In this document: positions 1 through 64,000 of the stretch, one piece after another
Layout of the letters: every line of letters starts with the position of its first letter
Position numbering within the stretch: position 1 is the stretch's first letter
DNA from: Devosia sp. Root413D1
Lineage (GTDB): Bacteria > Pseudomonadota > Alphaproteobacteria > Rhizobiales > Devosiaceae
Assembly (NCBI RefSeq): GCF_001425235.1
Contig: NZ_LMEA01000001.1
Span: 533,855-597,854, forward strand
Direction of reading: 5' to 3'
Length of the DNA: 64,000 nucleotides
The notes under the pieces: generated by a model
What the model was told of the DNA's origin: nothing
What the model saw: only the letters and a program-made list of their open reading frames with translations
The model's database searches: none
Position numbers and translations under genes: made by a program

Positions 1-529
1 CATGGGTGATCTCCAGCATCTCCTTCACCTGTCCGGCCGCATAGGCGAAGACGTAGGGGTCGGGGTTGGTGGCGGCGCCCGCCATGTAGCGGCGGTTGGA
101 GAACAGGTTCGCCGTGCCCCAGAGCAGCCTGGTGCGCGAGCTCTGCATCTTCTTGGCGAAGATGTCGGTGATGGTCCTGAGGTTCTTGTTGCTCTCCTTG
201 AGCGTCGCGCCCTCGGGGGCGACGTCGGCGTCGTGGAAGCAGAAGAACGGTGCATCGAGCAGGTCGAACAACTCGAAGGCGACGTCGGCCTTGATCTTGG
301 CGCCCTCGAGGCCCTTGTCATACCACGGACGGTCAAAGGTGCGGCCGCCGAACGGGTCGCCGCCTTCCCAGGCGAAGGTGTGCCAGTAGGCGATGGCCGG
401 CCGGATGTGATCTTCCATCCGCTTGCCCATCACCAGTTCGTCCTTGTTGTAGAACCGGTAGGCGAGCGGGTTTGCGGATGTGGGTCCTTCGAACTTTACG
501 GGCTTCAGTCCCTTGAAGAAATCAGTCAC
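1..529 (-). CDS. xylA: Xylose isomerase, N-terminal part (runs off window)
   Basis: Encodes the first 176 residues of xylose isomerase, which interconverts D-xylose and D-xylulose in the cytoplasm. The N-terminus reads [16 protein letters not shown] and is followed by the family segments [13 protein letters not shown] and [13 protein letters not shown]; the latter holds the catalytic His/Asp of the TIM barrel. The start is a GTG whose bases overlap the stop of xylB (GTGA, 4 nt), implying translational coupling. No in-frame ATG lies near the expected N-terminus. It sits last in a LacI regulator - xylB - xylA run on the minus strand. The 3' part is outside the window. Confidence 0.95.
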
Positions 530-1989
530 TTACGGGCCTCCTCGATGGCGGGGTAGAGAGCGCGGTAGCGCGCATATTGATCGGCATAGGCAGTCTTCAA
601 GCCGGCGTCGGGTGTGATCACCCGTTTGATCGCCGGCATGGTCATGATCTCCGTGGGGTCGGCGCCTTCGGCGGCGCAGAGGCCGAGCCGCGCGACGCCC
701 AGCGCCCCGCCGAAATCGCCGTCCTCGGGCAGCGCGATCTCGGCATCGAGGTTGGTGGCGATGAGCTTCAGCCACAGTTCGGATTTCGAACCGCCGCCGA
801 CGGCGAGCAGCCGGCCCATCTCGGTGCCGGCGTCCTTGAGCACGCGCTGGCAATCGCGGAAGGCAAAGGCGACGCCTTCCATCACCGCCTGGGCCAGCAA
901 GGCCGGATCGGTGGAATGGCTGAGGCCGGTAAAGCTGCCGCGCGCCGCGGCATTGTTGTGCGGCGTCCGTTCGCCCGAGAGATAAGGCAGGAAGATTTCC
1001 TCGCCCGGGCCCTTGAACCCGGCCTCGGCGGCGCCGGCAAGCTTCGCCGGATCCTGGCCGGTGATCTTGGCCAGCCAGTTGAGGCTGTCGGTGGCCGAGA
1101 GGATCACCCCCATCTGGTGCCAGGTGTCGGGGATGGCGTGACAGAAGGCGTGCACCGCGCCCTTGGTGTTGGGGCGGAAGCGATCGTTCGAGACGAACAG
1201 CACGCCCGAAGTGCCGAGCGACACGAAGCCTTCGCCCGGCTGGATGGCGCCGATACCGCAGGCCGCTGCCGCATTGTCACCGGCGCCGCCGGCGACCACG
1301 ACGTCATCAGCCATGCCCCAGCGGCTGGCGAATTCGCGCTTCAGCCTGGCGGAGGGCGCAGACCCTTCGACCAGCCGCGGCATGTGCGAGCGGTTGAGCC
1401 CGGTGAGCGCCAGCAGTTCGTCCGACCAGTCGCGCTTGCCCACATCGAGCCACAGTGTGCCCGAGGCATCCGACATTTCCTCGATATGCTCGCCGGTCAA
1501 CAGCAGCCGGATATAAGCCTTAGGCAGCAGCACCTTGGCGATCTTGGCGTAAATCTCCGGTTCGTGCTTCCTGACCCAGGCAATCTTCGGTGCGGTGAAG
1601 CCGGGCATGGCGATGTTGCCGGCGATGTCGCGCAGCGCCGGCAGCGCCGCTTCCATCTCGGCGCATTCGGCAGCCGAGCGGCCATCGTTCCACAGGATGC
1701 AAGGGCGGAGCACCTGGTCATTCTTGTCGATGAGCGTGGCGCCATGCATGTGGCCCGAAAGCCCGATGCCCCGGACCTTGGCCAGTTCCGATGGATGCGC
1801 CTTCGACAGCTTGTCGATCGCTTCGAACGTGGCGTTCCACCAGTCGGCCGGGTTCTGTTCGGACCAGCCGGGGTGCGGCCGGGTGGGTTCGACCGCCTTT
1901 GCCGTGGCCTCGCCGAGCGGCTGGCCGGCCCGGTCGATGAGCAGCGCCTTGACGCCGGAAGTGCCGATATCAATGCCGAGATAGGTCAT
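526..1989 (-). CDS. xylB: Xylulokinase
   Basis: 487-residue FGGY-family carbohydrate kinase that phosphorylates D-xylulose to xylulose 5-phosphate, feeding the pentose phosphate pathway. The N-terminus [19 protein letters not shown] is the first phosphate-binding motif. [11 protein letters not shown], the [11 protein letters not shown] segment and the C-terminal [12 protein letters not shown] motif are typical of XylB, as is the length. The stop overlaps the GTG start of xylA, and a LacI-type regulator lies 68 bp upstream on the same strand, so this is a xylose operon. Confidence 0.95.
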
Positions 1990-2057
1990 GAGGCACGTAC
2001 CTCAAGACCGCGCAGACAGAACATGCCGTAGTCCTCCCGGGGCGTCGTTATGATGGA

Positions 2058-3092
2058 TTACCCTCTGGGGAGATTGTCGCGCAGATAGAGACCGATTTCA
2101 ATGGGGGCGGGGCGCCGCTCGACATCCTGCCCCAGCGCCAGGGCGCGGGCGACGGCGAGCGCCGCGGCGATTTCGCCATCCGGGTTCTGGTCGATCACCA
2201 CGTCGATGGCGCCGCTGGCGAGCCCGATGCGGGTAGCCTCTGTGAGTTCGTGCGCCACGACGCGCACCTTGCCGGTCTTGCCGGTGCGCTCCAGCGCCCT
2301 GAGCAGCCCGGCATAGCCGCCGCCCATATTGTAGATGCCGGTGAGCGGCTGCTTCAGCAGCTCGATCGCCGCTGCTTCGGTCTTGATATCATCGTCAAAC
2401 CCCTCGAACGGACCGACGATCTCGTGCCCGGGGAACTCGGCGCGCAGCACAGCTTCAAACCCCTCGCGCCGCTGGTGGTGGTCGGCGAGGCTGAGCGAGC
2501 CCGCAATGAGACCGATCCCGCCTGCCGGGCAGAAGCGGCCGATCAGCGAGCCGGCGGTCCGTCCTGCCGCCACATTGTCGATGCCGACGAAATGCCGGCG
2601 GGCCGAACCGGGCAGGTCGGAGACCAGCGTCACCACGGCGATGCCGCGGCGCGACGCCTGGTCGATGGCGCGGCGCACCTTATCGTCCTCGGTGGCGACG
2701 ACCACGGCGCAGTCGCAGCTCTTGGGGTCGAGGCTGCCGAGCGCGCCGGCCAGCGCCGAAGCGTCGAAGGCGTGCACCAGTTTGGTGGTGATCGACAGGC
2801 GCTCGCCCTTGGTGGTGCGGGCCCGCCGGGCGATGGCGTCGACCAGCCCCAGCATGAATTCGTTGCGGCCATCGGGGATCAGGAAGGTGACGCCGAGATC
2901 GCGGGCTCGGGCCAGCAGCGAGGCCGAGAGGTCGCGGCGGAAGTCGAGCGCCTTGATCGCCTCGGCCACCTTGTCGGCGGTTTCGGTGCGCACGCCGGGG
3001 CGGCCATTGAGCACGCGATCGACCGTCGCCAGCGACACGCCGGCCTCGCGCGCCACATCGTGCACGGTGGCCCGCCGCTTCACTTCGTCCAT
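2058..3092 (-). CDS. LacI-family regulator of the xylose genes (probable)
   Basis: 344-residue LacI/GalR-type repressor. Residues about 8-60 form the helix-turn-helix and hinge (TVHDVAREAGVSLATVDRVLNGRPGV); the rest is a periplasmic-binding-like effector domain. It lies 68 bp upstream of xylB on the same strand and faces aldose 1-epimerase across a 100-bp gap, which suggests control of xylose or related aldose use. The effector is not visible from sequence. Its start region carries three 8-bp direct repeats at 12-bp spacing. Confidence 0.85.
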   Translation of the reverse strand: MDEVKRRATVHDVAREAGVSLATVDRVLNGRPGVRTETADKVAEAIKALDFRRDLSASLLARARDLGVTFLIPDGRNEFMLGLVDAIARRARTTKGERLSITTKLVHAFDASALAGALGSLDPKSCDCAVVVATEDDKVRRAIDQASRRGIAVVTLVSDLPGSARRHFVGIDNVAAGRTAGSLIGRFCPAGGIGLIAGSLSLADHHQRREGFEAVLRAEFPGHEIVGPFEGFDDDIKTEAAAIELLKQPLTGIYNMGGGYAGLLRALERTGKTGKVRVVAHELTEATRIGLASGAIDVVIDQNPDGEIAAALAVARALALGQDVERRPAPIEIGLYLRDNLPRG

Positions 3093-3110
3093 CGCCTCCC
3101 CCTCTCCGGC

Positions 3111-3142
3111 TTCCGCTCGTAGTTCCGCTCAGTCTTCCGCTT
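3111..3142. repeat. Three 12-bp-spaced TTCCGCTC/T direct repeats
   Basis: TTCCGCT occurs at 3111, 3123 and 3135, each copy starting 12 bp after the last, inside the 100-bp gap between the divergent LacI regulator and the aldose 1-epimerase. Read on the minus strand it is AGCGGAA, just upstream of the regulator's ribosome binding site. It may be an activator-binding array or simple low complexity. Confidence 0.4.
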
Positions 3143-3192
3143 CTTGCGGATTGCGGTTATCAACCCGTCGCACGAAAGAGGAGATAACGGCA

Positions 3193-4194
3193 ATGAGCGT
3201 CGCGGTGGAAGAGTTCGGCAGCTTCGATGGCAAGCGGGTCGAGCAGTTCAAGCTTCGGAGCGACACCGGGGTCGAAGTCGACATCATTTCGTGGGGTGTT
3301 CTGGTCCGCGACTGGCGCGTGCCGGTGGCCGGCGGTCTTCGTTCGGTGGTGCTCGGCTACGACAAATTCGACAGCTATCCTGCCCATTCGCCGTATTTCG
3401 GCTCGCTCGCCGGCCGAGTCGCCAACCGCATCAAGGATGCGAAATTCACCCTCGACGGCGCGACCTACCAGCTGAAGACCAACTTCGTCGGCCATACCCT
3501 GCATGGCGGGCCGGAGGGTATCGGCCGGCTGGTGTGGGATGGCGAGGCGGACAGCGCCAACAACGCCGTGCGTTTCACCCTTGATTCGCCCGACGGCGCC
3601 ATGGGCTTTCCCGGCAACGTCAAATTCACCGCCACCTATACGCTCACCGGCAACCGGCTGCGCCTCGATCTTGCCGCCAAGGCCGACCGCCGCACCCCGA
3701 TCAACGTGGTGCAGCACCAGTATTTCAACCTCGGCACCGGCCCCGACGTGCTCGACCACAGCTACAAGATCGACGCTGCGGCCTATACCGAGCTCGGCGG
3801 CCCGCTGATCCCGACCGGCGCCATCTTGCCGGTCGATGGCACCATCTGGGATTTCCGTCAGGGGCGCAGCATGCGCGACGCCGCCGGCAAGCCGATCGAC
3901 TATGACGGCAACGTGGTACTCAACACCGACCGCCGCTTCGAGGATCCGGTGGCGGTGGTGACCGGGCCGGATAAGCTCCTGACCCTGAAGCTCTATACCG
4001 ATCGGCCGGGGCTGCAGGTCTACAACTCGGTGACCACTGACGTCTCGGCCGAGGGCAAGCACTATGGCAACCATTGCGGCTTCTGCCTCGAAGACCAGGA
4101 CCTGCCCGATGCGGTGAACCACCCGCACTTCCCCTCGACCATCTACGGGCCGGACCGCGACTACAGCCACCGCGTCGATATCGAGATCGCCTGA
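3193..4194 (+). CDS. galM: Aldose 1-epimerase (mutarotase)
   Basis: 333-residue aldose 1-epimerase, interconverting the alpha and beta anomers of aldoses. Visible family motifs are FGSLAGRVANRI near residue 77, NFVGHTLHGGPEG near residue 97 (catalytic His), VVQHQYFNLG near residue 173 (second His) and CGFCLEDQDLPDA near the C-terminus (catalytic Glu). The ATG at 3193 follows a strong GAGGAG ribosome binding site at about 3178-3184. It is divergent from the LacI regulator and xyl genes, so it probably supplies the right xylose anomer. Its stop overlaps the next start (TGATG). Confidence 0.93.
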   Translation: MSVAVEEFGSFDGKRVEQFKLRSDTGVEVDIISWGVLVRDWRVPVAGGLRSVVLGYDKFDSYPAHSPYFGSLAGRVANRIKDAKFTLDGATYQLKTNFVGHTLHGGPEGIGRLVWDGEADSANNAVRFTLDSPDGAMGFPGNVKFTATYTLTGNRLRLDLAAKADRRTPINVVQHQYFNLGTGPDVLDHSYKIDAAAYTELGGPLIPTGAILPVDGTIWDFRQGRSMRDAAGKPIDYDGNVVLNTDRRFEDPVAVVTGPDKLLTLKLYTDRPGLQVYNSVTTDVSAEGKHYGNHCGFCLEDQDLPDAVNHPHFPSTIYGPDRDYSHRVDIEIA

Positions 4195-4727
4195 TGGCGG
4201 CCTACGTCGCCCTGATCCGTGCGATCGGTCCGGTGACGCACGCCAAAATGAAGATGGCGGCGCTGCGCGATGCCTGCGCCGCCGCCGGCCTGGATGACGT
4301 CTCGACCATCGGCAATACCGGCAACATCATCCTGCGTTCCGGCCTGACCCTGGCTGCCGTGCGGAAGCTCGTTCAGGGCGCCGTCGATGGTTTCGGTCTC
4401 GGCCCGGCCAACGAAGTGTTCGTCGTCAAGCCGAAGGATATGGCCGTTGTGGTCACGGCCAACCCGTTCCCCGAGGTCGCGGCACAGCGTCCGCACGAGC
4501 TTGGCGTCTGCTCCTTCCACAAAGCGCCCGACTGGACGCCGCTTGAGGGTTGGGACGGGCCGGAGCTCCTGGCGATGGTCGGCGCACAGCTGATCGTTGC
4601 CTATCCCAAGGGCATCAGCACGACGAAACTCAATATCGAAAAGCGCCTCGGCGCCCGCATGACGCAGCGCAACTGGACGGTGTTCGCCGGCCTTGCCGGC
4701 AAGGGCGCGGCGCTGGCGAAGGCCTGA
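4194..4727 (+). CDS. DUF1697 family protein
   Basis: 177-residue protein of the DUF1697 family. The N-terminus YVALIRAIGPVTHAKMKMAALRDAC, followed by GNTGNIIL, matches the family's usual opening (YvaLLRgINVGg...k.M..Lr). Its function is unknown. The start ATG shares a base with the galM stop, so the two are translationally coupled, although no metabolic link is evident. It converges on plsY with 2 bp between them. Confidence 0.8.
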   Translation: MAAYVALIRAIGPVTHAKMKMAALRDACAAAGLDDVSTIGNTGNIILRSGLTLAAVRKLVQGAVDGFGLGPANEVFVVKPKDMAVVVTANPFPEVAAQRPHELGVCSFHKAPDWTPLEGWDGPELLAMVGAQLIVAYPKGISTTKLNIEKRLGARMTQRNWTVFAGLAGKGAALAKA

Positions 4728-4729
4728 GC

Positions 4730-5410
4730 CTACAGCTCCGCCCTCGGCATCGGACTGGCCTGCCCCAGGCGGGGCTCGGTACCGGCGAGGAGCCGCCGGA
4801 TGTTGGCCCGATGCCGCACGATCACATAGAGGCCGCCGGCGATCACCAGCAGCCGATAGGGCAGCGGTTGCTCCAGCACCAGGACCAGGACGATCGCGGC
4901 AGATGCCGCCAGCACCGAGCTGAGCGAGACGATTCGCGAGGCGGCCAGCGCCACGCCGAACACTGCCAGCGCGCCGAGGCCGACCGGCCACGACAGCGCC
5001 AGCACCACGCCCAGCCCCGTTGCGACGGATTTGCCACCGCTGAAACCGAGCCACACCGATCGGCTGTGTCCCAGCAACGCGGCGAGGCCGGCAAGGCAGA
5101 TTGCCCAGGGCAGCAGGTTTTTGAGATCGAGATCGGCAGGTGCCACGGCCGATGACAGCCATTGGGTGAACCAGCCGGCAAAGGCGACTGCCGCCGCACC
5201 CTTCAGCACGTCGACCACAAGCACCGCGAGCGCCGGCCATTTCCCCAGTATGCGCAGGACATTGGTTGCGCCGGTCGATCCCGAGCCGTGCTGCCGGATG
5301 TCGATGCCCTTGAGCAGCTTCCCGGCGAGGTAACCGGTGGGCGTTGCGCCCAGCAGATAGGCGACCGCCAGCCCAGCGGCGCTCGCCATCCAGAAAACCA
5401 TCTGATCCAC
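4730..5410 (-). CDS. plsY: Acyl-phosphate:glycerol-3-phosphate acyltransferase
   Basis: About 226-residue polytopic inner-membrane enzyme making lysophosphatidate, the first step of phospholipid synthesis. The motifs YLLGATPTGYLAGKLLKGIDIRQHGSGSTGATN, in the first loop, and GHSRSVWLGFSGGKSVATGLG are diagnostic of PlsY. There are five or six hydrophobic segments. The frame is open further upstream to 5482, but a GGAG box 7 nt before the GTG at 5410 favours that start; an ATG three codons later is an alternative. Confidence 0.92.
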   Translation of the reverse strand: MDQMVFWMASAAGLAVAYLLGATPTGYLAGKLLKGIDIRQHGSGSTGATNVLRILGKWPALAVLVVDVLKGAAAVAFAGWFTQWLSSAVAPADLDLKNLLPWAICLAGLAALLGHSRSVWLGFSGGKSVATGLGVVLALSWPVGLGALAVFGVALAASRIVSLSSVLAASAAIVLVLVLEQPLPYRLLVIAGGLYVIVRHRANIRRLLAGTEPRLGQASPMPRAEL

Positions 5411-5486
5411 TGTGACGCTCCGGTTCGGCCCATCATCGCCGCTTGCCCGCCTCCGGCGCAACAGTTCCGCGCCGGCATTCACCGCA

Positions 5487-5509
5487 CTGCTGACAGCATC
5501 TGGCAGCAG
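5487..5509. promoter_or_regulatory. Shared 10-3-10 inverted repeat, site A (epoxide hydrolase 1)
   Basis: CTGCTGACAG, spacer CAT, then CTGGCAGCAG, 44 bp before the start of the epoxide hydrolase gene. Both half-sites are identical to those of site B at 7380-7402 upstream of the YafY-type regulator. It is probably that regulator's operator. Confidence 0.65.
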
Positions 5510-5553
5510 GCTTCAGGCATCGATCTCCGCATACCCAATGTGGAGACGAGTGC

Positions 5554-6681
5554 ATGACCCCTTTCACCATCGCCATTGCCGACGCCGACATCGCTGACCT
5601 CAAGAGCCGGCTGCAACACGCCCGCTTTCCCGATGAAGTTGCGGATGCCGGCTGGGATTACGGCACCAGCCTCGCCTTTCTCCGCCGCTTCGTCGCTTAC
5701 TGGGGCAGTGAGTTCGACTGGCGCGCCGCCGAGGCGCGACTCAATCGCTATTCGCAGTTCACCGAACTGGTCGACGGCGAGACAGTGCATTTCGTCCACG
5801 GGCGCGGCAAGGGCGCTGACCCCGTGCCGCTGCTGCTGACCAATGGCTGGCCGAGCAATTTCGTCGAGCTGCTGCCATTGGTCGACCGGCTGACCGCCGA
5901 GATCGACGGTGTGTCGTTCGACGTGATCATCCCTTCGCTGCCCGGCTACGGCTTTTCCGGCCGACCCAGCCACAAGGGCATGAACATGACCCGGACGGCA
6001 GAGCTCTGGGCCAGGCTGATGCAGCGGCTCGGCTACCCGCGCTTTCTCACCTCGGGCTCGGATCTCGGTACCGGCGCGATGCTGGGCCTGGTGCGGCACC
6101 ATCCTGACCGGCTGCTCGGCGCGCACTACTGCAATGTCTTTTCGGGCTATCCAAAGCCGGACGATCCGACGCCGGAGGAGGCCCGGTATTTTCAGCAGGT
6201 CGCCTATACCGGCTTCGTTGAAGGCGCCTACGCCCTGGTGCACGGCACCAAGCCGACGTCGCTGGCGATGGGGCTGAACGATTCGCCCGCCGGGCTTGCC
6301 GCGTGGATCCTCGAGAAATTCCATCGCTGGGGCGATACGGGCGGCGACATCGAACGCGTCTTCCCGTTCGAAACGCTGGCGACGCTGCTCTCGGTCTACT
6401 GGTTCACCCAGACCATCGGCTCCTCGGTGCGGCTCTACAAGGAAGCCTTCGCCGATCAGGAGATCATGACGCCGATGCCCCGGCACGACGTGCCGCAGGG
6501 CGTGCTGGTGCCGGCCGACTGCGACCTGCCGGCGCCGCGCGCCTGGGGCGAGCGGAACCTCCAGAACCTCCTCCACTGGAACGAAGCGCGGCAGGGCGGG
6601 CACTTTCCGGCGCTGGAAGTGCCCGACGTGCTGGCCGATGACATCCGGGCGTTCCATCGCGAAATCACACGGCGCAGCTAG
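5554..6681 (+). CDS. EHN-type epoxide hydrolase (cytoplasmic)
   Basis: 375-residue alpha/beta hydrolase with an N-terminal EHN (epoxide hydrolase N-terminal) domain at residues 3-110. The oxyanion segment is TNGWPSNFVE (98-104 region; HGWP in most relatives), the nucleophile is Asp170 in GSDLGTG, and the catalytic His is about 350 in GGHFPALE. Such enzymes open epoxides to diols, but some members act on other substrates. There is no signal peptide, unlike the related enzyme at 9498. The shared inverted repeat lies 44 bp upstream. Confidence 0.85.
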   Translation: MTPFTIAIADADIADLKSRLQHARFPDEVADAGWDYGTSLAFLRRFVAYWGSEFDWRAAEARLNRYSQFTELVDGETVHFVHGRGKGADPVPLLLTNGWPSNFVELLPLVDRLTAEIDGVSFDVIIPSLPGYGFSGRPSHKGMNMTRTAELWARLMQRLGYPRFLTSGSDLGTGAMLGLVRHHPDRLLGAHYCNVFSGYPKPDDPTPEEARYFQQVAYTGFVEGAYALVHGTKPTSLAMGLNDSPAGLAAWILEKFHRWGDTGGDIERVFPFETLATLLSVYWFTQTIGSSVRLYKEAFADQEIMTPMPRHDVPQGVLVPADCDLPAPRAWGERNLQNLLHWNEARQGGHFPALEVPDVLADDIRAFHREITRRS

Positions 6682-6974
6682 CGCTTTTCGTCTGGGGTGG
6701 TCGTCAGCGCGGCCACCTCTTTCGCCGCCCGCTCCACCACCGCCGCATCGGTGCGGTAGAACCAGAAGCGGCCACGTTTTTCGAGCACCAGCAGGCCGGA
6801 TTTCCTCAGCACCTTGAGGTGCTCCGAGACGGTCGCGAGGGAAAGCGCGGAGAGCGCTGCGAGCTCGCCGGCCGCCTTCGCCTCGCCCTTGCAGGCCGCA
6901 ACGAATTCGCGCCGGTCGGGATGCGACAGGGCGCGCAGCACTTCGTCGAGGTCGAAATCGTCGATCTCAGTCAG
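6678..6974 (-). CDS. ArsR-type winged-helix regulator
   Basis: About 98-residue winged-helix regulator: LSHPDRREFVAACKG, then GELAALSALSLATVSEHLKVLRKSGLLVLEKRGRFWFYR, the complete ArsR/HTH_20 core. No ATG is available. A CTG at 6974 overlaps the VOC stop (CTGA), and a GTG at 6941 would give a slightly shorter protein. The overlap suggests it was co-translated with the VOC gene upstream. It converges on epoxide hydrolase 1 with overlapping stops. Its likely operator is the 20-bp palindrome at 7349-7368. Confidence 0.8.
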   Translation of the reverse strand: MTEIDDFDLDEVLRALSHPDRREFVAACKGEAKAAGELAALSALSLATVSEHLKVLRKSGLLVLEKRGRFWFYRTDAAVVERAAKEVAALTTTPDEKR

Positions 6975-7320
6975 CCCTGGATCAGGGTGAGGAGGTTCCC
7001 CGCGGGGTCGCGCACCTGCGCCTTTTTCACCCAGCCGTTGTCGACCACCGGCATGGCAATGGCGCCGCCCTCGGCTTGGGCGGCTTCGAGCGCCTTGCCG
7101 AGATCGGGCACCACGATGCCGAGGGTCAGCGAAGCGGTTTCCGCCTCGACAGCGCGCCATCCGGTCCGCCCGCGGGCGTTGCGATCATGCCGTAGCCCGG
7201 GCCGCGTGGCGTCACCTGCCAGCCGAGCACGCCGGAATAAAAGCTCTGCAACGCCCCGAAATCCGGACCGGCAATATCGAAATGGCCGATGCCGTTGAGG
7301 CTGTGCGGTTTGCCGCTCAT
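6971..7320 (-). pseudogene. VOC (glyoxalase/bleomycin-resistance) protein with a one-base frameshift
   Basis: The first frame from the ATG at 7320 reads MSGKPHSLNGIGHFDIAGPDF and on to GMIATPAGGPDGAL, then hits a stop after SRRKPLR. The second frame continues VEAETASLTLGIVVPDLGKALEAA to NLLTLIQG. Joined, they make a normal single-domain VOC protein of about 117 residues. The switch lies at about 7150, where CTG-TCGAGG would need one extra base to read CTG-GTC-GAG. It is either a real inactivation or a sequencing error. The gene is followed by an overlapping ArsR regulator. Confidence 0.75.
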
Positions 7321-7348
7321 CGGGATCTCCTGTCGTTGGCATCAACAT

Positions 7349-7368
7349 ATTTCGTGATATCCCGAAAT
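7349..7368. promoter_or_regulatory. 20-bp near-perfect palindrome, candidate ArsR operator
   Basis: ATTTCGTGATATCCCGAAAT is symmetric except for one base pair and lies 29 bp upstream of the VOC start, in the gap facing the YafY-type regulator. Its position and symmetry suit autoregulation by the ArsR-type protein encoded just downstream. Confidence 0.6.
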
Positions 7369-7379
7369 GTCAATCGCCG

Positions 7380-7402
7380 CTGCTGACAGGCTCTGGCAGC
7401 AG
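7380..7402. promoter_or_regulatory. Shared 10-3-10 inverted repeat, site B (YafY regulator)
   Basis: CTGCTGACAG, spacer GCT, then CTGGCAGCAG, 62 bp before the TTG start of the YafY-type regulator. The half-sites are identical to site A. This placement implies autoregulation. Confidence 0.65.
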
Positions 7403-7464
7403 CACCGTCGCATGGTGCAGCGCGCCGAATATCGGTAGAACCGAAGGACCTGGGAGATGATTGC

Positions 7465-8178
7465 TTGGACAAGACCGAACGCCTGTTTTCCGTCATGGAC
7501 GCGCTGCGCCGTCACCGCCGCCCGGTCACCGCGGCAGCGCTGGCCGAGGAGCAGGGCGTCTCCGTACGGACGCTCTATCGCGACGTGCAGACGCTTATCG
7601 GGCTGGGCGCGCCGATCGATGGCGAGGCCGGGGTGGGCTACATGCTGAGGCCCGGCTTCTTCCTGCCGCCGCTGATGTTCACGCCAGAGGAGCTCGAGGC
7701 TTTGGTGCTGGGCGGCCGCTGGGTGCAGTCGCAGCCCGATGCGGGCCTTGCCGGCGCCGCAAAGAACGCCCTGGCCAAAATCGCCACCGCCTCGCCGGAC
7801 GACCTGCGCGACCGCATCAAGGATACCGGGCTCTGGCCGGTGCTGATGCGCGGGCCACAGGAGCCGACCCCGGTGCTCGGGCTGGTGCGCGCCGCGATGC
7901 GCAACGAGAAGGCGCTGCATATCGGCTATGCCGACGAGAGCGGCAGGCAGTCCGAGCGCGACATCTGGCCGGTGCAGCTCGCCTATTACGAAGGCAAGCA
8001 GATCGTCGCCGGCTGGTGCTGCATGCGCGAAGCCTTCCGCAATTTCCGCACCGACCGCATCGTCTCGGCCGCCGAGACCGAGCAGCGCTACGGCCGCCGC
8101 CGCCTGCAACTGGCCAAGGAATGGCGCGAGGAATGGGCTCGGCAGCACCCGGACTGGGCGAGCCAGCCGGGACCGTAG
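7465..8178 (+). CDS. YafY-family (HTH_11 + WYL) transcriptional regulator
   Basis: 237-residue regulator with an N-terminal winged helix at residues 3-55 (RLFSVMDALRRHRRPVTAAALAEEQGVSVRTLYRDVQTL) and a WYL-type C-terminal domain at about 135-215 (LHIGYADESGRQ, WPVQLAYYEGKQIVAGWCCMREAFRNFRTDRI). The start is TTG at 7465 after a GGGAG box. WYL domains often sense ligands or nucleic acid. It is flanked by hydrolase genes that share its upstream inverted repeat, so it is the best candidate for their regulator. Confidence 0.88.
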   Translation: MDKTERLFSVMDALRRHRRPVTAAALAEEQGVSVRTLYRDVQTLIGLGAPIDGEAGVGYMLRPGFFLPPLMFTPEELEALVLGGRWVQSQPDAGLAGAAKNALAKIATASPDDLRDRIKDTGLWPVLMRGPQEPTPVLGLVRAAMRNEKALHIGYADESGRQSERDIWPVQLAYYEGKQIVAGWCCMREAFRNFRTDRIVSAAETEQRYGRRRLQLAKEWREEWARQHPDWASQPGP

Positions 8179-8236
8179 GCCGTCTTCTGCCGCCGGGTGA
8201 CAACCCGCCGAGGGTGGACAGATCGGTGCGGGAAGA

Positions 8237-8344
8237 GCACCCCCACCCCTGTCCCCTCCCCGCAAGGGGGAGGGAGACGCCACCACCAGCGTCAGTGTTT
8301 TGGTCTCCTCCCCCCTTGCGGGGGAGGGACAGGGTGGGGGGTGC
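8237..8344. repeat. Large inverted repeat (42-bp arms)
   Basis: Arms at 8237-8278 and 8303-8344 are imperfect reverse complements separated by 24 bp; each also contains a small internal palindrome around CCCCGCAAGGGG. The element fills most of the 290-bp gap between the YafY-type regulator and the secreted hydrolase. It looks like a dispersed intergenic palindromic element and could fold into a long RNA hairpin. Confidence 0.75.
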
Positions 8345-8384
8345 CTTCTGCGCCGTGGTGTTCGCCCCGATCAAGTTCTCTCGG

Positions 8385-8407
8385 CTCCTGCCGCACTCTG
8401 TCAGCAG
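8385..8407. promoter_or_regulatory. Shared inverted repeat, site C (secreted hydrolase)
   Basis: CTCCTGCCGC, spacer ACT, then CTGTCAGCAG. The right half is the exact reverse complement of CTGCTGACAG; the left half matches at 6 of 10 positions. It lies 61 bp before the start of the alpha/beta hydrolase at 8469. Confidence 0.5.
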
Positions 8408-8468
8408 GGTTGGCCGACAACCTCCCTCAACGGCGGGACTGGCCCGCCAGAACTGAGGGACTTTCAAA

Positions 8469-9356
8469 ATGACGAAGATGAAACAGACGCTGGCAGCCGC
8501 GCTTGCCGCGACCCTGATTGCCGCCGCCCTGCCGGCAGCAGCTGCATCGCGCGAGGAAGTGGTGCGGTTCGAGGTCGACGGGCAGACGGTGGTCGGAACG
8601 CTCACCTTGCCCGAGACCGACGAGCCCGCCCCGGTGGTGCTGATGCTGTTCGGCTTTCTCGGGCATCGCGGCGAGTGGGCGATCACCGGGACCGAGGAAG
8701 GGCCCTATGCGCGCGCTGCCAGGCTCTGGGCCGACCGCGGCATCGCCAGCCTCAGGATCGACTATCGCGGCTCGGGCGACAGCGCCGGCAGCTTCGCCGA
8801 GGCGACCGTCAGTTCGGAAGCCGCCGACGGCATCGGCGCCATCGCCTTTCTCAAGGCCGATCCGCGTCTCGACGGCGAGCGCCTCGCCGTCCTCGGCTGG
8901 AGCCTCGGCGGTCCTGTGGCATCGGCAGTGGCGAGGACAAGCCAGCCCGACGCGCTGGTGCTGTGGAACGGCGTCAACGATCCTATGGCAACTTTCACCG
9001 GCTTCTTCGGCAACGAGGTGATGGCTGCGGAGCCGGAAGGCGCCCCGCTCGATGTGACCATGCCCTGGGGTCAGCCGATCCAGCTGGGCCGGCCGATGAT
9101 CGCCGAGCTCCGGGCGCTGGATCCGGCGACCGAACTCAGTGGTTATGCCGGCCCGCTGCTGGTCGCCCAGGGCAGCAACGACGTGCTGGTCAGCGCCGAC
9201 GGCGTCGAGCGGCTGATCGATGCGCATGCGGGCGACGAGCTGGTGTGGACGGCGGCGATGGACCACGTCTTCAACATCGAGGCGGGGCCGGAAACCCTCG
9301 ATGCCCTGATCGTCGCCACCGGCGATTTTCTCGAGGCGCGCCTGCTGCGCCGATGA
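8469..9356 (+). CDS. Secreted alpha/beta hydrolase
   Basis: 295-residue hydrolase with a Sec signal peptide (residues 1-26, ending LPAAAAS). The alpha/beta fold shows the nucleophile elbow GWSLGG (Ser145), the acid in GSNDVLVS and His in MDHVFN. The substrate is unknown; the family includes esterases and peptidase S15/DLH-like enzymes. A terminator follows at 9363. The upstream inverted repeat (site C) ties it to the neighbouring epoxide hydrolases. Confidence 0.82.
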   Translation: MTKMKQTLAAALAATLIAAALPAAAASREEVVRFEVDGQTVVGTLTLPETDEPAPVVLMLFGFLGHRGEWAITGTEEGPYARAARLWADRGIASLRIDYRGSGDSAGSFAEATVSSEAADGIGAIAFLKADPRLDGERLAVLGWSLGGPVASAVARTSQPDALVLWNGVNDPMATFTGFFGNEVMAAEPEGAPLDVTMPWGQPIQLGRPMIAELRALDPATELSGYAGPLLVAQGSNDVLVSADGVERLIDAHAGDELVWTAAMDHVFNIEAGPETLDALIVATGDFLEARLLRR

Positions 9357-9362
9357 CTCTCG

Positions 9363-9389
9363 AAATCCCCGCCTCGTGCGGGGATTTTT
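9363..9389 (+). terminator. Rho-independent terminator
   Basis: AATCCCCGC, loop CTCGT, GCGGGGATT, followed by a run of T, directly after the secreted hydrolase stop. It separates this gene from epoxide hydrolase 2, so the two have separate promoters. Confidence 0.85.
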
Positions 9390-9411
9390 GTTTCATCACA
9401 ACGAGATAACG

Positions 9412-9434
9412 CTGCTGCCACGCCCTGTCAGCAG
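9412..9434. promoter_or_regulatory. Shared inverted repeat, site D (epoxide hydrolase 2)
   Basis: CTGCTGCCAC, spacer GCC, then CTGTCAGCAG: the left half matches at 8 of 10 positions and the right half fully. It lies 63 bp before the ATG of the Tat-exported epoxide hydrolase. Confidence 0.6.
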
Positions 9435-9497
9435 GATGGGCGCAAGGTCTCCTCAGACGCCGGGCCATGGTGGTTCGGCGCGAAACGGGAGCCGACA

Positions 9498-10727
9498 ATG
9501 ACCGATCTGGATCGCAGGAGCTTCTTGAAGGCCGCAGCTGCGGCGGCAGTCGTCCCGGCGCTCGGCGCCTTTGTTTCCCATGCAACCGGAGCAGACGAAA
9601 TGACCATCACCCCGTTCAAGGTTCAGCTGTCCGACGACGAGATCGCGGACCTGAAGGAACGCCTGACCATGGCGCGCTGGCCGCATGCCACGACCACCGA
9701 CTGGAGCCGCGGCCAGCCGGTGGCCTTCATCAAGGAATTGGCCGACCAGTGGCTGAACCAGTTCGACTGGCGCACCTGGGAGGCCAAGCTCAATGCCTAC
9801 CCGCAATTCCTCACCGAGATCGACGGGCAGACCATCCATTTCCTCCACATCAAGTCGAAGGAACCCAACGCCTTCCCGCTGATCCTCACCCATGGCTGGC
9901 CCTCGAGCGTCATCGAGTTCTTCGAGGTGATCGGTCCGCTGAGCGATCCGCGCGCCCATGGGCTCGATCCGGCTTTGGCCTTCGATCTCGTCATCCCCTC
10001 GCTCCCCGGCTATGGCTGGTCGACGCCGCTGGCGGCGCCCGGCTGGGATACCGCCAGGGTGGCCAAGACCTGGGATACGCTGATGCAGCGGCTCGGCTAC
10101 AGCCGCTATGGCGCGCAGGGCGGCGATGTCGGCTCGCTCGTCGGCAAGGAGCTCGGCATCCTCGCGCCGGAAGGGTTGGTCGGCACCCACCTGCAGCAGA
10201 TCTTCGCCTTCCCGACCGGCGCGCCGGGCGAGATGGAGAAGCTCACGCCCTTCGAGAAGGAGGGCTTCGCCAATCTCGACGGCTTCCTCAAATACAACGG
10301 CTACCAGGACATCCAGTCCAAGCGCCCCGGCACGCTCGGCTATGGCCTCGTCGATTCCCCGATCGGCCAGCTGGCCTGGAACACCGAGCTGTTCTTCGGC
10401 TTCGAGGGCGAAGGGGTGCAGTATGTCGATCGCGACCGCTACCTCGCGCATGTCTCGGTCTACTGGTTCACCGCCTCGGGCGGCTCCGCCGGCAACATCT
10501 ATCTCGAGGATGCGCGCTCCGGCTCGGGCTATCGCGAGGAACGCAACGACACGCCGACCGGCGTCGCAGTGTTCCCGTGGGATTTCCGCTCGGTCCGCAG
10601 TTTTGCCGAGCGGGCCAACAACATCGTGCACTGGACCGAGATGCCCTCGGGTGGCCACTTCGCCGCGACAGACGCGCCGGACCTCCTGGTCGAGGACATC
10701 AGGACGTTCTTCGGCAAGCTGATCTAG
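9498..10727 (+). CDS. EHN-type epoxide hydrolase with Tat signal
   Basis: 409-residue homologue of the enzyme at 5554, with an added N-terminal twin-arginine signal (DRRSFLKAAAAAAVVPALGAF, residues 5-25), so it probably works in the periplasm. The EHN domain follows from about residue 36. HGWPSS (132-137) is the oxyanion loop, Asp210 in GGDVGS the nucleophile and His387 in GGHFAATD the base. Site D lies upstream. The pair thus supplies one cytoplasmic and one exported enzyme of the same family within 4 kb. Confidence 0.87.
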   Translation: MTDLDRRSFLKAAAAAAVVPALGAFVSHATGADEMTITPFKVQLSDDEIADLKERLTMARWPHATTTDWSRGQPVAFIKELADQWLNQFDWRTWEAKLNAYPQFLTEIDGQTIHFLHIKSKEPNAFPLILTHGWPSSVIEFFEVIGPLSDPRAHGLDPALAFDLVIPSLPGYGWSTPLAAPGWDTARVAKTWDTLMQRLGYSRYGAQGGDVGSLVGKELGILAPEGLVGTHLQQIFAFPTGAPGEMEKLTPFEKEGFANLDGFLKYNGYQDIQSKRPGTLGYGLVDSPIGQLAWNTELFFGFEGEGVQYVDRDRYLAHVSVYWFTASGGSAGNIYLEDARSGSGYREERNDTPTGVAVFPWDFRSVRSFAERANNIVHWTEMPSGGHFAATDAPDLLVEDIRTFFGKLI

Positions 10728-10734
10728 AGCTGGC

Positions 10735-10758
10735 GGGGCAGGCCTTCGGGTCTGCCCC
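10735..10758. terminator. Hairpin terminator between convergent genes
   Basis: GGGGCAG at 10735-10741 pairs with CTGCCCC at 10752-10758, with an inner CC-TTCG-GG tetraloop. It lies between the stops of the convergent epoxide hydrolase and SRPBCC genes. There is no long T run. Confidence 0.6.
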
Positions 10759-11204
10759 TACTGTCTGAGGACCGCTGCCAGCCGGTCGATATTCTCGTCA
10801 TTGGAGCGGCTGACCAGCTCCCGCGCCGCGCGCTGCGCCTCGGCGCTCTCGAACGTCATACCGAGTGAGAACAGCGTCTTGCCGCCCGGTGCCGGCCTGA
10901 AGCTCAAGGTGAAATGCTTGCCCGAGTTGTGGTCGAATTCGACGCGCGCATCGGGCTCGATCGCGGTGAAACGCGCTTCGTTCTCATGCTCGCGTCCATC
11001 GGGATTGTGCAGCGTATGCCGCCAGATGCCGCCGACGCGAAAATCGAAGGCATGGATGGTGTCGCGAAACCCCTTGGGTCCCCACCAGGTGGACAGTACG
11101 GCCGGATCGGCGAAGGCCGCAAACACCGCCGCAGGCGAGGCGTTCAGCACCCGGCTGGTGACGATGTCGAAGCGGTGGTCGTGCACGGATGCCAGATCGT
11201 CCAT
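10758..11204 (-). CDS. SRPBCC/AHSA1-domain protein
   Basis: 148-residue START-like protein of the AHSA1 group: VFAAFADPAVLSTWWGPKGF near the N-terminus, VGGIWRHTLHNPDG in the middle and the closing FESAEAQRAARE helix. These small proteins bind hydrophobic ligands, but their roles are mostly unknown. An ATG at 11204 or a GTG at 11216 could start it. Many relatives pair with an ArsR regulator; none is adjacent here. Confidence 0.85.
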   Translation of the reverse strand: MDDLASVHDHRFDIVTSRVLNASPAAVFAAFADPAVLSTWWGPKGFRDTIHAFDFRVGGIWRHTLHNPDGREHENEARFTAIEPDARVEFDHNSGKHFTLSFRPAPGGKTLFSLGMTFESAEAQRAARELVSRSNDENIDRLAAVLRQ

Positions 11205-11213
11205 CACGAGTCT

Positions 11214-11239
11214 CACTTAAGTCACGGCTTTAGTAAGTG
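11214..11239. promoter_or_regulatory. Inverted repeat before the SRPBCC gene
   Basis: CACTTA at 11214-11219 and TAAGTG at 11234-11239 form an inverted repeat just upstream of the SRPBCC start. It is a possible operator for an unlinked regulator; the arms are short. Confidence 0.3.
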
Positions 11240-11262
11240 CGGGCGCCGCCACGGTCAATGGG

Positions 11263-11892
11263 CTAAGCCAGGACTTTGGCGAATGTCCACCACCCGAGGC
11301 CGAGGCTCGCCAGAACCGCGACGTGCACGACGGCGATCAGCACGGTGACCGCGATGAAGCTCTGCTTGCTGGTCTTGTGGCGGAGCAGCTGCTGCGCGAC
11401 GAGCCCGCCAGCGATGCCACCGATCGCATCGATGATGTGAAGACTTTGCTCTGTGACCCGCCAGCGGTCCGTTCTGGCCGCCCGCTTGTCGAACCAGTAG
11501 ACGGTGATGCCGACCACCCCGAGCACCAGGTAGGCGATGGGCAGCCAGGCGGGCGCCCGACCAAGCAGATAATCGGCGAAGGCGAGCAAAACGATGATGC
11601 CGGCTGTCACCCCGCGCACGCCGATGCTCGGTGTGGCGGGCGTTGGGGCGCTACGGCGTCTCGCCTCCGCGTTGAGAGGGTTGGCGCCGGCGATCTTCAC
11701 CTCCCTGGCAGCCAGCCGTCCATCGCTGCCACGGCCCAGTGCGAACGACACCCGATCGCCGGCGCGCGGTCGCGTGGCGATCCGGCCGATATCGCTGATA
11801 TGCACGAAGCGCCGCTCGCCATCGTCTGCCGCGATGAAGCCGAAGCCGCGCTCGTCGTTCCACTGCACCAGTTCGCCATGCTGCCGAGCCAT
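11263..11892 (-). CDS. Cold-shock domain / DUF1294 fusion membrane protein
   Basis: 209-residue protein with a cold-shock-like OB fold at residues 1-65 (GELVQWNDERGFGFIAADDGERRFVHISDI, carrying the RNP1-like GFGFI and RNP2-like FVHIS) joined to a DUF1294 membrane domain with about four helices. The segment AYWFDKRAAR-type (here VYWFDKRAARTDRWRV) followed by HIIDAIGG is typical of DUF1294. Its role is unknown. The ATG at 11892 lies 2 bp after the DinB-family stop, so it is part of the MarR-DinB-CSD run. Confidence 0.82.
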   Translation of the reverse strand: MARQHGELVQWNDERGFGFIAADDGERRFVHISDIGRIATRPRAGDRVSFALGRGSDGRLAAREVKIAGANPLNAEARRRSAPTPATPSIGVRGVTAGIIVLLAFADYLLGRAPAWLPIAYLVLGVVGITVYWFDKRAARTDRWRVTEQSLHIIDAIGGIAGGLVAQQLLRHKTSKQSFIAVTVLIAVVHVAVLASLGLGWWTFAKVLA

Positions 11893-11894
11893 CG

Positions 11895-12452
11895 TTACGC
11901 GCCGAGCTCCGCTTCGCTCCACCCGAGCGCCGCCATGTCGTCGACCCGGTCGCGGAAATCGCTGGCGGTGAGGAACTCGTCGAGCTGCGGCGGTTTCACC
12001 GAACTACCCGCCAGCATGGCATGCACCTGGCCGCGGTGGTGGGTCTGGTGCATGAACAGATGCAGCAGCAGGTCGTCGGTGCGTTCCACCTGGATGCGTC
12101 CGGTGCGATGCACCCGCGTTTCGGCGGCGAGACGCGCATCGGTGAGGCCGGTGCAGAAGGCGAGCAGGCGCTGGTCGACCGCGAACTGCGCTGCCGCCAG
12201 CGGACCAATGGCGTCGAACGGCTCCTCCGGATCCCAGGCTTTGGGACCGAGCGTGCCGCCTTCCAGCGCATCGACGTAGAACCAATCGATGGTGAGGATG
12301 TGGTTGAGCGTCATCTTCAGGGTGGGAAAGAAGCTCGTCCGCATCGCCTCGAACTCGCCCGGCTGCAGCTTGAGGCACGCGGTAAGCAGCCGGTGGTTGG
12401 CGAGCCGGTTGTTCTGCGCCAGCTTGCGCATGATGCGGGTGGCGGTGCTCAT
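11895..12452 (-). CDS. DinB-family protein
   Basis: 185-residue four-helix protein of the DinB superfamily. The histidines expected to bind a divalent metal are in TLNHILTIDW and in HQTHHRGQVHAML. Members include thiol transferases and many of unknown role. The start overlaps the MarR stop (ATGA), showing co-translation. Confidence 0.85.
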   Translation of the reverse strand: MSTATRIMRKLAQNNRLANHRLLTACLKLQPGEFEAMRTSFFPTLKMTLNHILTIDWFYVDALEGGTLGPKAWDPEEPFDAIGPLAAAQFAVDQRLLAFCTGLTDARLAAETRVHRTGRIQVERTDDLLLHLFMHQTHHRGQVHAMLAGSSVKPPQLDEFLTASDFRDRVDDMAALGWSEAELGA

Positions 12453-12937
12453 CGCCTGTCTCCGGGTTCGGCGGGCTTCGTCGGCGCCGCCATGCCGTCT
12501 GCGACCATGCTGCCGAACAGCTGCGCCAACCGGTTACTGACCGGCGTGTTGGCGGTGGCGAGGACGCGCGACACTTCGCCCACGAGGTTCCCACTCAGGG
12601 TGTTGAGCAGCCCGGTGCCCTCGGCGGTGAGGGTCAGCACCTTGGCGCGGCGGTCATCCGGGTCCTCGGCGCGCGCGACGAAGCCGCGCTCCACCAGGGT
12701 GCTGGCGACCCGGCTCGCCGCCGGCAGCGACAGCGCCAGGGCGGTAGCGAGGCTGTTGATCCTCAGGGCCTTGTCGCGATCGAGCAGGTAGAGCGAGGCA
12801 ACTTCTGCCAGCGACATATTCTCGTGCCGCAGGTCACGGGCGGTGCTCGACAGCAGTTGCGCCGACATCAGCCGCAGGAACTGCGCCATCGGGCTTTGCG
12901 GGTCGGCGGCAGCTATTACTTGCACATTTGGAACCAT
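12449..12937 (-). CDS. MarR-family regulator
   Basis: About 162-residue MarR-type winged helix: INSLATALALSLPAASRVASTLVERGFVARAEDPDDRRAKVLTLT is the recognition helix and wing. The ATG at 12937 is chosen over an upstream GTG at 12979. It overlaps the DinB gene by 4 nt and probably controls this three-gene run. A weak TTGCA...TGCAA dyad covers the start. Confidence 0.85.
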   Translation of the reverse strand: MVPNVQVIAAADPQSPMAQFLRLMSAQLLSSTARDLRHENMSLAEVASLYLLDRDKALRINSLATALALSLPAASRVASTLVERGFVARAEDPDDRRAKVLTLTAEGTGLLNTLSGNLVGEVSRVLATANTPVSNRLAQLFGSMVADGMAAPTKPAEPGDRR

Positions 12938-13094
12938 TGCAAATCCACAACTATTATGAATGCGCAATAAACACTGCACTCAAAGGCGGTTCAGTGGAAG
13001 CCCGTCATAAGGCCGCCGTCCAGTCATCCACCGGGAATACTGGACCGGCGACCGAATGACCGGCGCCGTCCCCTCCCGGCACCAGGAGACTGAA

Positions 13095-13685
13095 ATGAAC
13101 GTGACCAGATCGGCAAGCCTTGCCCTCGCGGCGATCCTTCTCAGCACCAGCCTCGCTTCGGCGGGTGGTATTCACATCCCGGGCCTCGGCGACTCGGGTT
13201 CGAGCGACGACTCGCACTCCATCGACATCTTCGACGATGCGAGGCCGGATAGTGATCCGCCAGATTTCGGCAGCATCTTCAACCCGCAGCCTGAGCTTGA
13301 GGTCACCGTCAATGAAGACCTCTTCGAGGTGCTCAATCCGCCGCTCGACGTCGTCGATCTGGGCATCGACATGGGCAACGGCGCGCCCGGCAAAGCTGGC
13401 AAGGCAAAGGGCAGCCAGCTCAGCGCCAACGTGAAGCTCGGCGCGGCGCTCAACTGCGTCGTCTCGGGGACGCCGAGCGAGTTCCCGGACGACCTGCGTA
13501 TTGCCAATGCCGGCGTGGTGGCGCTGCCGGCTGGCACCCAGTTCAAGTGGAAGGCGGCGGGGATCAGCGGCGTCGCCAGCCTCGGCAAGACGTTGCAGCC
13601 GGGCAAGGCGCTCAAGCTCAGCAACGTGCTGCCGGGCGGCGTCGAAGCCGGCACCGTCTGCTCGGCCAAGGCAATCGGGCTTTGA
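13095..13685 (+). CDS. Secreted protein of unknown function, paralogue 1
   Basis: 196 residues with a signal peptide (residues 1-23, ending SLASAGG), then an Asp/Ser/Pro-rich linker (GDSGSSDDSHSIDIFDDA) and a C-terminal domain of about 75 residues: LNCVVSGTPSEF ... LRIANAGVVALPAGTQFKWK ... GVASLGKTLQPGKALKLSNVL ... GTVCSAKAIGL, with one Cys at each end. The same domain ends the next gene. The domain pattern looks like a small beta-sandwich, as in CARDB-like modules. I do not recognise a function. Confidence 0.8.
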   Translation: MNVTRSASLALAAILLSTSLASAGGIHIPGLGDSGSSDDSHSIDIFDDARPDSDPPDFGSIFNPQPELEVTVNEDLFEVLNPPLDVVDLGIDMGNGAPGKAGKAKGSQLSANVKLGAALNCVVSGTPSEFPDDLRIANAGVVALPAGTQFKWKAAGISGVASLGKTLQPGKALKLSNVLPGGVEAGTVCSAKAIGL

Positions 13686-13693
13686 CCGACGGC

Positions 13694-13719
13694 GAGGTCC
13701 CGGTCGTCGCCGGGACCTC
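13694..13719. terminator. Strong hairpin after paralogue 1
   Basis: GAGGTCCCGG and CCGGGACCTC flank a 6-nt loop, 8 bp after the paralogue 1 stop. There is no T run, so it may be an attenuating or RNA-stabilising hairpin rather than a full terminator. Confidence 0.5.
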
Positions 13720-13825
13720 AGCCTGTGAACTTCGCCTGAACATGCTGCTCAATCCGGGTTCAAGCCGCGGCAGCGATACGGCGCCCAACGAGGCGGCAAC
13801 CCCTGCCGCTCTAAGGGAAATCCCA

Positions 13826-14311
13826 ATGCATAAGATGAACTGTATCGCCCTCGCGGCGATCACCACGCTGTTGCTCGGCACCGGCGTTGCTTCGGCCTAC
13901 GATCCGATCGGTGGCCTCAATAGCGAAATCAGTCCCTCGCCGCAGGACAGCCTCAACGAAGCGGTGATGCCGACGACCGAAGATCATATCAACCGGGCGG
14001 TCCTCACCAACCCCGAGGCCGGCCTCAACGACGCCGTGCTTCGCGGCGCAAAGCTGCGGTTGGCGGTACGGAACGGCAGTCTCGCCCTCGATTGTCGCGT
14101 CGGTGGCGCCGATCTGCTGGTCGCCAATGTCGGCACCATCGATGTTCCGGCCGGCACCAAGCTGCGCTGGAGCGTCAAGCAACATGGCGCCCAGGGCTAT
14201 GTTCAGCTCAAGCGCGGCCTTCAGGCCGGTGCGGATGTGCGCGTTGCTGACGTGCTCAACGCGGCGGCCAAGGCTGGCGCGCCCTGCTCGGTCAAGCCGA
14301 CCGGGCTCTAG
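13826..14311 (+). CDS. Secreted protein of unknown function, paralogue 2
   Basis: 161 residues with a signal peptide (ending GVASAYD), a linker with three similar segments (DSLNEAVMPT, DHINRAVLTN, AGLNDAVLRG), and the same C-terminal domain as the preceding gene: LDCRVGGADLLVANVGTIDVPAGTKLRWS ... YVQLKRGLQAGADVRVADVL ... GAPCSVKPTGL. The shared frame VPAGTK(L/F).W and the closing C.(A/V)K..GL make the relationship clear. Its stop overlaps that of the convergent AraC regulator. Confidence 0.8.
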   Translation: MHKMNCIALAAITTLLLGTGVASAYDPIGGLNSEISPSPQDSLNEAVMPTTEDHINRAVLTNPEAGLNDAVLRGAKLRLAVRNGSLALDCRVGGADLLVANVGTIDVPAGTKLRWSVKQHGAQGYVQLKRGLQAGADVRVADVLNAAAKAGAPCSVKPTGL

Positions 14312-15177
14312 CGGCGGCCGGCCGCGAATCTCTGCCGGTACTGGCGCGGCGTCATCTGCTTCATCGCCTTGAACTGGCGGTTGAAATTGGCAAGCGAGTC
14401 ATAGCCCACGTCGGAAGCGACGTGGGCTATCGGCCGTGTCGTAGCCGAGAGCAAAGCACAGGCTTCCCCGAGCCTGAGGCGGGTGATGTAGACCGATACG
14501 GGGCTGCGCACATGGCGCACGAACATCCGATGGAGGCCCGAGGCTGAGAGCGCCGCGACGTCAGCCAGTTCGCCGATCGCCAGTGGTTCCATGTAGCGCT
14601 GATGGATGACATCGAGAACGCGATCAATCCGGGTGCGATCGGCGGAGTGCTGTGGCACCGCAGCGATCGGGCTGGCCAGCGGCGTGGCGTCGCCGTCATC
14701 GGCCAGCCGGCGCAGGATATCGATTAGCACCGAGAGCCGGTCGGCGGCAGGACGGGCGAACAGCTCGTCGATCAGTGGCCGCACCGCCGCCGCCGCTCCA
14801 TCCGAAAAGCGAAGGCCGCGTTGCGCCCGCGCCAGCAACTCGGCGACCCCACGCAATTCGGCCAGCAACGCGGTGAGCCCGGCGGCCCAATTCGGATGGA
14901 ACCACATCACTCGCGCCACGTGCGGTGCGGCGGGGTTGCGCTTGTCGCGGCTGGCCCAGGTGTGCGGCAGGTTGGGGCCGATCAGCACCAGGTCGCCGTC
15001 GTCATAGTCGCCGATGTGATCGCCGATAAAGCGCTGGCCCACCGAGTTGAGCGTCAGCGTCAGCTCGAATTCCGGGTGGTGGTGCCACTGGAACGGGATG
15101 GCATCCTCGAGCCGACGATCGAGCCAGGCCCAGGAGGCGTCATCCGGCGGCATCACCTTCTCAAGAAGCGGCTTCAT
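14308..15177 (-). CDS. AraC-family regulator
   Basis: 289 residues: an N-terminal cupin ligand domain (FQWHHHPEFELTLTLNSVGQRFIGDHIGDYDDGDLVLIGPNLPHTW) and a C-terminal double helix-turn-helix (IGELADVAALSASGLHRMFVRHV ... PIAHVASDVGYDSLANFNRQFKAMKQMTPRQYR). It is divergent from the PhyH-type dioxygenase across 131 bp, a layout that usually means direct control of that gene. Confidence 0.9.
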   Translation of the reverse strand: MKPLLEKVMPPDDASWAWLDRRLEDAIPFQWHHHPEFELTLTLNSVGQRFIGDHIGDYDDGDLVLIGPNLPHTWASRDKRNPAAPHVARVMWFHPNWAAGLTALLAELRGVAELLARAQRGLRFSDGAAAAVRPLIDELFARPAADRLSVLIDILRRLADDGDATPLASPIAAVPQHSADRTRIDRVLDVIHQRYMEPLAIGELADVAALSASGLHRMFVRHVRSPVSVYITRLRLGEACALLSATTRPIAHVASDVGYDSLANFNRQFKAMKQMTPRQYRQRFAAGRR

Positions 15178-15308
15178 CGCGCCATCGTGGTTCCATCAAC
15201 GCCAGAATAGTATCAGAATTCGCCGAAGCGCGGCAACATCGGCCGCCTCTACCGGCTTAGCCTCCTCGCATCGAAGCAATCCCCGAGGGGAGCATCAGAT
15301 GGAGGATT

Positions 15309-16295
15309 ATGATGTCGATGGCTCAGGGCATGGCACCGCAAGGCATGGCGGCTGGGATCAAGCGGGATTCGCATCCCACCACGCAGAAGGTCACGACGCA
15401 GCTCAAGGACATCAACAAGACCCTGCCGCTTAGGGTGCTGAGCGAAGCGGATTTCAAGCACTGGCAGGAACGCGGCTACGTGATTGTTCGCAACGCAGTC
15501 GACGCGGCGCATGTCGAGCGGCTCAAGGCCTTGCTCTGGGAATTTGAGGAGAAGGACCCCAACGATCCCGCGACCTGGTACACGCCGCAACGGCGCGACC
15601 ACATCATGACCGAGCTCAACGGCACCGGCATGGTGGAGATCTACAACCACCAGTACCTGTGGGATAACCGCCAGCAGCAGCGGGTCTACGATGCCTTCGT
15701 CGATATCTGGGATATCGAGGAGCTGTGGGTGTCGATCGACCGCGCCAACCTCAACCCGCCCAAACAGGTGCCGGGTCCCAACCAGAACGGCTTCATCCAC
15801 TGGGACAGCGATACCTCGCTCGACCCGCTGCCGATCGGCGTGCAGGGCGTGCTGAGCCTCGTCAAGCAGGACGGCGACATCGGCGGTTTTCAGTGCATTC
15901 CGGAGCTGTTCTACGATTTCGACACCTGGGTGAAGACCCAGCCGGCCGACCGCGATCCGATGCATCCCGATACTACCGGCCTCACGATCACCAATATCGA
16001 GATGGAGCCGGGCGACCTGATGATCTTCAATACCCTCTTGGCGCACGGCGTCAGGCCCAACCACTCGATCAACTCGGGCAACCGCGTGCGCATGGCGCAG
16101 TACATCTCGATGTTCCCGGCCAACGAGGACGACGTACTCGAGCGGGCCGAGCGGGTACGGCTGTGGCGCGAACTGGACCACCCCCAGCGTGACGCCTTCC
16201 CCGGCGACCCGCGCGAGTGGGAGAAAAAGCACGCCGAAACCGCCACGCTCACCGAACTGGGCGAGAAGCTGCTCGGGCTGCGCAGCTGGGGCTGA
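15309..16295 (+). CDS. Phytanoyl-CoA dioxygenase (PhyH) family oxygenase
   Basis: 328-residue Fe(II)/2-oxoglutarate-dependent oxygenase. The iron ligands are His164 and Asp166 in FIHWDSD and His246 in LLAHGVRPNHS; Arg260 fits the 2-oxoglutarate site. The substrate is unknown: the family hydroxylates lipids, ectoine and many natural products. Its divergent AraC regulator suggests induction by a small molecule. A strong hairpin follows the gene. Confidence 0.87.
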   Translation: MMSMAQGMAPQGMAAGIKRDSHPTTQKVTTQLKDINKTLPLRVLSEADFKHWQERGYVIVRNAVDAAHVERLKALLWEFEEKDPNDPATWYTPQRRDHIMTELNGTGMVEIYNHQYLWDNRQQQRVYDAFVDIWDIEELWVSIDRANLNPPKQVPGPNQNGFIHWDSDTSLDPLPIGVQGVLSLVKQDGDIGGFQCIPELFYDFDTWVKTQPADRDPMHPDTTGLTITNIEMEPGDLMIFNTLLAHGVRPNHSINSGNRVRMAQYISMFPANEDDVLERAERVRLWRELDHPQRDAFPGDPREWEKKHAETATLTELGEKLLGLRSWG

Positions 16296-16317
16296 GCCGG
16301 TCGAGTGACAGAACGGC

Positions 16318-16341
16318 GAGGCGGCAGGCGACTGCCGCCTC
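16318..16341. terminator. Bidirectional hairpin between convergent genes
   Basis: GAGGCGGCAG, loop GCGA, CTGCCGCCTC: a perfect 10-bp stem between the PhyH gene and the convergent Rap1a-like gene. Confidence 0.65.
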
Positions 16342-16346
16342 GTGCT

Positions 16347-16730
16347 TCAGCGGCAGTCGGCCATGCTAACCAAGGCGTTGACCAGCAGCGGCGTCGCCGC
16401 GGTTTCGCCCCAGCTCTCGGCGTTGGGCGCGCCATTGGCCAGCACGTCGCGCACCAGCCCGGCATTGAGCGCCATCGGCTTCGAACAGCTGACATAGGGC
16501 TTGCCCTTGGCATCGGTGGCGTTGAGCAGCACGCCGGCCGACTCGCCGACTCCGCCCAGATAGGCCTGCAGCAGCTGCCCGGCATGCTGGTCGCTACCGG
16601 CGCGATCAAGCATCTGCATCACCTGCGCGACGGAGATTTGCCCTTTCGAGGTGCTCGATGTGGCGGCGATTGCCGGTGCGGTGACGGCGACCAGCAGCAG
16701 GGCGAGGAGGGACAAACGGATACGAGGCAT
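16347..16730 (-). CDS. Secreted Rap1a/Tai-like domain protein
   Basis: 127 residues with a signal peptide (ending APAIAAT) and a small helical domain: QLLQAYLGGVGESAG, VSCSKPMALNAGLVRDVL, TPLLVNALVSMADCR. The pattern and two C-terminal-half cysteines resemble the Rap1a/Tai domain, known from type VI amidase immunity proteins but also widespread without effectors. No amidase or secretion gene is nearby, so an immunity role is not supported here. Confidence 0.6.
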   Translation of the reverse strand: MPRIRLSLLALLLVAVTAPAIAATSSTSKGQISVAQVMQMLDRAGSDQHAGQLLQAYLGGVGESAGVLLNATDAKGKPYVSCSKPMALNAGLVRDVLANGAPNAESWGETAATPLLVNALVSMADCR

Positions 16731-16841
16731 GGGAAGCTCCTGTTGAAAAAGCGAACGGCGAGCTTGTTACACAGCGATTTCTTATTGTGCAACAATAACA
16801 TATTGCTGTATGGCTTGCATGCCGATCCCGAGGAGCCATCA

Positions 16842-17405
16842 ATGACGACCGCCCGACCAGCCGTTCCCGACGACGTCCGCCGCAAGCGGATTGCCACCCT
16901 GAGCCAGATGACGCGCGTCGCTGCGCTGGTCATCGCGGTGGCGCTGCCGCTTGCTGGCCTCGCCTATTGGGGCTTTGCGCCGGCCGAAGAACTGGCCGGC
17001 GCCGCGCTGGTGCCTCCCGCCTGGCTCACCGAGTTCGGACTGGGTCAGCGCCTGCTCGCCACCGCATTGGCGCTGCTGCCGGTGCTGCCGCTCAGCTGGG
17101 GGTTGCTGCGCCTGGCTTCGGCGCTCGAAGCCTTCCGGCAGGGCCGGCCGTTCGGGCTGGTCGCTGCGACCGGGATGCGCGATTTCGCCATCGGGGTGTT
17201 CGCCTGCACCGTATTGAAGCTGGTGTCGGGCGCGCTGCTGAGCGTGGTCTTGAGCTGGAAGGCGCCAGCGGGGCAGAAGCAGCTGGCCATTTCGGTGAGC
17301 TCCGACATGCTGCTGATGCTGCTGGTCGGCGCCGTGCTGACGCTGGTCGGCTGGGCGCTGGCCGAAGCCGCCGCCATCGCCGAAGAAAACGCGCAGTTCA
17401 TCTGA
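16842..17405 (+). CDS. DUF2975 membrane protein
   Basis: 187 residues with four hydrophobic helices (about 25-45, 70-90, 105-135 and 150-175) and the RLASALEAFRQGRPFG segment after helix 2 that is typical of DUF2975. Its function is unknown. Its stop overlaps the start of a small XRE regulator (TGATG), the standard partner of this family. Confidence 0.85.
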   Translation: MTTARPAVPDDVRRKRIATLSQMTRVAALVIAVALPLAGLAYWGFAPAEELAGAALVPPAWLTEFGLGQRLLATALALLPVLPLSWGLLRLASALEAFRQGRPFGLVAATGMRDFAIGVFACTVLKLVSGALLSVVLSWKAPAGQKQLAISVSSDMLLMLLVGAVLTLVGWALAEAAAIAEENAQFI

Positions 17406-17638
17406 TGCCGATCAAGGTCAATCTCGCCGTGCTGCTGGCCGAACGCGGCATCAAGTCCAAGGATCTGGCGGAGTTCGTCGGCATCACCGAGGCCAACCTG
17501 TCGCTGCTGCGCCAGGGCAAGGTGAAGGGCATGCGCTTCGATACGCTGGAAGCGATCTGCATCTACCTCAAATGCGAGCCGGGTGACCTCTTGAAGTTCG
17601 TGCCGGGCGAGGCGGACGAGCCGAAGTCCTTAACTTGA
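17405..17638 (+). CDS. Small XRE (Cro/CI, YozG-like) regulator
   Basis: 77-residue helix-turn-helix protein: VNLAVLLAERGIKSKDLAEFVGITEANLSLLRQGKVKGMRFDTLEAICIYLKCEPGDLL. It is translationally coupled to the DUF2975 protein. Such pairs are widespread; a role in sensing membrane state is only conjecture. Confidence 0.9.
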   Translation: MPIKVNLAVLLAERGIKSKDLAEFVGITEANLSLLRQGKVKGMRFDTLEAICIYLKCEPGDLLKFVPGEADEPKSLT

Positions 17639-17684
17639 CGCGCTTTCGAACCGGAAAAGTCTGCAACTTTTCCTGAAGCGCTTT
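17639..17684 (+). repeat. Dispersed palindromic repeat, copy 1
   Basis: A 46-bp palindromic element: inner stem GGAAAAGT / ACTTTTCC around CTGCA, outer CGCTT / AAGCG arms. Almost the same sequence occurs in inverse orientation at 57326-57370. It resembles the small palindromic elements of the Rhizobiales. It begins directly after the XRE stop. Confidence 0.8.
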
Positions 17685-17738
17685 GGGAGGTTTGCCTTTG
17701 GCGCCGAACTCGGGGATGTTCGGCCCGAGGAGACATCC

Positions 17739-18653
17739 ATGAAACTGCTGCACACCACGCTCGGGCCGAAGCGGGCCGACGAGCTCGGCATGATCCTGCC
17801 GCACGAGCACGTCTTCGTCGATCTGCGCACCCCCGATCAGCCCGGCTATGCCGAGGCCGACCCTCAGGACGTGGTGCGGGTGATGAGCCCCGAGATCGAG
17901 GCGATCAAGGCGCGCGGCATCACCGCGCTGGTCGAATGCTCGACCGGCGGCGTCGGCCTCCGCGTCGATATCGATCTCGCCGTCAGCCGCGCCACCGGCT
18001 TGCCGATCGTCGTCCCCACCGGCAATTACCGCGAACCGTGGATCCCCGACTGGGTGCGCGATGCCAGCGAGGCCGAACTCGAGGCGCAGATGTATCGCGA
18101 TCTCGCCGAGGGGGTCGGCGATACCGGGGTCAAAGCCGCCTGGATCAAGATCTCGGCCGGCGATGACGGCATCACGCCCCTCGAGGCCAAGATCCTCCGG
18201 GCCGCGGCGCGGGCGGCGCAACGCGCCGGCGCGGTGATCGGCAGCCATACCATCAAGGGCCGGGTGGTGATGGACCAGCTCGATATCATCGAGGCCGAGG
18301 GCTATCGCGCCGACCGCTTCATCTCGATCCATACCCAGGAGGAGAAGGATTTCGGCCTCAACATCGCCGTGGCGCAGCGCGGCGCCTGGATCGAATACGA
18401 CCATGTCGGCCGGGCCCCCGATGCCGCGGTGAGCGAACTGATCCTCCGCGCCCTCGATGCCGACCTCGGCTCGCAGCTGCTGCTCAGCCACGACCGCGGC
18501 TGGTACGATCCGGCGATCCCCGGCGGCGGCACCCCGACCCCCTACACCCATTTGAGCGACGTTATGCTGCCGCTGCTGCGCACCGGGGGGATCGATGAGG
18601 CGGTGATCCGGCAACTCACCGTCAGCAATCCGTTCGAGGCGTTTTCACGCTGA
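17739..18653 (+). CDS. Phosphotriesterase-family metallohydrolase
   Basis: 304-residue TIM-barrel amidohydrolase of the phosphotriesterase family. The binuclear metal ligands are visible: His22 and His24 (HEH), Lys137 (WIKIS, carboxylated in the family), His170 (GSHT), His198 (SIHTQ) and Asp252 (SHDRG). Family members are lactonases and phosphotriesterases; the natural substrate here is unknown. It stands alone, 100 bp upstream of cfa. Confidence 0.85.
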   Translation: MKLLHTTLGPKRADELGMILPHEHVFVDLRTPDQPGYAEADPQDVVRVMSPEIEAIKARGITALVECSTGGVGLRVDIDLAVSRATGLPIVVPTGNYREPWIPDWVRDASEAELEAQMYRDLAEGVGDTGVKAAWIKISAGDDGITPLEAKILRAAARAAQRAGAVIGSHTIKGRVVMDQLDIIEAEGYRADRFISIHTQEEKDFGLNIAVAQRGAWIEYDHVGRAPDAAVSELILRALDADLGSQLLLSHDRGWYDPAIPGGGTPTPYTHLSDVMLPLLRTGGIDEAVIRQLTVSNPFEAFSR

Positions 18654-18754
18654 CAACCCAGAATAGCGAATGGCAGCATGGCGTTGCCGGGGCTTGCCCG
18701 GCAGCTGGAGTGGCGTTAGAATTTCGTTAGGATCATAACTATCGAGGTTCCGCG

Positions 18755-19870
18755 ATGAGCGCCGGGCCAAAGTCCTATTTCACCTCCATCCTCAAAGACG
18801 CAGGTATCGAACTCGGCGGCAGCCGGCCCTTCGATGTCACCGTGCATGACGACCGATTGTGGGGCCGCGCCATCAGCCACGGCACCCTCGGCTTCGGCGA
18901 AGCCTATATGGATGGCTGGTTCGATACCGATGCGCTCGACCAGTTCATCCACAAGCTGCTCGAGTACGACATCTATGCGCATCTGAAGCCCGATATCGGG
19001 CTGGCGCTGAGCTTCGTGCGCGGCAAGCTGCTCAACCTGCAGCGCGCCCACGTCACCGAGGTGGGTGAGCGGCACTACGACATCGGCAACGACCTCTATG
19101 CCGCCATGCTCGACAAGCGGATGATCTATTCGTGCGGTTACTGGGCCGAGGCGGCGACGCTCGACGCGGCGCAGGAGGCCAAGCTCGATCTGATCTGCAG
19201 GAAGGTCGGGCTCGAGCCGGGGATGAAGATCCTCGATATCGGTTCTGGCTGGGGTGGGTTTTTGAAGTTCGCCGCCGAGCGCTACGGCGTCGAAGGCGTC
19301 GGCATCACCATTTCGAAGGAGCAGGCAGCCTTCGCCGAGGCGAGCAAGGGCAATCTGCCGATCGAGACGCGGCTGATGGATTACATGGCGCTCGAGGGCC
19401 AGTTCGATCGGGTGATCTCGATCGGCATGTTCGAGCATGTCGGCTACAAGAACTACGAGGCCTATTTCAGCAAGGTCCGCGCGCTGCTGAAGCCCGACGG
19501 GCTGTTCCTGCTGCACACCATCGGCAACAACTTCACCTCCACCCACGGCGATCCGTGGACCGAAAAGTACATCTTCCCCAACGGCATGCTGCCTTCGATC
19601 AAGCAGATCGCCGCCGCCAGCGAGCGGCTGTTCGTGATGGAGGACTGGCACAATTTCGGCGCCGACTACGACAGGACGCTGATGGCCTGGTGGGCCAATT
19701 TCGACGCTGCCTGGCCCAGTCTGCGTGACAAGTACGGCGACCGCTTCTGGCGCATGTGGCGCTTCTACCTGCAGGTGTTTGCCGCCATGTTCCGGGCCCG
19801 CAACATCCACCTCTGGCAACTGGTGCTGAGCCCCGACGGCGTACGCGGCGGCTATCGCCGCATCTCCTGA
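18755..19870 (+). CDS. cfa: Cyclopropane-fatty-acyl-phospholipid synthase
   Basis: 371-residue SAM-dependent enzyme that converts unsaturated acyl chains of membrane phospholipids to cyclopropane chains. HYDIGNDLY (107-115) and YSCGYW (125-130) are hallmark segments, ILDIGSGWGG (159-168) is the SAM site, and SIGMFEHVGYKNY and the C-terminal WRFYLQVFAAMFRARNIHLWQLVL complete the family pattern. A GAGG box precedes the ATG. Confidence 0.93.
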   Translation: MSAGPKSYFTSILKDAGIELGGSRPFDVTVHDDRLWGRAISHGTLGFGEAYMDGWFDTDALDQFIHKLLEYDIYAHLKPDIGLALSFVRGKLLNLQRAHVTEVGERHYDIGNDLYAAMLDKRMIYSCGYWAEAATLDAAQEAKLDLICRKVGLEPGMKILDIGSGWGGFLKFAAERYGVEGVGITISKEQAAFAEASKGNLPIETRLMDYMALEGQFDRVISIGMFEHVGYKNYEAYFSKVRALLKPDGLFLLHTIGNNFTSTHGDPWTEKYIFPNGMLPSIKQIAAASERLFVMEDWHNFGADYDRTLMAWWANFDAAWPSLRDKYGDRFWRMWRFYLQVFAAMFRARNIHLWQLVLSPDGVRGGYRRIS

Positions 19871-19907
19871 GAACGGTTAAACAGGGCGGCATTGCCTGGG
19901 GAGCCAG

Positions 19908-20441
19908 ATGCCGCCCATACTCGTTTCGCAGAACCTGACAATGCGGCCTGCGACCGCCGCAGACGTTGAGGCACGCTTGGCCCTCGGCGCCGAGCCCGAC
20001 GAGAACCTGAGGCTCTATGGTGTGGAGCCGAACGGCGCGGCCTTCGGCCGTAAGGAAGCTGAGCGTTGGGTTGGCGCTCTCATCGAGCATCCCCATGCCT
20101 GGATCATCGAGGCCGCGTCGCTGCTCGGCTCGGTTCGGCTCGACCGGGTGGACCTGGTCGACAAGCGCGCCTCGCTCGCCATCGGCCTGCTGCGGCAACA
20201 GGATCAGGGGCGCGGCCTCGGCACCGAGGCGGCACGCCGGGTGCTCGAATATGGCTTTGACGAGCTCGGCCTGCACCGCGTTTCGCTGCGCGTTCTCGCC
20301 GGCAACATCCGGGCCATCCGCTGCTACGAGAAATGCGGCTTTCAGGTCGAGGGCAGGGAACGCGAGACGGTGTTCCTCGATGGCGCCTGGCGCGATGACC
20401 TGATCATGGGGCTGCTCAGCCACGAGCTCCCAAGGGAATAA
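19908..20441 (+). CDS. GNAT N-acetyltransferase (RimJ/RimL type)
   Basis: 177-residue acetyltransferase with the acetyl-CoA loop QDQGRGLGTEAARRVLEYGF and the closing segment LHRVSLRVLAGNIRAIRCYEKCGFQVEGRERE. The acceptor is not predictable. A GGGGAG box precedes the ATG. A hairpin at 20469-20488 (AGCCACC...GGTGGCT) follows the gene. Confidence 0.87.
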   Translation: MPPILVSQNLTMRPATAADVEARLALGAEPDENLRLYGVEPNGAAFGRKEAERWVGALIEHPHAWIIEAASLLGSVRLDRVDLVDKRASLAIGLLRQQDQGRGLGTEAARRVLEYGFDELGLHRVSLRVLAGNIRAIRCYEKCGFQVEGRERETVFLDGAWRDDLIMGLLSHELPRE

Positions 20442-20505
20442 ACTCGGGTCCCGGGTGTTGTTCCCATCAGCCACCCAATGCGGTGGCTAGGGGGAGCATG
20501 GCCGA

Positions 20506-21024
20506 ATGGAGACCCAGATGCCATTGAAATTGCTCACGAAGACTCTGACTGTGCTGGCTGGCGCGACGCTCGTCGTCGGCATGCTGGCCACCGCGCCGGT
20601 GCGCGCTGTCGATGGTGGCGGCGGCGGGGGGGGTGGCTACGAATCGAACTCCACCTCGCAGAGCGTGAGCGGGCCATCGCTCAACGATGCACGAGCGCTG
20701 ATCCGTGCCCAGAAGTGGAAATCGGCGGCGACCATGCTGAAGCAGATCGTCCGCGCCGACCCGCGCAGCGCCGAGGCCAACAACCTGCTCGGCTACTCGC
20801 TGCGCAAAACCGGCGACTACAAGAACGCCCAGGGCTTCTACCTCAAGGCGCTCAAGCTCGACCCGCGCCACAAGGGCGCCACCGAATACCTGGGCGAGCT
20901 CTATGTCGAGATCGGCCAGCTGGCCAAGGCCAACAAGCAGCTGGCAACCCTCGAAAAGCTCTGCGGCAATACGAGCTGCAAGGAATACCAGACGCTGGCG
21001 AAGTTCATCGCCACCAAGAGCTGA
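20506..21024 (+). CDS. Secreted tetratricopeptide-repeat protein
   Basis: 172 residues with a signal peptide (cleavage near VRAVDG), a run of eight glycines, then TPR helices at about 58-150 (LNDARALIRAQKWKSAATMLKQIVRADPRSAEANNLLGYSLRKTGDYKNAQGFYLKALKLDPRHKGATEYLGELY). Two cysteines near the end (CGNTSC) may pair. It probably acts as a periplasmic binding scaffold; the partner is unknown. Starts at 20506 or 20518 are both possible. Confidence 0.85.
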   Translation: METQMPLKLLTKTLTVLAGATLVVGMLATAPVRAVDGGGGGGGGYESNSTSQSVSGPSLNDARALIRAQKWKSAATMLKQIVRADPRSAEANNLLGYSLRKTGDYKNAQGFYLKALKLDPRHKGATEYLGELYVEIGQLAKANKQLATLEKLCGNTSCKEYQTLAKFIATKS

Positions 21025-21091
21025 GGCAGCTCAGCGGTTGCCGGCGTCGAGGACCGATGCCGGCAACCCTTCAGACCTGCGCCCGCGCTCT

Positions 21092-21799
21092 TCAGTGAGC
21101 CGAGCCCTGCGCGGCAGCCTGGATGGCGTCCGCGACCACGCTCGCCTGGGAAATGTAGAGCGCGTGACTGGCCGAAACCCTGGTGATCTGCGCGCCGGCG
21201 CGCTCAGCCATGTGAACGAGCATCGCCTGATCGAAGGACTGGTCTTCGGTCGCGATTACGGCCCAGCTTGGCTTGATCCGCCAGGCGGCGTTGGTCAGGG
21301 CGGTTCCGAACACCGACATGTTGATGGGCACCTGCGAGTCGCGCAGGAAGGCGGCTTCCTCATCGCTGAGGTCATGTGCGAAGCCGGCCTTGAACTTCTC
21401 GGGGTTGAGATAGCCGAAGCCGTCACTCTGCACATCGATCACGAAGTTGGGGGTTCCGGCGAAACCGACATACTGGTCACTGGTTGTCTGGCCCTTGTCC
21501 GGGGCAAGGGCCGAGACGTAGACGAGGCCCACCACGCGCGGGTGGACGCCCGCTTCCGTGATGACTGTTCCACCCCAGGAATGGCCGACCAGGATCACCG
21601 GACCATCCTGTCGGTCGAGTGCCCGTGTGGTTGCGGCGACGTCGTCTGCAAGCGAGGTCAGCGGGTTCTGCACGATGGTCACAGAAAACCCGCGCTGCGT
21701 CAGGTCATCGTGGACCCTGCGCCAGCCCGAACCATCGGCGAATGCGCCATGCACAAGAACCACATTCTTCACGGAGTTGGCATGCGACGTGTCAACCAT
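21092..21799 (-). CDS. Alpha/beta hydrolase (EstC/RutD-like)
   Basis: 235-residue hydrolase: oxyanion loop VLVHGAFADGSGW, nucleophile elbow GHSWGG, acid in ATEDQSFD and His in SASHALYIS. It is close to small esterases often annotated as alpha/beta hydrolase with HGAF motif. The ATG at 21799 follows an AGGAG box; open frame further upstream is not coding. The region upstream is decayed. Confidence 0.87.
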   Translation of the reverse strand: MVDTSHANSVKNVVLVHGAFADGSGWRRVHDDLTQRGFSVTIVQNPLTSLADDVAATTRALDRQDGPVILVGHSWGGTVITEAGVHPRVVGLVYVSALAPDKGQTTSDQYVGFAGTPNFVIDVQSDGFGYLNPEKFKAGFAHDLSDEEAAFLRDSQVPINMSVFGTALTNAAWRIKPSWAVIATEDQSFDQAMLVHMAERAGAQITRVSASHALYISQASVVADAIQAAAQGSAH

Positions 21800-22545
21800 T
21801 GGAGACTCCTCTCGTACCCATGACTGTTTCATTCGATCCGCAGTTTCGGCAGGCACCCGCAACTGCAAAATCGATGCTGAATCATAGCCACAGCGGCGAG
21901 AAAGGTGCTTCCGAACTTTGGTCCGGGGTGCGTCGTATCTTTCCACTATTCCATCGGTCCGGGGCGTCTTCGACACGAAAAGCCAAAAGACTGAAAGATT
22001 CTTCCGTCCTAGATCGCTGGAGGCTGTTGTTCCCGGAGCCATGCCGCAGCTCAGTGCGGAGCGGTGGCCTCGGAAGAGTAAGCATCCCCTACCACCGGCG
22101 GTTGATCAGGTTGTGCCCGAGCGGCAGCGCGAACATGAGCGTGCCTGCCACCTCGTGTACCAATGCCTCGCCACCAGTAGGCCAGCGCCAGCAACAACAG
22201 GACGGCAGCCGTGCCGGTGAGCGAGAGCCTGAAGAGAAGTTTTGCGGTTCATGTCGGTCTGGCCACCAAAGGCCAGGAGATCGCCGAACATGTACTGGAA
22301 TTCCGTGCTCTCCCTGGGACGGCGGCAAGCCTGGCAGCCGCTCTTGCGAGCGACGCGGCGGGCGAGGTGGCGAGCTATCACCATGAAACGTCAGAAGTTC
22401 AACCGCGCTGCTCTCTGCGCCAGAAGCAGTCGCTCCCGATTGTCCGCCACGAGCCCCATCGTGCCTAACGACGAGCCCACGCGCAATGCAAGCAGTCGCC
22501 GCTGATCTCGACCGATCCGCGATAGATTTCGCCTCGTTCGCAACC
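21800..22545. other. Non-coding, decayed stretch
   Basis: 746 bp without a convincing gene. Short frames on both strands lack family resemblance, except for the DUF4405-like remnant at 22089-22252. No strong hairpin or operator was seen. It separates the alpha/beta hydrolase from the rhamnoside importer genes. Confidence 0.5.
22089..22252 (-). pseudogene. Remnant of a DUF4405-like membrane protein
   Basis: From the ATG at 22252, reading MNRK, then shifting by one base gives LLFRLSLTGTAAVLLLALAYWW; another shift gives EALVHEVAGTLMFALPLGHNLINRRW then a stop. Joined, this resembles the start of a DUF4405-type protein (helix, then H..G..MF...LGHN.IN.RW). At least two frameshifts and loss of the 3' part indicate a dead fragment. 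Confidence 0.4.
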
Positions 22546-23373
22546 CTACCCTTTCACGGCGCCTGCGGTCATGCCTGCGATGATCTGCCGATTAAAGAAG
22601 AGGAAGACGACGAGCGGCGGGATGGTGATCAACAGGATGTTTGTGAACAGCAGGTTGTACGACGTCTCGAACTGGCTCTGGAAGTTGTAGAGCGTCAGCT
22701 GCACGGTCGCGAACTGGTTGCCCGGCAGGTAGTACAGCGGGTTGGTGAAGTCGTTGAAGATCGTGACGGTCTGCACGACGATGATCGTCACCGTCACCGG
22801 CCAGAGCAGCGGCAGGATCACCCGGAAGAAGACATCGAGCGGCCGCGCGCCGTCGATGATCGCGGCCTCGTCGAGCTCGCGTGGGATCGTGGCGATAAAG
22901 GCCTTGTAGAGCAGCACGCAGAACGAGAGGTGATAGGCAACCTCGATCAGGATGAGGCCGTGCAGCTTGCCGAAGAGGCCGAGCCCCTGCAGGACCCAGA
23001 TGGTCGGCACGACCGCCGGCGGGATCATCAGCCCGGCGAGGATTAGGAACTCGACGAGGCGGTTGAAGCGGCTCCGGCGGCGCGACAGGACGAAGCCGAC
23101 CATTGCCGAGAAGATCACGAGTAGTGTCACACCTGAGACGGTGAGGATTGTCGAGTTGACGAAGGCGGTGATCAGCATCCAGTTGCGGGTCGAAGCGACC
23201 TCGACAATGTTCGCCCACAGGTTGTTCACCTGCGGCCACGAGAAATCGAGAAGGGCCGATTGCTGCTGGTCCTTGAACGCCATCAGCACGATGAAGGCGA
23301 AGGGCACGAGGAACACCACTGCCGTAACGATGATGGCGAGCACGCCCAGCCAGTAGTCCTTGATCAGCTTCAT
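22546..23373 (-). CDS. CUT1 sugar ABC transporter permease (MalG-like)
   Basis: 275-residue inner-membrane permease with six helices and the coupling loop IPRELDEAAIIDGARPLDVFFRVILPLL. The C-terminus QIIAGMTAGAVKG is the usual end of MalG-type subunits. The start overlaps the stop of the other permease (ATGA). Within a locus containing a GH78 enzyme it probably imports a rhamnose-containing glycoside. No ATPase is encoded alongside. Confidence 0.9.
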   Translation of the reverse strand: MKLIKDYWLGVLAIIVTAVVFLVPFAFIVLMAFKDQQQSALLDFSWPQVNNLWANIVEVASTRNWMLITAFVNSTILTVSGVTLLVIFSAMVGFVLSRRRSRFNRLVEFLILAGLMIPPAVVPTIWVLQGLGLFGKLHGLILIEVAYHLSFCVLLYKAFIATIPRELDEAAIIDGARPLDVFFRVILPLLWPVTVTIIVVQTVTIFNDFTNPLYYLPGNQFATVQLTLYNFQSQFETSYNLLFTNILLITIPPLVVFLFFNRQIIAGMTAGAVKG

Positions 23374-24287
23374 TCGTGGCCCTCCCGCCGGTTGAAGTAG
23401 GCCGTCAACGGGACGACGAGCAGCACGATGAACAGGAACAGCACCACGTTTCCGGCGGTCGAGAGACCGTAGAAGCCCGACTGGTACTGCTTGTAGATCA
23501 CCGAGGCGATGACGTCGGATGAAAAGCCGGGGCCGCCACGCGTCATGGTCCACACGAGCTCGAAGGTCCTGAGACCTCCGATCAGACTGAGCGTGACGAT
23601 CGTCACAGTGGCGGGACGGCAGAGCGGCAGCGTCACGTAGAGGAAGTTCTGCAGCTTGGAGGCACCGTCGATGCGGGCGGCCTCGAAATAGTCCTTGGGA
23701 ATCGACACGATCCCCGCGATGTAGATCACTGTCGCCATGCCGACACCCTTCCACACATCGACCAACGCGACGGAGATGAGGGCAAGGCGCGGGTTGGTCA
23801 GCCAATCGGGGCCCACGATGCCGATAGCCGCAAGGGCCTGGTTGATGGCGCCCTCAGTGGGATGCATGAGCACCGTGAAGGTGATGCCGACGCCGACGGT
23901 GGAGACGACCACTGGAAAGAAGATCACCGCCCTGAGGTAGCCGCGAGCGATGATCTGCGAGGTCAGCAGCACCGCGCAGCCGAGCCCGAGCACTACCTTG
24001 AGGCTAGCACTGATCGCAGCGAAGGTCAGCGTGTTGACAAGGCCCTGCAGCAGGAACGGCTCGCGCAGGAACTGCGCGAAATTGTCGAGGCCGATGAAGG
24101 TGGCGTCGAACAGCGACCACCGCATCAGGCTGAAATAGAAGGACGACGCGGTCGGCAACAGGAACAGCACCACGTAGATGGCCGCCGCCGGGGCATAGAA
24201 CCAATAGGGGTACAGCCCACCGGATTTGAACCGCGGCCTGGGCGTCGAACGCTGCGTCGCAAGCCCCGTCATCGACAAATCACTCAT
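23370..24287 (-). CDS. CUT1 sugar ABC transporter permease (MalF-like)
   Basis: 305-residue permease with six helices and the EAA loop IPKDYFEAARIDGASKLQNFLYVTLPLC. The ATG at 24287 (MSDLSMTG) is preferred to frame extension upstream. The gene order SBP, MalF-like, MalG-like on the minus strand matches typical CUT1 operons. The ATPase must come from elsewhere. Confidence 0.9.
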   Translation of the reverse strand: MSDLSMTGLATQRSTPRPRFKSGGLYPYWFYAPAAAIYVVLFLLPTASSFYFSLMRWSLFDATFIGLDNFAQFLREPFLLQGLVNTLTFAAISASLKVVLGLGCAVLLTSQIIARGYLRAVIFFPVVVSTVGVGITFTVLMHPTEGAINQALAAIGIVGPDWLTNPRLALISVALVDVWKGVGMATVIYIAGIVSIPKDYFEAARIDGASKLQNFLYVTLPLCRPATVTIVTLSLIGGLRTFELVWTMTRGGPGFSSDVIASVIYKQYQSGFYGLSTAGNVVLFLFIVLLVVPLTAYFNRREGHE

Positions 24288-24348
24288 CGTCACCAACTGC
24301 TTCACGAGGAGCAACTCCGGACTGCTCCGGAGCTGCAATTGGGCGAGA

Positions 24349-25638
24349 TTACCAGCCGGCGAGGCCGAGCTGCTGGGCCTGCTTGCGGACGTCTTCGTCA
24401 TAAAGCTTGGCACCCTCTTCGGCCGTCATGATGCCGGAACCGACCGAGACGGTGATCTGCTCGAGCGCCGGGCCCTTGATGGGCGAGAGGAACTCCAGGG
24501 CCGGAGAGTTGTTACCGCTGTCCCAGAAGGGAAGCATGTCGGAGACGGCGGGCGCCGCACCCTCGAGCACGCAACCCTTGACCAGGAAGGGACCCGTGCC
24601 GCCGCCGGTGCTCTTGAGAATCTCGCAGCCTTCGGGACTTACAACGAAAGCCAGGAACTTCTTGGCAGCATCGAGATTGGGCGTGTTCTTCGACACATAG
24701 AGCGCCTGCGGCATCCAGGCCGTGAGGCCATTCTTGGACGCGTCATCGCTCGGCACCGGGAAGTAGCCGATATCCTTCAGCTGATCCGGATAGGTTGCTC
24801 CCATCGCCCGCAGCGCACCGCTGATGATTGGGTAGTGCGCGCCCTCTCCAGTTGCCAGCATGCGAATGCCGTCCTGGTAGCCGGCCGAGGCGAAATCCTT
24901 GTTGAACAGGCCGGCCTCATACACCTGCTGCAGCTTCTGGAAGCTGCGAAGCGCTGCCGCGTCGGTCGCGAATTTCGCCTTGCCCTCGGTGTAGAGCGTC
25001 GCGAAATCGGGCTCGGCCGCCTGGACATTGTAGAAGTCGGCGAGGATCAGTATCTGGCTCGTCCAACTGTCCTTGTAGGTCTGGATAATCGGGGCGATCT
25101 TGCCGTCTTTGAGAATTGCCTCATTGTTCGCGAGGAACTCGTCCCAGGTTTTGGGAATGGAGAGACCAAGCCGCTCATAGACGGGCTTGTTGTAAAGGAT
25201 GCCGCCGGCAGAAGCGGTGCTGAATGGCGCCCCTACGATGGCGCCCTCCGGTGTCGAGACTACGCGCTTGAACGTCTCCTGCACATCTGCCTGCCATGGC
25301 TCGTTGCTGAGATCGGCCATGAATTGCCCGGGATTGAGTGCCCTGAGCAGCGAACCCGAGTTGTAGGTAAAAAGGTCCGTGATCGTACCCGTTGCAAGAC
25401 GGGTCTTTACGAGGTTGCCCCCTTCCTCGCCGCCGGGCCTCGTTTCGATCTCGATGTTGACATCGGGGTTCGCAGCTTCAAAACCCGCCACGAGAGCCTC
25501 GAACCGCGTCAGCACTTCAGGCGAGTTGTCGACGAGCAGCGATAGGGTCACCTGCTGCGCATTAGCGCCCCCTGCAATCAGCGCCATCGCAAACAGACTG
25601 GCGCCCGCCAGCACGTTGCGGATCGATAGTTTAGCCAT
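24349..25638 (-). CDS. Sugar ABC transporter substrate-binding protein
   Basis: 429-residue periplasmic binding protein with a signal peptide (ending GGANAQQ). Typical CUT1 motifs are GFEAANPDVNIEIETRPGG, GGILYNKPVYERLGL and PKTWDEFLANNEAI. It heads the importer operon; a LacI-type operator (25788-25801) lies about 150 bp upstream. The substrate is inferred only from the adjoining GH78 gene. Confidence 0.92.
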   Translation of the reverse strand: MAKLSIRNVLAGASLFAMALIAGGANAQQVTLSLLVDNSPEVLTRFEALVAGFEAANPDVNIEIETRPGGEEGGNLVKTRLATGTITDLFTYNSGSLLRALNPGQFMADLSNEPWQADVQETFKRVVSTPEGAIVGAPFSTASAGGILYNKPVYERLGLSIPKTWDEFLANNEAILKDGKIAPIIQTYKDSWTSQILILADFYNVQAAEPDFATLYTEGKAKFATDAAALRSFQKLQQVYEAGLFNKDFASAGYQDGIRMLATGEGAHYPIISGALRAMGATYPDQLKDIGYFPVPSDDASKNGLTAWMPQALYVSKNTPNLDAAKKFLAFVVSPEGCEILKSTGGGTGPFLVKGCVLEGAAPAVSDMLPFWDSGNNSPALEFLSPIKGPALEQITVSVGSGIMTAEEGAKLYDEDVRKQAQQLGLAGW

Positions 25639-25787
25639 TCAAATCCTCCGTTATCTCCTCGTGCCCTCGTTCGCCGGGTTGGTCGCAGTCACTGTCTGCT
25701 GGAGGCGCACCGCCGCACCTTTCCCTGCTCCACCCCGCGCTTCTTAACGAGCGCATACCTGTCTGACTTAACCCACAAACTGTCTGT

Positions 25788-25801
25788 GTGCAAGGTTGCA
25801 C
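25788..25801. promoter_or_regulatory. LacI-type operator GTGCAAGGTTGCAC, copy 1
   Basis: A 14-bp palindrome between the GH78 gene and the binding-protein gene; a further half-site TTGCAC follows at 25810-25815. The identical 14-mer occurs at 28221-28234 before GH78. Two identical sites flanking one locus with a LacI gene point to that regulator. Confidence 0.7.
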
Positions 25802-25825
25802 ATTCAACGTTGCACGTGCGCAATC

Positions 25826-28189
25826 TCAGGGCATGTTCGCCGCAAGCGGGGAGTCATGAACCAATTGCTTGGCCGGTGTAGCGTATTTGAACACGGCGAC
25901 GTGCCGACCCGGCCCGACGATCGGGTGAGCGCCAACCATGATCGGCGCCCCGTCGAGCTCGGCGTCCCGATAGTCCGGAGAGAGGCGCAGCGTGCCCCGC
26001 GCTCCTGCGGGCACGACGAACTCGTAGCGAACCTTGTCACCCGTCAGCGTCCAGGACGCCGAAATCCGGCCCCGTATCGAGTCGTAGTGGGCCGCGACCG
26101 GGGACAATCCATCCACGACAGTTGGCGAGAAGATGACGCTTTCAAAGCCCGGCGCATGCTCGTCAGGCCGGAAGCCTGCGACGCCTTCCAACAGCCACTC
26201 GCACACGGCCCCAAACGCGTAGTGGTTGAACGAGTTCATCTGCGGATTGTAGATCGTGCCGTCGGCTTGGATGGCATCCCAGCGCTCCCACACGGTCGTT
26301 GCCCCCATCCGCACCTGATAGAGCCAGCCGGGGACATCCTCCTGCAGGAACACCTCACCGGCCAGGGCCCCCTCACCGACCTTTACCAAGGCCGGAAGCA
26401 AAGCCGGTGTCCCGATGAAGCCGGTTCCGAGCCTGCCTCCCGTCCGCATGATGGCGCTCCTGAAGTATCTCGTCGCCGCGGCCAGCTTGTCGCTCGGGAC
26501 CAGGCCATGGAGCAGCGCCAGCGCGTAGGACGTCTGGTCGTCGTAGGCGAGTCGGCCGGAGGGGGTGACAAACTCGTTGCGGAAAGCAGTCTCGACTTCC
26601 GAACGCAGCTTCGACAGCCGCCGGGCGATCTCTGGTTCTCCGACGAGCTCGGCGGCTCGGACTGCGATTCCGAGGCTGATAAAGAGGTAGAGCGTTGCGG
26701 CCGCATCGTCGCCAATCGTCGGCAGCGGCTTGGAACTAGGGCCTTTGGGCTGAAGCCAGTCGCCAAGGCAGAAGCCGCGCGCTCCAGGCGTCGCAGGCGG
26801 ACGCACGATCCCGTCCTTGGTCAACGACCAGACGAAATCGATCCACTTGAGCATCGCCGGCAGCGCTTCGGCCAGGATGTCTTTGTCGCCATATTGCAGG
26901 TAGAGCCGCCACGGAATGACAGTGATAGCGTCGCCCCACCCGGTCGAGCCGTACTGCATGCGCTTGCCCGGCTTCACGCGCACAATATGCGGGGACGTAT
27001 GCGAGATGGCCCCGTCCGGCGCCTGGTCGACCATCAGCTCGCGGACATACTTGACCAGGAAGTCGTGGCTGTCCGCGAGATAGCAGGCGGTGCCGGCGAA
27101 CACCTGTGCGTCGCCACTGAAGCCAAGCCGCTCGTCGCGCTGCGGGCAGTCGGTCGGCACATCGATGAAATTCGAGCGGTGCGACCAGATAGCGTTCTCA
27201 AAAAAGCGGTTCACCAGCTGGTTGCCGCTCGAGAACGAGGCAGTCGCCTCGGGGACGGACGAGATCGGCACGGACTGGATGCGCCTGACACGCGCGCTCC
27301 CGCTGATGGTGACGCGGGCGTAGCGGAAGCCCTGATAGGTGAAGTGCGGGCTATAGTCTGCGAGCCCCCGCTCGTCGAGGTGCAGCCTGATGATTGCTTC
27401 GGCGCTGCGGTAGTTGCCGTTGTAGAACTGCCCGTGCTTGTCGAGCACTTCGGCGTGCTCGATGAGAACCTGCGACGGCCCCTCGGCCGCGAGGCTGAGC
27501 CGAACGTATCCTGCGGTGTTCTGTCCGAAATCGTAAAGGGTGCGGCCCTCGCTGTCTTGCCACTGCTTCACCGGATCGAGCGGCCGAAGCTCGCGCACCG
27601 GATCGCATTCATGGGCAATGAGCTTGCGAGGATCGAAATCGACAACCTCGACGCCCTCTTGCGTTTCCGGGGCCAGGGTCGCGTCGAAGATCTCGCCGAA
27701 ATAGATCTGCGACTTGCGGACGGGTGTTTCGCCGCTCCCCCACTGCTCATCGGTGCACACCACGATATCGGCCAGATCTGCCCCGCCTCTGATCTCGGCG
27801 ATTGCGGAAACCCTGGTGCCCCAGATGTTCTTCCGCCGCTCCTCGATCCACATCAGCGGCGATCGGTACCAACCATCGCCGATCCAAATCGTAATGGTAT
27901 TGGCGCCCTGCTTGAGCAGGCCGGCCACGTCGTAGACCTGATAGGAGAGCCTTGCGTCATAGTTCGTCCAGCCGGGCGTCAGTACGTCCTCGCCGACCCG
28001 CCGGCCGTTGATGAATGCCCAATAGAGCCCGAGGGCCGATATCCGGAGTACCTCGTTCCCGTTGAGCCGGGCGACATGGAACTCTCGGGTGATCTGGCTG
28101 GCCGGGGCGCCTTCGCCACCATCGGCCAGGGGGCGGATCATCTTGGCTGCCCAACCGATGGCCTCAACGCCTTTAGCCCCTTTGATCAA
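25826..28189 (-). CDS. Alpha-L-rhamnosidase (GH78)
   Basis: 787-residue GH78 enzyme releasing terminal alpha-L-rhamnose. Beta-sandwich domains precede the (alpha/alpha)6 barrel. The family signature CPQRDERLGFSGD falls at residues 348-360 (Glu353 probable acid), and TTVWERWDAI carries a second conserved Glu; GDWLQP is also typical. A TTG start at 28189 follows a good GGGAGG box, whereas the frame upstream is uncharacteristic. No signal peptide is present, so it acts on imported substrate in the cytoplasm. Confidence 0.92.
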   Translation of the reverse strand: MIKGAKGVEAIGWAAKMIRPLADGGEGAPASQITREFHVARLNGNEVLRISALGLYWAFINGRRVGEDVLTPGWTNYDARLSYQVYDVAGLLKQGANTITIWIGDGWYRSPLMWIEERRKNIWGTRVSAIAEIRGGADLADIVVCTDEQWGSGETPVRKSQIYFGEIFDATLAPETQEGVEVVDFDPRKLIAHECDPVRELRPLDPVKQWQDSEGRTLYDFGQNTAGYVRLSLAAEGPSQVLIEHAEVLDKHGQFYNGNYRSAEAIIRLHLDERGLADYSPHFTYQGFRYARVTISGSARVRRIQSVPISSVPEATASFSSGNQLVNRFFENAIWSHRSNFIDVPTDCPQRDERLGFSGDAQVFAGTACYLADSHDFLVKYVRELMVDQAPDGAISHTSPHIVRVKPGKRMQYGSTGWGDAITVIPWRLYLQYGDKDILAEALPAMLKWIDFVWSLTKDGIVRPPATPGARGFCLGDWLQPKGPSSKPLPTIGDDAAATLYLFISLGIAVRAAELVGEPEIARRLSKLRSEVETAFRNEFVTPSGRLAYDDQTSYALALLHGLVPSDKLAAATRYFRSAIMRTGGRLGTGFIGTPALLPALVKVGEGALAGEVFLQEDVPGWLYQVRMGATTVWERWDAIQADGTIYNPQMNSFNHYAFGAVCEWLLEGVAGFRPDEHAPGFESVIFSPTVVDGLSPVAAHYDSIRGRISASWTLTGDKVRYEFVVPAGARGTLRLSPDYRDAELDGAPIMVGAHPIVGPGRHVAVFKYATPAKQLVHDSPLAANMP

Positions 28190-28220
28190 TTCCGACCTCC
28201 CAACGCTCAAATGAAAAAAC

Positions 28221-28234
28221 GTGCAAGGTTGCAC
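28221..28234. promoter_or_regulatory. LacI-type operator GTGCAAGGTTGCAC, copy 2
   Basis: Identical to the site at 25788-25801; 32 bp upstream of the GH78 start and in the divergent gap to the LacI regulator at 28394, so it could control both directions. Confidence 0.7.
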
Positions 28235-28393
28235 ACCGAGGTCGTGTAACGTCGTTCGAACGACAATACAACGGGCTGTTTCTACGGAAGGGAGTGGACT
28301 TGCGGGTGAAGGATAAGGCGGCATCGGCAGCGGAACCTCGCCGTTTGCCGAGAATCCAACAGTTCTGCTATCGACAGCTGAAGGGAGCGTGAC

Positions 28394-29422
28394 ATGAACA
28401 AAATCGAGCGAAATCGGCCTGGCCAAACCAACGGAAAGCCGAAGCGCGTCACTATCCTGCAGGTAGCCGCAGATGCCGGCGTTTCGTTCGCAGCCGTCTC
28501 GAAGGTGTTGCGCAACGCCTATGGGGTGAGCGAGTCACTTCGCGAGCGGGTGAACGCGTCGATAAAGAAGCTCGGCTACACCCCCAACACCGCCGCCCGC
28601 GGGTTGCGCGGACGCTCATTCGTCGTCGGCGTGGTCTTTCCCGATATGCGCAATCCCTTCCTCGCCGACATCTTTGCCGGCATCAGTGCGGGATTCGAGC
28701 GCACCCCCTACCAGGCGGTGCAAGGCATCGCCTCCCAATCAAACGAGCGCGACCTCACCCAGGCGATGATCGACATGCAGATGGATGGGCTCATACTCGT
28801 TTCGAGCAGCCTGTCCCCCGAACAGCTCACCGATCTCGGCAGCCGTATTCCAGCTGTCGCCATCGGCAATCGGCCTCTCGTCGAGACCACCTTCGACACC
28901 GTAAACAACAATGACGAGCAAAGCGGACGATTGGTCGTGCAGCATCTGGCAAAGCAGGGCGCCGAGCGCATCGCCATGCTGAGCCTTGAACATCCCACAG
29001 CGATGCGGATGCGTGAAAGTGGCTACCGGCACGAGATGGAGGCTCAGGGGCTCTCCGCCTACATCAATATCGCCCGCACCGAACAGACCCCAAGAGGGAT
29101 ATATGGCGGCATGGAGAAGCTGCTCGAGAGCCGGCCACAGGCCCTCTTCTGCTGGTGCGATGCCGTGGCCTTCGAATCGATCAGCCACGCGCGGTCAAAT
29201 GGGCTTCGCGTTCCGGAGGACCTGGCCATCGTCGGCCACGACAACACCGTCTACTGCGCACTCGATCAAAACAGCCTGACGAGTGTCGATCAGTCGGGCG
29301 AGCAGATCGGCACGCATGCTGCGAGGTTGCTCGTCGAAAGGTTCGAGGGGCGGATCGAAACCGAACAGATTCTACTGCAGCCTCGGTTGGTTGTACGTCG
29401 CAGCAGCACCCTTGACGGATGA
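28394..29422 (+). CDS. LacI-family regulator of the rhamnoside locus
   Basis: 342 residues: a helix-turn-helix at about 20-45 (VTILQVAADAGVSFAAVSKVLRNAYGVS), a hinge, then the effector domain (SFVVGVVFPDMRNPFLADIFAGI; NGLRVPEDLAIVGHDNT). It is divergent from GH78 with a GTGCAAGGTTGCAC palindrome between them. It probably represses the importer and GH78 in the absence of inducer. Confidence 0.88.
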   Translation: MNKIERNRPGQTNGKPKRVTILQVAADAGVSFAAVSKVLRNAYGVSESLRERVNASIKKLGYTPNTAARGLRGRSFVVGVVFPDMRNPFLADIFAGISAGFERTPYQAVQGIASQSNERDLTQAMIDMQMDGLILVSSSLSPEQLTDLGSRIPAVAIGNRPLVETTFDTVNNNDEQSGRLVVQHLAKQGAERIAMLSLEHPTAMRMRESGYRHEMEAQGLSAYINIARTEQTPRGIYGGMEKLLESRPQALFCWCDAVAFESISHARSNGLRVPEDLAIVGHDNTVYCALDQNSLTSVDQSGEQIGTHAARLLVERFEGRIETEQILLQPRLVVRRSSTLDG

Positions 29423-29606
29423 ACGGGCACATTGGCTCAAACCGACGTAACTCGCGGCTCCTTGGCTGGACGAGGAGGTCCGCTCTGGGCCAAATTGCAA
29501 CTGACGCAACCTCAGCAGGTTATGTGAATGCCGCCATCGGCGCTTTGCAGAAGACCGGGGGAGGCACGGGTTCGAGAAGGCCAGACGCGGTCAGCCGATG
29601 CTGTGC

Positions 29607-30665
29607 TCAACCACCAGTGCCTGCCGCGTCAGCGATCTGCATCTCTCTGGCCTGGGCACTGGATCGCCGCGCCACCACCGGGCATTTGAGGACCCGCCGC
29701 TCCGTTTCGCTGCCCTTGCCGTGCACCAGCTGGTCCAGCATGTCGGCGCCCTGCCAGCCCAGGTCGTAATAGGGTAGGGCCACCGTGGTCAGCTCGGGTT
29801 TGAGGCCGAGCGACACTGTGCGGAAATCGTCGAAGCCGACAATGGTGATGTCATCGGGCACGCGCAGGCCGAGGGATAGCGCGGCCAGGTAGGCCTGCAG
29901 CGCCATCTCATCATTGCCGCAGACCAGCGCCGTCGGGCGATCGGGCATCGACAGGATATCGAGGGTCTCCCGATAGACGTAGTTGGTCTCGCGGCCGACC
30001 GGCCCCTCCATGCCCAGCCGGATGACCAGGTCGCTTTCAGCGATGCCAGCTGCCTGTGCCGCAGCAAGGAAGGCATCGAGTCGCTGATTGGCGCCCAGCA
30101 GCAGGGGGTTCAGCCGGATGTAGCCGATGCGGCGATGTCCAAGCGCGATCAGGTGCTCCGTAAGGGCATAGGATCCACCGAAATCATCCGGCTCGATCGA
30201 CGGATAGACATAGCCGTCTTCGGGATGCGAGTTGACCAGCACCGTCGGGATCGAGACCTCGCCTGCCGCCGGCACCACCACCCGGTGGTACATCGCGACA
30301 TAGAGCACGCCGTCGATGCGGTGCGCCTTGAAGGTGCGCCAGACATTGGCCTCCCGCGTCGGGTCGCCATCGGTGTTGGCCAGCAGCACGGTGCGGCCAT
30401 TGGCGCCGGCCCAATCCTGAACGCCCCGGACGATATCGCCCGAGTACGGCGTCGTCGAAATGAAGTCGGTGATGATGCCGATGATGTTGGTGCGGTTCGA
30501 GCGGATGCTGCGCGCCGCGAGGTTCGGGATGTAGCCGAGATCGGCAATCGCCAGCTGTACCTTTTCGATTGTGTCAGCGGTGACGTTGGGCTCGCCGTTG
30601 ACCACGCGGGACACGGTTTTGTCCGAGACGCCGGCGACCCGAGCGACATCCTTGATGCTGACCAT
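29607..30665 (-). CDS. LacI-family regulator of the GH91/GH32 operon
   Basis: 352 residues starting MVSIKDVARVAGVSDKTVSRVVNGEPNV, a standard LacI helix-turn-helix, followed by a binding-protein-like effector domain (GYIRLNPLLLGANQRLDAFLAA; VPDDITIVGFDDF). It is divergent from the transporter-GH91-GH32 operon across 172 bp that holds three GTCGAC-centred palindromes. It is the obvious local repressor. Confidence 0.88.
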   Translation of the reverse strand: MVSIKDVARVAGVSDKTVSRVVNGEPNVTADTIEKVQLAIADLGYIPNLAARSIRSNRTNIIGIITDFISTTPYSGDIVRGVQDWAGANGRTVLLANTDGDPTREANVWRTFKAHRIDGVLYVAMYHRVVVPAAGEVSIPTVLVNSHPEDGYVYPSIEPDDFGGSYALTEHLIALGHRRIGYIRLNPLLLGANQRLDAFLAAAQAAGIAESDLVIRLGMEGPVGRETNYVYRETLDILSMPDRPTALVCGNDEMALQAYLAALSLGLRVPDDITIVGFDDFRTVSLGLKPELTTVALPYYDLGWQGADMLDQLVHGKGSETERRVLKCPVVARRSSAQAREMQIADAAGTGG

Positions 30666-30723
30666 TCGTTCTCCCCCACAAGCGCCGGCAACTCTAGCGG
30701 CGCGGCAAGTGAGCCGCAACCGA

Positions 30724-30779
30724 CAACGTCGACATTCGCGATGTCGACGATGTCATTTCAATTGACGACGTCGACATTG
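30724..30779. promoter_or_regulatory. Three GTCGAC-centred palindromes (LacI-type operators)
   Basis: GTCGAC occurs at 30728, 30743 and 30770 in the divergent gap, with flanks such as AACGTCGACATT and GACGACGTCGACATTG. LacI-family sites usually have a central CG, as here. The first two are 15 bp apart, the third 27 bp further. Confidence 0.65.
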
Positions 30780-30837
30780 CTGCCTATGGTCCGGCTGCTC
30801 CGGGTCGTTCTCCGTGAGCCGAAATTGAGGAGGGGAC

Positions 30838-32079
30838 ATGAACAAGACGCTATTTGGCGCGGTGGCCGCGCTTTGCCTCGCAACGTCCGCGGCGCAGGCC
30901 GAAGCCATCACCGTACTGGTTGAAGGTGGTGGCCATTCGCTGCAGCAGGCCGCTGCCGATGCCTTCACCAAGGAGACCGGCATTGAGGTCAACTTCGTCG
31001 AGGTGCCCTATCAGGGCGTGTTCGACAAGCTGACCGCCGAGATCGCTTCGGGGACCTCGAACTACGATGTCGCGACCATCGACGTGGTCTGGAACGCCGC
31101 CTTCGCCTCGCATGTCGAGGATCTGAGCGACCTGTTTACCGATGCCGTGAAGGCCGACATTCCGCCGGCCCTTCTCGCCGACGCCACTGTCGGCGGCAAG
31201 CTGATCGCCATGCCCGCCTGGGCCAACGCCGAGATCGTCTTCTATAGGAAGGACCTGTGGGAAGACCCAGCCAACCAGGCGGCGTTCAAAGCGCAATATG
31301 GCTATGACCTCGCCCCGCCGGCCGACTGGCAGCAGTGGCGCGACATGGCCAAGTTCTTCACCAAGGATGGCATGTTCGGCACCGACGTGATCGGCGCGAC
31401 CTCCGAAGAATGGATGGCCGAGGTGCTGCAGGCCGGCTCGCCCGGGGTGATCCTCGATGACGCAGGTCAGGTCATCCTCGACAACCAGGCCCATATCGAC
31501 GCGCTGGTGAACTACCGGGCGCCGCTCTGCGAAGATAAATCAGCGCCCGACAATGCGCTCGAAATCAACTGGGGCGAGGCCCAGAACCTGTTCTACCAGG
31601 GCCAGACCGCCATGATGAAGTTCTGGGCCCACGCCTACAAGATGACGCCGGAAGACAGCAAGATCGCCGGCAAGGTCGGCGTCGCGCCGATGATCGGCGG
31701 CCCGGCCGGCATCGCCGGTATCCCCGGCCCTTGGTACAACGTCATTCCATCGACGTCTGAGCATAAGGACGCAGCGCGGCAGTTCATCGCTTTTGCCATT
31801 GCCCACAACGGGCTGGGCATCGAGGCGCCGCTCGGGCTCGCTGCCACCAACTCGGCCTATGCCAGCTACACCGACAAGCCCGGCTACGAGCATTTCGGGC
31901 CGCTGCTGGCGACGCTGTCGGCGCCGGCAACCAAGGGCCGGCCGATCAATGAACACTACCAGGAACTGGTCGATGAAGCCGTGATGCCCGCCTTCCAGGG
32001 CGCCCTCGAATGCCAGGACAACGTCGCGGAACTGCTGCACGATGCGGCGGCCACCGCCCGAGATATCCTCGGCCAATAA
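30838..32079 (+). CDS. Sugar ABC transporter substrate-binding protein (fructan/DFA locus)
   Basis: 413-residue periplasmic binding protein with a signal peptide (ending SAAQAEA). Segments such as FTKETGIEVNFVEVPYQGVFDKLTAEIASG and AEIVFYRKDLWED mark it as CUT1. An AGGAGGGG box precedes the ATG. It starts the operon SBP-permease-permease-GH91-GH32, so its ligand is probably a difructose anhydride or short fructo-oligosaccharide (inference). Confidence 0.92.
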   Translation: MNKTLFGAVAALCLATSAAQAEAITVLVEGGGHSLQQAAADAFTKETGIEVNFVEVPYQGVFDKLTAEIASGTSNYDVATIDVVWNAAFASHVEDLSDLFTDAVKADIPPALLADATVGGKLIAMPAWANAEIVFYRKDLWEDPANQAAFKAQYGYDLAPPADWQQWRDMAKFFTKDGMFGTDVIGATSEEWMAEVLQAGSPGVILDDAGQVILDNQAHIDALVNYRAPLCEDKSAPDNALEINWGEAQNLFYQGQTAMMKFWAHAYKMTPEDSKIAGKVGVAPMIGGPAGIAGIPGPWYNVIPSTSEHKDAARQFIAFAIAHNGLGIEAPLGLAATNSAYASYTDKPGYEHFGPLLATLSAPATKGRPINEHYQELVDEAVMPAFQGALECQDNVAELLHDAAATARDILGQ

Positions 32080-32148
32080 GCATCCAGGAACTCTCGGGGC
32101 CGGGGCGGCGATCTGCCTCGGTCCCAACTGATCAACGGGGGAGGGAGC

Positions 32149-33027
32149 ATGACCGAACGCAGGTTCGTGCTGCTTATGCTGATGCCGGCCATGCTGTTCC
32201 TGGGGCTCCTTGTGGTCTACCCGGTGGCGCTGCTGGTCTACAATTCGTTCTTCGACGTCAAACTGATCGATCCGGCGAGCCGCGTCTTTGTGGGGCTGGC
32301 GAACTATATCGAGGCCCTGACGTCGAGACGGATCCTCGAGTCCGCCGTCAGGACCCTCAAATACTCCGTCTTCGCGCTGTTCTTCGAGCTGCTGTTCGGT
32401 CTCGGCGCGGCGCTGCTGTTTGCGGCGATCGCCCGGCATTCGCATTGGCACCGCACCATTTTCGCCCTGCCGCTGATGATCTCGCCGATCGTCGCCGGCC
32501 TGCTGTGGCGATTTCTCCTCGTCGGCAATATCGGCATCCTCAATTACGGGCTCGCCGCACTCGGCATCATTCCTGACCCGGGCGCCATCAAGTGGCTGTC
32601 CGACACCGACATCGTGATCTACTCGGTGGCGGCCGCCGATATCTGGCTGACCACCTCGTTCGTTGCGCTGGTCAGCTATGCCGGCCTGATGAACATCCCG
32701 CGCGATGTGCTCGAGGCGGCGCGGATCGACGGCACCAATGCCATCAACCGGTTCTGGTACATCACCCTGCCGATGCTGCGCCCGGTGCTGGCGGTGGTTG
32801 TGGTGGTCCGTGGCATCGATGCCCTCAAGACCTTCGATCTGATCTGGATCCAGACCCAGGGCGGGCCGCGCCAGCAGAGCGAAGTGCTGTCGATGAACAT
32901 CTACCAGCGCATGGTGCGCTATGGCGATCTCGGCCAGGCCTCGGCCACCGCAACGCTGTTTCTGCTGGTGATGATCGGTATCGCCGGCCTCGCCTACTGG
33001 AAGATCTGGAGAGCCGACCGTGGCTGA
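32149..33027 (+). CDS. CUT1 permease (MalF-like)
   Basis: 292-residue inner-membrane permease with six helices and the EAA loop IPRDVLEAARIDGTNAINRFWYITLPML. A GGGGGAGGGAG box precedes the ATG. Overlaps the next permease by 8 nt. Confidence 0.92.
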   Translation: MTERRFVLLMLMPAMLFLGLLVVYPVALLVYNSFFDVKLIDPASRVFVGLANYIEALTSRRILESAVRTLKYSVFALFFELLFGLGAALLFAAIARHSHWHRTIFALPLMISPIVAGLLWRFLLVGNIGILNYGLAALGIIPDPGAIKWLSDTDIVIYSVAAADIWLTTSFVALVSYAGLMNIPRDVLEAARIDGTNAINRFWYITLPMLRPVLAVVVVVRGIDALKTFDLIWIQTQGGPRQQSEVLSMNIYQRMVRYGDLGQASATATLFLLVMIGIAGLAYWKIWRADRG

Positions 33028-33856
33028 TCGCGCCCCCATCGATCTCACGAAGCTCATCATCCATGCGGTGGCGCTGCTGCTGGTGCTGTCCTATGCGCTG
33101 CCCTACCTCTACCTCGTCTCGACGGCGCTGAAGCCGGCGGTCGACGTCCAGCAGATCCCGCCATCCTTCCTCCCGCAGCGGCTGTCCCTCGAGAATTTCA
33201 CCAGCGTCATCGGGACCGTCGGGCTGCCGGAAGCGTTCCTGAACTCCGCCATCGTCGCGGTGCTGACGACGCTGCTGTCGTTGCTCATCGCGGTTCCCGC
33301 CGCCTATGTCTCGGCGCTCTACCGCCGGCGGCTCACCATGCTCTTCATGCTGTTTGCGCTGATCACCCGCATGGTGCCGGCGGTGTCGCTGGGGGTGCCG
33401 CTGTTCCAGATCATGAAGACGCTGGGCTTGCTGGACACCACCATCGGTCTCGTCCTCGCTCACACCTCCACCGCTGTTCCCCTTGCCATGCTGCTGATGG
33501 CGGCCTTCTTCGAAGGCGTGCCGAAGGAGCTGGAGGAAGCGGCCCGGGTGGATGGCTGCACCCGTTTTGGCGCCTTCTGGCACATCGTCCTGCCGGTGAT
33601 GCCGAGCGGCCTCGCCATCACCGCGCTGTTCAGCTTCATCGCCAGCTGGAACGAGTTTCTCTACGCCCTGCTGCTCACCTCCGAGAGCAGCAAGACGGCG
33701 CCGATCGTCATCGCGGAGTTCAACTCCGTCTATGGCCTCGCCTGGGGGCCGATGACCGCCGCCGCCGTCCTCTATTCCCTCCCCGTCATCCTCGTCACCC
33801 TCGTCCTGCAAAAGCAGATTGTCGGCGGGCTGACCTTCGGCGCCGTGAAAGGCTAG
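33020..33856 (+). CDS. CUT1 permease (MalG-like)
   Basis: 278-residue permease: EAA loop VPKELEEAARVDGCTRFGAFWHIVLPVM and C-terminus KQIVGGLTFGAVKG. Ends 4 bp before the GH91 gene. No ATPase gene follows, so the importer must borrow one. Confidence 0.92.
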   Translation: MADRAPIDLTKLIIHAVALLLVLSYALPYLYLVSTALKPAVDVQQIPPSFLPQRLSLENFTSVIGTVGLPEAFLNSAIVAVLTTLLSLLIAVPAAYVSALYRRRLTMLFMLFALITRMVPAVSLGVPLFQIMKTLGLLDTTIGLVLAHTSTAVPLAMLLMAAFFEGVPKELEEAARVDGCTRFGAFWHIVLPVMPSGLAITALFSFIASWNEFLYALLLTSESSKTAPIVIAEFNSVYGLAWGPMTAAAVLYSLPVILVTLVLQKQIVGGLTFGAVKG

Positions 33857-33860
33857 TCCC

Positions 33861-35282
33861 ATGGCAAGTATCGAACTCGACAAAATCAGCCAGGGCCAGG
33901 GCAGGCCCAGCGCCAATGTCTACAACGTGACCGAGTGGCCAGCCGGCAATCCGCACGACGATATCGGAGCGGTGATCAACAGCATCATCGCCGATATCAA
34001 GCGGCGGCAAGCGGCGCCCGATGTCAACGACGGTGGCAAGCCCGGTGCCGTGATCTACATCCCGCCCGGCGACTTCCGGCTGCGCACGCAAGTCCGCATC
34101 GACATCAGCTTTCTGCGCATCGTCGGATCGGGGCATGGCTTCACCTCGTCGAGCATCCGTTTCAACACGCCTAGGCCTGAGCTCGAGCAGTGGCACGAAG
34201 TCTGGCCGGGGGGTAGCCGCGTCCTCGTCGATCTCGTCGGGCCAGCCGGCGACGGAGCTGCCGGTGCGGCATTCCTGGTGCAGCGCGCCGGCAATCCTCG
34301 CATCAGTTCGGTCGAGTTCGCCGACTTCTGCATCGATGGCCTGCATTTCACCGATGCCTCGAACGGCGACGCGGAGAATTCCTACCGCAACGGCAAGACC
34401 GGCATTCACATCGCCAGCGCCAATGACTCGTTTCGCATCACCGGCATGGGGCTGGTCTACCTGGAGCATGGCGTCGTCTCCCATCAAGCTGACGCCTCGA
34501 CCATCGACAACAACTTCATCGCCGAATGCGGCAACTGCATCGAGCTACGCGGCATGGGGCAGGCCTCGAAAATCTCCAACAACCTGATCGGCGCCGGCTA
34601 TGCCGGGCACTCGATCTATGCCGAGAATTTCGGTGGCCTGCTGGTCTCCGGCAACAACGTTTTCCCGCGCGGGCGGAGCAGCATCGAATTCTCGGGCGTG
34701 GTCAGATCGTCCATTACCGGCAACCGGCTGCATTCGTTCTATCCGGGAATGCTGGTCTTCTCCGGCAATTGCTCGGAGAACCTCGTCGCCTCCAATCACT
34801 TCCTGCGCGACCACGAGCCTTGGGCCCCGATGACCAGGTACGATAATGGGCTGGATGATCAGTTCGGCCTGCTGCATCTGAGCGGCGACAACAATTCGGT
34901 CATCGCCAACCATATCTCGGCCTCGATCGACACCCGGTTCCTGAAGCCCGCCAACGAGAAACCGGTGATTATCCGGATCGTCTCGGGCACCGGCAACTAT
35001 GTCGCCAACAACCACATCGTGGCGACGACCGAGCGGGCCACGGCCAACGACGCGCCCAACAGCGACTGCTTTGCGACGCAGGTCGAGGCCATTCTCTCAA
35101 CCAGGAACCTGACGGCCCTCGAGGTGGTCGCCGTGCAGGTCGAACCGGCCTCCACCGGGAACACCATCCTCGATTCCGGCAGCGACATTGAGGTGCTGAT
35201 CGATAAGTCGGTGAACGCCTTTCGCGGCACGCCCGTGCCCGGGCAGGCCCGAGCGCAAGACAGCTCTCGGATCGACAGTTGA
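33861..35282 (+). CDS. GH91 protein: inulin fructotransferase / difructose-anhydride hydrolase family
   Basis: 473-residue right-handed parallel beta-helix protein that I recognise as GH91. Family-like segments are DIGAVINSIIADIKRRQ, DVNDGGKPGAVIYIPPGDFRLRTQV (54-78), SYRNGKTGIHIASANDS, GLVYLEHGVV, FIAECGNCIELRGMGQ (219-234) and NGLDDQFGLLHLSGDNN. GH91 covers secreted inulin fructotransferases that make difructose anhydrides and intracellular enzymes that hydrolyse them. No signal peptide is present and a sugar importer and GH32 flank it, so hydrolysis of an imported anhydride to inulobiose is more likely. In the presumed active-site stretch, Asp216, Glu222 and Glu228 are present and residue 217 is Asn. 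Confidence 0.8.
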   Translation: MASIELDKISQGQGRPSANVYNVTEWPAGNPHDDIGAVINSIIADIKRRQAAPDVNDGGKPGAVIYIPPGDFRLRTQVRIDISFLRIVGSGHGFTSSSIRFNTPRPELEQWHEVWPGGSRVLVDLVGPAGDGAAGAAFLVQRAGNPRISSVEFADFCIDGLHFTDASNGDAENSYRNGKTGIHIASANDSFRITGMGLVYLEHGVVSHQADASTIDNNFIAECGNCIELRGMGQASKISNNLIGAGYAGHSIYAENFGGLLVSGNNVFPRGRSSIEFSGVVRSSITGNRLHSFYPGMLVFSGNCSENLVASNHFLRDHEPWAPMTRYDNGLDDQFGLLHLSGDNNSVIANHISASIDTRFLKPANEKPVIIRIVSGTGNYVANNHIVATTERATANDAPNSDCFATQVEAILSTRNLTALEVVAVQVEPASTGNTILDSGSDIEVLIDKSVNAFRGTPVPGQARAQDSSRIDS

Positions 35283-36952
35283 AATCCTCCGTCAGCCTCC
35301 CCGCCGGCTACCGGCTCGAATTCTGGGCGCGCGGGCCGGGGTCGATCCGCATTTCCGAGGCCGATGCCGTGCTGTGGCAGGTCCCGGCATTCTCCGGCCA
35401 CGTGGATTTCTTCGGTTACCAGCACCGCGAGGCCGGCAGCGTCACCGTCGAATGGCAGAGGCCCGAGGCGATCCTCTGGGCTTATGGCTACGATCCGGCT
35501 GATGTCGCCGAGGCCGGCATCACCCTCTGGGAATTCGATGAGGCCGGGCTGACGCTCAGCACCAAGCCTGAGATCGATGCCTCGATGCGCTCCGATCCGG
35601 CGCGGCCGATCATGCATTTCTCGCCACCCCGCCAATGGATGAACGACCCGAACGGCCTCTGCAAGATCGGCGAGACCTGGCACCTGTTCTATCAGTTTCA
35701 CCCTGCCGGCACCGAGTGGGGCCCGATGCACTGGGGACACGCGGTCAGCACCGACCTGTTCAACTGGACCCACCTGCCGGTGTTCCTCCACCCCGAGCAG
35801 AACCTCTGGCGGCTCGGAGCCAGCGGCGGCGCTTTCTCCGGCTCGGCATTTACCGACCGCGACGGCAGCCGCATGTTCTTTTACACCGAACGCCTGCCGG
35901 CCTATGACCTGTTCCAGGGCTATCGCGAGGTGCAGAAGCTGGCCCGGCCGGGGCGGGACGCGCTGCACGCCACCGGCTCGGAGACGGTGCTTACACTGCG
36001 TCCCGACGGCGTCGAGCACGATTTCCGCGACCCCAAGGTCTGGTGGGACGAGGCGGCAGGCGCCTACCGCATGGTGCTGGGTGCGGCGCTCTATGGCGAT
36101 CCCGCCGTGCTGCTCTATGGTTCGGACAACCTCAGCGACTGGGCCTATCTGGGCCCGCTCTATCGGGGGCCGGCGCACTACCGGGAAAACGGCGCCCGGG
36201 CGGTCGAGTGCCCCGACTTCTTCCCGCTAGATGGCAAGTGGGTGATGGTCATGGGCTTTGTCGGCTATACCGAACCGGCGACTGGCCGCCACAACCTGCT
36301 GTTCGCCCGGGTTGGTGAGTTCAAGGGCGACCGCTTCGTCCCTGATACCGACGATTTGCAGGTCCTCGACTTCGGCACCGACTTTTACGCCATGCAGAGT
36401 TTTGAGGCCGAGGGCCGACAGATCGCCTTGGCCTGGCTGTTCAACTGGGAATCCCGCAAGCCTGCCGGCTCGCCCTATTCGGGCGAGATGTCGCTGCCGC
36501 GCGAACTCAGCCTCGATGGCTCCGGGCGGCTGCGCATGCACCCGGTGACCGAGCTGGATAGCGCCTGGCAGGCTCATCCCCTGGCCCAGGAGCCGGATGG
36601 GAGCGTCCTGCTGCGGGACGCGCCGGTCGAGCTCCGCCTGTCTGGCAACCTCGACGGCACAAAGATCGTCGCGACTGAGAGCGGCGCCCTCTGCTTCGAG
36701 CTATCGGTATCGGGCGGTCGCCTTGCGGTTCGACTGGCTGGGGATGACGGGAAGATCCGCTACGAGGCCACGTGTGGGTCGGCCACCGATCTTCGCATCG
36801 TCTACGACCGCGGCATCGTTGAGATCTTCGCCGACTACGGGGCCGTCTGCGGCACGCGGCGCGGCTACACCAACATCGCCCCGGACAGGCTTGAAGTCAC
36901 ATCGCTCGCCCAATTCACCGTGTCCGAGCGGCGAGCGGTTCAACTACCCTGA
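35279..36952 (+). CDS. GH32 fructosidase
   Basis: 557-residue glycoside hydrolase cleaving beta-fructosides. The five-bladed propeller holds WMNDPNG (Asp123 nucleophile), FRDPK (Asp251, transition-state stabiliser) and ECPDFF (Glu310 acid/base); a C-terminal beta-sandwich ends with IVEIFADYG. About 105 residues precede the propeller, an N-terminal extension. The TTG start overlaps the GH91 stop (TTGA), so the two are co-translated. There is no signal peptide. It probably splits inulobiose or short fructans in the cytoplasm. Confidence 0.92.
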   Translation: MKSSVSLPAGYRLEFWARGPGSIRISEADAVLWQVPAFSGHVDFFGYQHREAGSVTVEWQRPEAILWAYGYDPADVAEAGITLWEFDEAGLTLSTKPEIDASMRSDPARPIMHFSPPRQWMNDPNGLCKIGETWHLFYQFHPAGTEWGPMHWGHAVSTDLFNWTHLPVFLHPEQNLWRLGASGGAFSGSAFTDRDGSRMFFYTERLPAYDLFQGYREVQKLARPGRDALHATGSETVLTLRPDGVEHDFRDPKVWWDEAAGAYRMVLGAALYGDPAVLLYGSDNLSDWAYLGPLYRGPAHYRENGARAVECPDFFPLDGKWVMVMGFVGYTEPATGRHNLLFARVGEFKGDRFVPDTDDLQVLDFGTDFYAMQSFEAEGRQIALAWLFNWESRKPAGSPYSGEMSLPRELSLDGSGRLRMHPVTELDSAWQAHPLAQEPDGSVLLRDAPVELRLSGNLDGTKIVATESGALCFELSVSGGRLAVRLAGDDGKIRYEATCGSATDLRIVYDRGIVEIFADYGAVCGTRRGYTNIAPDRLEVTSLAQFTVSERRAVQLP

Positions 36953-37114
36953 GCCATGGGCAGCTGTGGCCTACCGCCCTCATCCCGCACGAACGCGCCA
37001 GACGACCCCGGACGGCCCGTCTAGACTGCTTGGCTGCGCTCTCCGGGACTCCAATCGTCCTTTCGACCGAGCTCGCCCACTGGCAGAGCCAGGCTCCCGG
37101 CTAGAACCCTCATT

Positions 37115-37957
37115 TCAGGCCGGCAGGTCGCTGAGCGAGCGCGGTTCAGCCGCCTCGACATTGTTCACGCTATGGCGGAAGTCGCTCGAGGCTGGATATG
37201 CCGGTCTGCGGGACCGCATGATCGCTCCGAGTGGCCGATGCGCCTCCAGGGCGTGCCAGGGCGCATAGGACATCACATCATCGGCGTAGATGCGGCGCGC
37301 GTCACTCGCGGCGTTCTGCGGTGCAAGGTGAAGGGTCGCCACCGTCTGATGAGGCGAGAGGTCCTCGCGCCATAGCACCGAGGCATCCTCGATCGGCATC
37401 CGGCCGATGTCCGCGCACAACTGCACGCGCAGGGCGAAGTCAGCCGAGTTGTGCGCGAAGAACTCCTCCAGCAAGTCGCGGACCGGCGAACTGGGCCGGC
37501 CAGCGTGATCGACTTCATGGCCCGTCAAAGCACGCACATTGTCGGAAAGCGGTGTCACGCTAAACTTGCCGACATAGTCCCCGAATCGCAGAGCGGCCAT
37601 CGAGTGGAAGGTCTCGCCGAGCGGATGGGCATTCTCCGGTGAAAGGATCTCGACCGGCGCCGGCAATGGGCGGCCCAGCGCCTTGAGCACCCTGGCGGCC
37701 AGACGCGCCTTCCTGCCGATCGAGGCAAGCTCATCGTCCGTCTTGGTCGGTTGCTGCTCGAGCGCCTTCTGCAGCTTGAAGTACTCGCTGACGGTTCCGA
37801 ACGGCAGGGTTGGTGAGTTGACGAGGAGGAAATCCTGCGTGTCCAGACCATCCCCGATCGCGCGCTGGCCTTCCACGCCGAGTACCTTGATGGCCATGCC
37901 GAAGTGAGCGAGCAGCCAGTCGGGCCGGATGTCCCCGGGACCGAGATTGGTAGCCAC
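37115..37957 (-). pseudogene. 5'-truncated catalase-family (SrpA-like) gene
   Basis: 281 codons matching the middle and end of small haem catalase-like proteins: FGMAIKVLGVEG, DTQDFLLVNSPTLPFG, HPLGETFHSMAALRFGDYVGKFSVTPLSDNVRALTG and a C-terminal SRRPAYPASSDFRHSVN with the likely haem-ligand Tyr. The first part expected in the family (roughly 80-100 residues, with the distal His) is missing, and the sequence upstream of 37957 has no match in any frame. Probably inactive. Confidence 0.6.
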
Positions 37958-38104
37958 TCGGGTTCAATGACATTGATGCGCATCGTTCTCGGCTTCCCGT
38001 GGAAGCGCTCTTAGGCGCGGGGCTCGGGAAGGGCGACCGTGAGGCTTCACCTCACGGCGTAGTGGTAACGGTAGTTGATAATTCAGAGTCTGCGTATCGG
38101 CTGA

Positions 38105-38884
38105 CTACGTTGTCGGAACAGTCCCGCCGTCGATCACATGCTCGGTCCCGGTTATGGACGTTGCGCGATCCGACGCCAGAAATGCGATCAGGTCGGCAAC
38201 CTCTTTCGGCTCGGCCGGTCGTCCCAGCGGGATACCGCCGAGCGAGTTCATAATCACCTGCACTGCCTCGTCGTAGCCGATGCCGGCTTCTTCGGCGATT
38301 CGGAGTGCGAGACCACTGGCATTCGGGCTGGAGATCCAGCCGGGCGAAACCCGTACCACTCGCACGCCCTTGGGCGAGACTTCCTTGGAAAGGCTCTTGC
38401 TATAGGTATTGAGCGCAGCCTTGGCCGACGCGTAGGCCGTCGTCGCCTCCGGTAGCGGCAGACGGTTCTGGATCGAGGTCACATGGATGACGACGCCACT
38501 GCCCTGGGCGATCATGCCGGGGATCAGAGCGCGATCGAGCCTGACAGCGGGAAAGAAGTTGAGGTCGAACTCCTTGTTCCATTCAACATCGTCCAGCGCG
38601 ACGAAACCACCCGATGGCGCGGACGAGCCACCCAGAACGTTGACGAGGATGTCGAGCCCACCAAGCTCACCATCCACCGCATCGATGACAGCCTTTACCC
38701 CGGCTTGGGTGGTCAGATCGGCGGCGACGAACGCTTCACCGTCAAGATCCGCCGGCTCGTGTCGCGCTGTTGTCAGAACGTGCGCGCCTAGCTCCCGGAA
38801 GAGCGCCACCGTTGCGGCGCCGGCGCCCAAAGTACCCCCGGTGATAAGCGCCCGTCGCCCCTGCAATGTGAGGAACGGGGTCAT
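38105..38884 (-). CDS. Short-chain dehydrogenase/reductase
   Basis: 259-residue SDR: cofactor loop [11 protein letters not shown] (TGxxxGxG), NVLGG (NAG-like), catalytic Ser in VTSIQNR and YASAK. The C-terminus [13 protein letters not shown] is classical. Its start overlaps the SnoaL-like stop (ATGA). With the divergent LysR regulator this forms a small inducible unit; the substrate is unknown. Confidence 0.9.
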
Positions 38885-39213
38885 ACCGTGATTTCCAGCT
38901 CTGCAACCTTGTCGCCGGCGAGGACGAAGAAGTACTTCAGATCGACCGGGCTGCCGGGGAAGTCACCGGCGACATGAGCCATCACCTGGATCTTGTCGTT
39001 CTGAGTAGTGATGAAGAACGGCTCGATGGTGGTGGGACCGAACTTTCCGCTGTAGTCGATCTTCCACTGCCGGATGGCTTCGTGGCCGACGATGGTTTCG
39101 CCGACATCCTTGACCTTGGCGTTTTCGGTGAAGGAAGCGGCGAGTTCGTCAGGGCCGCCGTCACGGTCGGCAGCAAAATAGGCCTCAATGGCCTTCGGCA
39201 GCTTAACAGTCAT
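38881..39213 (-). CDS. SnoaL-like (NTF2 fold) protein
   Basis: 110 residues of the nuclear transport factor 2 fold: [42 protein letters not shown], typical of SnoaL-like ketosteroid-isomerase relatives. It is co-translated with the SDR gene. Its role may be isomerase-like or ligand binding. Confidence 0.85.
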
Positions 39214-39354
39214 TTTCAGCTCTCCAGCTCGGTCTGTGCAGCCTTGCCGGCTGCGAGGCCGATCCCTTTTGGGCCCGGCGGGGATAATCTAGGGCTGGAC
39301 GAATGCCCCGATAACAGGGACAAATAGGGATGAGGAATTTCGAAAATCGGGACA

Positions 39355-40257
39355 ATGACGCGATCTGTGCTTGCCGACCTCGACGCCGTTCTCAGCATTG
39401 CCCGCCAAGGCTCCTTTAGAGCCGCAGCGCTTGAGCTCGGCATGTCCACGACGGCCCTGAGCAATGCCATCGCCAAGCTTGAACAGCGCCTCGGCATTCG
39501 CCTGTTCAACCGAACGACGCGCAGCGTTTCGCTCACCGACGCGGGGAAGACTTTTGTCGAGCGGGTTGGGCCCGCGATGACAGATATCCACGACGCCATG
39601 CTGGCCGCTCAGTCGCTCCAGGAGACGCCGACCGGTACCTTGCGCATCAATGCATTCGCGTCGGCCGCCAGAGAAGTGATGGCACCCCTCATCCTATTGT
39701 TCCTGCGGCAATACCCTCGGGTGCATATCGATCTGGTTACCGAAGGACGACTGGTAGATATAGTTGCTGCCGGCTTCGACCTGGGCCTGAGGCCAGCAGA
39801 TTTGGTGCCCAGCGACATGATAGCCTTGCCGCTCGGCCGAGAGCGCAGCAACGCTGTCGTCGCGTCACCAGATTTTCTCCGGACACATGGCAGGCCATTG
39901 GTCCCGGCGGACCTCTATCGGTTCAGGTGCATCCGTTCGCGTCTTCCCAATAACGCCCTGTTTCGGTGGCGATTTGAAAAGGATGGGAGCGCGGTTCAGA
40001 TCGACGTGCAGGGCGCAATTACCCTCGACGAGTCGAGCCTTGTTAAGATAGCCGCGCAGAACGGTATTGGGCTGGGCTATGTGATGGAAGCGGACGTGCG
40101 CGATGACATTGGGGCCGGGCGCTTGGTGCGCGTCCTCGAGGATTGGACCCCTCCGTTGGCTCCGCTGGCGCTGTATTATCCGGGCCGAAAGAATCCTCCC
40201 GCCGCCTTCAGCGCCTTCATGCGTGCCGCGAGAGAGTTCGCATCCGCGAATAGTTAG
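39355..40257 (+). CDS. LysR-family regulator
   Basis: 300 residues with the LysR helix-turn-helix at 5-60 ([53 protein letters not shown]) and the substrate-binding domain after it. Divergent from the SnoaL-SDR pair across 141 bp, which it probably controls. Confidence 0.9.
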
Positions 40258-40273
40258 CCGCTCCTGGAGCAAT

Positions 40274-40297
40274 GGCCGCTTCGGGCCAGAAGCGGCC
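40274..40297. terminator. Hairpin between convergent lysR and comM
   Basis: GGCCGCTTC, loop GGGCCA, GAAGCGGCC; 9-bp perfect stem without a T run, 17 bp after the LysR stop. Confidence 0.55.
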
Positions 40298-40394
40298 GTC
40301 CCGCCAGCGAAACAGCACTCGCGCGATCGCCGGGTCGTAGCGGCTGCTGGCTAGGGCAGGTCCGACAGCGCCAGGCTACCGTGATGCGCTCAAC

Positions 40395-41915
40395 CTACCC
40401 CAAGGCCAGGTTCAGCCGATAGCTCAACGCCTCGGCCAGATGCGGGCGGGTAACCTTGTCGGCGCCGGCGAGGTCGGCGAGGGTGCGCGCCACTTTCAGC
40501 ACCCGGTGGTAGGCGCGGGCCGAGAGGTTGAAGCGCTCCGAGGCCTGCAGCAGCAAGGTCTGGCTGTCCTTGTCGGGATTGACCAGCTTTTCGATCAGCG
40601 ACGGGCCGGCGGCGGCGTTGGTGAAGACATCGGGGTGGCCGGCTTCGATGTAGCGCTGGCGCTGCCGCTCGCGCGCCGTTTCGACGCGGGCGGCGACGGC
40701 GGCGGAGGGTTCGGCCGTCGCCGGGCCGATCATCTCGGCGGCCGAGACAGCGGGCACGTCGATGCGCAGATCGATGCGATCGAGGAACGGCCCGGAGACC
40801 CGACCCTGGTAGTCGAGCGCACATTGGTCGCCGCGCTTGCAGACATGGCCGGGTGTGCCGGCGAGCCCGCATTTGCAGGGGTTCATCGCCGCAATCAGCT
40901 GGAAGCGGGCAGGAAAGCTGACATGCGCGTTGGCGCGGGCGATCACCGTCTCGCCCGCTTCGAGCGGCTGGCGCAGGCTGTCGAGCACCGAGGGCGAGAA
41001 CTCCGGCAACTCGTCGAGGAACAGCACGCCGTTATGGGCGAGGCTGGCTTCCCCCGGCCGGACCTTCAGGCCGCCGCCGACCAGCGCCGCCATCGAGGCC
41101 GAATGATGCGGGGCGCGGAACGGCCGGCGATCGCTGAGCGCGCCGCCTGCCAGTTCGCCGGCAATCGACTGGATCATCGACACATCGAGCAGTTCGCGCG
41201 GGTTGAGCGGCGGCAGGATCGAGGGCAGTCGCGCCGCCAGCATGGATTTGCCGGCGCCGGGCGGGCCGATCATCAAGAGGTTATGGCCGCCCGCCGCCGC
41301 GACTTCGAGCGCTCGGCGCGCCACCTGCTGGCCGCGCACTTCGCTGAGATCGGGCAGCCCGGCCGGCTCGGCCCGCCGCCGCGCCACAGGGCGGCTGCAG
41401 AGCTGAAAGCCACCGAGATGGTTGACCAGCGCCAACAGCGTTGGTGGCGCGACGATCTCGAGGTCCTCACCGGCCCATGCCGCCTCCGGCCCCGAGGCCT
41501 CGGCGCAGATGATGCCCATGTCGCGCGACAGTGCGGCGATCGCTGCCGGCAGCACTCCGGCGGTCGGGGCGAGCTGGCCGTCGAGCCCGAGTTCCCCGAG
41601 CGCCAGGTAGCCTTCGAGCGCATCGGACGGGATGGCGCCGATCGCCGCCATCAGCCCGAGCGCAATCGGCAGGTCGTAATGGCTGCCCTCCTTGGGCAGG
41701 TCCGCCGGGGCGAGGTTCACGGTGATGCGCTTGGGCGGCAGGCTGAGGCCCGAGGCATAGAGCGCCGCCCGCACCCGCTCGCCCGATTCCTTCACCGCCT
41801 TGTCCGGCAGCCCGACGAGGAAGAATTTTGGCAGGCCAGGCGCAATCTGCACCTGCACATCCACCGGCACCGCCTCGATCCCCTGAAACGCCACGGTGGC
41901 GACCCGCGTGACCAT
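40395..41915 (-). CDS. comM: YifB/ComM-type Mg-chelatase-like AAA+ ATPase
   Basis: 506-residue protein: N-terminal Lon-like domain (GIEAVPVDVQVQIAPGLPKFFLVGLPDKAVKES), Walker A MIGPPGAGKSMLA, Walker B GVLFLDELPEF and the C-terminal Mg_chelatase_C domain (LSARAYHRVLKVARTLADLAG). ComM is a helicase promoting branch migration in natural transformation in other species. Four cysteines (CKCGLAGTPGHVCKRGDQC) form the family's zinc-like insert. Confidence 0.93.
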   Translation of the reverse strand: MVTRVATVAFQGIEAVPVDVQVQIAPGLPKFFLVGLPDKAVKESGERVRAALYASGLSLPPKRITVNLAPADLPKEGSHYDLPIALGLMAAIGAIPSDALEGYLALGELGLDGQLAPTAGVLPAAIAALSRDMGIICAEASGPEAAWAGEDLEIVAPPTLLALVNHLGGFQLCSRPVARRRAEPAGLPDLSEVRGQQVARRALEVAAAGGHNLLMIGPPGAGKSMLAARLPSILPPLNPRELLDVSMIQSIAGELAGGALSDRRPFRAPHHSASMAALVGGGLKVRPGEASLAHNGVLFLDELPEFSPSVLDSLRQPLEAGETVIARANAHVSFPARFQLIAAMNPCKCGLAGTPGHVCKRGDQCALDYQGRVSGPFLDRIDLRIDVPAVSAAEMIGPATAEPSAAVAARVETARERQRQRYIEAGHPDVFTNAAAGPSLIEKLVNPDKDSQTLLLQASERFNLSARAYHRVLKVARTLADLAGADKVTRPHLAEALSYRLNLALG

Positions 41916-42026
41916 CGTTATGCCCCCAACATCCGCGCGGCACGCTAGCAGGAGGTCTGCGGGCGAAGCAAGAACATTTAGGGAACAGATCGGCGATGAC
42001 GGGGGTCCCGCTGGCCGCCACAGTGC

Positions 42027-42989
42027 CTACGGATAGTGGTTGAAGAGATTTCCGGCGTCCGGGATGTGCGCCATGATCGCATCGCTGATATCGGCAAGCT
42101 CTTCGAACGCCGTGGCCGGGATTGCCGCCTCGAGTGCCGCCGCGTTGCTTGCCACCTGCTCCCTCGTCCGGCCTCCGGCGACGACCGAATTGACGCCGAC
42201 CTGGCCGAGGATCCAGCGGATCGAGAGGGTCGAAAGCGGCAGGTCGAGCTCGGCGGCGAGCCGCTTCATTTGCTCCACGCCGGCATGCACATGCGGCCAG
42301 ATGTCAGCCCTGAATGGCAGGATCGAGTGACGCTGGTCACCGGCAATCAGACCCGGATCGCGGCCGAACTTGCCGGTAAGGATCCCATGACCCAGCGGGC
42401 TGTAGGCCACCACGGCGATATCGTGGGCGAGGCAGTACGGAATTGCTTCAGCTTCAGCATACCGCCACAGCAGGTTGTAGCCCAGTTGATGGACTTCGAT
42501 GCTGCCGACCTCAGAAACCTGCTCCATTTGCGCAACGCTGAAGTTGCTCACCCCGACAGCACCGATCTTGCCCTGAGCGCGTGCGGTTTCGAGACCTTCC
42601 ATGACCGGGCGCATGTCCCTGCCGGCACGGGGCCAGTGAATGTAGTAGAGGTCGATGAAGTCCACACTGAGCCTGTTGAGGCTGCCTTCGACTTCGGCAA
42701 TTGCGGCGGCTGCCGTCAGGTCATCTGTGTGCGACTTGGATGCGAGAAAGACACTCTCCCGCTTGCCCTCAAGGAACTGGCCGAGCAGAGTTTCCGACCT
42801 GCCGTTGCCGTAGCCCGCGGCGGTATCAAAGTGCCGTATTCCCGCCAGATAGGCGGCATGCAGTGCGCCGAGCAGATCGGTGTCCGTCGCGTCTTTAGCG
42901 TACCACGAGCCGCCTTGCGCAATCGGCAGCAGGGGCAACGGATTATTGGCGAGCGGGGCAGGGCGGAGGGCGGGCGAGAGCATCGTCAC
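42027..42989 (-). CDS. Aldo/keto reductase
   Basis: 320-residue NADPH-type reductase: FDTAAGYGNGRSETLLG (Asp/Tyr of the catalytic tetrad), FLASKSH (Lys) and YYIHWPRAG (His). Close to L-fucose/galactose dehydrogenase-type AKRs. It starts 6 bp after the LacI gene on the same strand and should serve the sugar locus at 44-51 kb. Start GTG 42989 or ATG 42983. Confidence 0.9.
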   Translation of the reverse strand: MTMLSPALRPAPLANNPLPLLPIAQGGSWYAKDATDTDLLGALHAAYLAGIRHFDTAAGYGNGRSETLLGQFLEGKRESVFLASKSHTDDLTAAAAIAEVEGSLNRLSVDFIDLYYIHWPRAGRDMRPVMEGLETARAQGKIGAVGVSNFSVAQMEQVSEVGSIEVHQLGYNLLWRYAEAEAIPYCLAHDIAVVAYSPLGHGILTGKFGRDPGLIAGDQRHSILPFRADIWPHVHAGVEQMKRLAAELDLPLSTLSIRWILGQVGVNSVVAGGRTREQVASNAAALEAAIPATAFEELADISDAIMAHIPDAGNLFNHYP

Positions 42990-42995
42990 GATCGG

Positions 42996-44012
42996 TCAGG
43001 TACTTTCGCGAATGATGAGCTCGGGATCGATCAAGGTAACCCGCGGCGGCGGTAGTTTCTCGCCAGCGGCGATCAGGTGCATCAGGCGATCGACGGCCAT
43101 TTGCGAGACGGCCTGGGCGTCGTAGTTCACCGTCGACAGCGGCGGCTCTCCGAATTCGGTGAAGGCGATGTTGTCATAACCCATGATGGCGAGGTCGTCG
43201 GGAATGCGCACGCCCTGCTTGTGGCACCAGCGCAGCGCCCCCAACGCCAGCGAGTCGTTGTCGGTCAGCACCGCGGTCGGCCGCTTCGGCCCGTTCATGA
43301 GCATGTCGAGCGCGAAATAGCCGTGCCGCGCATAGTGGCCATTGGTCGGCGCGATCAGCTCCGCATCGACGCCGATGCCGGCCTCCAGCAGGGCCTGCTG
43401 ATAGCCTTCGAGCTTTTCGTCATTGCCATTGGCATGCGAGGCGTCGAGAAAGCCGATCCGCTTGTGGCCCCGGCCGATCAGGTAGCGCGTCGCCTGGTAG
43501 CCGCCGCTGCGATCGTTGACGCTTACCCCGTCAATGCCAGCGTCAGGATCGGCAATCAGCAGGACGAGCGGAAAATTGGCGCTGCGTAACGGCCTGAGGT
43601 GTTCGAGGTCGCGATGCCGCGCCGGGTAGATCAGGATGCCATCCACCTGGCGGGAGCGGAACATGTCGACGACCCGGATTTCCTCCTCGAGCGTGTTGTT
43701 CGAGGTGGCGAACAGCGTGCCGTAACCCCTCTCCGCCAGCGCGATCTCGACCGACTGGGCGGTCTGCGTCAGCGTCGGGTTGAGAATGTCGGTCAGCACC
43801 AGGCCAATGGTGCGGGTCGCTCGGCTCACCAGCGACTGCGCCACGTGGTTGGGAACGTAGCGCAGCTCAAGCGCCGCCGACTGGATCTTGTTCCGGGTTT
43901 CGACGGGAATTCGCTCGCTGTTGCGCAGCGCCAGAGACACGGTGTTAAGTGAAAACCCGGTGCGCGCAGCAATGTCACGTAACCGCACGATCCCCTTACC
44001 CAAGTTCGGCAC
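42996..44012 (-). CDS. LacI-family regulator of the third sugar locus
   Basis: 338 residues; helix-turn-helix at about 10-40 (VRLRDIAARTGFSLNTVSLALRNSERIPVETRNKI), then an effector domain (IGLVLTDILNPTLTQTAQSVE; IPDDLAIMGYDNI). In one run with the VOC protein upstream and the AKR downstream, and opposite the CUT1 operon. Confidence 0.88.
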   Translation of the reverse strand: MPNLGKGIVRLRDIAARTGFSLNTVSLALRNSERIPVETRNKIQSAALELRYVPNHVAQSLVSRATRTIGLVLTDILNPTLTQTAQSVEIALAERGYGTLFATSNNTLEEEIRVVDMFRSRQVDGILIYPARHRDLEHLRPLRSANFPLVLLIADPDAGIDGVSVNDRSGGYQATRYLIGRGHKRIGFLDASHANGNDEKLEGYQQALLEAGIGVDAELIAPTNGHYARHGYFALDMLMNGPKRPTAVLTDNDSLALGALRWCHKQGVRIPDDLAIMGYDNIAFTEFGEPPLSTVNYDAQAVSQMAVDRLMHLIAAGEKLPPPRVTLIDPELIIREST

Positions 44013-44120
44013 CCGATTCTTGCACCGGCGATACTTCGCCCGTCGCTATGCAACACCGATAGCATGCCGGTGTCGCGCTGGTCACCGTGGCTCGATCGTC
44101 CATAGGAACGGACATCGCGA

Positions 44121-44567
44121 TCAGGCGATCGCTCCCGTTTCCTGCAGCCGGCGGATCGCCTGAAGCTGCAGGCTGTCCTCGGCCATCTCCATCAGTTCGA
44201 TCCGGTTGCCGTCCGGGTCTTCCAGCCACGCCTGGCGGTTGCCGTCGATCGCTGTCTTGAGCGGCAACAGCAGCTCGAGCCCAGCCGCCGCCACTTGCGC
44301 CAGCGTATCGTCGATGTTCTCAACGGTAAGGCACATATGGTTCATGCCGTTGGCGTTCCAGCCTGGTGCACGATCGTTTTCGGCTCCCGGGAAAACTTCG
44401 AGATACTGTGCGTCGGTGATCCGCAGATAGACCAGCCAGACGCTTCCGTCGTCCTTGTGGAGCCGCAGCATCTCGGGAAAGCCGAGCTTGTTGATGTAGT
44501 AGTCGAGCGAGCGATCGAGGTCGGTGACCTTGATCGCCACATGGCCGACACCATTGATTCCGTGCAT
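44121..44567 (-). CDS. VOC-family protein (paralogue of 49631)
   Basis: 148-residue glyoxalase-fold protein: GVGHVAIKVTDLDRSLDYYINKLGFPEMLRL, MNHMCLTVENIDDTLAQV, WLEDPDGNRIELMEM. The His/Glu metal ligands are present. It resembles the VOC gene at 49631 on the other side of the importer (shared LGFPE.LRL and VYLRITD). GGGGAG precedes the ATG at 44567. Possibly an epimerase or lyase of the sugar pathway. Confidence 0.88.
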   Translation of the reverse strand: MHGINGVGHVAIKVTDLDRSLDYYINKLGFPEMLRLHKDDGSVWLVYLRITDAQYLEVFPGAENDRAPGWNANGMNHMCLTVENIDDTLAQVAAAGLELLLPLKTAIDGNRQAWLEDPDGNRIELMEMAEDSLQLQAIRRLQETGAIA

Positions 44568-44959
44568 GATTTTTCTCCCCCTCAAGCGACTTTGTCGATC
44601 CGGCTGAAACCGATCGTCCGCGCAATTTGTATGAACGCTAATACGAATGGATCATCCAAACCATGGGGGCCTGTCAATCAGCATTTCTTCGCCGCCAGAC
44701 CGCTCTCGTGTCGGCCCTCCAGAGGAACGTACGGATAAGATATTGATATTACTTAATATTCAAGGTGACTATTCCGGCGCATATCGCCAAGTTTCGTCGT
44801 ACGGCGCGATCGTTCCCACCCGAGGGGACCTGCTCTCCTCAGATTATTGACCATTGACGAGATCGGCAGCGCGTATCTAGATTAGCGATAATACGACCTC
44901 AACGGTCAGGGAGGCGCCACCACGGTCCAGAGGCCGGGTGGCGCTGCAGGGAGGGAAGC
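44568..44959. other. 392-bp divergent intergenic region
   Basis: Between the VOC gene and the importer operon. It holds an AT-rich patch at about 44738-44760 and a possible promoter for the importer (TTGACG at 44854, TAGATT at 44878). TAATACGA occurs at about 44640 and 44889. No clear LacI palindrome was found. No gene seen. Confidence 0.4.
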
Positions 44960-45847
44960 ATGGCCTTTCGGTGGAGCCGAATGTCGCCGCAGCTCGCGCT
45001 GACACCGGCGGTGGCGATAACGGTCGTCGCCTTCATCGGTTCGATCCTGTGGACGATCTACGTCTCGTTCACCTCATCAAAGGCCTTTGCGACCTACGGC
45101 ATCGATTTTTCCGACTGGGCCCGCCAGTACGAACGGCTGTTCAAGGACAAAGGCTGGACCATTGCGCTCAAGAACATGCTGGTGCTCGGCATCGGCAGTT
45201 TTCTGGCCATTGTCTTCGGATTCATTCTTGCTGCCCTGATCGATCGCGAGAAGCGCGGCGAGGGCTTTTTCCGGACGGTGTTCCTCTATCCGCTGGCGGT
45301 CTCGCTGATCGTCACCGGCGTGGCGTGGCGCTGGATGTTCAACCCCAGCTTCGGCCTGCAGGGTGCGCTGCATTCCATCGGCCTCACCTTCATCAGCTTC
45401 GATTGGCTCTCCAAGCCCGAGACCGCCATGTATGGCATCATCCTCGCCTCGGTCTGGCAGGGGGCCGGCTTCTACATGGCGCTGATGCTCTCGGGCCTCA
45501 AATCCATCAACACCGAGATCTGGAGCGCTGCCCGTCTCGATGGGGTCAGCTTCTGGCGGCTCTACGCCGAGATCATCATCCCGATGATGAAGTTTACCTT
45601 CCTCACCTGCGCAATTCTGCTCTCGCTGGGCGTGGTCAAGGCCTACGACATTGTCGTGGCCATGACCAATGGCGGGCCGGGGCAGGCCACCTGGGTGCCG
45701 GGCTACTTCACCATCAACGCCTACTGGGTGAAGTCCAACCTCGCCTATGCCTCCGCCGCCGCCGCTCTGATGCTGGGCATCACGGCGCTGATCTTCCTGC
45801 CGCTGGTGCTGCTCACCGCCTGGCGCGAACGGGCGAGGACGTCATGA
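44960..45847 (+). CDS. CUT1 permease (MalF-like)
   Basis: 295-residue inner-membrane permease: six helices and an EAA-type loop SINTEIWSAARLDGVSFWRLYAEIIIPMM. A GGGAGG box precedes the ATG at 44960. The next permease overlaps by ATGA. Resembles glucose/mannose-type (GtsB-like) systems. Confidence 0.92.
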   Translation: MAFRWSRMSPQLALTPAVAITVVAFIGSILWTIYVSFTSSKAFATYGIDFSDWARQYERLFKDKGWTIALKNMLVLGIGSFLAIVFGFILAALIDREKRGEGFFRTVFLYPLAVSLIVTGVAWRWMFNPSFGLQGALHSIGLTFISFDWLSKPETAMYGIILASVWQGAGFYMALMLSGLKSINTEIWSAARLDGVSFWRLYAEIIIPMMKFTFLTCAILLSLGVVKAYDIVVAMTNGGPGQATWVPGYFTINAYWVKSNLAYASAAAALMLGITALIFLPLVLLTAWRERARTS

Positions 45848-46761
45848 GCACCGCTCTCCTATCGGGCGACGCCCGCGTCGAGGCCGCGCCGCGGTTCCCC
45901 CGCAAGCGTAAGTCAATCTCGGGGCGCTCAATCGCCATCCTGGTTTTCCTGAGCATCTGCGCTGCCTTCTTCTGCGTGCCGCTCTATGTCATCGTCACCA
46001 CCTCCTTCAAGACGATGGAACAGATCCGCGAAGGCGCGATCTTCTCGCTGCCCTCACCCATCACCTTCGAGCCCTGGGTCAACGCCTGGGATCATGCCTG
46101 CTCCGGCATCCGCTGCGAGGGTCTCAAGGTCGGCTTCTGGAACTCGGTGGCGATCCTTTTCCCCAGCCTGGTGCTGTCGCTGACGCTGTCGTCGATCACC
46201 GGCTACGCGCTGGCGCTGTGGAAGGTGCGCTGGGCCGGCACCTTCCTTTTCATCCTCTTCATCTGCGCTTTCGTGCCGTTCCAGATCATCATGATCCCGC
46301 TCATCATTCTGAGTTCGGGCCTCAAGGTCTACGGCACCATCTGGGGCATCGCCATCATCCACGCGGTGCTCTCCATGCCCTTCCTGACGCTGGTCTTCCG
46401 CAACTACTACAAGGGCATTCCGCAGGAGATCATGAGCGCCGCGATGATGGACTCCGGCTCCTTCTGGCGCGTCTTCGGCGAGATCATAGTGCCCATGAGC
46501 GGCAACATCTTCATCGTCGTTTTGATCCTGCAGGTCACTTCGATCTGGAACGACTTCCTGCTCGGCCTGACCTTTGGCGGCCTCGGTACCCAGCCGATGA
46601 GTGTCGTACTCGCCAATGTGGTCATCACCACCACCGGCGAGGCGGCCTACAACGAGAACATGGCGGCAGCGCTGCTCACCGCCATCCCGCCACTCGTCAT
46701 CTACTTCATTCTCGGCAAGTTCTTCGTCCAAGGCATCACTGCCGGCGCAATCAAGGGGTAA
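45844..46761 (+). CDS. CUT1 permease (MalG-like)
   Basis: 305-residue permease; loop IPQEIMSAAMMDSGSFWRVFGEIIVPM and C-terminus FVQGITAGAIKG. A 'CSGIRCEG' segment in the first periplasmic loop with two Cys is typical of GtsC-like subunits. Translationally coupled to the partner permease. Confidence 0.92.
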   Translation: MSTALLSGDARVEAAPRFPRKRKSISGRSIAILVFLSICAAFFCVPLYVIVTTSFKTMEQIREGAIFSLPSPITFEPWVNAWDHACSGIRCEGLKVGFWNSVAILFPSLVLSLTLSSITGYALALWKVRWAGTFLFILFICAFVPFQIIMIPLIILSSGLKVYGTIWGIAIIHAVLSMPFLTLVFRNYYKGIPQEIMSAAMMDSGSFWRVFGEIIVPMSGNIFIVVLILQVTSIWNDFLLGLTFGGLGTQPMSVVLANVVITTTGEAAYNENMAAALLTAIPPLVIYFILGKFFVQGITAGAIKG

Positions 46762-46767
46762 GCGGGC

Positions 46768-47865
<1,098 letters not shown>

Positions 47866-48068
47866 GTCGAGCATCGCACCCCGATCTTGCTGAGGGTGGC
47901 GGTGATCGATGCGGCGACCCCGCCGAAGGTAATGGGACGCCAATGCCCGGGCTCACCGGCCCGGCCTACCCAGGTTCTCCCGGGTAACGGGCGGACCGCA
48001 CGCGAGCCTTGGAGGAAGGGGAGCCGTGTCAGCGGCCGTTCTGATGAAGGGCTTGGGCGTGACCGATG

Positions 48069-48133
48069 GCCGGATCTTCCGGCAGGCCCTGCCGCAAGAC
48101 AGGGACGTGAAACGTCGACTCGCCGAAGGCGAG
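48069..48133 (+). promoter_or_regulatory. Series of hairpins in the leader of the binding-protein gene
   Basis: Three hairpins in a row: GCCGGA-TCT-TCCGGC (48069-48083), GGCAG-GCC-CTGCC (48081-48093, sharing bases with the first) and CTCGCC-GAA-GGCGAG (48119-48133). They lie between the ATPase and the binding-protein gene, just before its GGGAG box. They could stop upstream decay or set differential expression. Confidence 0.5.
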
Positions 48134-48152
48134 CCAAAAGGGAGAGACACGA

Positions 48153-49400
48153 ATGCATATGAAATCATTGGCGACCATGGCGGCCACACTGCTGCTCAGC
48201 GCCGCGCCGCTCGCTGCGACCGCCGAAGAATTGATCGTCTATCACGGCTGGTCGTCCAAGGCCGAAGTCGCGGCCCTCAACATCCTCCAGGCTGCCCTTA
48301 ACGAAAAGGGTCACACCTGGAAGGATCTGGCGATTCCGCACAACTCCGGCGTCAACGTCTCCATCGTCAACATGGTGACTGGTGGCGATCCGCCGAACGC
48401 CTTCGTCACCTCCGATCCGCATATCTTCCGCGACCTTGCCGGTCTCGGCCTCGAGCGTGACCTGACCGACTACTACAAGGAAATCGGCGCGGCCGACAAT
48501 TTCTTCCCGATCGTGCAGGAACTCTCCACGGTCGACGGCAAGATGGTGAAGGTGCCGCTCTTCCTCCACATCGACGGCATGGTCTACTGGAACATGGACG
48601 TCGCCAAAAAAGCCGGTGTCGATCCGACAGCCTGGAAGAGCGTCGACGACATGATCGCCGACTTCCCCAAAGTCAAAGCCGCTGGCTTCGTGCCTGCCGC
48701 CGTCGGTGGGCAAGCCTTCCAGGTCGGATATCTGTTCCATGCCATGGTCGCTGCCATAGCCGGGCCGGACATCTACGACCGCATCTACTCGGAAACCCCC
48801 GACCCGACCGCCTTCGATACGCCCGAAGTGCGCAAGGCCATCGAAGTCGTACGGGCCTTCTCCAACGAAGCCACCCCCGAAAGCGAGAATCGTCCCTGGA
48901 ACGAGACCACCAATACGGTGATCGCCGGCCAAGCCCTGTTCCACATCATGGGCGACTGGATGAAGGGCGAATGGCTCGCCGCCGGCAAGGTCCCGGGGGT
49001 CGACTTCGGCTGTGAAGTCATTCCCGGCGCGCTCGCCGTTCCGGTGACCTCCGACGCCATGGGCATCCTCGGCGGCCAGCCGCCGGAAAAGGACAAGGCC
49101 GAACTCGACCTCGTCGCTGCCTTCGTCGACCCGATCGTCTCGGCCAAGGCCAATCAGCAGAAGGGTTCGACCAGCCCGCGTGCCGACGCTCCGACCGAGT
49201 TCCGCGATGCTTGCAACCAGGTGGCCATGGACGCCATGAACAAGCCAGACGGCGCAGTGAAGAACCCCTTCAACGTCATCACCGGCGACTGGAACAACGG
49301 CATCTGGACGGCAATGTACAACTTCTGGAGTGACAAGAATCAGACGACGGACGATGCCGTCGCTGCCCTCAAGGACGCCTACGACCTGACGTTCAACTGA
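48153..49400 (+). CDS. Sugar ABC transporter substrate-binding protein (GtsA-like)
   Basis: 415-residue periplasmic binding protein with a signal peptide (ending PLAATAEE). The segments LNEKGHTWKDLAIP, VTGGDPPNAFVTSDP, and HIMGDWMKGEWLAAGK resemble glucose/mannose-binding GtsA-type proteins. Placed last in the operon behind a structured leader, so it may be translated from its own or a processed mRNA. Confidence 0.92.
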   Translation: MHMKSLATMAATLLLSAAPLAATAEELIVYHGWSSKAEVAALNILQAALNEKGHTWKDLAIPHNSGVNVSIVNMVTGGDPPNAFVTSDPHIFRDLAGLGLERDLTDYYKEIGAADNFFPIVQELSTVDGKMVKVPLFLHIDGMVYWNMDVAKKAGVDPTAWKSVDDMIADFPKVKAAGFVPAAVGGQAFQVGYLFHAMVAAIAGPDIYDRIYSETPDPTAFDTPEVRKAIEVVRAFSNEATPESENRPWNETTNTVIAGQALFHIMGDWMKGEWLAAGKVPGVDFGCEVIPGALAVPVTSDAMGILGGQPPEKDKAELDLVAAFVDPIVSAKANQQKGSTSPRADAPTEFRDACNQVAMDAMNKPDGAVKNPFNVITGDWNNGIWTAMYNFWSDKNQTTDDAVAALKDAYDLTFN

Positions 49401-49406
49401 CCGTGG

Positions 49407-49443
49407 GGGCCGGCGGGGAGAACTCCCAACTCCCTGCCGGTCC
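49407..49443 (+). terminator. Strong hairpin after the binding-protein gene
   Basis: Arms 49407-49420 and 49430-49443 give a 14-bp stem (two G-T pairs) with a 9-nt loop, 7 bp after the stop. It is GC-rich with no long T run. Confidence 0.7.
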
Positions 49444-49492
49444 TCCCTGTTTCGACCGGCGCTCCGGCGCCCCAAGGTCCGCCGGGCAGCGC

Positions 49493-49600
49493 GACATCGT
49501 CGCGTTCCTCGGCGGATAGGGCACCATCAACGTCAACAGCTGGGCCCCCGGCAGCCGGCGCTTCGCCTATGTGGCCTACCCGATGCGTAAGGCGGCCTGA
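49493..49600 (+). pseudogene. C-terminal remnant of a TolB-like propeller protein
   Basis: The frame DIVAFLGG-stop-GTINVNSWAPGSRRFAYVAYP to a TGA at 49598 matches the closing blade of TolB-type propellers (usually FGGQGTIN..SWSPDSRR.A.VSY). A TAG at 49517-49519 replaces the expected CAG. Nothing upstream matches, so only a short remnant remains. Confidence 0.5.
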
Positions 49601-49630
49601 GCCTCGCGCCCCCAAGATTTGGAGAACAAC

Positions 49631-50098
49631 GTGCAGCCTTTCACCAGCCTCGGTCACTTCAACCTCAAGACCAACGATCTTCAGGCCTCGATCGACTTCT
49701 ATGCCAAACTCGGCTTTCCCGAATTCCTGCGCCTGACCCAAGCCGACGGCCGCACCTGGATCGTCTACCTGCGCATCACCGATGAGCTCTATATCGAGCT
49801 GCTGCCGGGGGGCACCGGCCGCGCCGGTGACCAGCAGGCCGCCGGCCTCAATCACCTCTGCCTGACCACGACGAACATCGAGGACACCGCCGCGCACCTG
49901 GCGAGCGTCGGCATTGCTCTCGTTTCGCCGCTTGATCCCACCAGACGCGGTGTGGACGGCAATCGCGGCATGTGGATTGTCGATCCCGACGGCAATCGGA
50001 TCGAAATCATGGAGATGGCTCCCAGCTGCGATCAGTATGCTGCGATCAACACCTTCCGCGACACGGGCCGGGCCACCACGCTGTCCCGTCCCATCTAG
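49631..50098 (+). CDS. VOC-family protein (paralogue of 44121)
   Basis: 155-residue glyoxalase-fold protein: LGHFNLKTNDLQASIDFYAKLGFPEFLRL, LNHLCLTTTNIEDTAAHL, WIVDPDGNRIEIMEM. Start GTG 49631 follows a GGAG box; an upstream TTG overlaps that box. Similar to the VOC gene on the far side of the importer. Confidence 0.87.
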   Translation: MQPFTSLGHFNLKTNDLQASIDFYAKLGFPEFLRLTQADGRTWIVYLRITDELYIELLPGGTGRAGDQQAAGLNHLCLTTTNIEDTAAHLASVGIALVSPLDPTRRGVDGNRGMWIVDPDGNRIEIMEMAPSCDQYAAINTFRDTGRATTLSRPI

Positions 50099-50225
50099 GG
50101 CATTTCACCGCTGAAAGCGCTCTAGCAACAGGTTTGGCCGCGGCGTTGCTGGAAGACTACATCATCGTCCGAGTGGGAAGGCCGATCAGCCGATGACCCG
50201 CGGGCTGCAGCTGCAAGGAAACCAA

Positions 50226-51122
50226 GTGAGCAAACGCATAGTATTCACCGGCGGCAGTGGGAAGGCCGGGCGGCATGCCGTTGCCTATCTTCTTGCCCAG
50301 GGTCACAGCGTCTTCAACCTGGACCTCAAGCCGCTCGACATCGAGGGCGTCAACACGCTCAACGCCGATCTCACGGACAGCGGCCAGGTGTTCAACGCGC
50401 TTTCGATGCATTTCGACTTCGATGGCTTCAGGACCGGAAGGGGGCCAGCCCCGGTCGATGCCGTCGTACACTTCGGTGCCGTTCCCCGTGTGCTCCTGCA
50501 GCCCGACAACGAGACGTTCAAGACCAATGTCGTTTCGACGTACAATGTGATCGAGGCTGCGACCAAGCTCGGGATCAGGAAGATCGTCATCGCTTCAAGC
50601 GAGACCACCTATGGCGTATGCTTTGCAGAAGGCGACCGGGACTACCACTCGTTCCCGCTCGAGGAAGACTACGACATCGACCCGATGGACAGCTATGGCC
50701 TTTCCAAGCTGGTCAACGAGAAGACCGCGCGCGCCTTTGCCGCGCGCACCGGCGCCGACATCTACGCCCTGCGCATCGGCAACGTGATGTCGCCAGAGGA
50801 CTACGCGAACTTCCCCGGTTATCTCGCCAATCCACCATCGCGCAAACGCAATGCCTGGAGCTATATCGACGCGCGCGACCTCGGCCAGATCGTCGATCTC
50901 TGCATTGGCAAGGATGGGCTGGGGTTTCAGGTCTTCAACGCGGTCAATGACGAGATCGTCGCCAACGAGCCGACCGAGACCATATTGCGCAAATACGCGC
51001 CGAACACGCCGATCACACGCCCGATGGGCGAGCGCGAAGCCCCCCTCTCGAACCGCAAAATCCGCACCATTCTCGGGTTCAAGGAACAGCACAACTGGCG
51101 CAAGTATCTCCCAAGTGCCTGA
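50226..51122 (+). CDS. NAD-dependent epimerase/dehydratase
   Basis: 298-residue extended SDR: IVFTGGSGKAGRHAVAYLL (GxxGxxG), catalytic YGLSK and the SSETTYG serine. The family includes uronate dehydrogenases and nucleotide-sugar epimerases. GTG at 50226 has a better ribosome site (AAGGAAA) than the ATG at 50193. Last gene of the third sugar locus; followed by a hairpin (ACCGCC...GGCGGT, 51123-51151). Confidence 0.85.
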   Translation: MSKRIVFTGGSGKAGRHAVAYLLAQGHSVFNLDLKPLDIEGVNTLNADLTDSGQVFNALSMHFDFDGFRTGRGPAPVDAVVHFGAVPRVLLQPDNETFKTNVVSTYNVIEAATKLGIRKIVIASSETTYGVCFAEGDRDYHSFPLEEDYDIDPMDSYGLSKLVNEKTARAFAARTGADIYALRIGNVMSPEDYANFPGYLANPPSRKRNAWSYIDARDLGQIVDLCIGKDGLGFQVFNAVNDEIVANEPTETILRKYAPNTPITRPMGEREAPLSNRKIRTILGFKEQHNWRKYLPSA

Positions 51123-51412
51123 ACCGCCCAGGTGCCAGATCACCAGGCGGTCCTGCCCTCATGGGAGACGCCAGCGGCTGGGCGGGCTAGCGGCGCCCTG
51201 ACGCACACTCAAGCCAGTATTGTAATCTGCCTAGAGTGGCGTCGACCGACTATCAGTACGCAGCGCTTGCCATGGACGTCTGTCTGCGGTCGGCGGGCTA
51301 CTAGGAGGCGCTCCATTTCAGCCGGCTGTGCAGACTGGCCGCAGCAGGTTACGCTTGACCATTCCCTCCCTCGCGACCTGCTCAGCAGGAGGTCTGCTAT
51401 CGCTGGAAGGTT

Positions 51413-52075
51413 TCACACCTCGGCCGGCAGCGAGAGACCTTCGCGCGCCATGGCTCGCTGCACCGCGGGCCGCTGCAGCGTCAGCTGTGCATGCCTGGTC
51501 CAGGCCGGATAGCGAGCTCGCATCGAAAGGCCGATCGAGCTGCCCCACCGATACAGCACCAGCAAAAACGGATCGACGATCGAGAAGCGCTCCCCGACAC
51601 TCCACGTGGGGGTGTCGGCAAGGGCCCGTTCGATGTCCTGATTGGCAGCCTCGACGATCCGGTTTCCCTGCGCCCCCAGCGCTGCGGCATGCCGGGGATC
51701 CGGGTCGAACCGCTCCGGCCGCCAGATCAGCCCATAGCCAACGCTGTGCACCCAGCCGCTGAGCCAGGCCAGCCACTCGGTGATGCGCGCCTCGAGCAGT
51801 GGATCCCCCGCCTGGCCAAGTGCGTGCTCCGGGTAGCGGCTCGCCAGGTAGCGAAGGATCGCCGGGAGCTCGGTGAGGATCCTCGCTTCGCCGGGGATGC
51901 GCAGCGCCGGGACGCGGCCCTTGGGATTGATCGAGAGGTATGGCTCGCGCTGCGTGTCGCGGTCGGCGACCGATACCGCGAACAGTTCGAACTCGGCTCC
52001 CACCTGTTCGAGAATGATATGGACGGCCATCGAGCAGGCGCCCGGGGAGTAGAACAGCTGGTACATTGTTTGCAT
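51413..52075 (-). CDS. Glutathione S-transferase
   Basis: 220 residues: thioredoxin-like N-domain (QLFYSPGACSMAVHIILEQVGAEFELFAV, NPKGRVPALRI, LTELPAILRYLA) and an all-helical C-domain (WSVGERFSIVDPFLLVLYRW). Conjugates glutathione to electrophiles. ATG 52075 or 52066. Divergent from a LysR regulator with a perfect palindrome between. Confidence 0.9.
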   Translation of the reverse strand: MQTMYQLFYSPGACSMAVHIILEQVGAEFELFAVSVADRDTQREPYLSINPKGRVPALRIPGEARILTELPAILRYLASRYPEHALGQAGDPLLEARITEWLAWLSGWVHSVGYGLIWRPERFDPDPRHAAALGAQGNRIVEAANQDIERALADTPTWSVGERFSIVDPFLLVLYRWGSSIGLSMRARYPAWTRHAQLTLQRPAVQRAMAREGLSLPAEV

Positions 52076-52167
52076 GCCTTCGCGCCCCTGGGGCCGCTTG
52101 CGTTCGATCTCCAGCCAAGGGTCGATGAACCCGCCTCCAAGCTCAAACCATTGTTTTGCCACCGCAG

Positions 52168-52186
52168 CCATTAGTGATACTAATGG
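52168..52186. promoter_or_regulatory. Perfect 19-bp palindrome before the LysR gene
   Basis: CCATTAGT-GAT-ACTAATGG ends 3 bp before the ATG of the LysR regulator and 92 bp before the divergent GST start. Binding there would block the regulator's own translation start region, suggesting autorepression. Confidence 0.7.
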
Positions 52187-52189
52187 CCG

Positions 52190-53119
52190 ATGGTCGGAAA
52201 GCGGCTTCCCAGCATTCAGACGATGCGTGCCCTCGAAGCCGCGGTGCGGCTCCGCTGTTTCACCACGGCCGCTACCGAACTCGCCTTGTCCCAGGGGGCG
52301 GTGAGCCAGCATATCCGGGCACTGGAACAGCGCCTGGGGCACCCACTGTTCGTCCGCACGGCAACAGGTGTTGAACCAAACGCCATATCGCAGGCGCTGG
52401 CGTTGCAGATACGACAGGGCCTGACCCTGCTCGACCGGGCTTTCGACCAGATGCCGCGGCGAACCGACCATGGCAGCGCGGCAGAGAGGCGCGAGCGGCT
52501 GGTCATCAGCACCCTCCCGGCTTTCGCCGCAAGGTGGCTCATGCCGCGGCTCGACGCCTTCGCGCGCCTCCACCCCGAAATTGAGCTCGAGATCGAGACA
52601 TCCGCCACGCTCGCCCGGCTGGACGCCAGTGACGGGATCGATGCCGCCATCCGCTATGGTGGCGGCGCCTGGCCGGGCATGGCTGCCGAGTATCTGATGG
52701 ACGAGGTGGTGTTTCCTGTAGCGAGCCCCGACTATTGCGGCGGCAACCTGCCGGCACTGCCCGCGGATCTGGCGGACTGCGTGCTGCTGCGGCAGTCGGT
52801 CCAACCGTGGACCCCCTGGTTCCAGGCCGCCGGGCTCGATCTCGTCGAGCCGCAGGCAGGCGTGTTGTTTTCGGACACTTTGTTGGCGGCAGAGGCCGCC
52901 CTCGCCGGACGGGGGATACTCCTGGCGCGGCGCTCCATCGTCGAGGATGAACTCCGCTCAGGCCGGTTGCGCCGCCTCTGGACGCACGAGATCGTCGACG
53001 TACATGCTCACTATCTGGTCTGGCCGACCTCAAGCCGCCGCCTCGCCGCGATCGGCAAGTTGCGCACCTGGCTGCTCGATGAGGTCACCCGGTGGCTGGC
53101 TGACATTGCGTCCCGTTGA
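52190..53119 (+). CDS. LysR-family regulator (GcvA-like)
   Basis: 309 residues; helix-turn-helix LPSIQTMRALEAAVRLRCFTTAATELALSQGAVSQHIRALEQRLGHPLFVR and a GcvA-type effector domain (GIDAAIRYGGGAWPGM). Likely controls the divergent glutathione S-transferase. Confidence 0.92.
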   Translation: MVGKRLPSIQTMRALEAAVRLRCFTTAATELALSQGAVSQHIRALEQRLGHPLFVRTATGVEPNAISQALALQIRQGLTLLDRAFDQMPRRTDHGSAAERRERLVISTLPAFAARWLMPRLDAFARLHPEIELEIETSATLARLDASDGIDAAIRYGGGAWPGMAAEYLMDEVVFPVASPDYCGGNLPALPADLADCVLLRQSVQPWTPWFQAAGLDLVEPQAGVLFSDTLLAAEAALAGRGILLARRSIVEDELRSGRLRRLWTHEIVDVHAHYLVWPTSSRRLAAIGKLRTWLLDEVTRWLADIASR

Positions 53120-53222
53120 GGGGCGGGCCCAGATAGCCCCTCAGGCACGCACCTCAAGGTGCGTAATTTACAGCGCTCTCCTCCGCCAACTAGCGTGCCG
53201 CCAAGTCTTGAGGAGATGCACC

Positions 53223-53627
53223 ATGGCGGACAAGTCGGCCACCCGAACGGCCCGCTGCGCTTGCGGGCAGTTGCGGATCGAGCTGCGCGGCGAACCGATC
53301 AGAACCTATGCCTGCGCCTGTCGGGAGTGCCAGAGGATCACCGGCTCGGCCTTCGCCTATCGCGCCATGTTTGAAGCAAGCGCCGTGGTCGCGCGGAACG
53401 GAAGCACCCTCAGCTGGCACCGCAGCGAAGGTCCAGGTCGCTGGATCGAGCATGTGAGGTGTCCCGATTGCGGTACCCTCGTCTACCAGCAGGGCGAGGC
53501 ACTGGGCGACCGCATCTCGGTTTCGGCCGGCTGCTTCGGCGATCAGGCTTTCCCTGCCCCGGTCATGCTGTATTTCGCCTCGCGCAAGCACCATTGGCTG
53601 AACCTGTCCGTGCCGGTCACCGGCTGA
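53223..53627 (+). CDS. GFA-family (CENP-V-like) zinc protein
   Basis: 134 residues with the zinc ligands of the GFA fold: CACGQL, CACRECQRITGSAF and CPDCGTLVY. Named after glutathione-dependent formaldehyde-activating enzyme; most members have no proven activity. Stands alone with AGGAG before the ATG. Confidence 0.9.
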   Translation: MADKSATRTARCACGQLRIELRGEPIRTYACACRECQRITGSAFAYRAMFEASAVVARNGSTLSWHRSEGPGRWIEHVRCPDCGTLVYQQGEALGDRISVSAGCFGDQAFPAPVMLYFASRKHHWLNLSVPVTG

Positions 53628-53735
53628 GCGGTTCGCGCCCCTCGCCGTCGGACCGGTGCCGGGCGGTTGACTTCGGTCGACCGCCCTACCACGTCCCCCG
53701 CCACGCTTCGCACCCTACCCAGTCTGGAGTTCGCC

Positions 53736-54137
53736 ATGCAGCGACATCCCGCCGATTCCTGCGGCTTCGGCACCGCCCTCAACGCGATCGGCGGTAAATG
53801 GAAAACTGCCATTCTGTGGGAAATCAACGAGCAGCCCCGGCGTTTCGGCGAGTTGCGCCGCGGCATAGCCGGCATCAGCGAAAAGGTTCTCAACGCCCAG
53901 CTGACCGAAATGGTCGCCGACGGGCTGATCCTCCGCACGGAACACCACGGTAGCGCGGTCAAGCACGTCGAGTATGTGGTGACACCCTGGGGCAGGAGCC
54001 TCAACGAAGCCGTGGGCGTCATGTCCCGCTGGGGCAAGGCCCAGGAACACCGCATGCTTGCCCTCGGCGAGATCGGGCAAGGCGACGACCTCAGCCGGCG
54101 TTTGGCCGGTCCAGCACATAGCGCCGCTGCTGGATAA
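53736..54137 (+). CDS. HxlR-family regulator
   Basis: 133 residues with the HxlR winged helix: CGFGTALNAIGGKWKTAILWEINEQPRRFGELRRGIAGISEKVLNAQLTEMVADGLILR. The early Cys can make it redox-responsive. Convergent with, and overlapping by 47 bp, the GNAT gene. Confidence 0.9.
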   Translation: MQRHPADSCGFGTALNAIGGKWKTAILWEINEQPRRFGELRRGIAGISEKVLNAQLTEMVADGLILRTEHHGSAVKHVEYVVTPWGRSLNEAVGVMSRWGKAQEHRMLALGEIGQGDDLSRRLAGPAHSAAAG

Positions 54138-54603
54138 GCTCACCACGCGAGTGCGACATCAGTTCGACTGCATCCAGCGGTTCGAAGCCCAGTTTGAGCA
54201 GCACCCTGGCCGATGCGGGGTTGTCGGCTGCGTGCCCGGCCCGCAGCTGCCTGAGCCCGACCTCGGCAAAGGCGAAGCGAACCACTGCTGATGCCGCCTC
54301 GCTTGCAAACCCGCGGCCCCAGACGCGTCGGTCGAACCAGTAGCCGAGTTTGCCCTCTGCGTCGCTGATGCCGTCGATATCGACGAGGCCGACGAACCGC
54401 GCCTCGTGTTCGACGACAAAGCGATAGGCCTCCCCGGCTGCCCATTGGCGCGGGTGATCGGCGAACCAGTCGCTGAGCGCCCGCGAATCCGGCGGGTAGG
54501 TCGCCTTGCTCAGCATGCGCGCCACCTCCCATTCGGAGCGGATCTCGAAGGCCCGCTCGGCATCGCCGGCGCTGCTCGGCCTCAGAACCAGACGCGGGGT
54601 CAT
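54091..54603 (-). CDS. GNAT N-acetyltransferase (RimJ/RimL type)
   Basis: 170 residues: TPRLVLRPSSAGDAERAF start, KLGYWFDRRVWGRGFASEAASAVVRFAF acetyl-CoA site, NPASARVLLKLGFEPL end. Acceptor unknown. Its 3' end overlaps the HxlR gene tail to tail. Confidence 0.9.
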   Translation of the reverse strand: MTPRLVLRPSSAGDAERAFEIRSEWEVARMLSKATYPPDSRALSDWFADHPRQWAAGEAYRFVVEHEARFVGLVDIDGISDAEGKLGYWFDRRVWGRGFASEAASAVVRFAFAEVGLRQLRAGHAADNPASARVLLKLGFEPLDAVELMSHSRGELIQQRRYVLDRPNAG

Positions 54604-54683
54604 TTCGGCTGAAGTGCTCCCCCGTTACCGGCGAATCTCACCTCGGCAACGACGTTACCGTTCGAGACGCGGCAGGCAATTCA

Positions 54684-55199
54684 CTACCGCTGGAAAGGCA
54701 CGGTCGTCGTCAGCGTTTGTCCGGATCGATTGAGTTCGACCGAGAAGTCGACGGTAATCTGCTTGCCGCTGAGTTCGAGGACCGAGTTGATCTGGATGGG
54801 CGTGCCGACCCGGTCGCTCTGCTTCTCACTCAGTTTGAAGGTGATGCTGTTGCCTTGCTTGGCCCCCACCGCGGCGGCCGAGAGGCCAACGTTGGAGCGC
54901 ATCGTCGCTTCGTAGCGGTTCGCCTTGTCGTTGAAAAAGATCGTACCCGATACGGACAGGTTCATGTTCACCAGGCTGCAGCGCCCGGCGTAGTTGATCT
55001 TGATCAGTCTGCCCTGGGTCACTTTCAGGCGGCAAGTAAAGGCCTCGGGCTGGTCTCCGCCACGCAGAACGCTGCTGCCGCTCCAGTTTCCGATATACGA
55101 GCGTAGCAGGGCAGTTTCGGCCTCTCCGGCGTGGCTTGGAGCCGCGAACAGCACGGACATGGCGACCGCCGCCAGAAGCAGTTTCAAAATAAAGCGCAT
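54684..55199 (-). CDS. Secreted protein of unknown function
   Basis: 171 residues with a signal peptide (ending APSHAGE). The mature part (YIGNWSGSSVLRGGDQPEAFTCRLKVT ... VSGTIFFNDKANRYEATMRS) suggests a small beta-barrel of lipocalin-like type. Two Cys (FTCRL, RCSLV) may pair. I do not recognise the family with certainty. Confidence 0.75.
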   Translation of the reverse strand: MRFILKLLLAAVAMSVLFAAPSHAGEAETALLRSYIGNWSGSSVLRGGDQPEAFTCRLKVTQGRLIKINYAGRCSLVNMNLSVSGTIFFNDKANRYEATMRSNVGLSAAAVGAKQGNSITFKLSEKQSDRVGTPIQINSVLELSGKQITVDFSVELNRSGQTLTTTVPFQR

Positions 55200-55348
55200 C
55201 GCGACCCCCTCACAATGTCGAATATCTAGCGCTGGCGGGCGCCGTAATACAACAACTATGCCGGAGCGGAAACGGGTGGCCCGGATACGCGAAAGCCCAC
55301 CACCCCGCAACCGAGGTGCCGCTTGCCAGTCAGCCAAGGGCCATCAGC

Positions 55349-56317
55349 CTACATTCGAACGTGGTTTCTGATCAGCCCCGGGGCGACGTAAGCGACGATC
55401 TCCGAGCCGTAGATCACCAACGCAAAACCGGCGCCAAAAGCGAACGAGCCGATCGCCGTCAGTGGGTCGAGCCCCAGCGGACGAGCCCGCGACAGCACCG
55501 TCGTTCCCGTCTTGCCGATGCTGCGCAGTAGCCGGACGGCGCCGCCGAGCGGGCTGGCGTGCAGCCAGCCCAGAGGGCGCCGGCGTCGCCAGTAGACATT
55601 GTCGTGGCCCTGGCAGACAGCGCGGAAGAAGGCGTGTCGCAGGCCGTCGGGCGCCGGATGACTGACCGCGGCCTCGGCGGCTCGCCAGATCGGTACTCCG
55701 TCAGCCCTGAGGCGCCGCGCCAGTTCGACGCATTGCCCGCGATAGCTGTCGGCGCGATCGAAGCCGTAGCGCTCGAGCAGCCCGCGCTTGAAGGCGACGT
55801 TGTTGGCGTAGAAATGGCCAGCCGGATTGACGCCGCTGCGCTTGGGGTTGGGCTCGAAAAACCAGAAGCCCGAGAACAGGCGATCGAGCAGGTGTTCCGC
55901 GGCGAGGTAGGTGTGGCCGCCGACCACCTGCACCTCTGCCCGGTCCATCGCGTCGAGCAGGTGGCCGAGCCAGCCGGCATCCGGGATCACGTCGCTGTCG
56001 AGGAAGATGACCGTTTCAGCGTCGCTCGATGCGGCGCCAAGAGTCTTCTGCTCATAATAATGCAGCCCGCGAGCGGCGATGTACCGGATCTCTCCCGGCC
56101 AGTTGGTCGGATCGAGCTCGTCATCGACGCACGAGCGGGGCACGGCGACGTCGATTTCATCCGGGTCATAGGCGATCAGCAGGTCGAAGCGCGTGTTGTG
56201 CGAGCGGGCATAGGCCTGCGCCTGCTTACCGAGCGTCGACAGCATCCGGCGCGCCCGCGCGGCGTCGGCCAGCAGCGCGTTCTCCCACTCGACCACGATG
56301 GCGACACTTGCCGGCAA
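55349..56317 (-). CDS. Family 2 glycosyltransferase
   Basis: 322-residue GT-A enzyme: IVFLDSDVIPDAGWLGHLLDAM contains the DxD motif, FYANNVAFKRGLLERYGFD the acceptor region; two hydrophobic helices near the C-terminus anchor it. Start TTG 56317. Likely a surface polysaccharide or lipid-linked glycosylation role; no cluster partners nearby. Confidence 0.85.
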   Translation of the reverse strand: MPASVAIVVEWENALLADAARARRMLSTLGKQAQAYARSHNTRFDLLIAYDPDEIDVAVPRSCVDDELDPTNWPGEIRYIAARGLHYYEQKTLGAASSDAETVIFLDSDVIPDAGWLGHLLDAMDRAEVQVVGGHTYLAAEHLLDRLFSGFWFFEPNPKRSGVNPAGHFYANNVAFKRGLLERYGFDRADSYRGQCVELARRLRADGVPIWRAAEAAVSHPAPDGLRHAFFRAVCQGHDNVYWRRRRPLGWLHASPLGGAVRLLRSIGKTGTTVLSRARPLGLDPLTAIGSFAFGAGFALVIYGSEIVAYVAPGLIRNHVRM

Positions 56318-56483
56318 TTCTGGCCCCCGACCGATTGCTGCGCGAAGCTATCCAATCGGCCGGCTCGAATCCAGCCCCCGCGTTAACCATGCTGGAATAA
56401 CAAAGGGTTAGCGCAAGGTTTCGTTAAGCGCGCCATGTTGATTCAAAGGCTTCAGAACTCCGTCCGAAAGCCAGACGTCCAGC

Positions 56484-57314
56484 ATGTTTGCCGCGCCCGC
56501 CTTCCCGTTTGCCAAAACCCTGCTGCTGGTCGGGCTGACCCTGCTGCTTGCCGCTTGCGGGCGCTCGCCCACGCATGACTATCGCGGCATCCCCGGCGAC
56601 AATGACCCGCATGACGGGGTGCGCCGGGCCTGGGGTCTGCCGATCCAGGGGCTCGACGTGGCGCGCTACCAGGGCCGTATCGATTTCAACGCGGCGCGCG
56701 GTGGCGGCGTGCACTTCGTCTACATCAAATCGACCGAGGGCAAGGACTACATCGACCCCAATTTCTATGATAACTGGCGTGGCGCGCAGGCGGCCGGCAT
56801 GGCGCGTGGCGCCTACCATTTCATGACCTGGTGCAGCCTCGCCTCGCAGCAGGCCGCCTGGTTCAAGCGCATGGTGCCCAACGATCCCGACGCGCTGCCG
56901 CCGGTGCTCGATCTCGAATGGAACAACCAGTCGAGCTGCAAGAACAAGTTCAACCGCACCGATGTGCTGGAAAAGGTGCGGGTCATGCTGGCCGAGATGG
57001 AGCGGCACACCGGCAAGGTGCCGATCATCTATACCGACATGAATTTCTACAACGACATCCTCGCCGGTGAGCACTTCGACTCCTCGTTCTGGCTGCGCTC
57101 GACCGCCGCCGAGCCGCACACCAAGTATGGCGATCGGCCGTGGATCTTCTGGCAGTGGACGCAGACCGGCACCATGTCGGGTATTCGCACCGAGGTCGAC
57201 CGCAACGCCTTTTACGGCAGCGAGGGCGATTGGGTGACGTTCCTGCTCACCGGTTGCGATCCGCGCGCCGTCGACCGGCTGGGGCCGCAAGGCCGCTGTC
57301 AGAGCCACAAGTAG
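56484..57314 (+). CDS. GH25 muramidase-like lipoprotein
   Basis: 276 residues with a lipoprotein signal (LLAAC, Cys25) and a GH25 domain: IQGLDVARYQGRIDF (Asp58), VYIKSTEG, PPVLDLEW (Asp143, Glu145), WIFWQWT. It should cut peptidoglycan glycan strands at the inner face of the outer membrane. Followed by the dispersed repeat copy 2. Confidence 0.9.
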   Translation: MFAAPAFPFAKTLLLVGLTLLLAACGRSPTHDYRGIPGDNDPHDGVRRAWGLPIQGLDVARYQGRIDFNAARGGGVHFVYIKSTEGKDYIDPNFYDNWRGAQAAGMARGAYHFMTWCSLASQQAAWFKRMVPNDPDALPPVLDLEWNNQSSCKNKFNRTDVLEKVRVMLAEMERHTGKVPIIYTDMNFYNDILAGEHFDSSFWLRSTAAEPHTKYGDRPWIFWQWTQTGTMSGIRTEVDRNAFYGSEGDWVTFLLTGCDPRAVDRLGPQGRCQSHK

Positions 57315-57325
57315 TGGTGCGCCGG

Positions 57326-57370
57326 AGCGCTTTCAGGACAAGTTGCAGACTTTTCCGGTTCGAAAGCGCG
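57326..57370 (-). repeat. Dispersed palindromic repeat, copy 2
   Basis: Reverse complement of copy 1 (17639-17684) with only a few differences (for example G for T in the ACTTGTCC arm), 12 bp after the GH25 stop. Both copies follow a gene stop closely. Confidence 0.8.
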
Positions 57371-57482
57371 ACAAATCAAAGACTCGACCAGGGCAGTGAT
57401 CTTGTCAGGATTCTGCCTTGGTTCTAGCCTCACGTAGTGATTTGCCGGAGTTGCTGCCGGCCAACAATGGAAGGGGATGCCG

Positions 57483-57602
57483 ATGGCCAAAGGTCAGATC
57501 AGATCCAACAAGGAAGCCAAGAAGCCCAAGAAGGAAAAGCCGAAAGTGCTGGCAACGGCCGGGATGACCCCCGCCACCGCCGCACCGGCCAAGAAGAAGT
57601 AA
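57483..57602 (+). CDS. Small lysine-rich protein
   Basis: 39 residues, MAKGQIRSNKEAKKPKKEKP, then Ala/Pro/Lys-rich to the end. AAGGGG lies 6 nt before the ATG at 57483 (an ATG at 57477 has no spacing), and a terminator with a T run follows, so it is very probably expressed. Similar short basic proteins are common in this group; function unknown. Confidence 0.75.
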   Translation: MAKGQIRSNKEAKKPKKEKPKVLATAGMTPATAAPAKKK

Positions 57603-57627
57603 CCGGGCGACTAGCGTGAATTTGGTG

Positions 57628-57660
57628 AAGGCCGTGGCATCCGCCGCGGCCTTTGCTTTT
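57628..57660 (+). terminator. Terminator after the small lysine-rich gene
   Basis: AAGGCCG pairs with CGGCCTT, with an inner GGC/GCC pair, followed by TTGCTTTT. Confidence 0.75.
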
Positions 57661-57680
57661 CCTCGGAGAGCACGACGGCG

Positions 57681-58325
57681 CTAGCCGGCGAGACCCGGGA
57701 TCAGACCGCTGGATTTCAGCCCGTCGAGCAGGAACTGCACCGCCAGCGCCGCGAGCAGTACGCCGACGACGCGGCTGACCACCGCAAGGCCGGTAATGCC
57801 GAGCAGCCGCTGGATCGGGATGGCGACCAGCATCACCACGTAGCAGAGCAAGAGGATTGCCAGCAGCGCCAGCACCACCACGACCCATTCGAGGTTGAAG
57901 CCGCCCGAGCCGGTGGTGAGCAGGATCACCGCGCTGATGGCGCCGGGGCCGGCGAGCAGCGGCGTCGCCAGCGGGAATACCGAAATGTCGGCGCGGCTTT
58001 GCGCTTCGTTCTCTTCCTCGGGCGTCGTGCCGGTGCCGCCGGAATGCCGGGCGAACACCATGTCGATCGAGATCAGCAGCAACAGGATGCCGCCGGCGAT
58101 ACGCAGCGCCGGCAGCGTGATGCCGAACAGCCGCAGCAGCACCTCGCCGAACACCGCAAAGAATAACAGGATCACTGCCGCGATGACGGTGCCGCGCAGT
58201 GCCATGGCGCGTCGCTCAGCCTGGGTGTTCTTCTGTGTCAGCGCCGCATAGACGACCAGCAGGTCCGCCGGCCCGAGGGTGGCAAAGAAGGTGGTCAGCG
58301 CAAGGAGAAACGTGTCGATCGGCAT
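57681..58325 (-). CDS. MarC-family membrane protein
   Basis: 214 residues with six helices and the MarC/UPF0056 pattern: TFFATLGPADLLVVYAALT, LRIAGGILLLLISIDMVF, FPLATPLLAGPGAISAVILLT. Physiological role unknown. ATG 58325 chosen because the helices start directly after it. Confidence 0.9.
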   Translation of the reverse strand: MPIDTFLLALTTFFATLGPADLLVVYAALTQKNTQAERRAMALRGTVIAAVILLFFAVFGEVLLRLFGITLPALRIAGGILLLLISIDMVFARHSGGTGTTPEEENEAQSRADISVFPLATPLLAGPGAISAVILLTTGSGGFNLEWVVVVLALLAILLLCYVVMLVAIPIQRLLGITGLAVVSRVVGVLLAALAVQFLLDGLKSSGLIPGLAG

Positions 58326-58439
58326 GGCCGGACAATGGCTGAGCCGGCGCCGAAAGGCGAGAGGGGTTGAGGATTTCACCCAACCGGCAACATGCTCCGC
58401 AAATCAGCCGCAAAGCCGCCCGACTGACAGGGCGCTGCC

Positions 58440-59135
58440 ATGTCCATCACCCTAGACGATAACCCGATCGATATGCCGCCGATGCAGCGATCGGCGTGGG
58501 GCACGGCCATATCCCTTGGTTTTCACGCTGCACTGTTTGGCCTGCTGCTGCTCGGACCGAACAAGGACAAGCCAGAACCGCTGCCACCCCCGGCCATCGC
58601 CGTGGAGCTGATGACCGCGGCGCAGTTCGCCGCGCTCACCGCACCACCGCAGACGCCCCCGGCTGCCGCGCCTGCCGCACCGACGACGGCCTCGCCCGGT
58701 TCCAGCACCACGACGCCCGCGGCCAAAGCGGCCCCCGGTGGCACCATCCGCGCCACCGAGTTCTTTGCCGGCAGCCTGCTGGCCGAACCTGAAAGCGCCA
58801 AGCTGCGGGCGGCGATGACGACGCTCGATGGCAGCGAGCGGCTGGTGCAGCTGTGCAGCATCGAGGCGATCGAGCAGATCCGCCGCGCCCGACCGGAGTT
58901 CGATCCCGACACCGCCGTCGCCTATGCAATGGCCGACCTGGCGACGCGCGATGGCGCGCTGATCGCCGACGGTGGCGCCTTCCGCAGCCGGCGCGAGTGG
59001 TACGAAGTGAAGTTCAGCTGCGTCGCCACGGCGGACTACTCGGCGGTGGAGCGCTTCGAGTTCTCGGTCGGCGGCTTCATCCCGCACGACCAGTGGGAGG
59101 AACACTACCTCACTGCGGCCGAGAGCGACGAGTGA
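58440..59135 (+). CDS. DUF930 protein with TonB-like N-terminus
   Basis: 231 residues: cytoplasmic start, one helix (about 20-40), a Pro/Ala/Thr-rich stretch (55-100) and a DUF930 domain (ERLVQLCSIEAIEQIRRARPEF ... AFRSRREWYEVKFSCVATAD ... FIPHDQWEEHYL). Two Cys in the domain may pair. Periplasmic; function unknown. Converges on the serine hydrolase directly. Confidence 0.85.
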   Translation: MSITLDDNPIDMPPMQRSAWGTAISLGFHAALFGLLLLGPNKDKPEPLPPPAIAVELMTAAQFAALTAPPQTPPAAAPAAPTTASPGSSTTTPAAKAAPGGTIRATEFFAGSLLAEPESAKLRAAMTTLDGSERLVQLCSIEAIEQIRRARPEFDPDTAVAYAMADLATRDGALIADGGAFRSRREWYEVKFSCVATADYSAVERFEFSVGGFIPHDQWEEHYLTAAESDE

Positions 59136-60065
59136 TCAGGCGATATCCTCGAGCACTGCGCTGACCAGCCGGTTCAGCGTCTCGAACGGTGCGCCTGCCG
59201 CCATGCCGACCACTGCAATCCCCAGTGCCGGGCTGCGCACCGCTTTCGCCGCAGCGCCCGTCCATTCGCCGCCATGGATCAGCAGCGCCTTGCCGCTCTG
59301 CTGGCGCAGGCCGACGCCCCAGCCATAGTCGACAGAGGTGCCGTCATTGAGCTGGCCGGCGGTGGTGACGAGGTCGGCAATGCCCAGGGTGTCGCGGTTC
59401 TGCTGCTGCAGCCACTGCACAAAGCTGCCGGCGGTGGACCACAGACCCCCATCGCCGTGCGTGAGCGGCAGGCTCGCGCCAAGCAGCGGGAGTTGCGGTT
59501 GCCCGACGGGGTGGTCGGGAAAGCCGATGCCGTCGAGGCCGAGCGGCTCGAACAGCCGCGTCGCGGCGAACTGGGTGAACGGCATCTCGCCGGCGTTTGC
59601 GATGACGCGGGCGAGCAGCACATAGCCGAGGTTGGAGTAGCGATAAGCGGCGCCCGGCGATGCGGGCAGCTCGGCGAGATCGTTCAGCGCCTCGAACGCC
59701 AGCGCCTCGGTCCAGTCGCCGGCCATTCGCGCTTCCAGGTCGCCGGCAGGAGGCAGGCCGCCGATGTGATGGGCAAGCTGGCGTGGCGTGATGGTTGCTG
59801 ACCACGATGGCAGGCCGCCGACATAGTCGGAGACTGGCCGGTCCGGATCGATGCGGCCATCGCGCACCAGCAGCGCCAGCGCCGCGCCGGTGACCTGCTT
59901 GGCGAGGCTGGCGCCATAGAAGCGGTCGGTCGGCGTCACCGGCTGTCCGTTAGGCCAGACGCCCGCAACGCAATCCTCGACGGCGTCGCCCGCCACCCGG
60001 GCCACCGCCACCGGCGTGCCGGGAGCAAAACCCGCTCGCTCGACCAGCGTCGCGAGCGGGGTCAT
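59136..60065 (-). CDS. Beta-lactamase-family serine hydrolase
   Basis: 309 residues of the class C/DD-peptidase fold: SLAK (Ser53, Lys56), YSN (143-145) and HGG near the C-terminus. No signal peptide is seen, so it is more likely an esterase-like or cytoplasmic member than an antibiotic-resistance enzyme. Ends tail to tail with DUF930; starts 5 bp after gshB. Confidence 0.88.
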   Translation of the reverse strand: MTPLATLVERAGFAPGTPVAVARVAGDAVEDCVAGVWPNGQPVTPTDRFYGASLAKQVTGAALALLVRDGRIDPDRPVSDYVGGLPSWSATITPRQLAHHIGGLPPAGDLEARMAGDWTEALAFEALNDLAELPASPGAAYRYSNLGYVLLARVIANAGEMPFTQFAATRLFEPLGLDGIGFPDHPVGQPQLPLLGASLPLTHGDGGLWSTAGSFVQWLQQQNRDTLGIADLVTTAGQLNDGTSVDYGWGVGLRQQSGKALLIHGGEWTGAAAKAVRSPALGIAVVGMAAGAPFETLNRLVSAVLEDIA

Positions 60066-60070
60066 CGGCG

Positions 60071-61015
60071 TTAGGCCCGCCGCTTCTCGATGGCGTCCCA
60101 GATCAGCACCGCGATATCGGGGCCGCCGAAGCGCTTGATCTCGCGGATGCCGGTGGGCGAGGTGACGTTAATCTCGGTGAGGTAGTCGCCGATCACATCT
60201 ATGCCGACAAAGATCATGTCGCGCTCTTTCAGCGCCGGCCCGATGGTGGCGCAGATTTCACGCTCGCGTTCGGTGAGCGGCGACAGTTCCGGACGGCCGC
60301 CGACATGCATGTTGGAGCGCGCTTCGCCCTCGGCCGGAATGCGGTTGAGCCCGGCCACCGGTTCGCCATCGACGAGGATGATGCGCTTGTCGCCCTTGCG
60401 CACCGCGGGGACGTATTTCTGCACCATGAACGGCTCGCGAAAACTCTGCTCGAACAGTTCGATCAGCGAGTTGAGGTTCTGGTCGGCCTCCTGGATCAGG
60501 AACACCCCGGCGCCGCCATTGCCGTAAAGCGGCTTGACGATGATGTTGCCGTGCTCCTTGCGGAAGGCATGGATCAGCCCGCGGTCGCGCGTCACCAGCG
60601 TCGGCGGCATCAGCTCGGGGAATTCGGTGACGAGGATCTTTTCCGGCGCGTTGCGCACTGCCGCCGGCGGGTTCACCACGAAGGTTTTGGGGTGGATGCG
60701 CTCCAAGAGGTGGCTGAGCGTGATGTAGTTCATGTCGAACGGCGGATCCTGCCGCATCAGCACCACGTCGTAGCTCTGGAGGTCGACGCGGGCGAATTCA
60801 CCCAGCGCGTAATGCTCGCCCTTCGGCTTGTCGAACAGGGTGATCGGCGCGACCTCGGCCGAGACCTGGTTGTCGCGCAGCGCCAGGGTCTGCGGCACGT
60901 AATAGTCGACCTTGTGCTGTCGCGCCTGCGCCTCGAGCATCAGCGCGAAGGTCGAATCCCCCTTGGGATTGATCGAAGCGATGGGGTCCATCTGCACGGC
61001 GATTTTCAAAGTCAC
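60071..61015 (-). CDS. gshB: Glutathione synthetase
   Basis: 314-residue ATP-grasp ligase joining gamma-glutamylcysteine and glycine. Signature parts: [63 protein letters not shown] and [16 protein letters not shown] 61015 with a GGAGCG box is the likely start. A palindromic element lies just upstream. Confidence 0.95.
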
Positions 61016-61046
61016 GGTTACGCTCCGACGCTCAAACACCCACCGG

Positions 61047-61133
61047 GGTCATTCCCGCGAAAGCGGGAATCTCTGTTCTCCGGGCGTGTCGCACACTCCG
61101 CAAACGGGAGTTCCCGCTGCCGCGGGAATGACC
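61047..61133. repeat. Inverted repeat with GTCATTCCCGCG... ends
   Basis: GGTCATTCCCGCG-AAAGCGGGAAT at the left and its inverted relative TTCCCGCTGCCGCGGGAATGACC at the right, 40 bp apart; each end is itself a hairpin. This fits a small non-autonomous palindromic element between yraN and gshB. Confidence 0.75.
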
Positions 61134-61157
61134 TGGTGGAGAAGGAGACGGAGTGCC

Positions 61158-61523
61158 TCACTCGCCCTGAAAAGCGTTCTTCACATGGCGCGGCCAGGTG
61201 CCCGGCGCAAGGAAAATCACGTCGAAGCGGAGCGGCGTTTCGGCGAGGGCGGGGTGGTGCGCAACATAGTACTGCGCGGCGCGCCAAATGCGGCTGGTGT
61301 TGACCGCCTCCAGCGCCACCGACTCCTCGCTGCGGTGCTGCCGGGCCTTCACTTCGACGAAGGCGGTGGTGCCGAAGCGGCGGGCGATCAGGTCGATCTC
61401 ACCCACCGGCGTCTTCACCCGCGTCGCAACGATGCGATAGCCCTTGAACCGCAGATACCACGCCGCGAGGTCTTCGCCCCGTCGACCGAACAGCTCGGCG
61501 GCAAGGCGACGCTCACTCCTCAC
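61158..61523 (-). CDS. yraN: YraN/UPF0102 endonuclease-like protein
   Basis: 121 residues: GRRGEDLAAWYLRFKGYRIVATRVKTPVGEIDLIARR followed by FVEVKAR, the PD-(D/E)XK-like core. Role unknown. It overlaps the upstream hypothetical gene by 11 bp and is in the conserved rsmI-yraN-gshB order. Confidence 0.92.
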   Translation of the reverse strand: MRSERRLAAELFGRRGEDLAAWYLRFKGYRIVATRVKTPVGEIDLIARRFGTTAFVEVKARQHRSEESVALEAVNTSRIWRAAQYYVAHHPALAETPLRFDVIFLAPGTWPRHVKNAFQGE

Positions 61524-61872
61524 CGAAGTCGCTCTCCGGAACGAACTCGGTCAGTATCAGTCGCTCAAAATCCTCACTCGCATCAAGCATTGGGGTGATC
61601 GCGAGGGTGATCGTATACGGAGGAAAGCCGGGTTCCGTGTCGAACTCGAATACCTCCATGGTCGTTTCGACCGCGATCTCACTGCCGTCGCCGTAAACCA
61701 ACGTGGCCCGGCATCGGTATCGGCCGCCGACTTTCAGCCCTAGGCGGTCCGTGTCGATCGCTGTCAAATGGGCGCGGGGCGGGTCCCGGCGGCGGTTGAA
61801 ATGTACCACCCTTCGATCGAGGTCGACGCTTGGTGCGTCCGTATATCCGACGAAGTACCTGCGTGAGGCCAT
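61513..61872 (-). CDS. Hypothetical protein between rsmI and yraN
   Basis: 119 residues (MASRRYFVGYTDAP...), predicted mostly beta, with acidic C-terminus (FVPESDFGEE). Starts directly at the rsmI stop and overlaps yraN by 11 bp, so it is expressed with them. I do not recognise it; most relatives of this gene group lack it at this place. Confidence 0.7.
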   Translation of the reverse strand: MASRRYFVGYTDAPSVDLDRRVVHFNRRRDPPRAHLTAIDTDRLGLKVGGRYRCRATLVYGDGSEIAVETTMEVFEFDTEPGFPPYTITLAITPMLDASEDFERLILTEFVPESDFGEE

Positions 61873-62757
61873 TCAATCTGCTGCCTTCTTGGCAAGCGCC
61901 GCATCGTACACCTCCTTGCGCTTCAGGCCGAAGCGGGCGGTGATCTCGTCCACGGCGGCGCGCAGTGGTCCGGCGGCCAGCGCTTCGTCGAGGGCCGCCT
62001 GCCAGTCGGCGGCTTCGACCACCACCCCTTCGGCACCGCCGACGAGGATCACTGCCTCGCCCTTGGTATCGCCGGCGCCGAAATGCATCGCGAGTTCGCT
62101 GAGCGTGCCGCGCTCGACCCGCTCGAAGCGCTTGGTGAGTTCGAGCGCCACCGCGGCGGGCCGATCGCCCAACGCTTCCGCCATCGCCGCGAGGCTGTCG
62201 CCGAGGCGGCGCGGCGATTCGTAGAACACCAATGTATCGGCGCGCGCCTTCAGCGCCGCGAGCGCATTGGCCCGGGCGCCGGATTTGGCCGGCAGGAACC
62301 CGACAAAGCCGAAGGCATCGGTGGGGAGGCCCGCGCTGGCGAGCGCCGCGAGCAGCGCCGAGGCGCCGGGATTGGCGAATACCGGCAGGTTGGCCTCGCG
62401 CACCGCGCGGACCAGCGGAAAGCCGGGATCGGAGAGCAGGGGGGTGCCGGCATCGGAAATTTGCGCGATGGCGCGGCCGGCCTCGATCGAAGCGATCACC
62501 TCGCCGATGCGGGCCCGCTCATTGTGTTCGTGCAGCGATTTGCGTGGGGTGCGGATGCCGTAGTGGTCGAGCAGGGTGGCCGAGTGACGGGTATCCTCGC
62601 ACAGCACCAGGTCGGCAGCCGCCAGCGTCTCGAGGGCGCGCAGCGTGATGTCCTTGAGGTTGCCGATCGGGGTGGCGACCACATAGAGCCCCGCCGCCAG
62701 CGGCGGCGCCGGAAACTCAGTCCCGGCAATGAAATAGCTCTTCTGGCGATCGTCCAC
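61873..62757 (-). CDS. rsmI: 16S rRNA 2'-O-methyltransferase
   Basis: 294 residues; methylates the ribose of C1402 in 16S rRNA. Motifs LYVVATPIGNLKDITLRALETL, LCEDTRHSATLLDHYGI, HEHNE, QISDAGTPLLSDPGF and FYESPRR. A GTG at 62757 lies 4 nt after GGAGG; frame upstream is not coding. Divergent from the LpoA-like gene. Confidence 0.95.
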   Translation of the reverse strand: MDDRQKSYFIAGTEFPAPPLAAGLYVVATPIGNLKDITLRALETLAAADLVLCEDTRHSATLLDHYGIRTPRKSLHEHNERARIGEVIASIEAGRAIAQISDAGTPLLSDPGFPLVRAVREANLPVFANPGASALLAALASAGLPTDAFGFVGFLPAKSGARANALAALKARADTLVFYESPRRLGDSLAAMAEALGDRPAAVALELTKRFERVERGTLSELAMHFGAGDTKGEAVILVGGAEGVVVEAADWQAALDEALAAGPLRAAVDEITARFGLKRKEVYDAALAKKAAD

Positions 62758-62881
62758 GCCACCTCCAATTGTTAAGCCGAAGTTAAGCGCGGTCTTTATG
62801 AGCCGGGCCCGATTCGGTATAGACCACCCATGGAGTGGCGCCTCGCGCGCCACAGTGCGGGACTCGATAAAGGTTGGGCAA

Positions 62882-64000
62882 GTGAGAATTGCTGGTAGCG
62901 CGGGCGTGCTGACTGGGCTCAGGTATGTTGGGCTCGGCCTTGCCGCGGCGGCGTTGCTGTCGGCCTGCTCGGCCGGCAACTTCAACTTCGGGCCGGGTGG
63001 CGGCACCAGCGGCGGCGCGTCGCAGCCGCTCGCCACCGGCAAGACCTTCGGCAAAGGGCCGGTGCGGGTGGCGCTGTTGCTGCCGCTGTCGGGCGATCCC
63101 AACCTCGCCGGCGTCGGCACCTCGATGGCCAATGCCTCGGAACTGGCGATCAGCTTCGTCGAGACCAACCCCAATATCGGTGAGAACATCACCGTGGTGC
63201 TGAAGGATACCGGCGCCACCGCGAGCGGCGCCACGCAGGCGGCGCAGCAGGCGCTGAGCGAAGGTGCGAGCCTGATTCTCGGGCCGCTGCGCGCCGACCA
63301 GGTGACGGCGGCGGGCCAGGTGGCCAAGGCCGCCGGCGTGCCGGTGATCGGCTTCTCCAACAATTCCGGCGCCGCCTCGCCCGGTGTCTACCTGCTCAAC
63401 ATTCTGCCCGAGAGCGAAGTGAAGCGCTCCATGGGCTATGCCAAGAAGCTCGGCAAGAAGGCTTTTGCCGGCGTGTTCCCGACCACCGATTTCGGCCGCA
63501 TCCAGGAAGGCGCCTTCCGCCAGGCGACTGCCGATCTGGGCCTCAATGCCCGCGCCGTCTACAATTTCTCCTCGGAAGAGGAAGCCCGCAACGTCGTTAC
63601 CCAACTGGTGCCGATGCTGCAGGCGGGGCAGATCGATGCGTTGTTCATCCCCGACCGGGCGACGGCGCCGAGCTTTGCCAACCTCCTCAACGAGGCCGGC
63701 ATCGCGCCGGGTAAGGTGCAGCTCATCGGCTCGGCCGACTGGGATGGCGACCCGTCGATCCTCAACACCACGACGCTGGCCGGGGCGATCTTCCCGGCGA
63801 TCGACGACACTGGCTATAACGCGTTATTGCCCGAGTACCAGGCCAAGTTCGGCTCGGCGCCGCACAAGTTCGCCACCATCGCCTATACCGCGACCATCCT
63901 CGCCAATGCCGGCTCGCTCGCCAATGGCACGCCGAAATACGATCGGGCGCAGCTGACCCTGCCGGCCGGCTTCAACGGCCGCGACGGCGTGTTCCGCTTC
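62882..64000 (+). CDS. LpoA-like penicillin-binding-protein activator (partial)
   Basis: First 373 residues of a lipoprotein with a periplasmic-binding fold of the leucine-binding type. Lipobox LLSAC near residue 34, then VRVALLLPLSGDPNLAGVGTSMANASELAI and IIGPL-like segment (SLILGPLRADQVTAA). By gene order opposite rsmI it is the alphaproteobacterial counterpart of LpoA/YraM, which stimulates peptidoglycan synthase. GTG start at 62882. Runs off the window. Confidence 0.88.
   Translation, partial: MRIAGSAGVLTGLRYVGLGLAAAALLSACSAGNFNFGPGGGTSGGASQPLATGKTFGKGPVRVALLLPLSGDPNLAGVGTSMANASELAISFVETNPNIGENITVVLKDTGATASGATQAAQQALSEGASLILGPLRADQVTAAGQVAKAAGVPVIGFSNNSGAASPGVYLLNILPESEVKRSMGYAKKLGKKAFAGVFPTTDFGRIQEGAFRQATADLGLNARAVYNFSSEEEARNVVTQLVPMLQAGQIDALFIPDRATAPSFANLLNEAGIAPGKVQLIGSADWDGDPSILNTTTLAGAIFPAIDDTGYNALLPEYQAKFGSAPHKFATIAYTATILANAGSLANGTPKYDRAQLTLPAGFNGRDGVFRF

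Follow-up and report, generated by a model that had tools for sequence, protein, structure and literature searches.

The closest described counterpart of the locus studied here is a gene cluster of Blautia, reported in 2024, in which GH91, GH32 and ABC genes occur together; the use of difructose anhydride III (DFA III) goes with the cluster, and the pathway leads from DFA III through inulobiose to fructose (PMC11538131). According to that paper, the Blautia enzyme, BpDFA-IIIase, accepts GF3, GF4 and inulin as further substrates, its reaction is reversible with an equilibrium favoring DFA III (59:41), and it does not hydrolyze DFA I (data not shown there); the paper reports a GH32 second step in Arthrobacter as well. 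A DFA I operon of Bifidobacterium dentium, published in 2021, combines LacI, GH32, DUF2961 and ABC transporter genes (PMC8605356).

In Devosia sp. Root413D1, we analyzed a stretch of 64,000 nucleotides (the window), in which positions 30838–36952 encode a solute-binding protein (SBP), two permeases, a GH91 and a GH32 enzyme, divergent from a LacI-type gene. The open reading frames and their coordinates match the operon facing a LacI gene that the first-pass annotation had described, and are as follows:

29607–30665, minus strand: LacI-family regulator, likely operon repressor (ATG at 30665; Pfam LacI and Peripla_BP_3)
30838–32079, plus strand: SBP of an ABC importer, predicted DFA III binder (Pfam SBP_bac_1; signal-peptide-like start)
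32149–33027, plus strand: permease 1 of the ABC importer (Pfam BPD_transp_1)
33020–33856, plus strand: permease 2 of the ABC importer (Pfam BPD_transp_1; GTG start, overlaps permease 1)
33861–35282, plus strand: GH91 of the DFA III hydrolase type (PDB search, alignment and residue match)
35279–36952, plus strand: GH32 beta-fructofuranosidase, predicted to cleave inulobiose (Pfam GH32 N and C domains)

The Pfam scan of the LacI-family protein used the segment 29607–30656, three codons short of the ATG. The operon resembles the Blautia cluster in its enzymes, importer type and proposed route, enzyme activity and DFA III use having been demonstrated in Blautia, and differs from it as follows: First, Blautia is a gut member of the Bacillota. 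Second, the available text on the Blautia cluster describes no regulator or operator, whereas the window has a LacI-type gene and triple sites. Third, the window GH32 carries an N-terminal domain, and the operon comes without an ATPase gene. The Arthrobacter pathway (A. aurescens, A. chlorophenolicus and sp. H65-7) likewise uses a signal-less DFA-IIIase, but members of that genus reportedly produce the sugar themselves through an extracellular fructotransferase, whereas the Devosia genome has a single GH91 gene. The B. dentium operon shares the layout and logic of import of a cyclic difructose, opening and GH32 cleavage; however, its ring opener is an unrelated DUF2961 alpha-fructofuranosidase (family GH172), and its substrate is DFA I rather than DFA III. 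Given the Blautia cluster and the parallel DFA I operon, the system is of a known kind. The earlier remark that no well-described importer-coupled system is known in this group stands for the alphaproteobacterial group as far as searches of the open-access literature for Rhizobium and Devosia go, but not beyond it. New here are the alphaproteobacterial and rhizobial-plasmid members, the operator-like motif and what appears to be a third GH91 clade, without a lid, that some relatives carry (GH91B).

We consider it highly probable that the operon serves the uptake and breakdown of DFA III, judging from the gene order, the GH91 subtype, the signal-less enzymes, the conserved operator-like sites and the conserved gene partnership, all of them read from sequence. 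In the mechanism that we infer for the SBP ligand, the enzyme activities, the repression, the inducer and the ATPase source, the secreted SBP would catch DFA III in the periplasm and pass it to the two permeases, with import powered by an ATPase encoded elsewhere. The cytosolic GH91 would open the DFA III ring to give inulobiose and the GH32 would split inulobiose into two fructoses; this removal of the product would drive the reversible ring opening. Binding to three operators two helical turns apart, the LacI-type protein would repress the promoter until released by an inducer, for which DFA III, inulobiose and fructose are candidates. The first-pass proposal of DFA import, opening by GH91 and cleavage to fructose is thus supported as a scheme, for DFA III in particular.

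Membership of the third enzyme in GH91 is beyond doubt, because the PDB search returned the DFA-IIIase 5zks with an E-value of 2.5e-192 and three solved fructotransferases with E-values from 5.4e-85 to 2.2e-109. This search was decisive for the family call made earlier, since the protein scored just under the cut-off for Pfam Beta_helix_2, the 'beta helix repeat of inulin fructotransferase' (29.0, cut-off 30), and had no match in NCBIfam. It scored above the cut-off for Pfam NosD, a match explained by the shared beta helix, and a NosD function was rejected.

Within the family, the window GH91 is 66% identical to 5zks, a solved Arthrobacter DFA-IIIase that presumably comes from A. chlorophenolicus. 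Inulin fructotransferases are secreted; the solved relatives 2inu (50% identity) and 9j4i (48%) have the same acidic pair as the window GH91 but no lid. The lid region of the window GH91 (residues ~390–425) is filled and includes C403, which aligns with the cysteine mutated in 5zl5 (C387 of the structure series). The lid is filled in 79 of 83 aligned GH91 rows, window included, and is absent from both fructotransferases and from two GH91B rows. The acidic pair D211/E222 corresponds to D207/E218 of the A. aurescens enzyme, whose D207 and E218 mutants are inactive, a correspondence made by motif and spacing to the mutagenesis primers in PMC4640833; the essential D and E are present in all 83 rows. 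Alongside the fructotransferases and DFA-IIIases, the window GH91 grouped with the DFA-IIIase, and a 99% branch (SH-aLRT) separated the 79 lid-bearing rows from the remainder in what is a quick tree with open branches, the L068 and Arthrobacter rows lying on long ones. Near copies (L029, L030 and L035) were left out of both alignment and tree. By its sequence, the window GH91 belongs with the DFA III hydrolases of its family and would open the DFA III ring to yield inulobiose.

The earlier claim that neither GH91 nor GH32 has a signal peptide was borne out, as neither N-terminus shows an evident signal by inspection. With a lid present and an N-terminus that is not signal-like, the window GH91 does not have the features of a secreted inulin fructotransferase. 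It is very improbable that the enzyme works as a fructotransferase within the cell and turns imported inulin fragments into DFA III to be stored or exported: the equilibrium of the reversible Blautia reaction, given above, does lie toward DFA III, but the lid is of the hydrolase type, the GH32 of the same operon would remove inulobiose, and none of the five operon genes encodes an exporter. Still harder to credit is an operon for a different difructose anhydride, whether DFA I or one of those found in caramel, with the DFA-IIIase likeness misleading on the linkage. The high identity to 5zks and the reported inability of BpDFA-IIIase to hydrolyze DFA I argue against it, and a DUF2961/GH172 match was found in none of the five operon proteins.

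The hallmarks of GH32 are the NDPN, RDP and EC motifs and a propeller plus beta-sandwich fold. Residues D123, R250-D251-P252 and E310-C311 are invariant across 24 aligned proteobacterial sequences, window included, and the structural model (pLDDT 90.4) matched 6nob (best), 3pig and 1uyp in the PDB. Its N-terminal beta domain of ~100 amino acids had no Pfam family at an E-value of 0.01. The alignment of the model with 6nob covers 634 residues in 644 columns and seemingly spans this domain, so that from these lengths 6nob would have the same domain, and the idea of a new one was set aside. The overlap of GH91 and GH32 at TTGA, noted previously, was confirmed from the coordinates: the TTG start of GH32 sits within the GH91 stop codon. 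Five of six close relatives (L017–L021) also have TTG and L022 has GTG, where a script picked the start closest to that of the window GH32. Elsewhere in the genome, there are two further GH32N matches, neither of which shows an evident signal peptide on inspection; the second has an uncertain start. A fructokinase search gave eight general PfkB-type matches, the best at 35%.

The SBP and two permeases constitute a CUT1-type sugar ABC importer. The AlphaFold2 model of the SBP (pLDDT 92.6) has the fold of MalE3 and of trehalose/maltose binding proteins, and the fold search does not name a ligand, because only general sugar-binding proteins (17–26% identity) are among the 50 matches listed. In all eight Bacillota genomes tested, the best match of the window SBP was the GH91-linked SBP (208–340 bits), with the runner-up at no more than 106 bits in seven genomes and no runner-up in the eighth. 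GH91-linked SBPs are therefore clearly distinct from the remaining SBPs encoded in each genome, which suggests a GH91-special ligand, predicted to be DFA III. This bears on the view that the importer carries short inulin-type fructo-oligosaccharides, the cytosolic GH91 trimming DFA III or inulobiose units and DFA III being a by-product. Such a role is unlikely, although BpDFA-IIIase splits GF3, GF4 and inulin besides DFA III: GH32 alone should suffice for these sugars, making GH91 superfluous, the SBPs are set apart as described, and the GH91 is of the DFA-IIIase and not the fructotransferase type. We favor DFA III since the GH91 has the lid, residues and grouping of a DFA-IIIase and the SBP travels with DFA-IIIase across phyla; some co-import of short inulin-type fructans is possible, given the breadth of the Blautia enzyme.

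No gene for a MalK-type ATPase was found in the operon in the window or in the related loci L017, L018, L020 and L021, and 23 of 28 alphaproteobacterial loci (best 80 of 213 GH91 relatives) have one. ATPases are known to be shared among CUT1-type importers, and many MalK-like genes lie elsewhere in the Devosia genome. Among the 150 ABC-type matches scored there, the one with the best E-value had 51% identity over nearly the full length, and no single candidate partner stood out.

The first-pass annotation had noted three GTCGAC palindromes. The three sites are present, but GTCGAC is common throughout the window (40 observed against 23.2 expected; none of 100 shuffles reached 40) and is only a piece of a longer motif; we rejected it as the operator in favor of the 14-bp motif TGWCRACGTCGWCA, which occurs in three copies 21 bp apart:

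30721–30734, plus strand: operator-like site 1, CGACAACGTCGACA (one mismatch to the motif; conserved in relatives)
30742–30755, plus strand: operator-like site 2, TGTCGACGATGTCA (one mismatch, minus-strand reading; 21 bp from site 1)
30763–30776, plus strand: operator-like site 3, TGACGACGTCGACA (overlaps the likely -35 element)
30762–30790, plus strand: likely sigma-70 type promoter, read from sequence (TTGACG at 30762–30767, 17-base spacer, TATGGT at 30785–30790)

Site 3 is the sole perfect match to the motif in the 5.85-Mb genome. In Alphaproteobacteria, all 24 comparable regulatory regions, that of the window among them, contain two to four sites, against at most one in any of 100 shuffles per region, the consensus having been derived from the very regions in which the sites were then counted. 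These regions have LacI at least 55% and SBP at least 60% identical within 600 bases, and are 27 less the same three near copies, L014–L016 having been dropped earlier as duplicates. In 23 of the 24 regions, TTGACR overlaps the last site, the script having taken an extra weak site in L068; TATGGT at exactly 17 bases is found in only seven, and the -10 element of the window is weak. LacI relatives (60–97% identity) lie within 9 kb of GH91 at 25 of 28 alphaproteobacterial loci (best 80 of 213), with the gene just past this limit in L024. The LacI-type protein is a likely repressor of the operon and would act through conserved palindromes over the promoter. A genome scan at up to one mismatch gave 37 strand matches versus 29 for the reversed control, so lone sites elsewhere look like background, and a wider regulon was rejected, as the motif clusters at the operon only.

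The partnership of importer and GH91 was counted in the best 80 of 213 GH91 relatives, grouped from record titles, with L014–L016 left out as the same places as L018, L024 and L041, and L020, absent from the ORF-based map, recovered by tblastn. Within 9 kb of GH91, the SBP and both permeases occur on the same strand at 26 of 28 loci in Alphaproteobacteria and 30 of 38 in Bacillota; the importer was not found within this distance at the other two and eight, respectively, or at any of 14 enterobacterial loci, some contigs ending nearby. A match to the window GH32 lies near GH91 at 27 of 28 alphaproteobacterial, 23 of 38 Bacillota and 6 of 14 enterobacterial loci, and none was found near the remaining 15 Bacillota and eight enterobacterial genes. 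On plasmids, the counts of GH91 and this SBP agree in the five genera that have both (Rhizobium 70/70, Agrobacterium 6/6, Sinorhizobium 2/2, Pararhizobium 1/1 and Arthrobacter 1/1), and five records have, by counts, GH91 without this SBP (two of Latilactobacillus and one each of Limosilactobacillus, Rahnella and Citrobacter). The route of Arthrobacter and gut Blautia would extend to Devosia, rhizobia and other Alphaproteobacteria, and the binding protein, the ring opener and the regulator with its defined candidate operator are directly testable.

More tentatively, and with considerable reservation, we suggest that one importer family is dedicated to DFA III and has remained linked to DFA-IIIase in Alphaproteobacteria, Arthrobacter and Bacillota alike. 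Among rhizobia and Agrobacterium, this family may be a scavenging trait of large plasmids, by which users that make no DFA III would feed on its release by inulin-degrading neighbors near roots, and the lid-less, signal-less second GH91 of some operons (GH91B) may, as a third clade, catalyze a novel cytosolic reaction with a different difructose anhydride as its substrate. It can now be asked whether bacteria living around inulin-rich roots share DFA III as a food. In the annotated plasmid records listed, the GH91 is labeled as a NosD-domain or beta-helix protein.

The first-pass annotation had a solute-binding protein (SBP) gene, two permease genes, a GH91 gene and a GH32 gene facing a LacI-type regulator, and open reading frames together with Pfam matches confirmed this layout:

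30838-36952, plus strand: SBP (with a signal-like start), permease, permease, GH91 and GH32, from ORFs and Pfam
30665 to 29607, minus strand: LacI-type gene, from ORF and Pfam

A 69-base gap lies 3' of the SBP gene, and the spacing is tight from there on: the permease genes overlap by 8 bp, 4 bp separate the second from the GH91 gene, and the GH32 start overlaps the GH91 end by the 4-bp TTGA reported earlier, which is present in the sequence. This tight spacing speaks for a single transcript. An importer ATPase gene is absent from the operon. The strain has a genome of 5.85 Mb, and its nearest named relative at the locus is Devosia insulae DS-56 (GH91 identity 93%). Immediately downstream lies a 280-aa ORF without a Pfam match at E 0.01 (37115-37957, minus strand). 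An adjoining group (25826-28426 and 24349-25638, minus strand; 28394-29422, plus strand) has an alpha-L-rhamnosidase beside another SBP, ORFs that resemble permeases and a second LacI-type regulator, and is perhaps a separate rhamnoside uptake operon.

The GH91 protein is poorly named by profile libraries. In Pfam, NosD matched above cut-off, and an NCBIfam search gave nothing; the family assignment, for which the Pfam fructotransferase beta-helix model fell one bit short, was carried instead by the solved structures, with E 2.5e-192 for the Arthrobacter DFA III (difructose anhydride III) hydrolase, or DFA-IIIase (5zks), versus 5.4e-85 to 2.2e-109 for three fructotransferases. In an alignment with 82 other rows, the protein shows 66% identity with the DFA-IIIase, versus 50% and 48% with two fructotransferases, and it has a lid segment, including a cysteine, that the fructotransferases lack. 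According to a Blautia paper, this lid is what separates the two enzymes (PMC11538131). A quick tree likewise put the protein on the DFA-IIIase side, a 99% branch dividing 79 DFA-IIIase-type rows, the window's included, from the fructotransferases and GH91B, a second, lid-less GH91 of some relatives. Furthermore, D211 and E222 are the counterparts of the essential pair of the A. aurescens DFA-IIIase, whose mutants at these residues were inactive and which is reported to have no signal peptide (PMC4640833). A GH91 with the lid region that groups with DFA-IIIases is also present in Pectobacterium betavasculorum (L048, 10001-11344). A 2024 genome paper lists an 'inulin fructotransferase DFA-I-forming' as specific to this species (PMC10991766); if this is the same protein, the label is doubtful because of that grouping and lid.

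The operon GH32 is a predicted beta-fructofuranosidase, with the catalytic motifs typical of such enzymes; its structure model, of high confidence (pLDDT 90.4), best matched 6nob from Bifidobacterium adolescentis. An N-terminal domain of ~100 residues is shared with GH91-adjacent GH32 proteins of alphaproteobacterial relatives and with five of six enterobacterial ones read, and the GH32 proteins of the enterobacterial locus L056 and of Bacillota begin downstream of it. Inspection of the N-termini found no evident signal peptide on the window's GH91 or GH32, as had been claimed, nor on any of the genome's GH91 (one) and GH32-type (three) matches. Neither of these families thus yielded a secreted enzyme for degrading inulin or making DFA III; the cell would have to gather DFA III that others produce. 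The earlier reading of DFA import and opening is supported and can be narrowed to DFA III.

To follow the gene partnership, we mapped the window's proteins onto the flanks of the best 80 of the 213 GH91 matches that a search of 84,980 species genomes gave. The genes for the SBP and both permeases shared a strand and lay no more than 9 kb from GH91 in 26 of the 28 alphaproteobacterial loci, 30 of the 38 Bacillota loci and none of the 14 enterobacterial ones. The three enterobacterial loci looked at have a ~475-residue carrier close upstream of GH91 (a Pfam MFS_2 match in L045, similar by eye in L053 and L056). PfkB-type kinase matches occur near GH91 in several loci, and an ORF of another locus, L067, resembles a ROK kinase by eye. 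We then asked whether the importer link is merely that of any sugar importer by searching the window SBP against eight Bacillota genomes and comparing positions with the GH91 locus ranges: the GH91-linked SBP was the top match in all eight (208-340 bits), the runner-up never exceeding 106 bits. Plasmid records matched GH91 85 times (E 1e-5) and the window SBP 80 times (E 1e-60), with equal per-genus counts in five shared genera and five GH91 records outside them. Of all the evidence, this association in genomes and on plasmids argues most strongly that the importer would carry the GH91 substrate. The plasmids include large ones of rhizobia and Agrobacterium; 30 of the 85 GH91 records were typed conjugative, and in the 40 records listed the DFA-IIIase gene carries either no annotation or the label NosD domain or beta-helix protein. 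In Histidinibacterium aquaticum (L068), the importer and LacI genes are 70-81% identical to the window's versus 60-75% for rhizobia, whereas its long-branched GH91 is 67% identical versus 71-74%; the enzyme was possibly swapped, or evolved fast alone.

Three operator-like sites, 14-bp imperfect palindromes (TGWCRACGTCGWCA), start at 30721, 30742 and 30763, the last being the sole perfect motif match in the genome. Two to four sites occur in all 24 distinct alphaproteobacterial regulatory regions, the window included (three in 21), mostly spaced by 21 or 22 bp, versus at most one in 100 shuffles per region; since the consensus was derived from these same regions, the count describes conservation and is not an independent prediction. 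A TTGACR hexamer lies under the third site and is followed, at a distance of about seventeen bases, by a weak -10. The simplest reading is a candidate repressor held by adjacent sites on one helix face.

GH91 was found at E 1e-50 in 10 of 136 Devosiaceae genomes (7 of 19 in the window's genus) and at E 0.001 in 7 of 397 sampled genomes of the order, three of them weakly, and is an accessory trait. Searches of an open-access library found no paper on DFA use by Rhizobium or Devosia, in line with the first-pass remark that no well-described importer-coupled system is known in this group. In Blautia, genes for a GH91 DFA-IIIase, a GH32 and an ABC transporter stand together; the DFA-IIIase works in both directions (equilibrium 59:41), and added GH32 led to complete conversion. 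Three cluster-bearing strains grew on DFA III; B. hansenii, which has the cluster and cannot use fructose, degraded it without growth, and in one cluster-free strain growth was not remarkable and DFA III remained in the medium. The hypothesis of that paper is the same import-open-split route, with import putative (PMC11538131). An operon of Bifidobacterium dentium has LacI, GH32, DFA I synthase/hydrolase and ABC genes, and the paper on it proposes three stages for cyclic sugars (make, import, open), for Arthrobacter also (PMC8605356). The window operon is, solidly, a further example of an already described type and not a new one.

Some relatives (Pleomorphomonas koreensis, Rhizobium mongolense, R. 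multihospitium and the pAt plasmid of Agrobacterium tumefaciens Ach5) have GH91B within or beside the operon:

L015 12542-13741, minus strand: GH91B, in or next to operon
L034 and L035, upstream of LacI: GH91B, in or next to operon
L121 10511-11716: GH91B, in or next to operon

GH91B has a start that is not signal-like and forms a third clade next to the DFA-IIIases and fructotransferases; the three compared are 83-87% identical among themselves and 45-52% to nine other rows.
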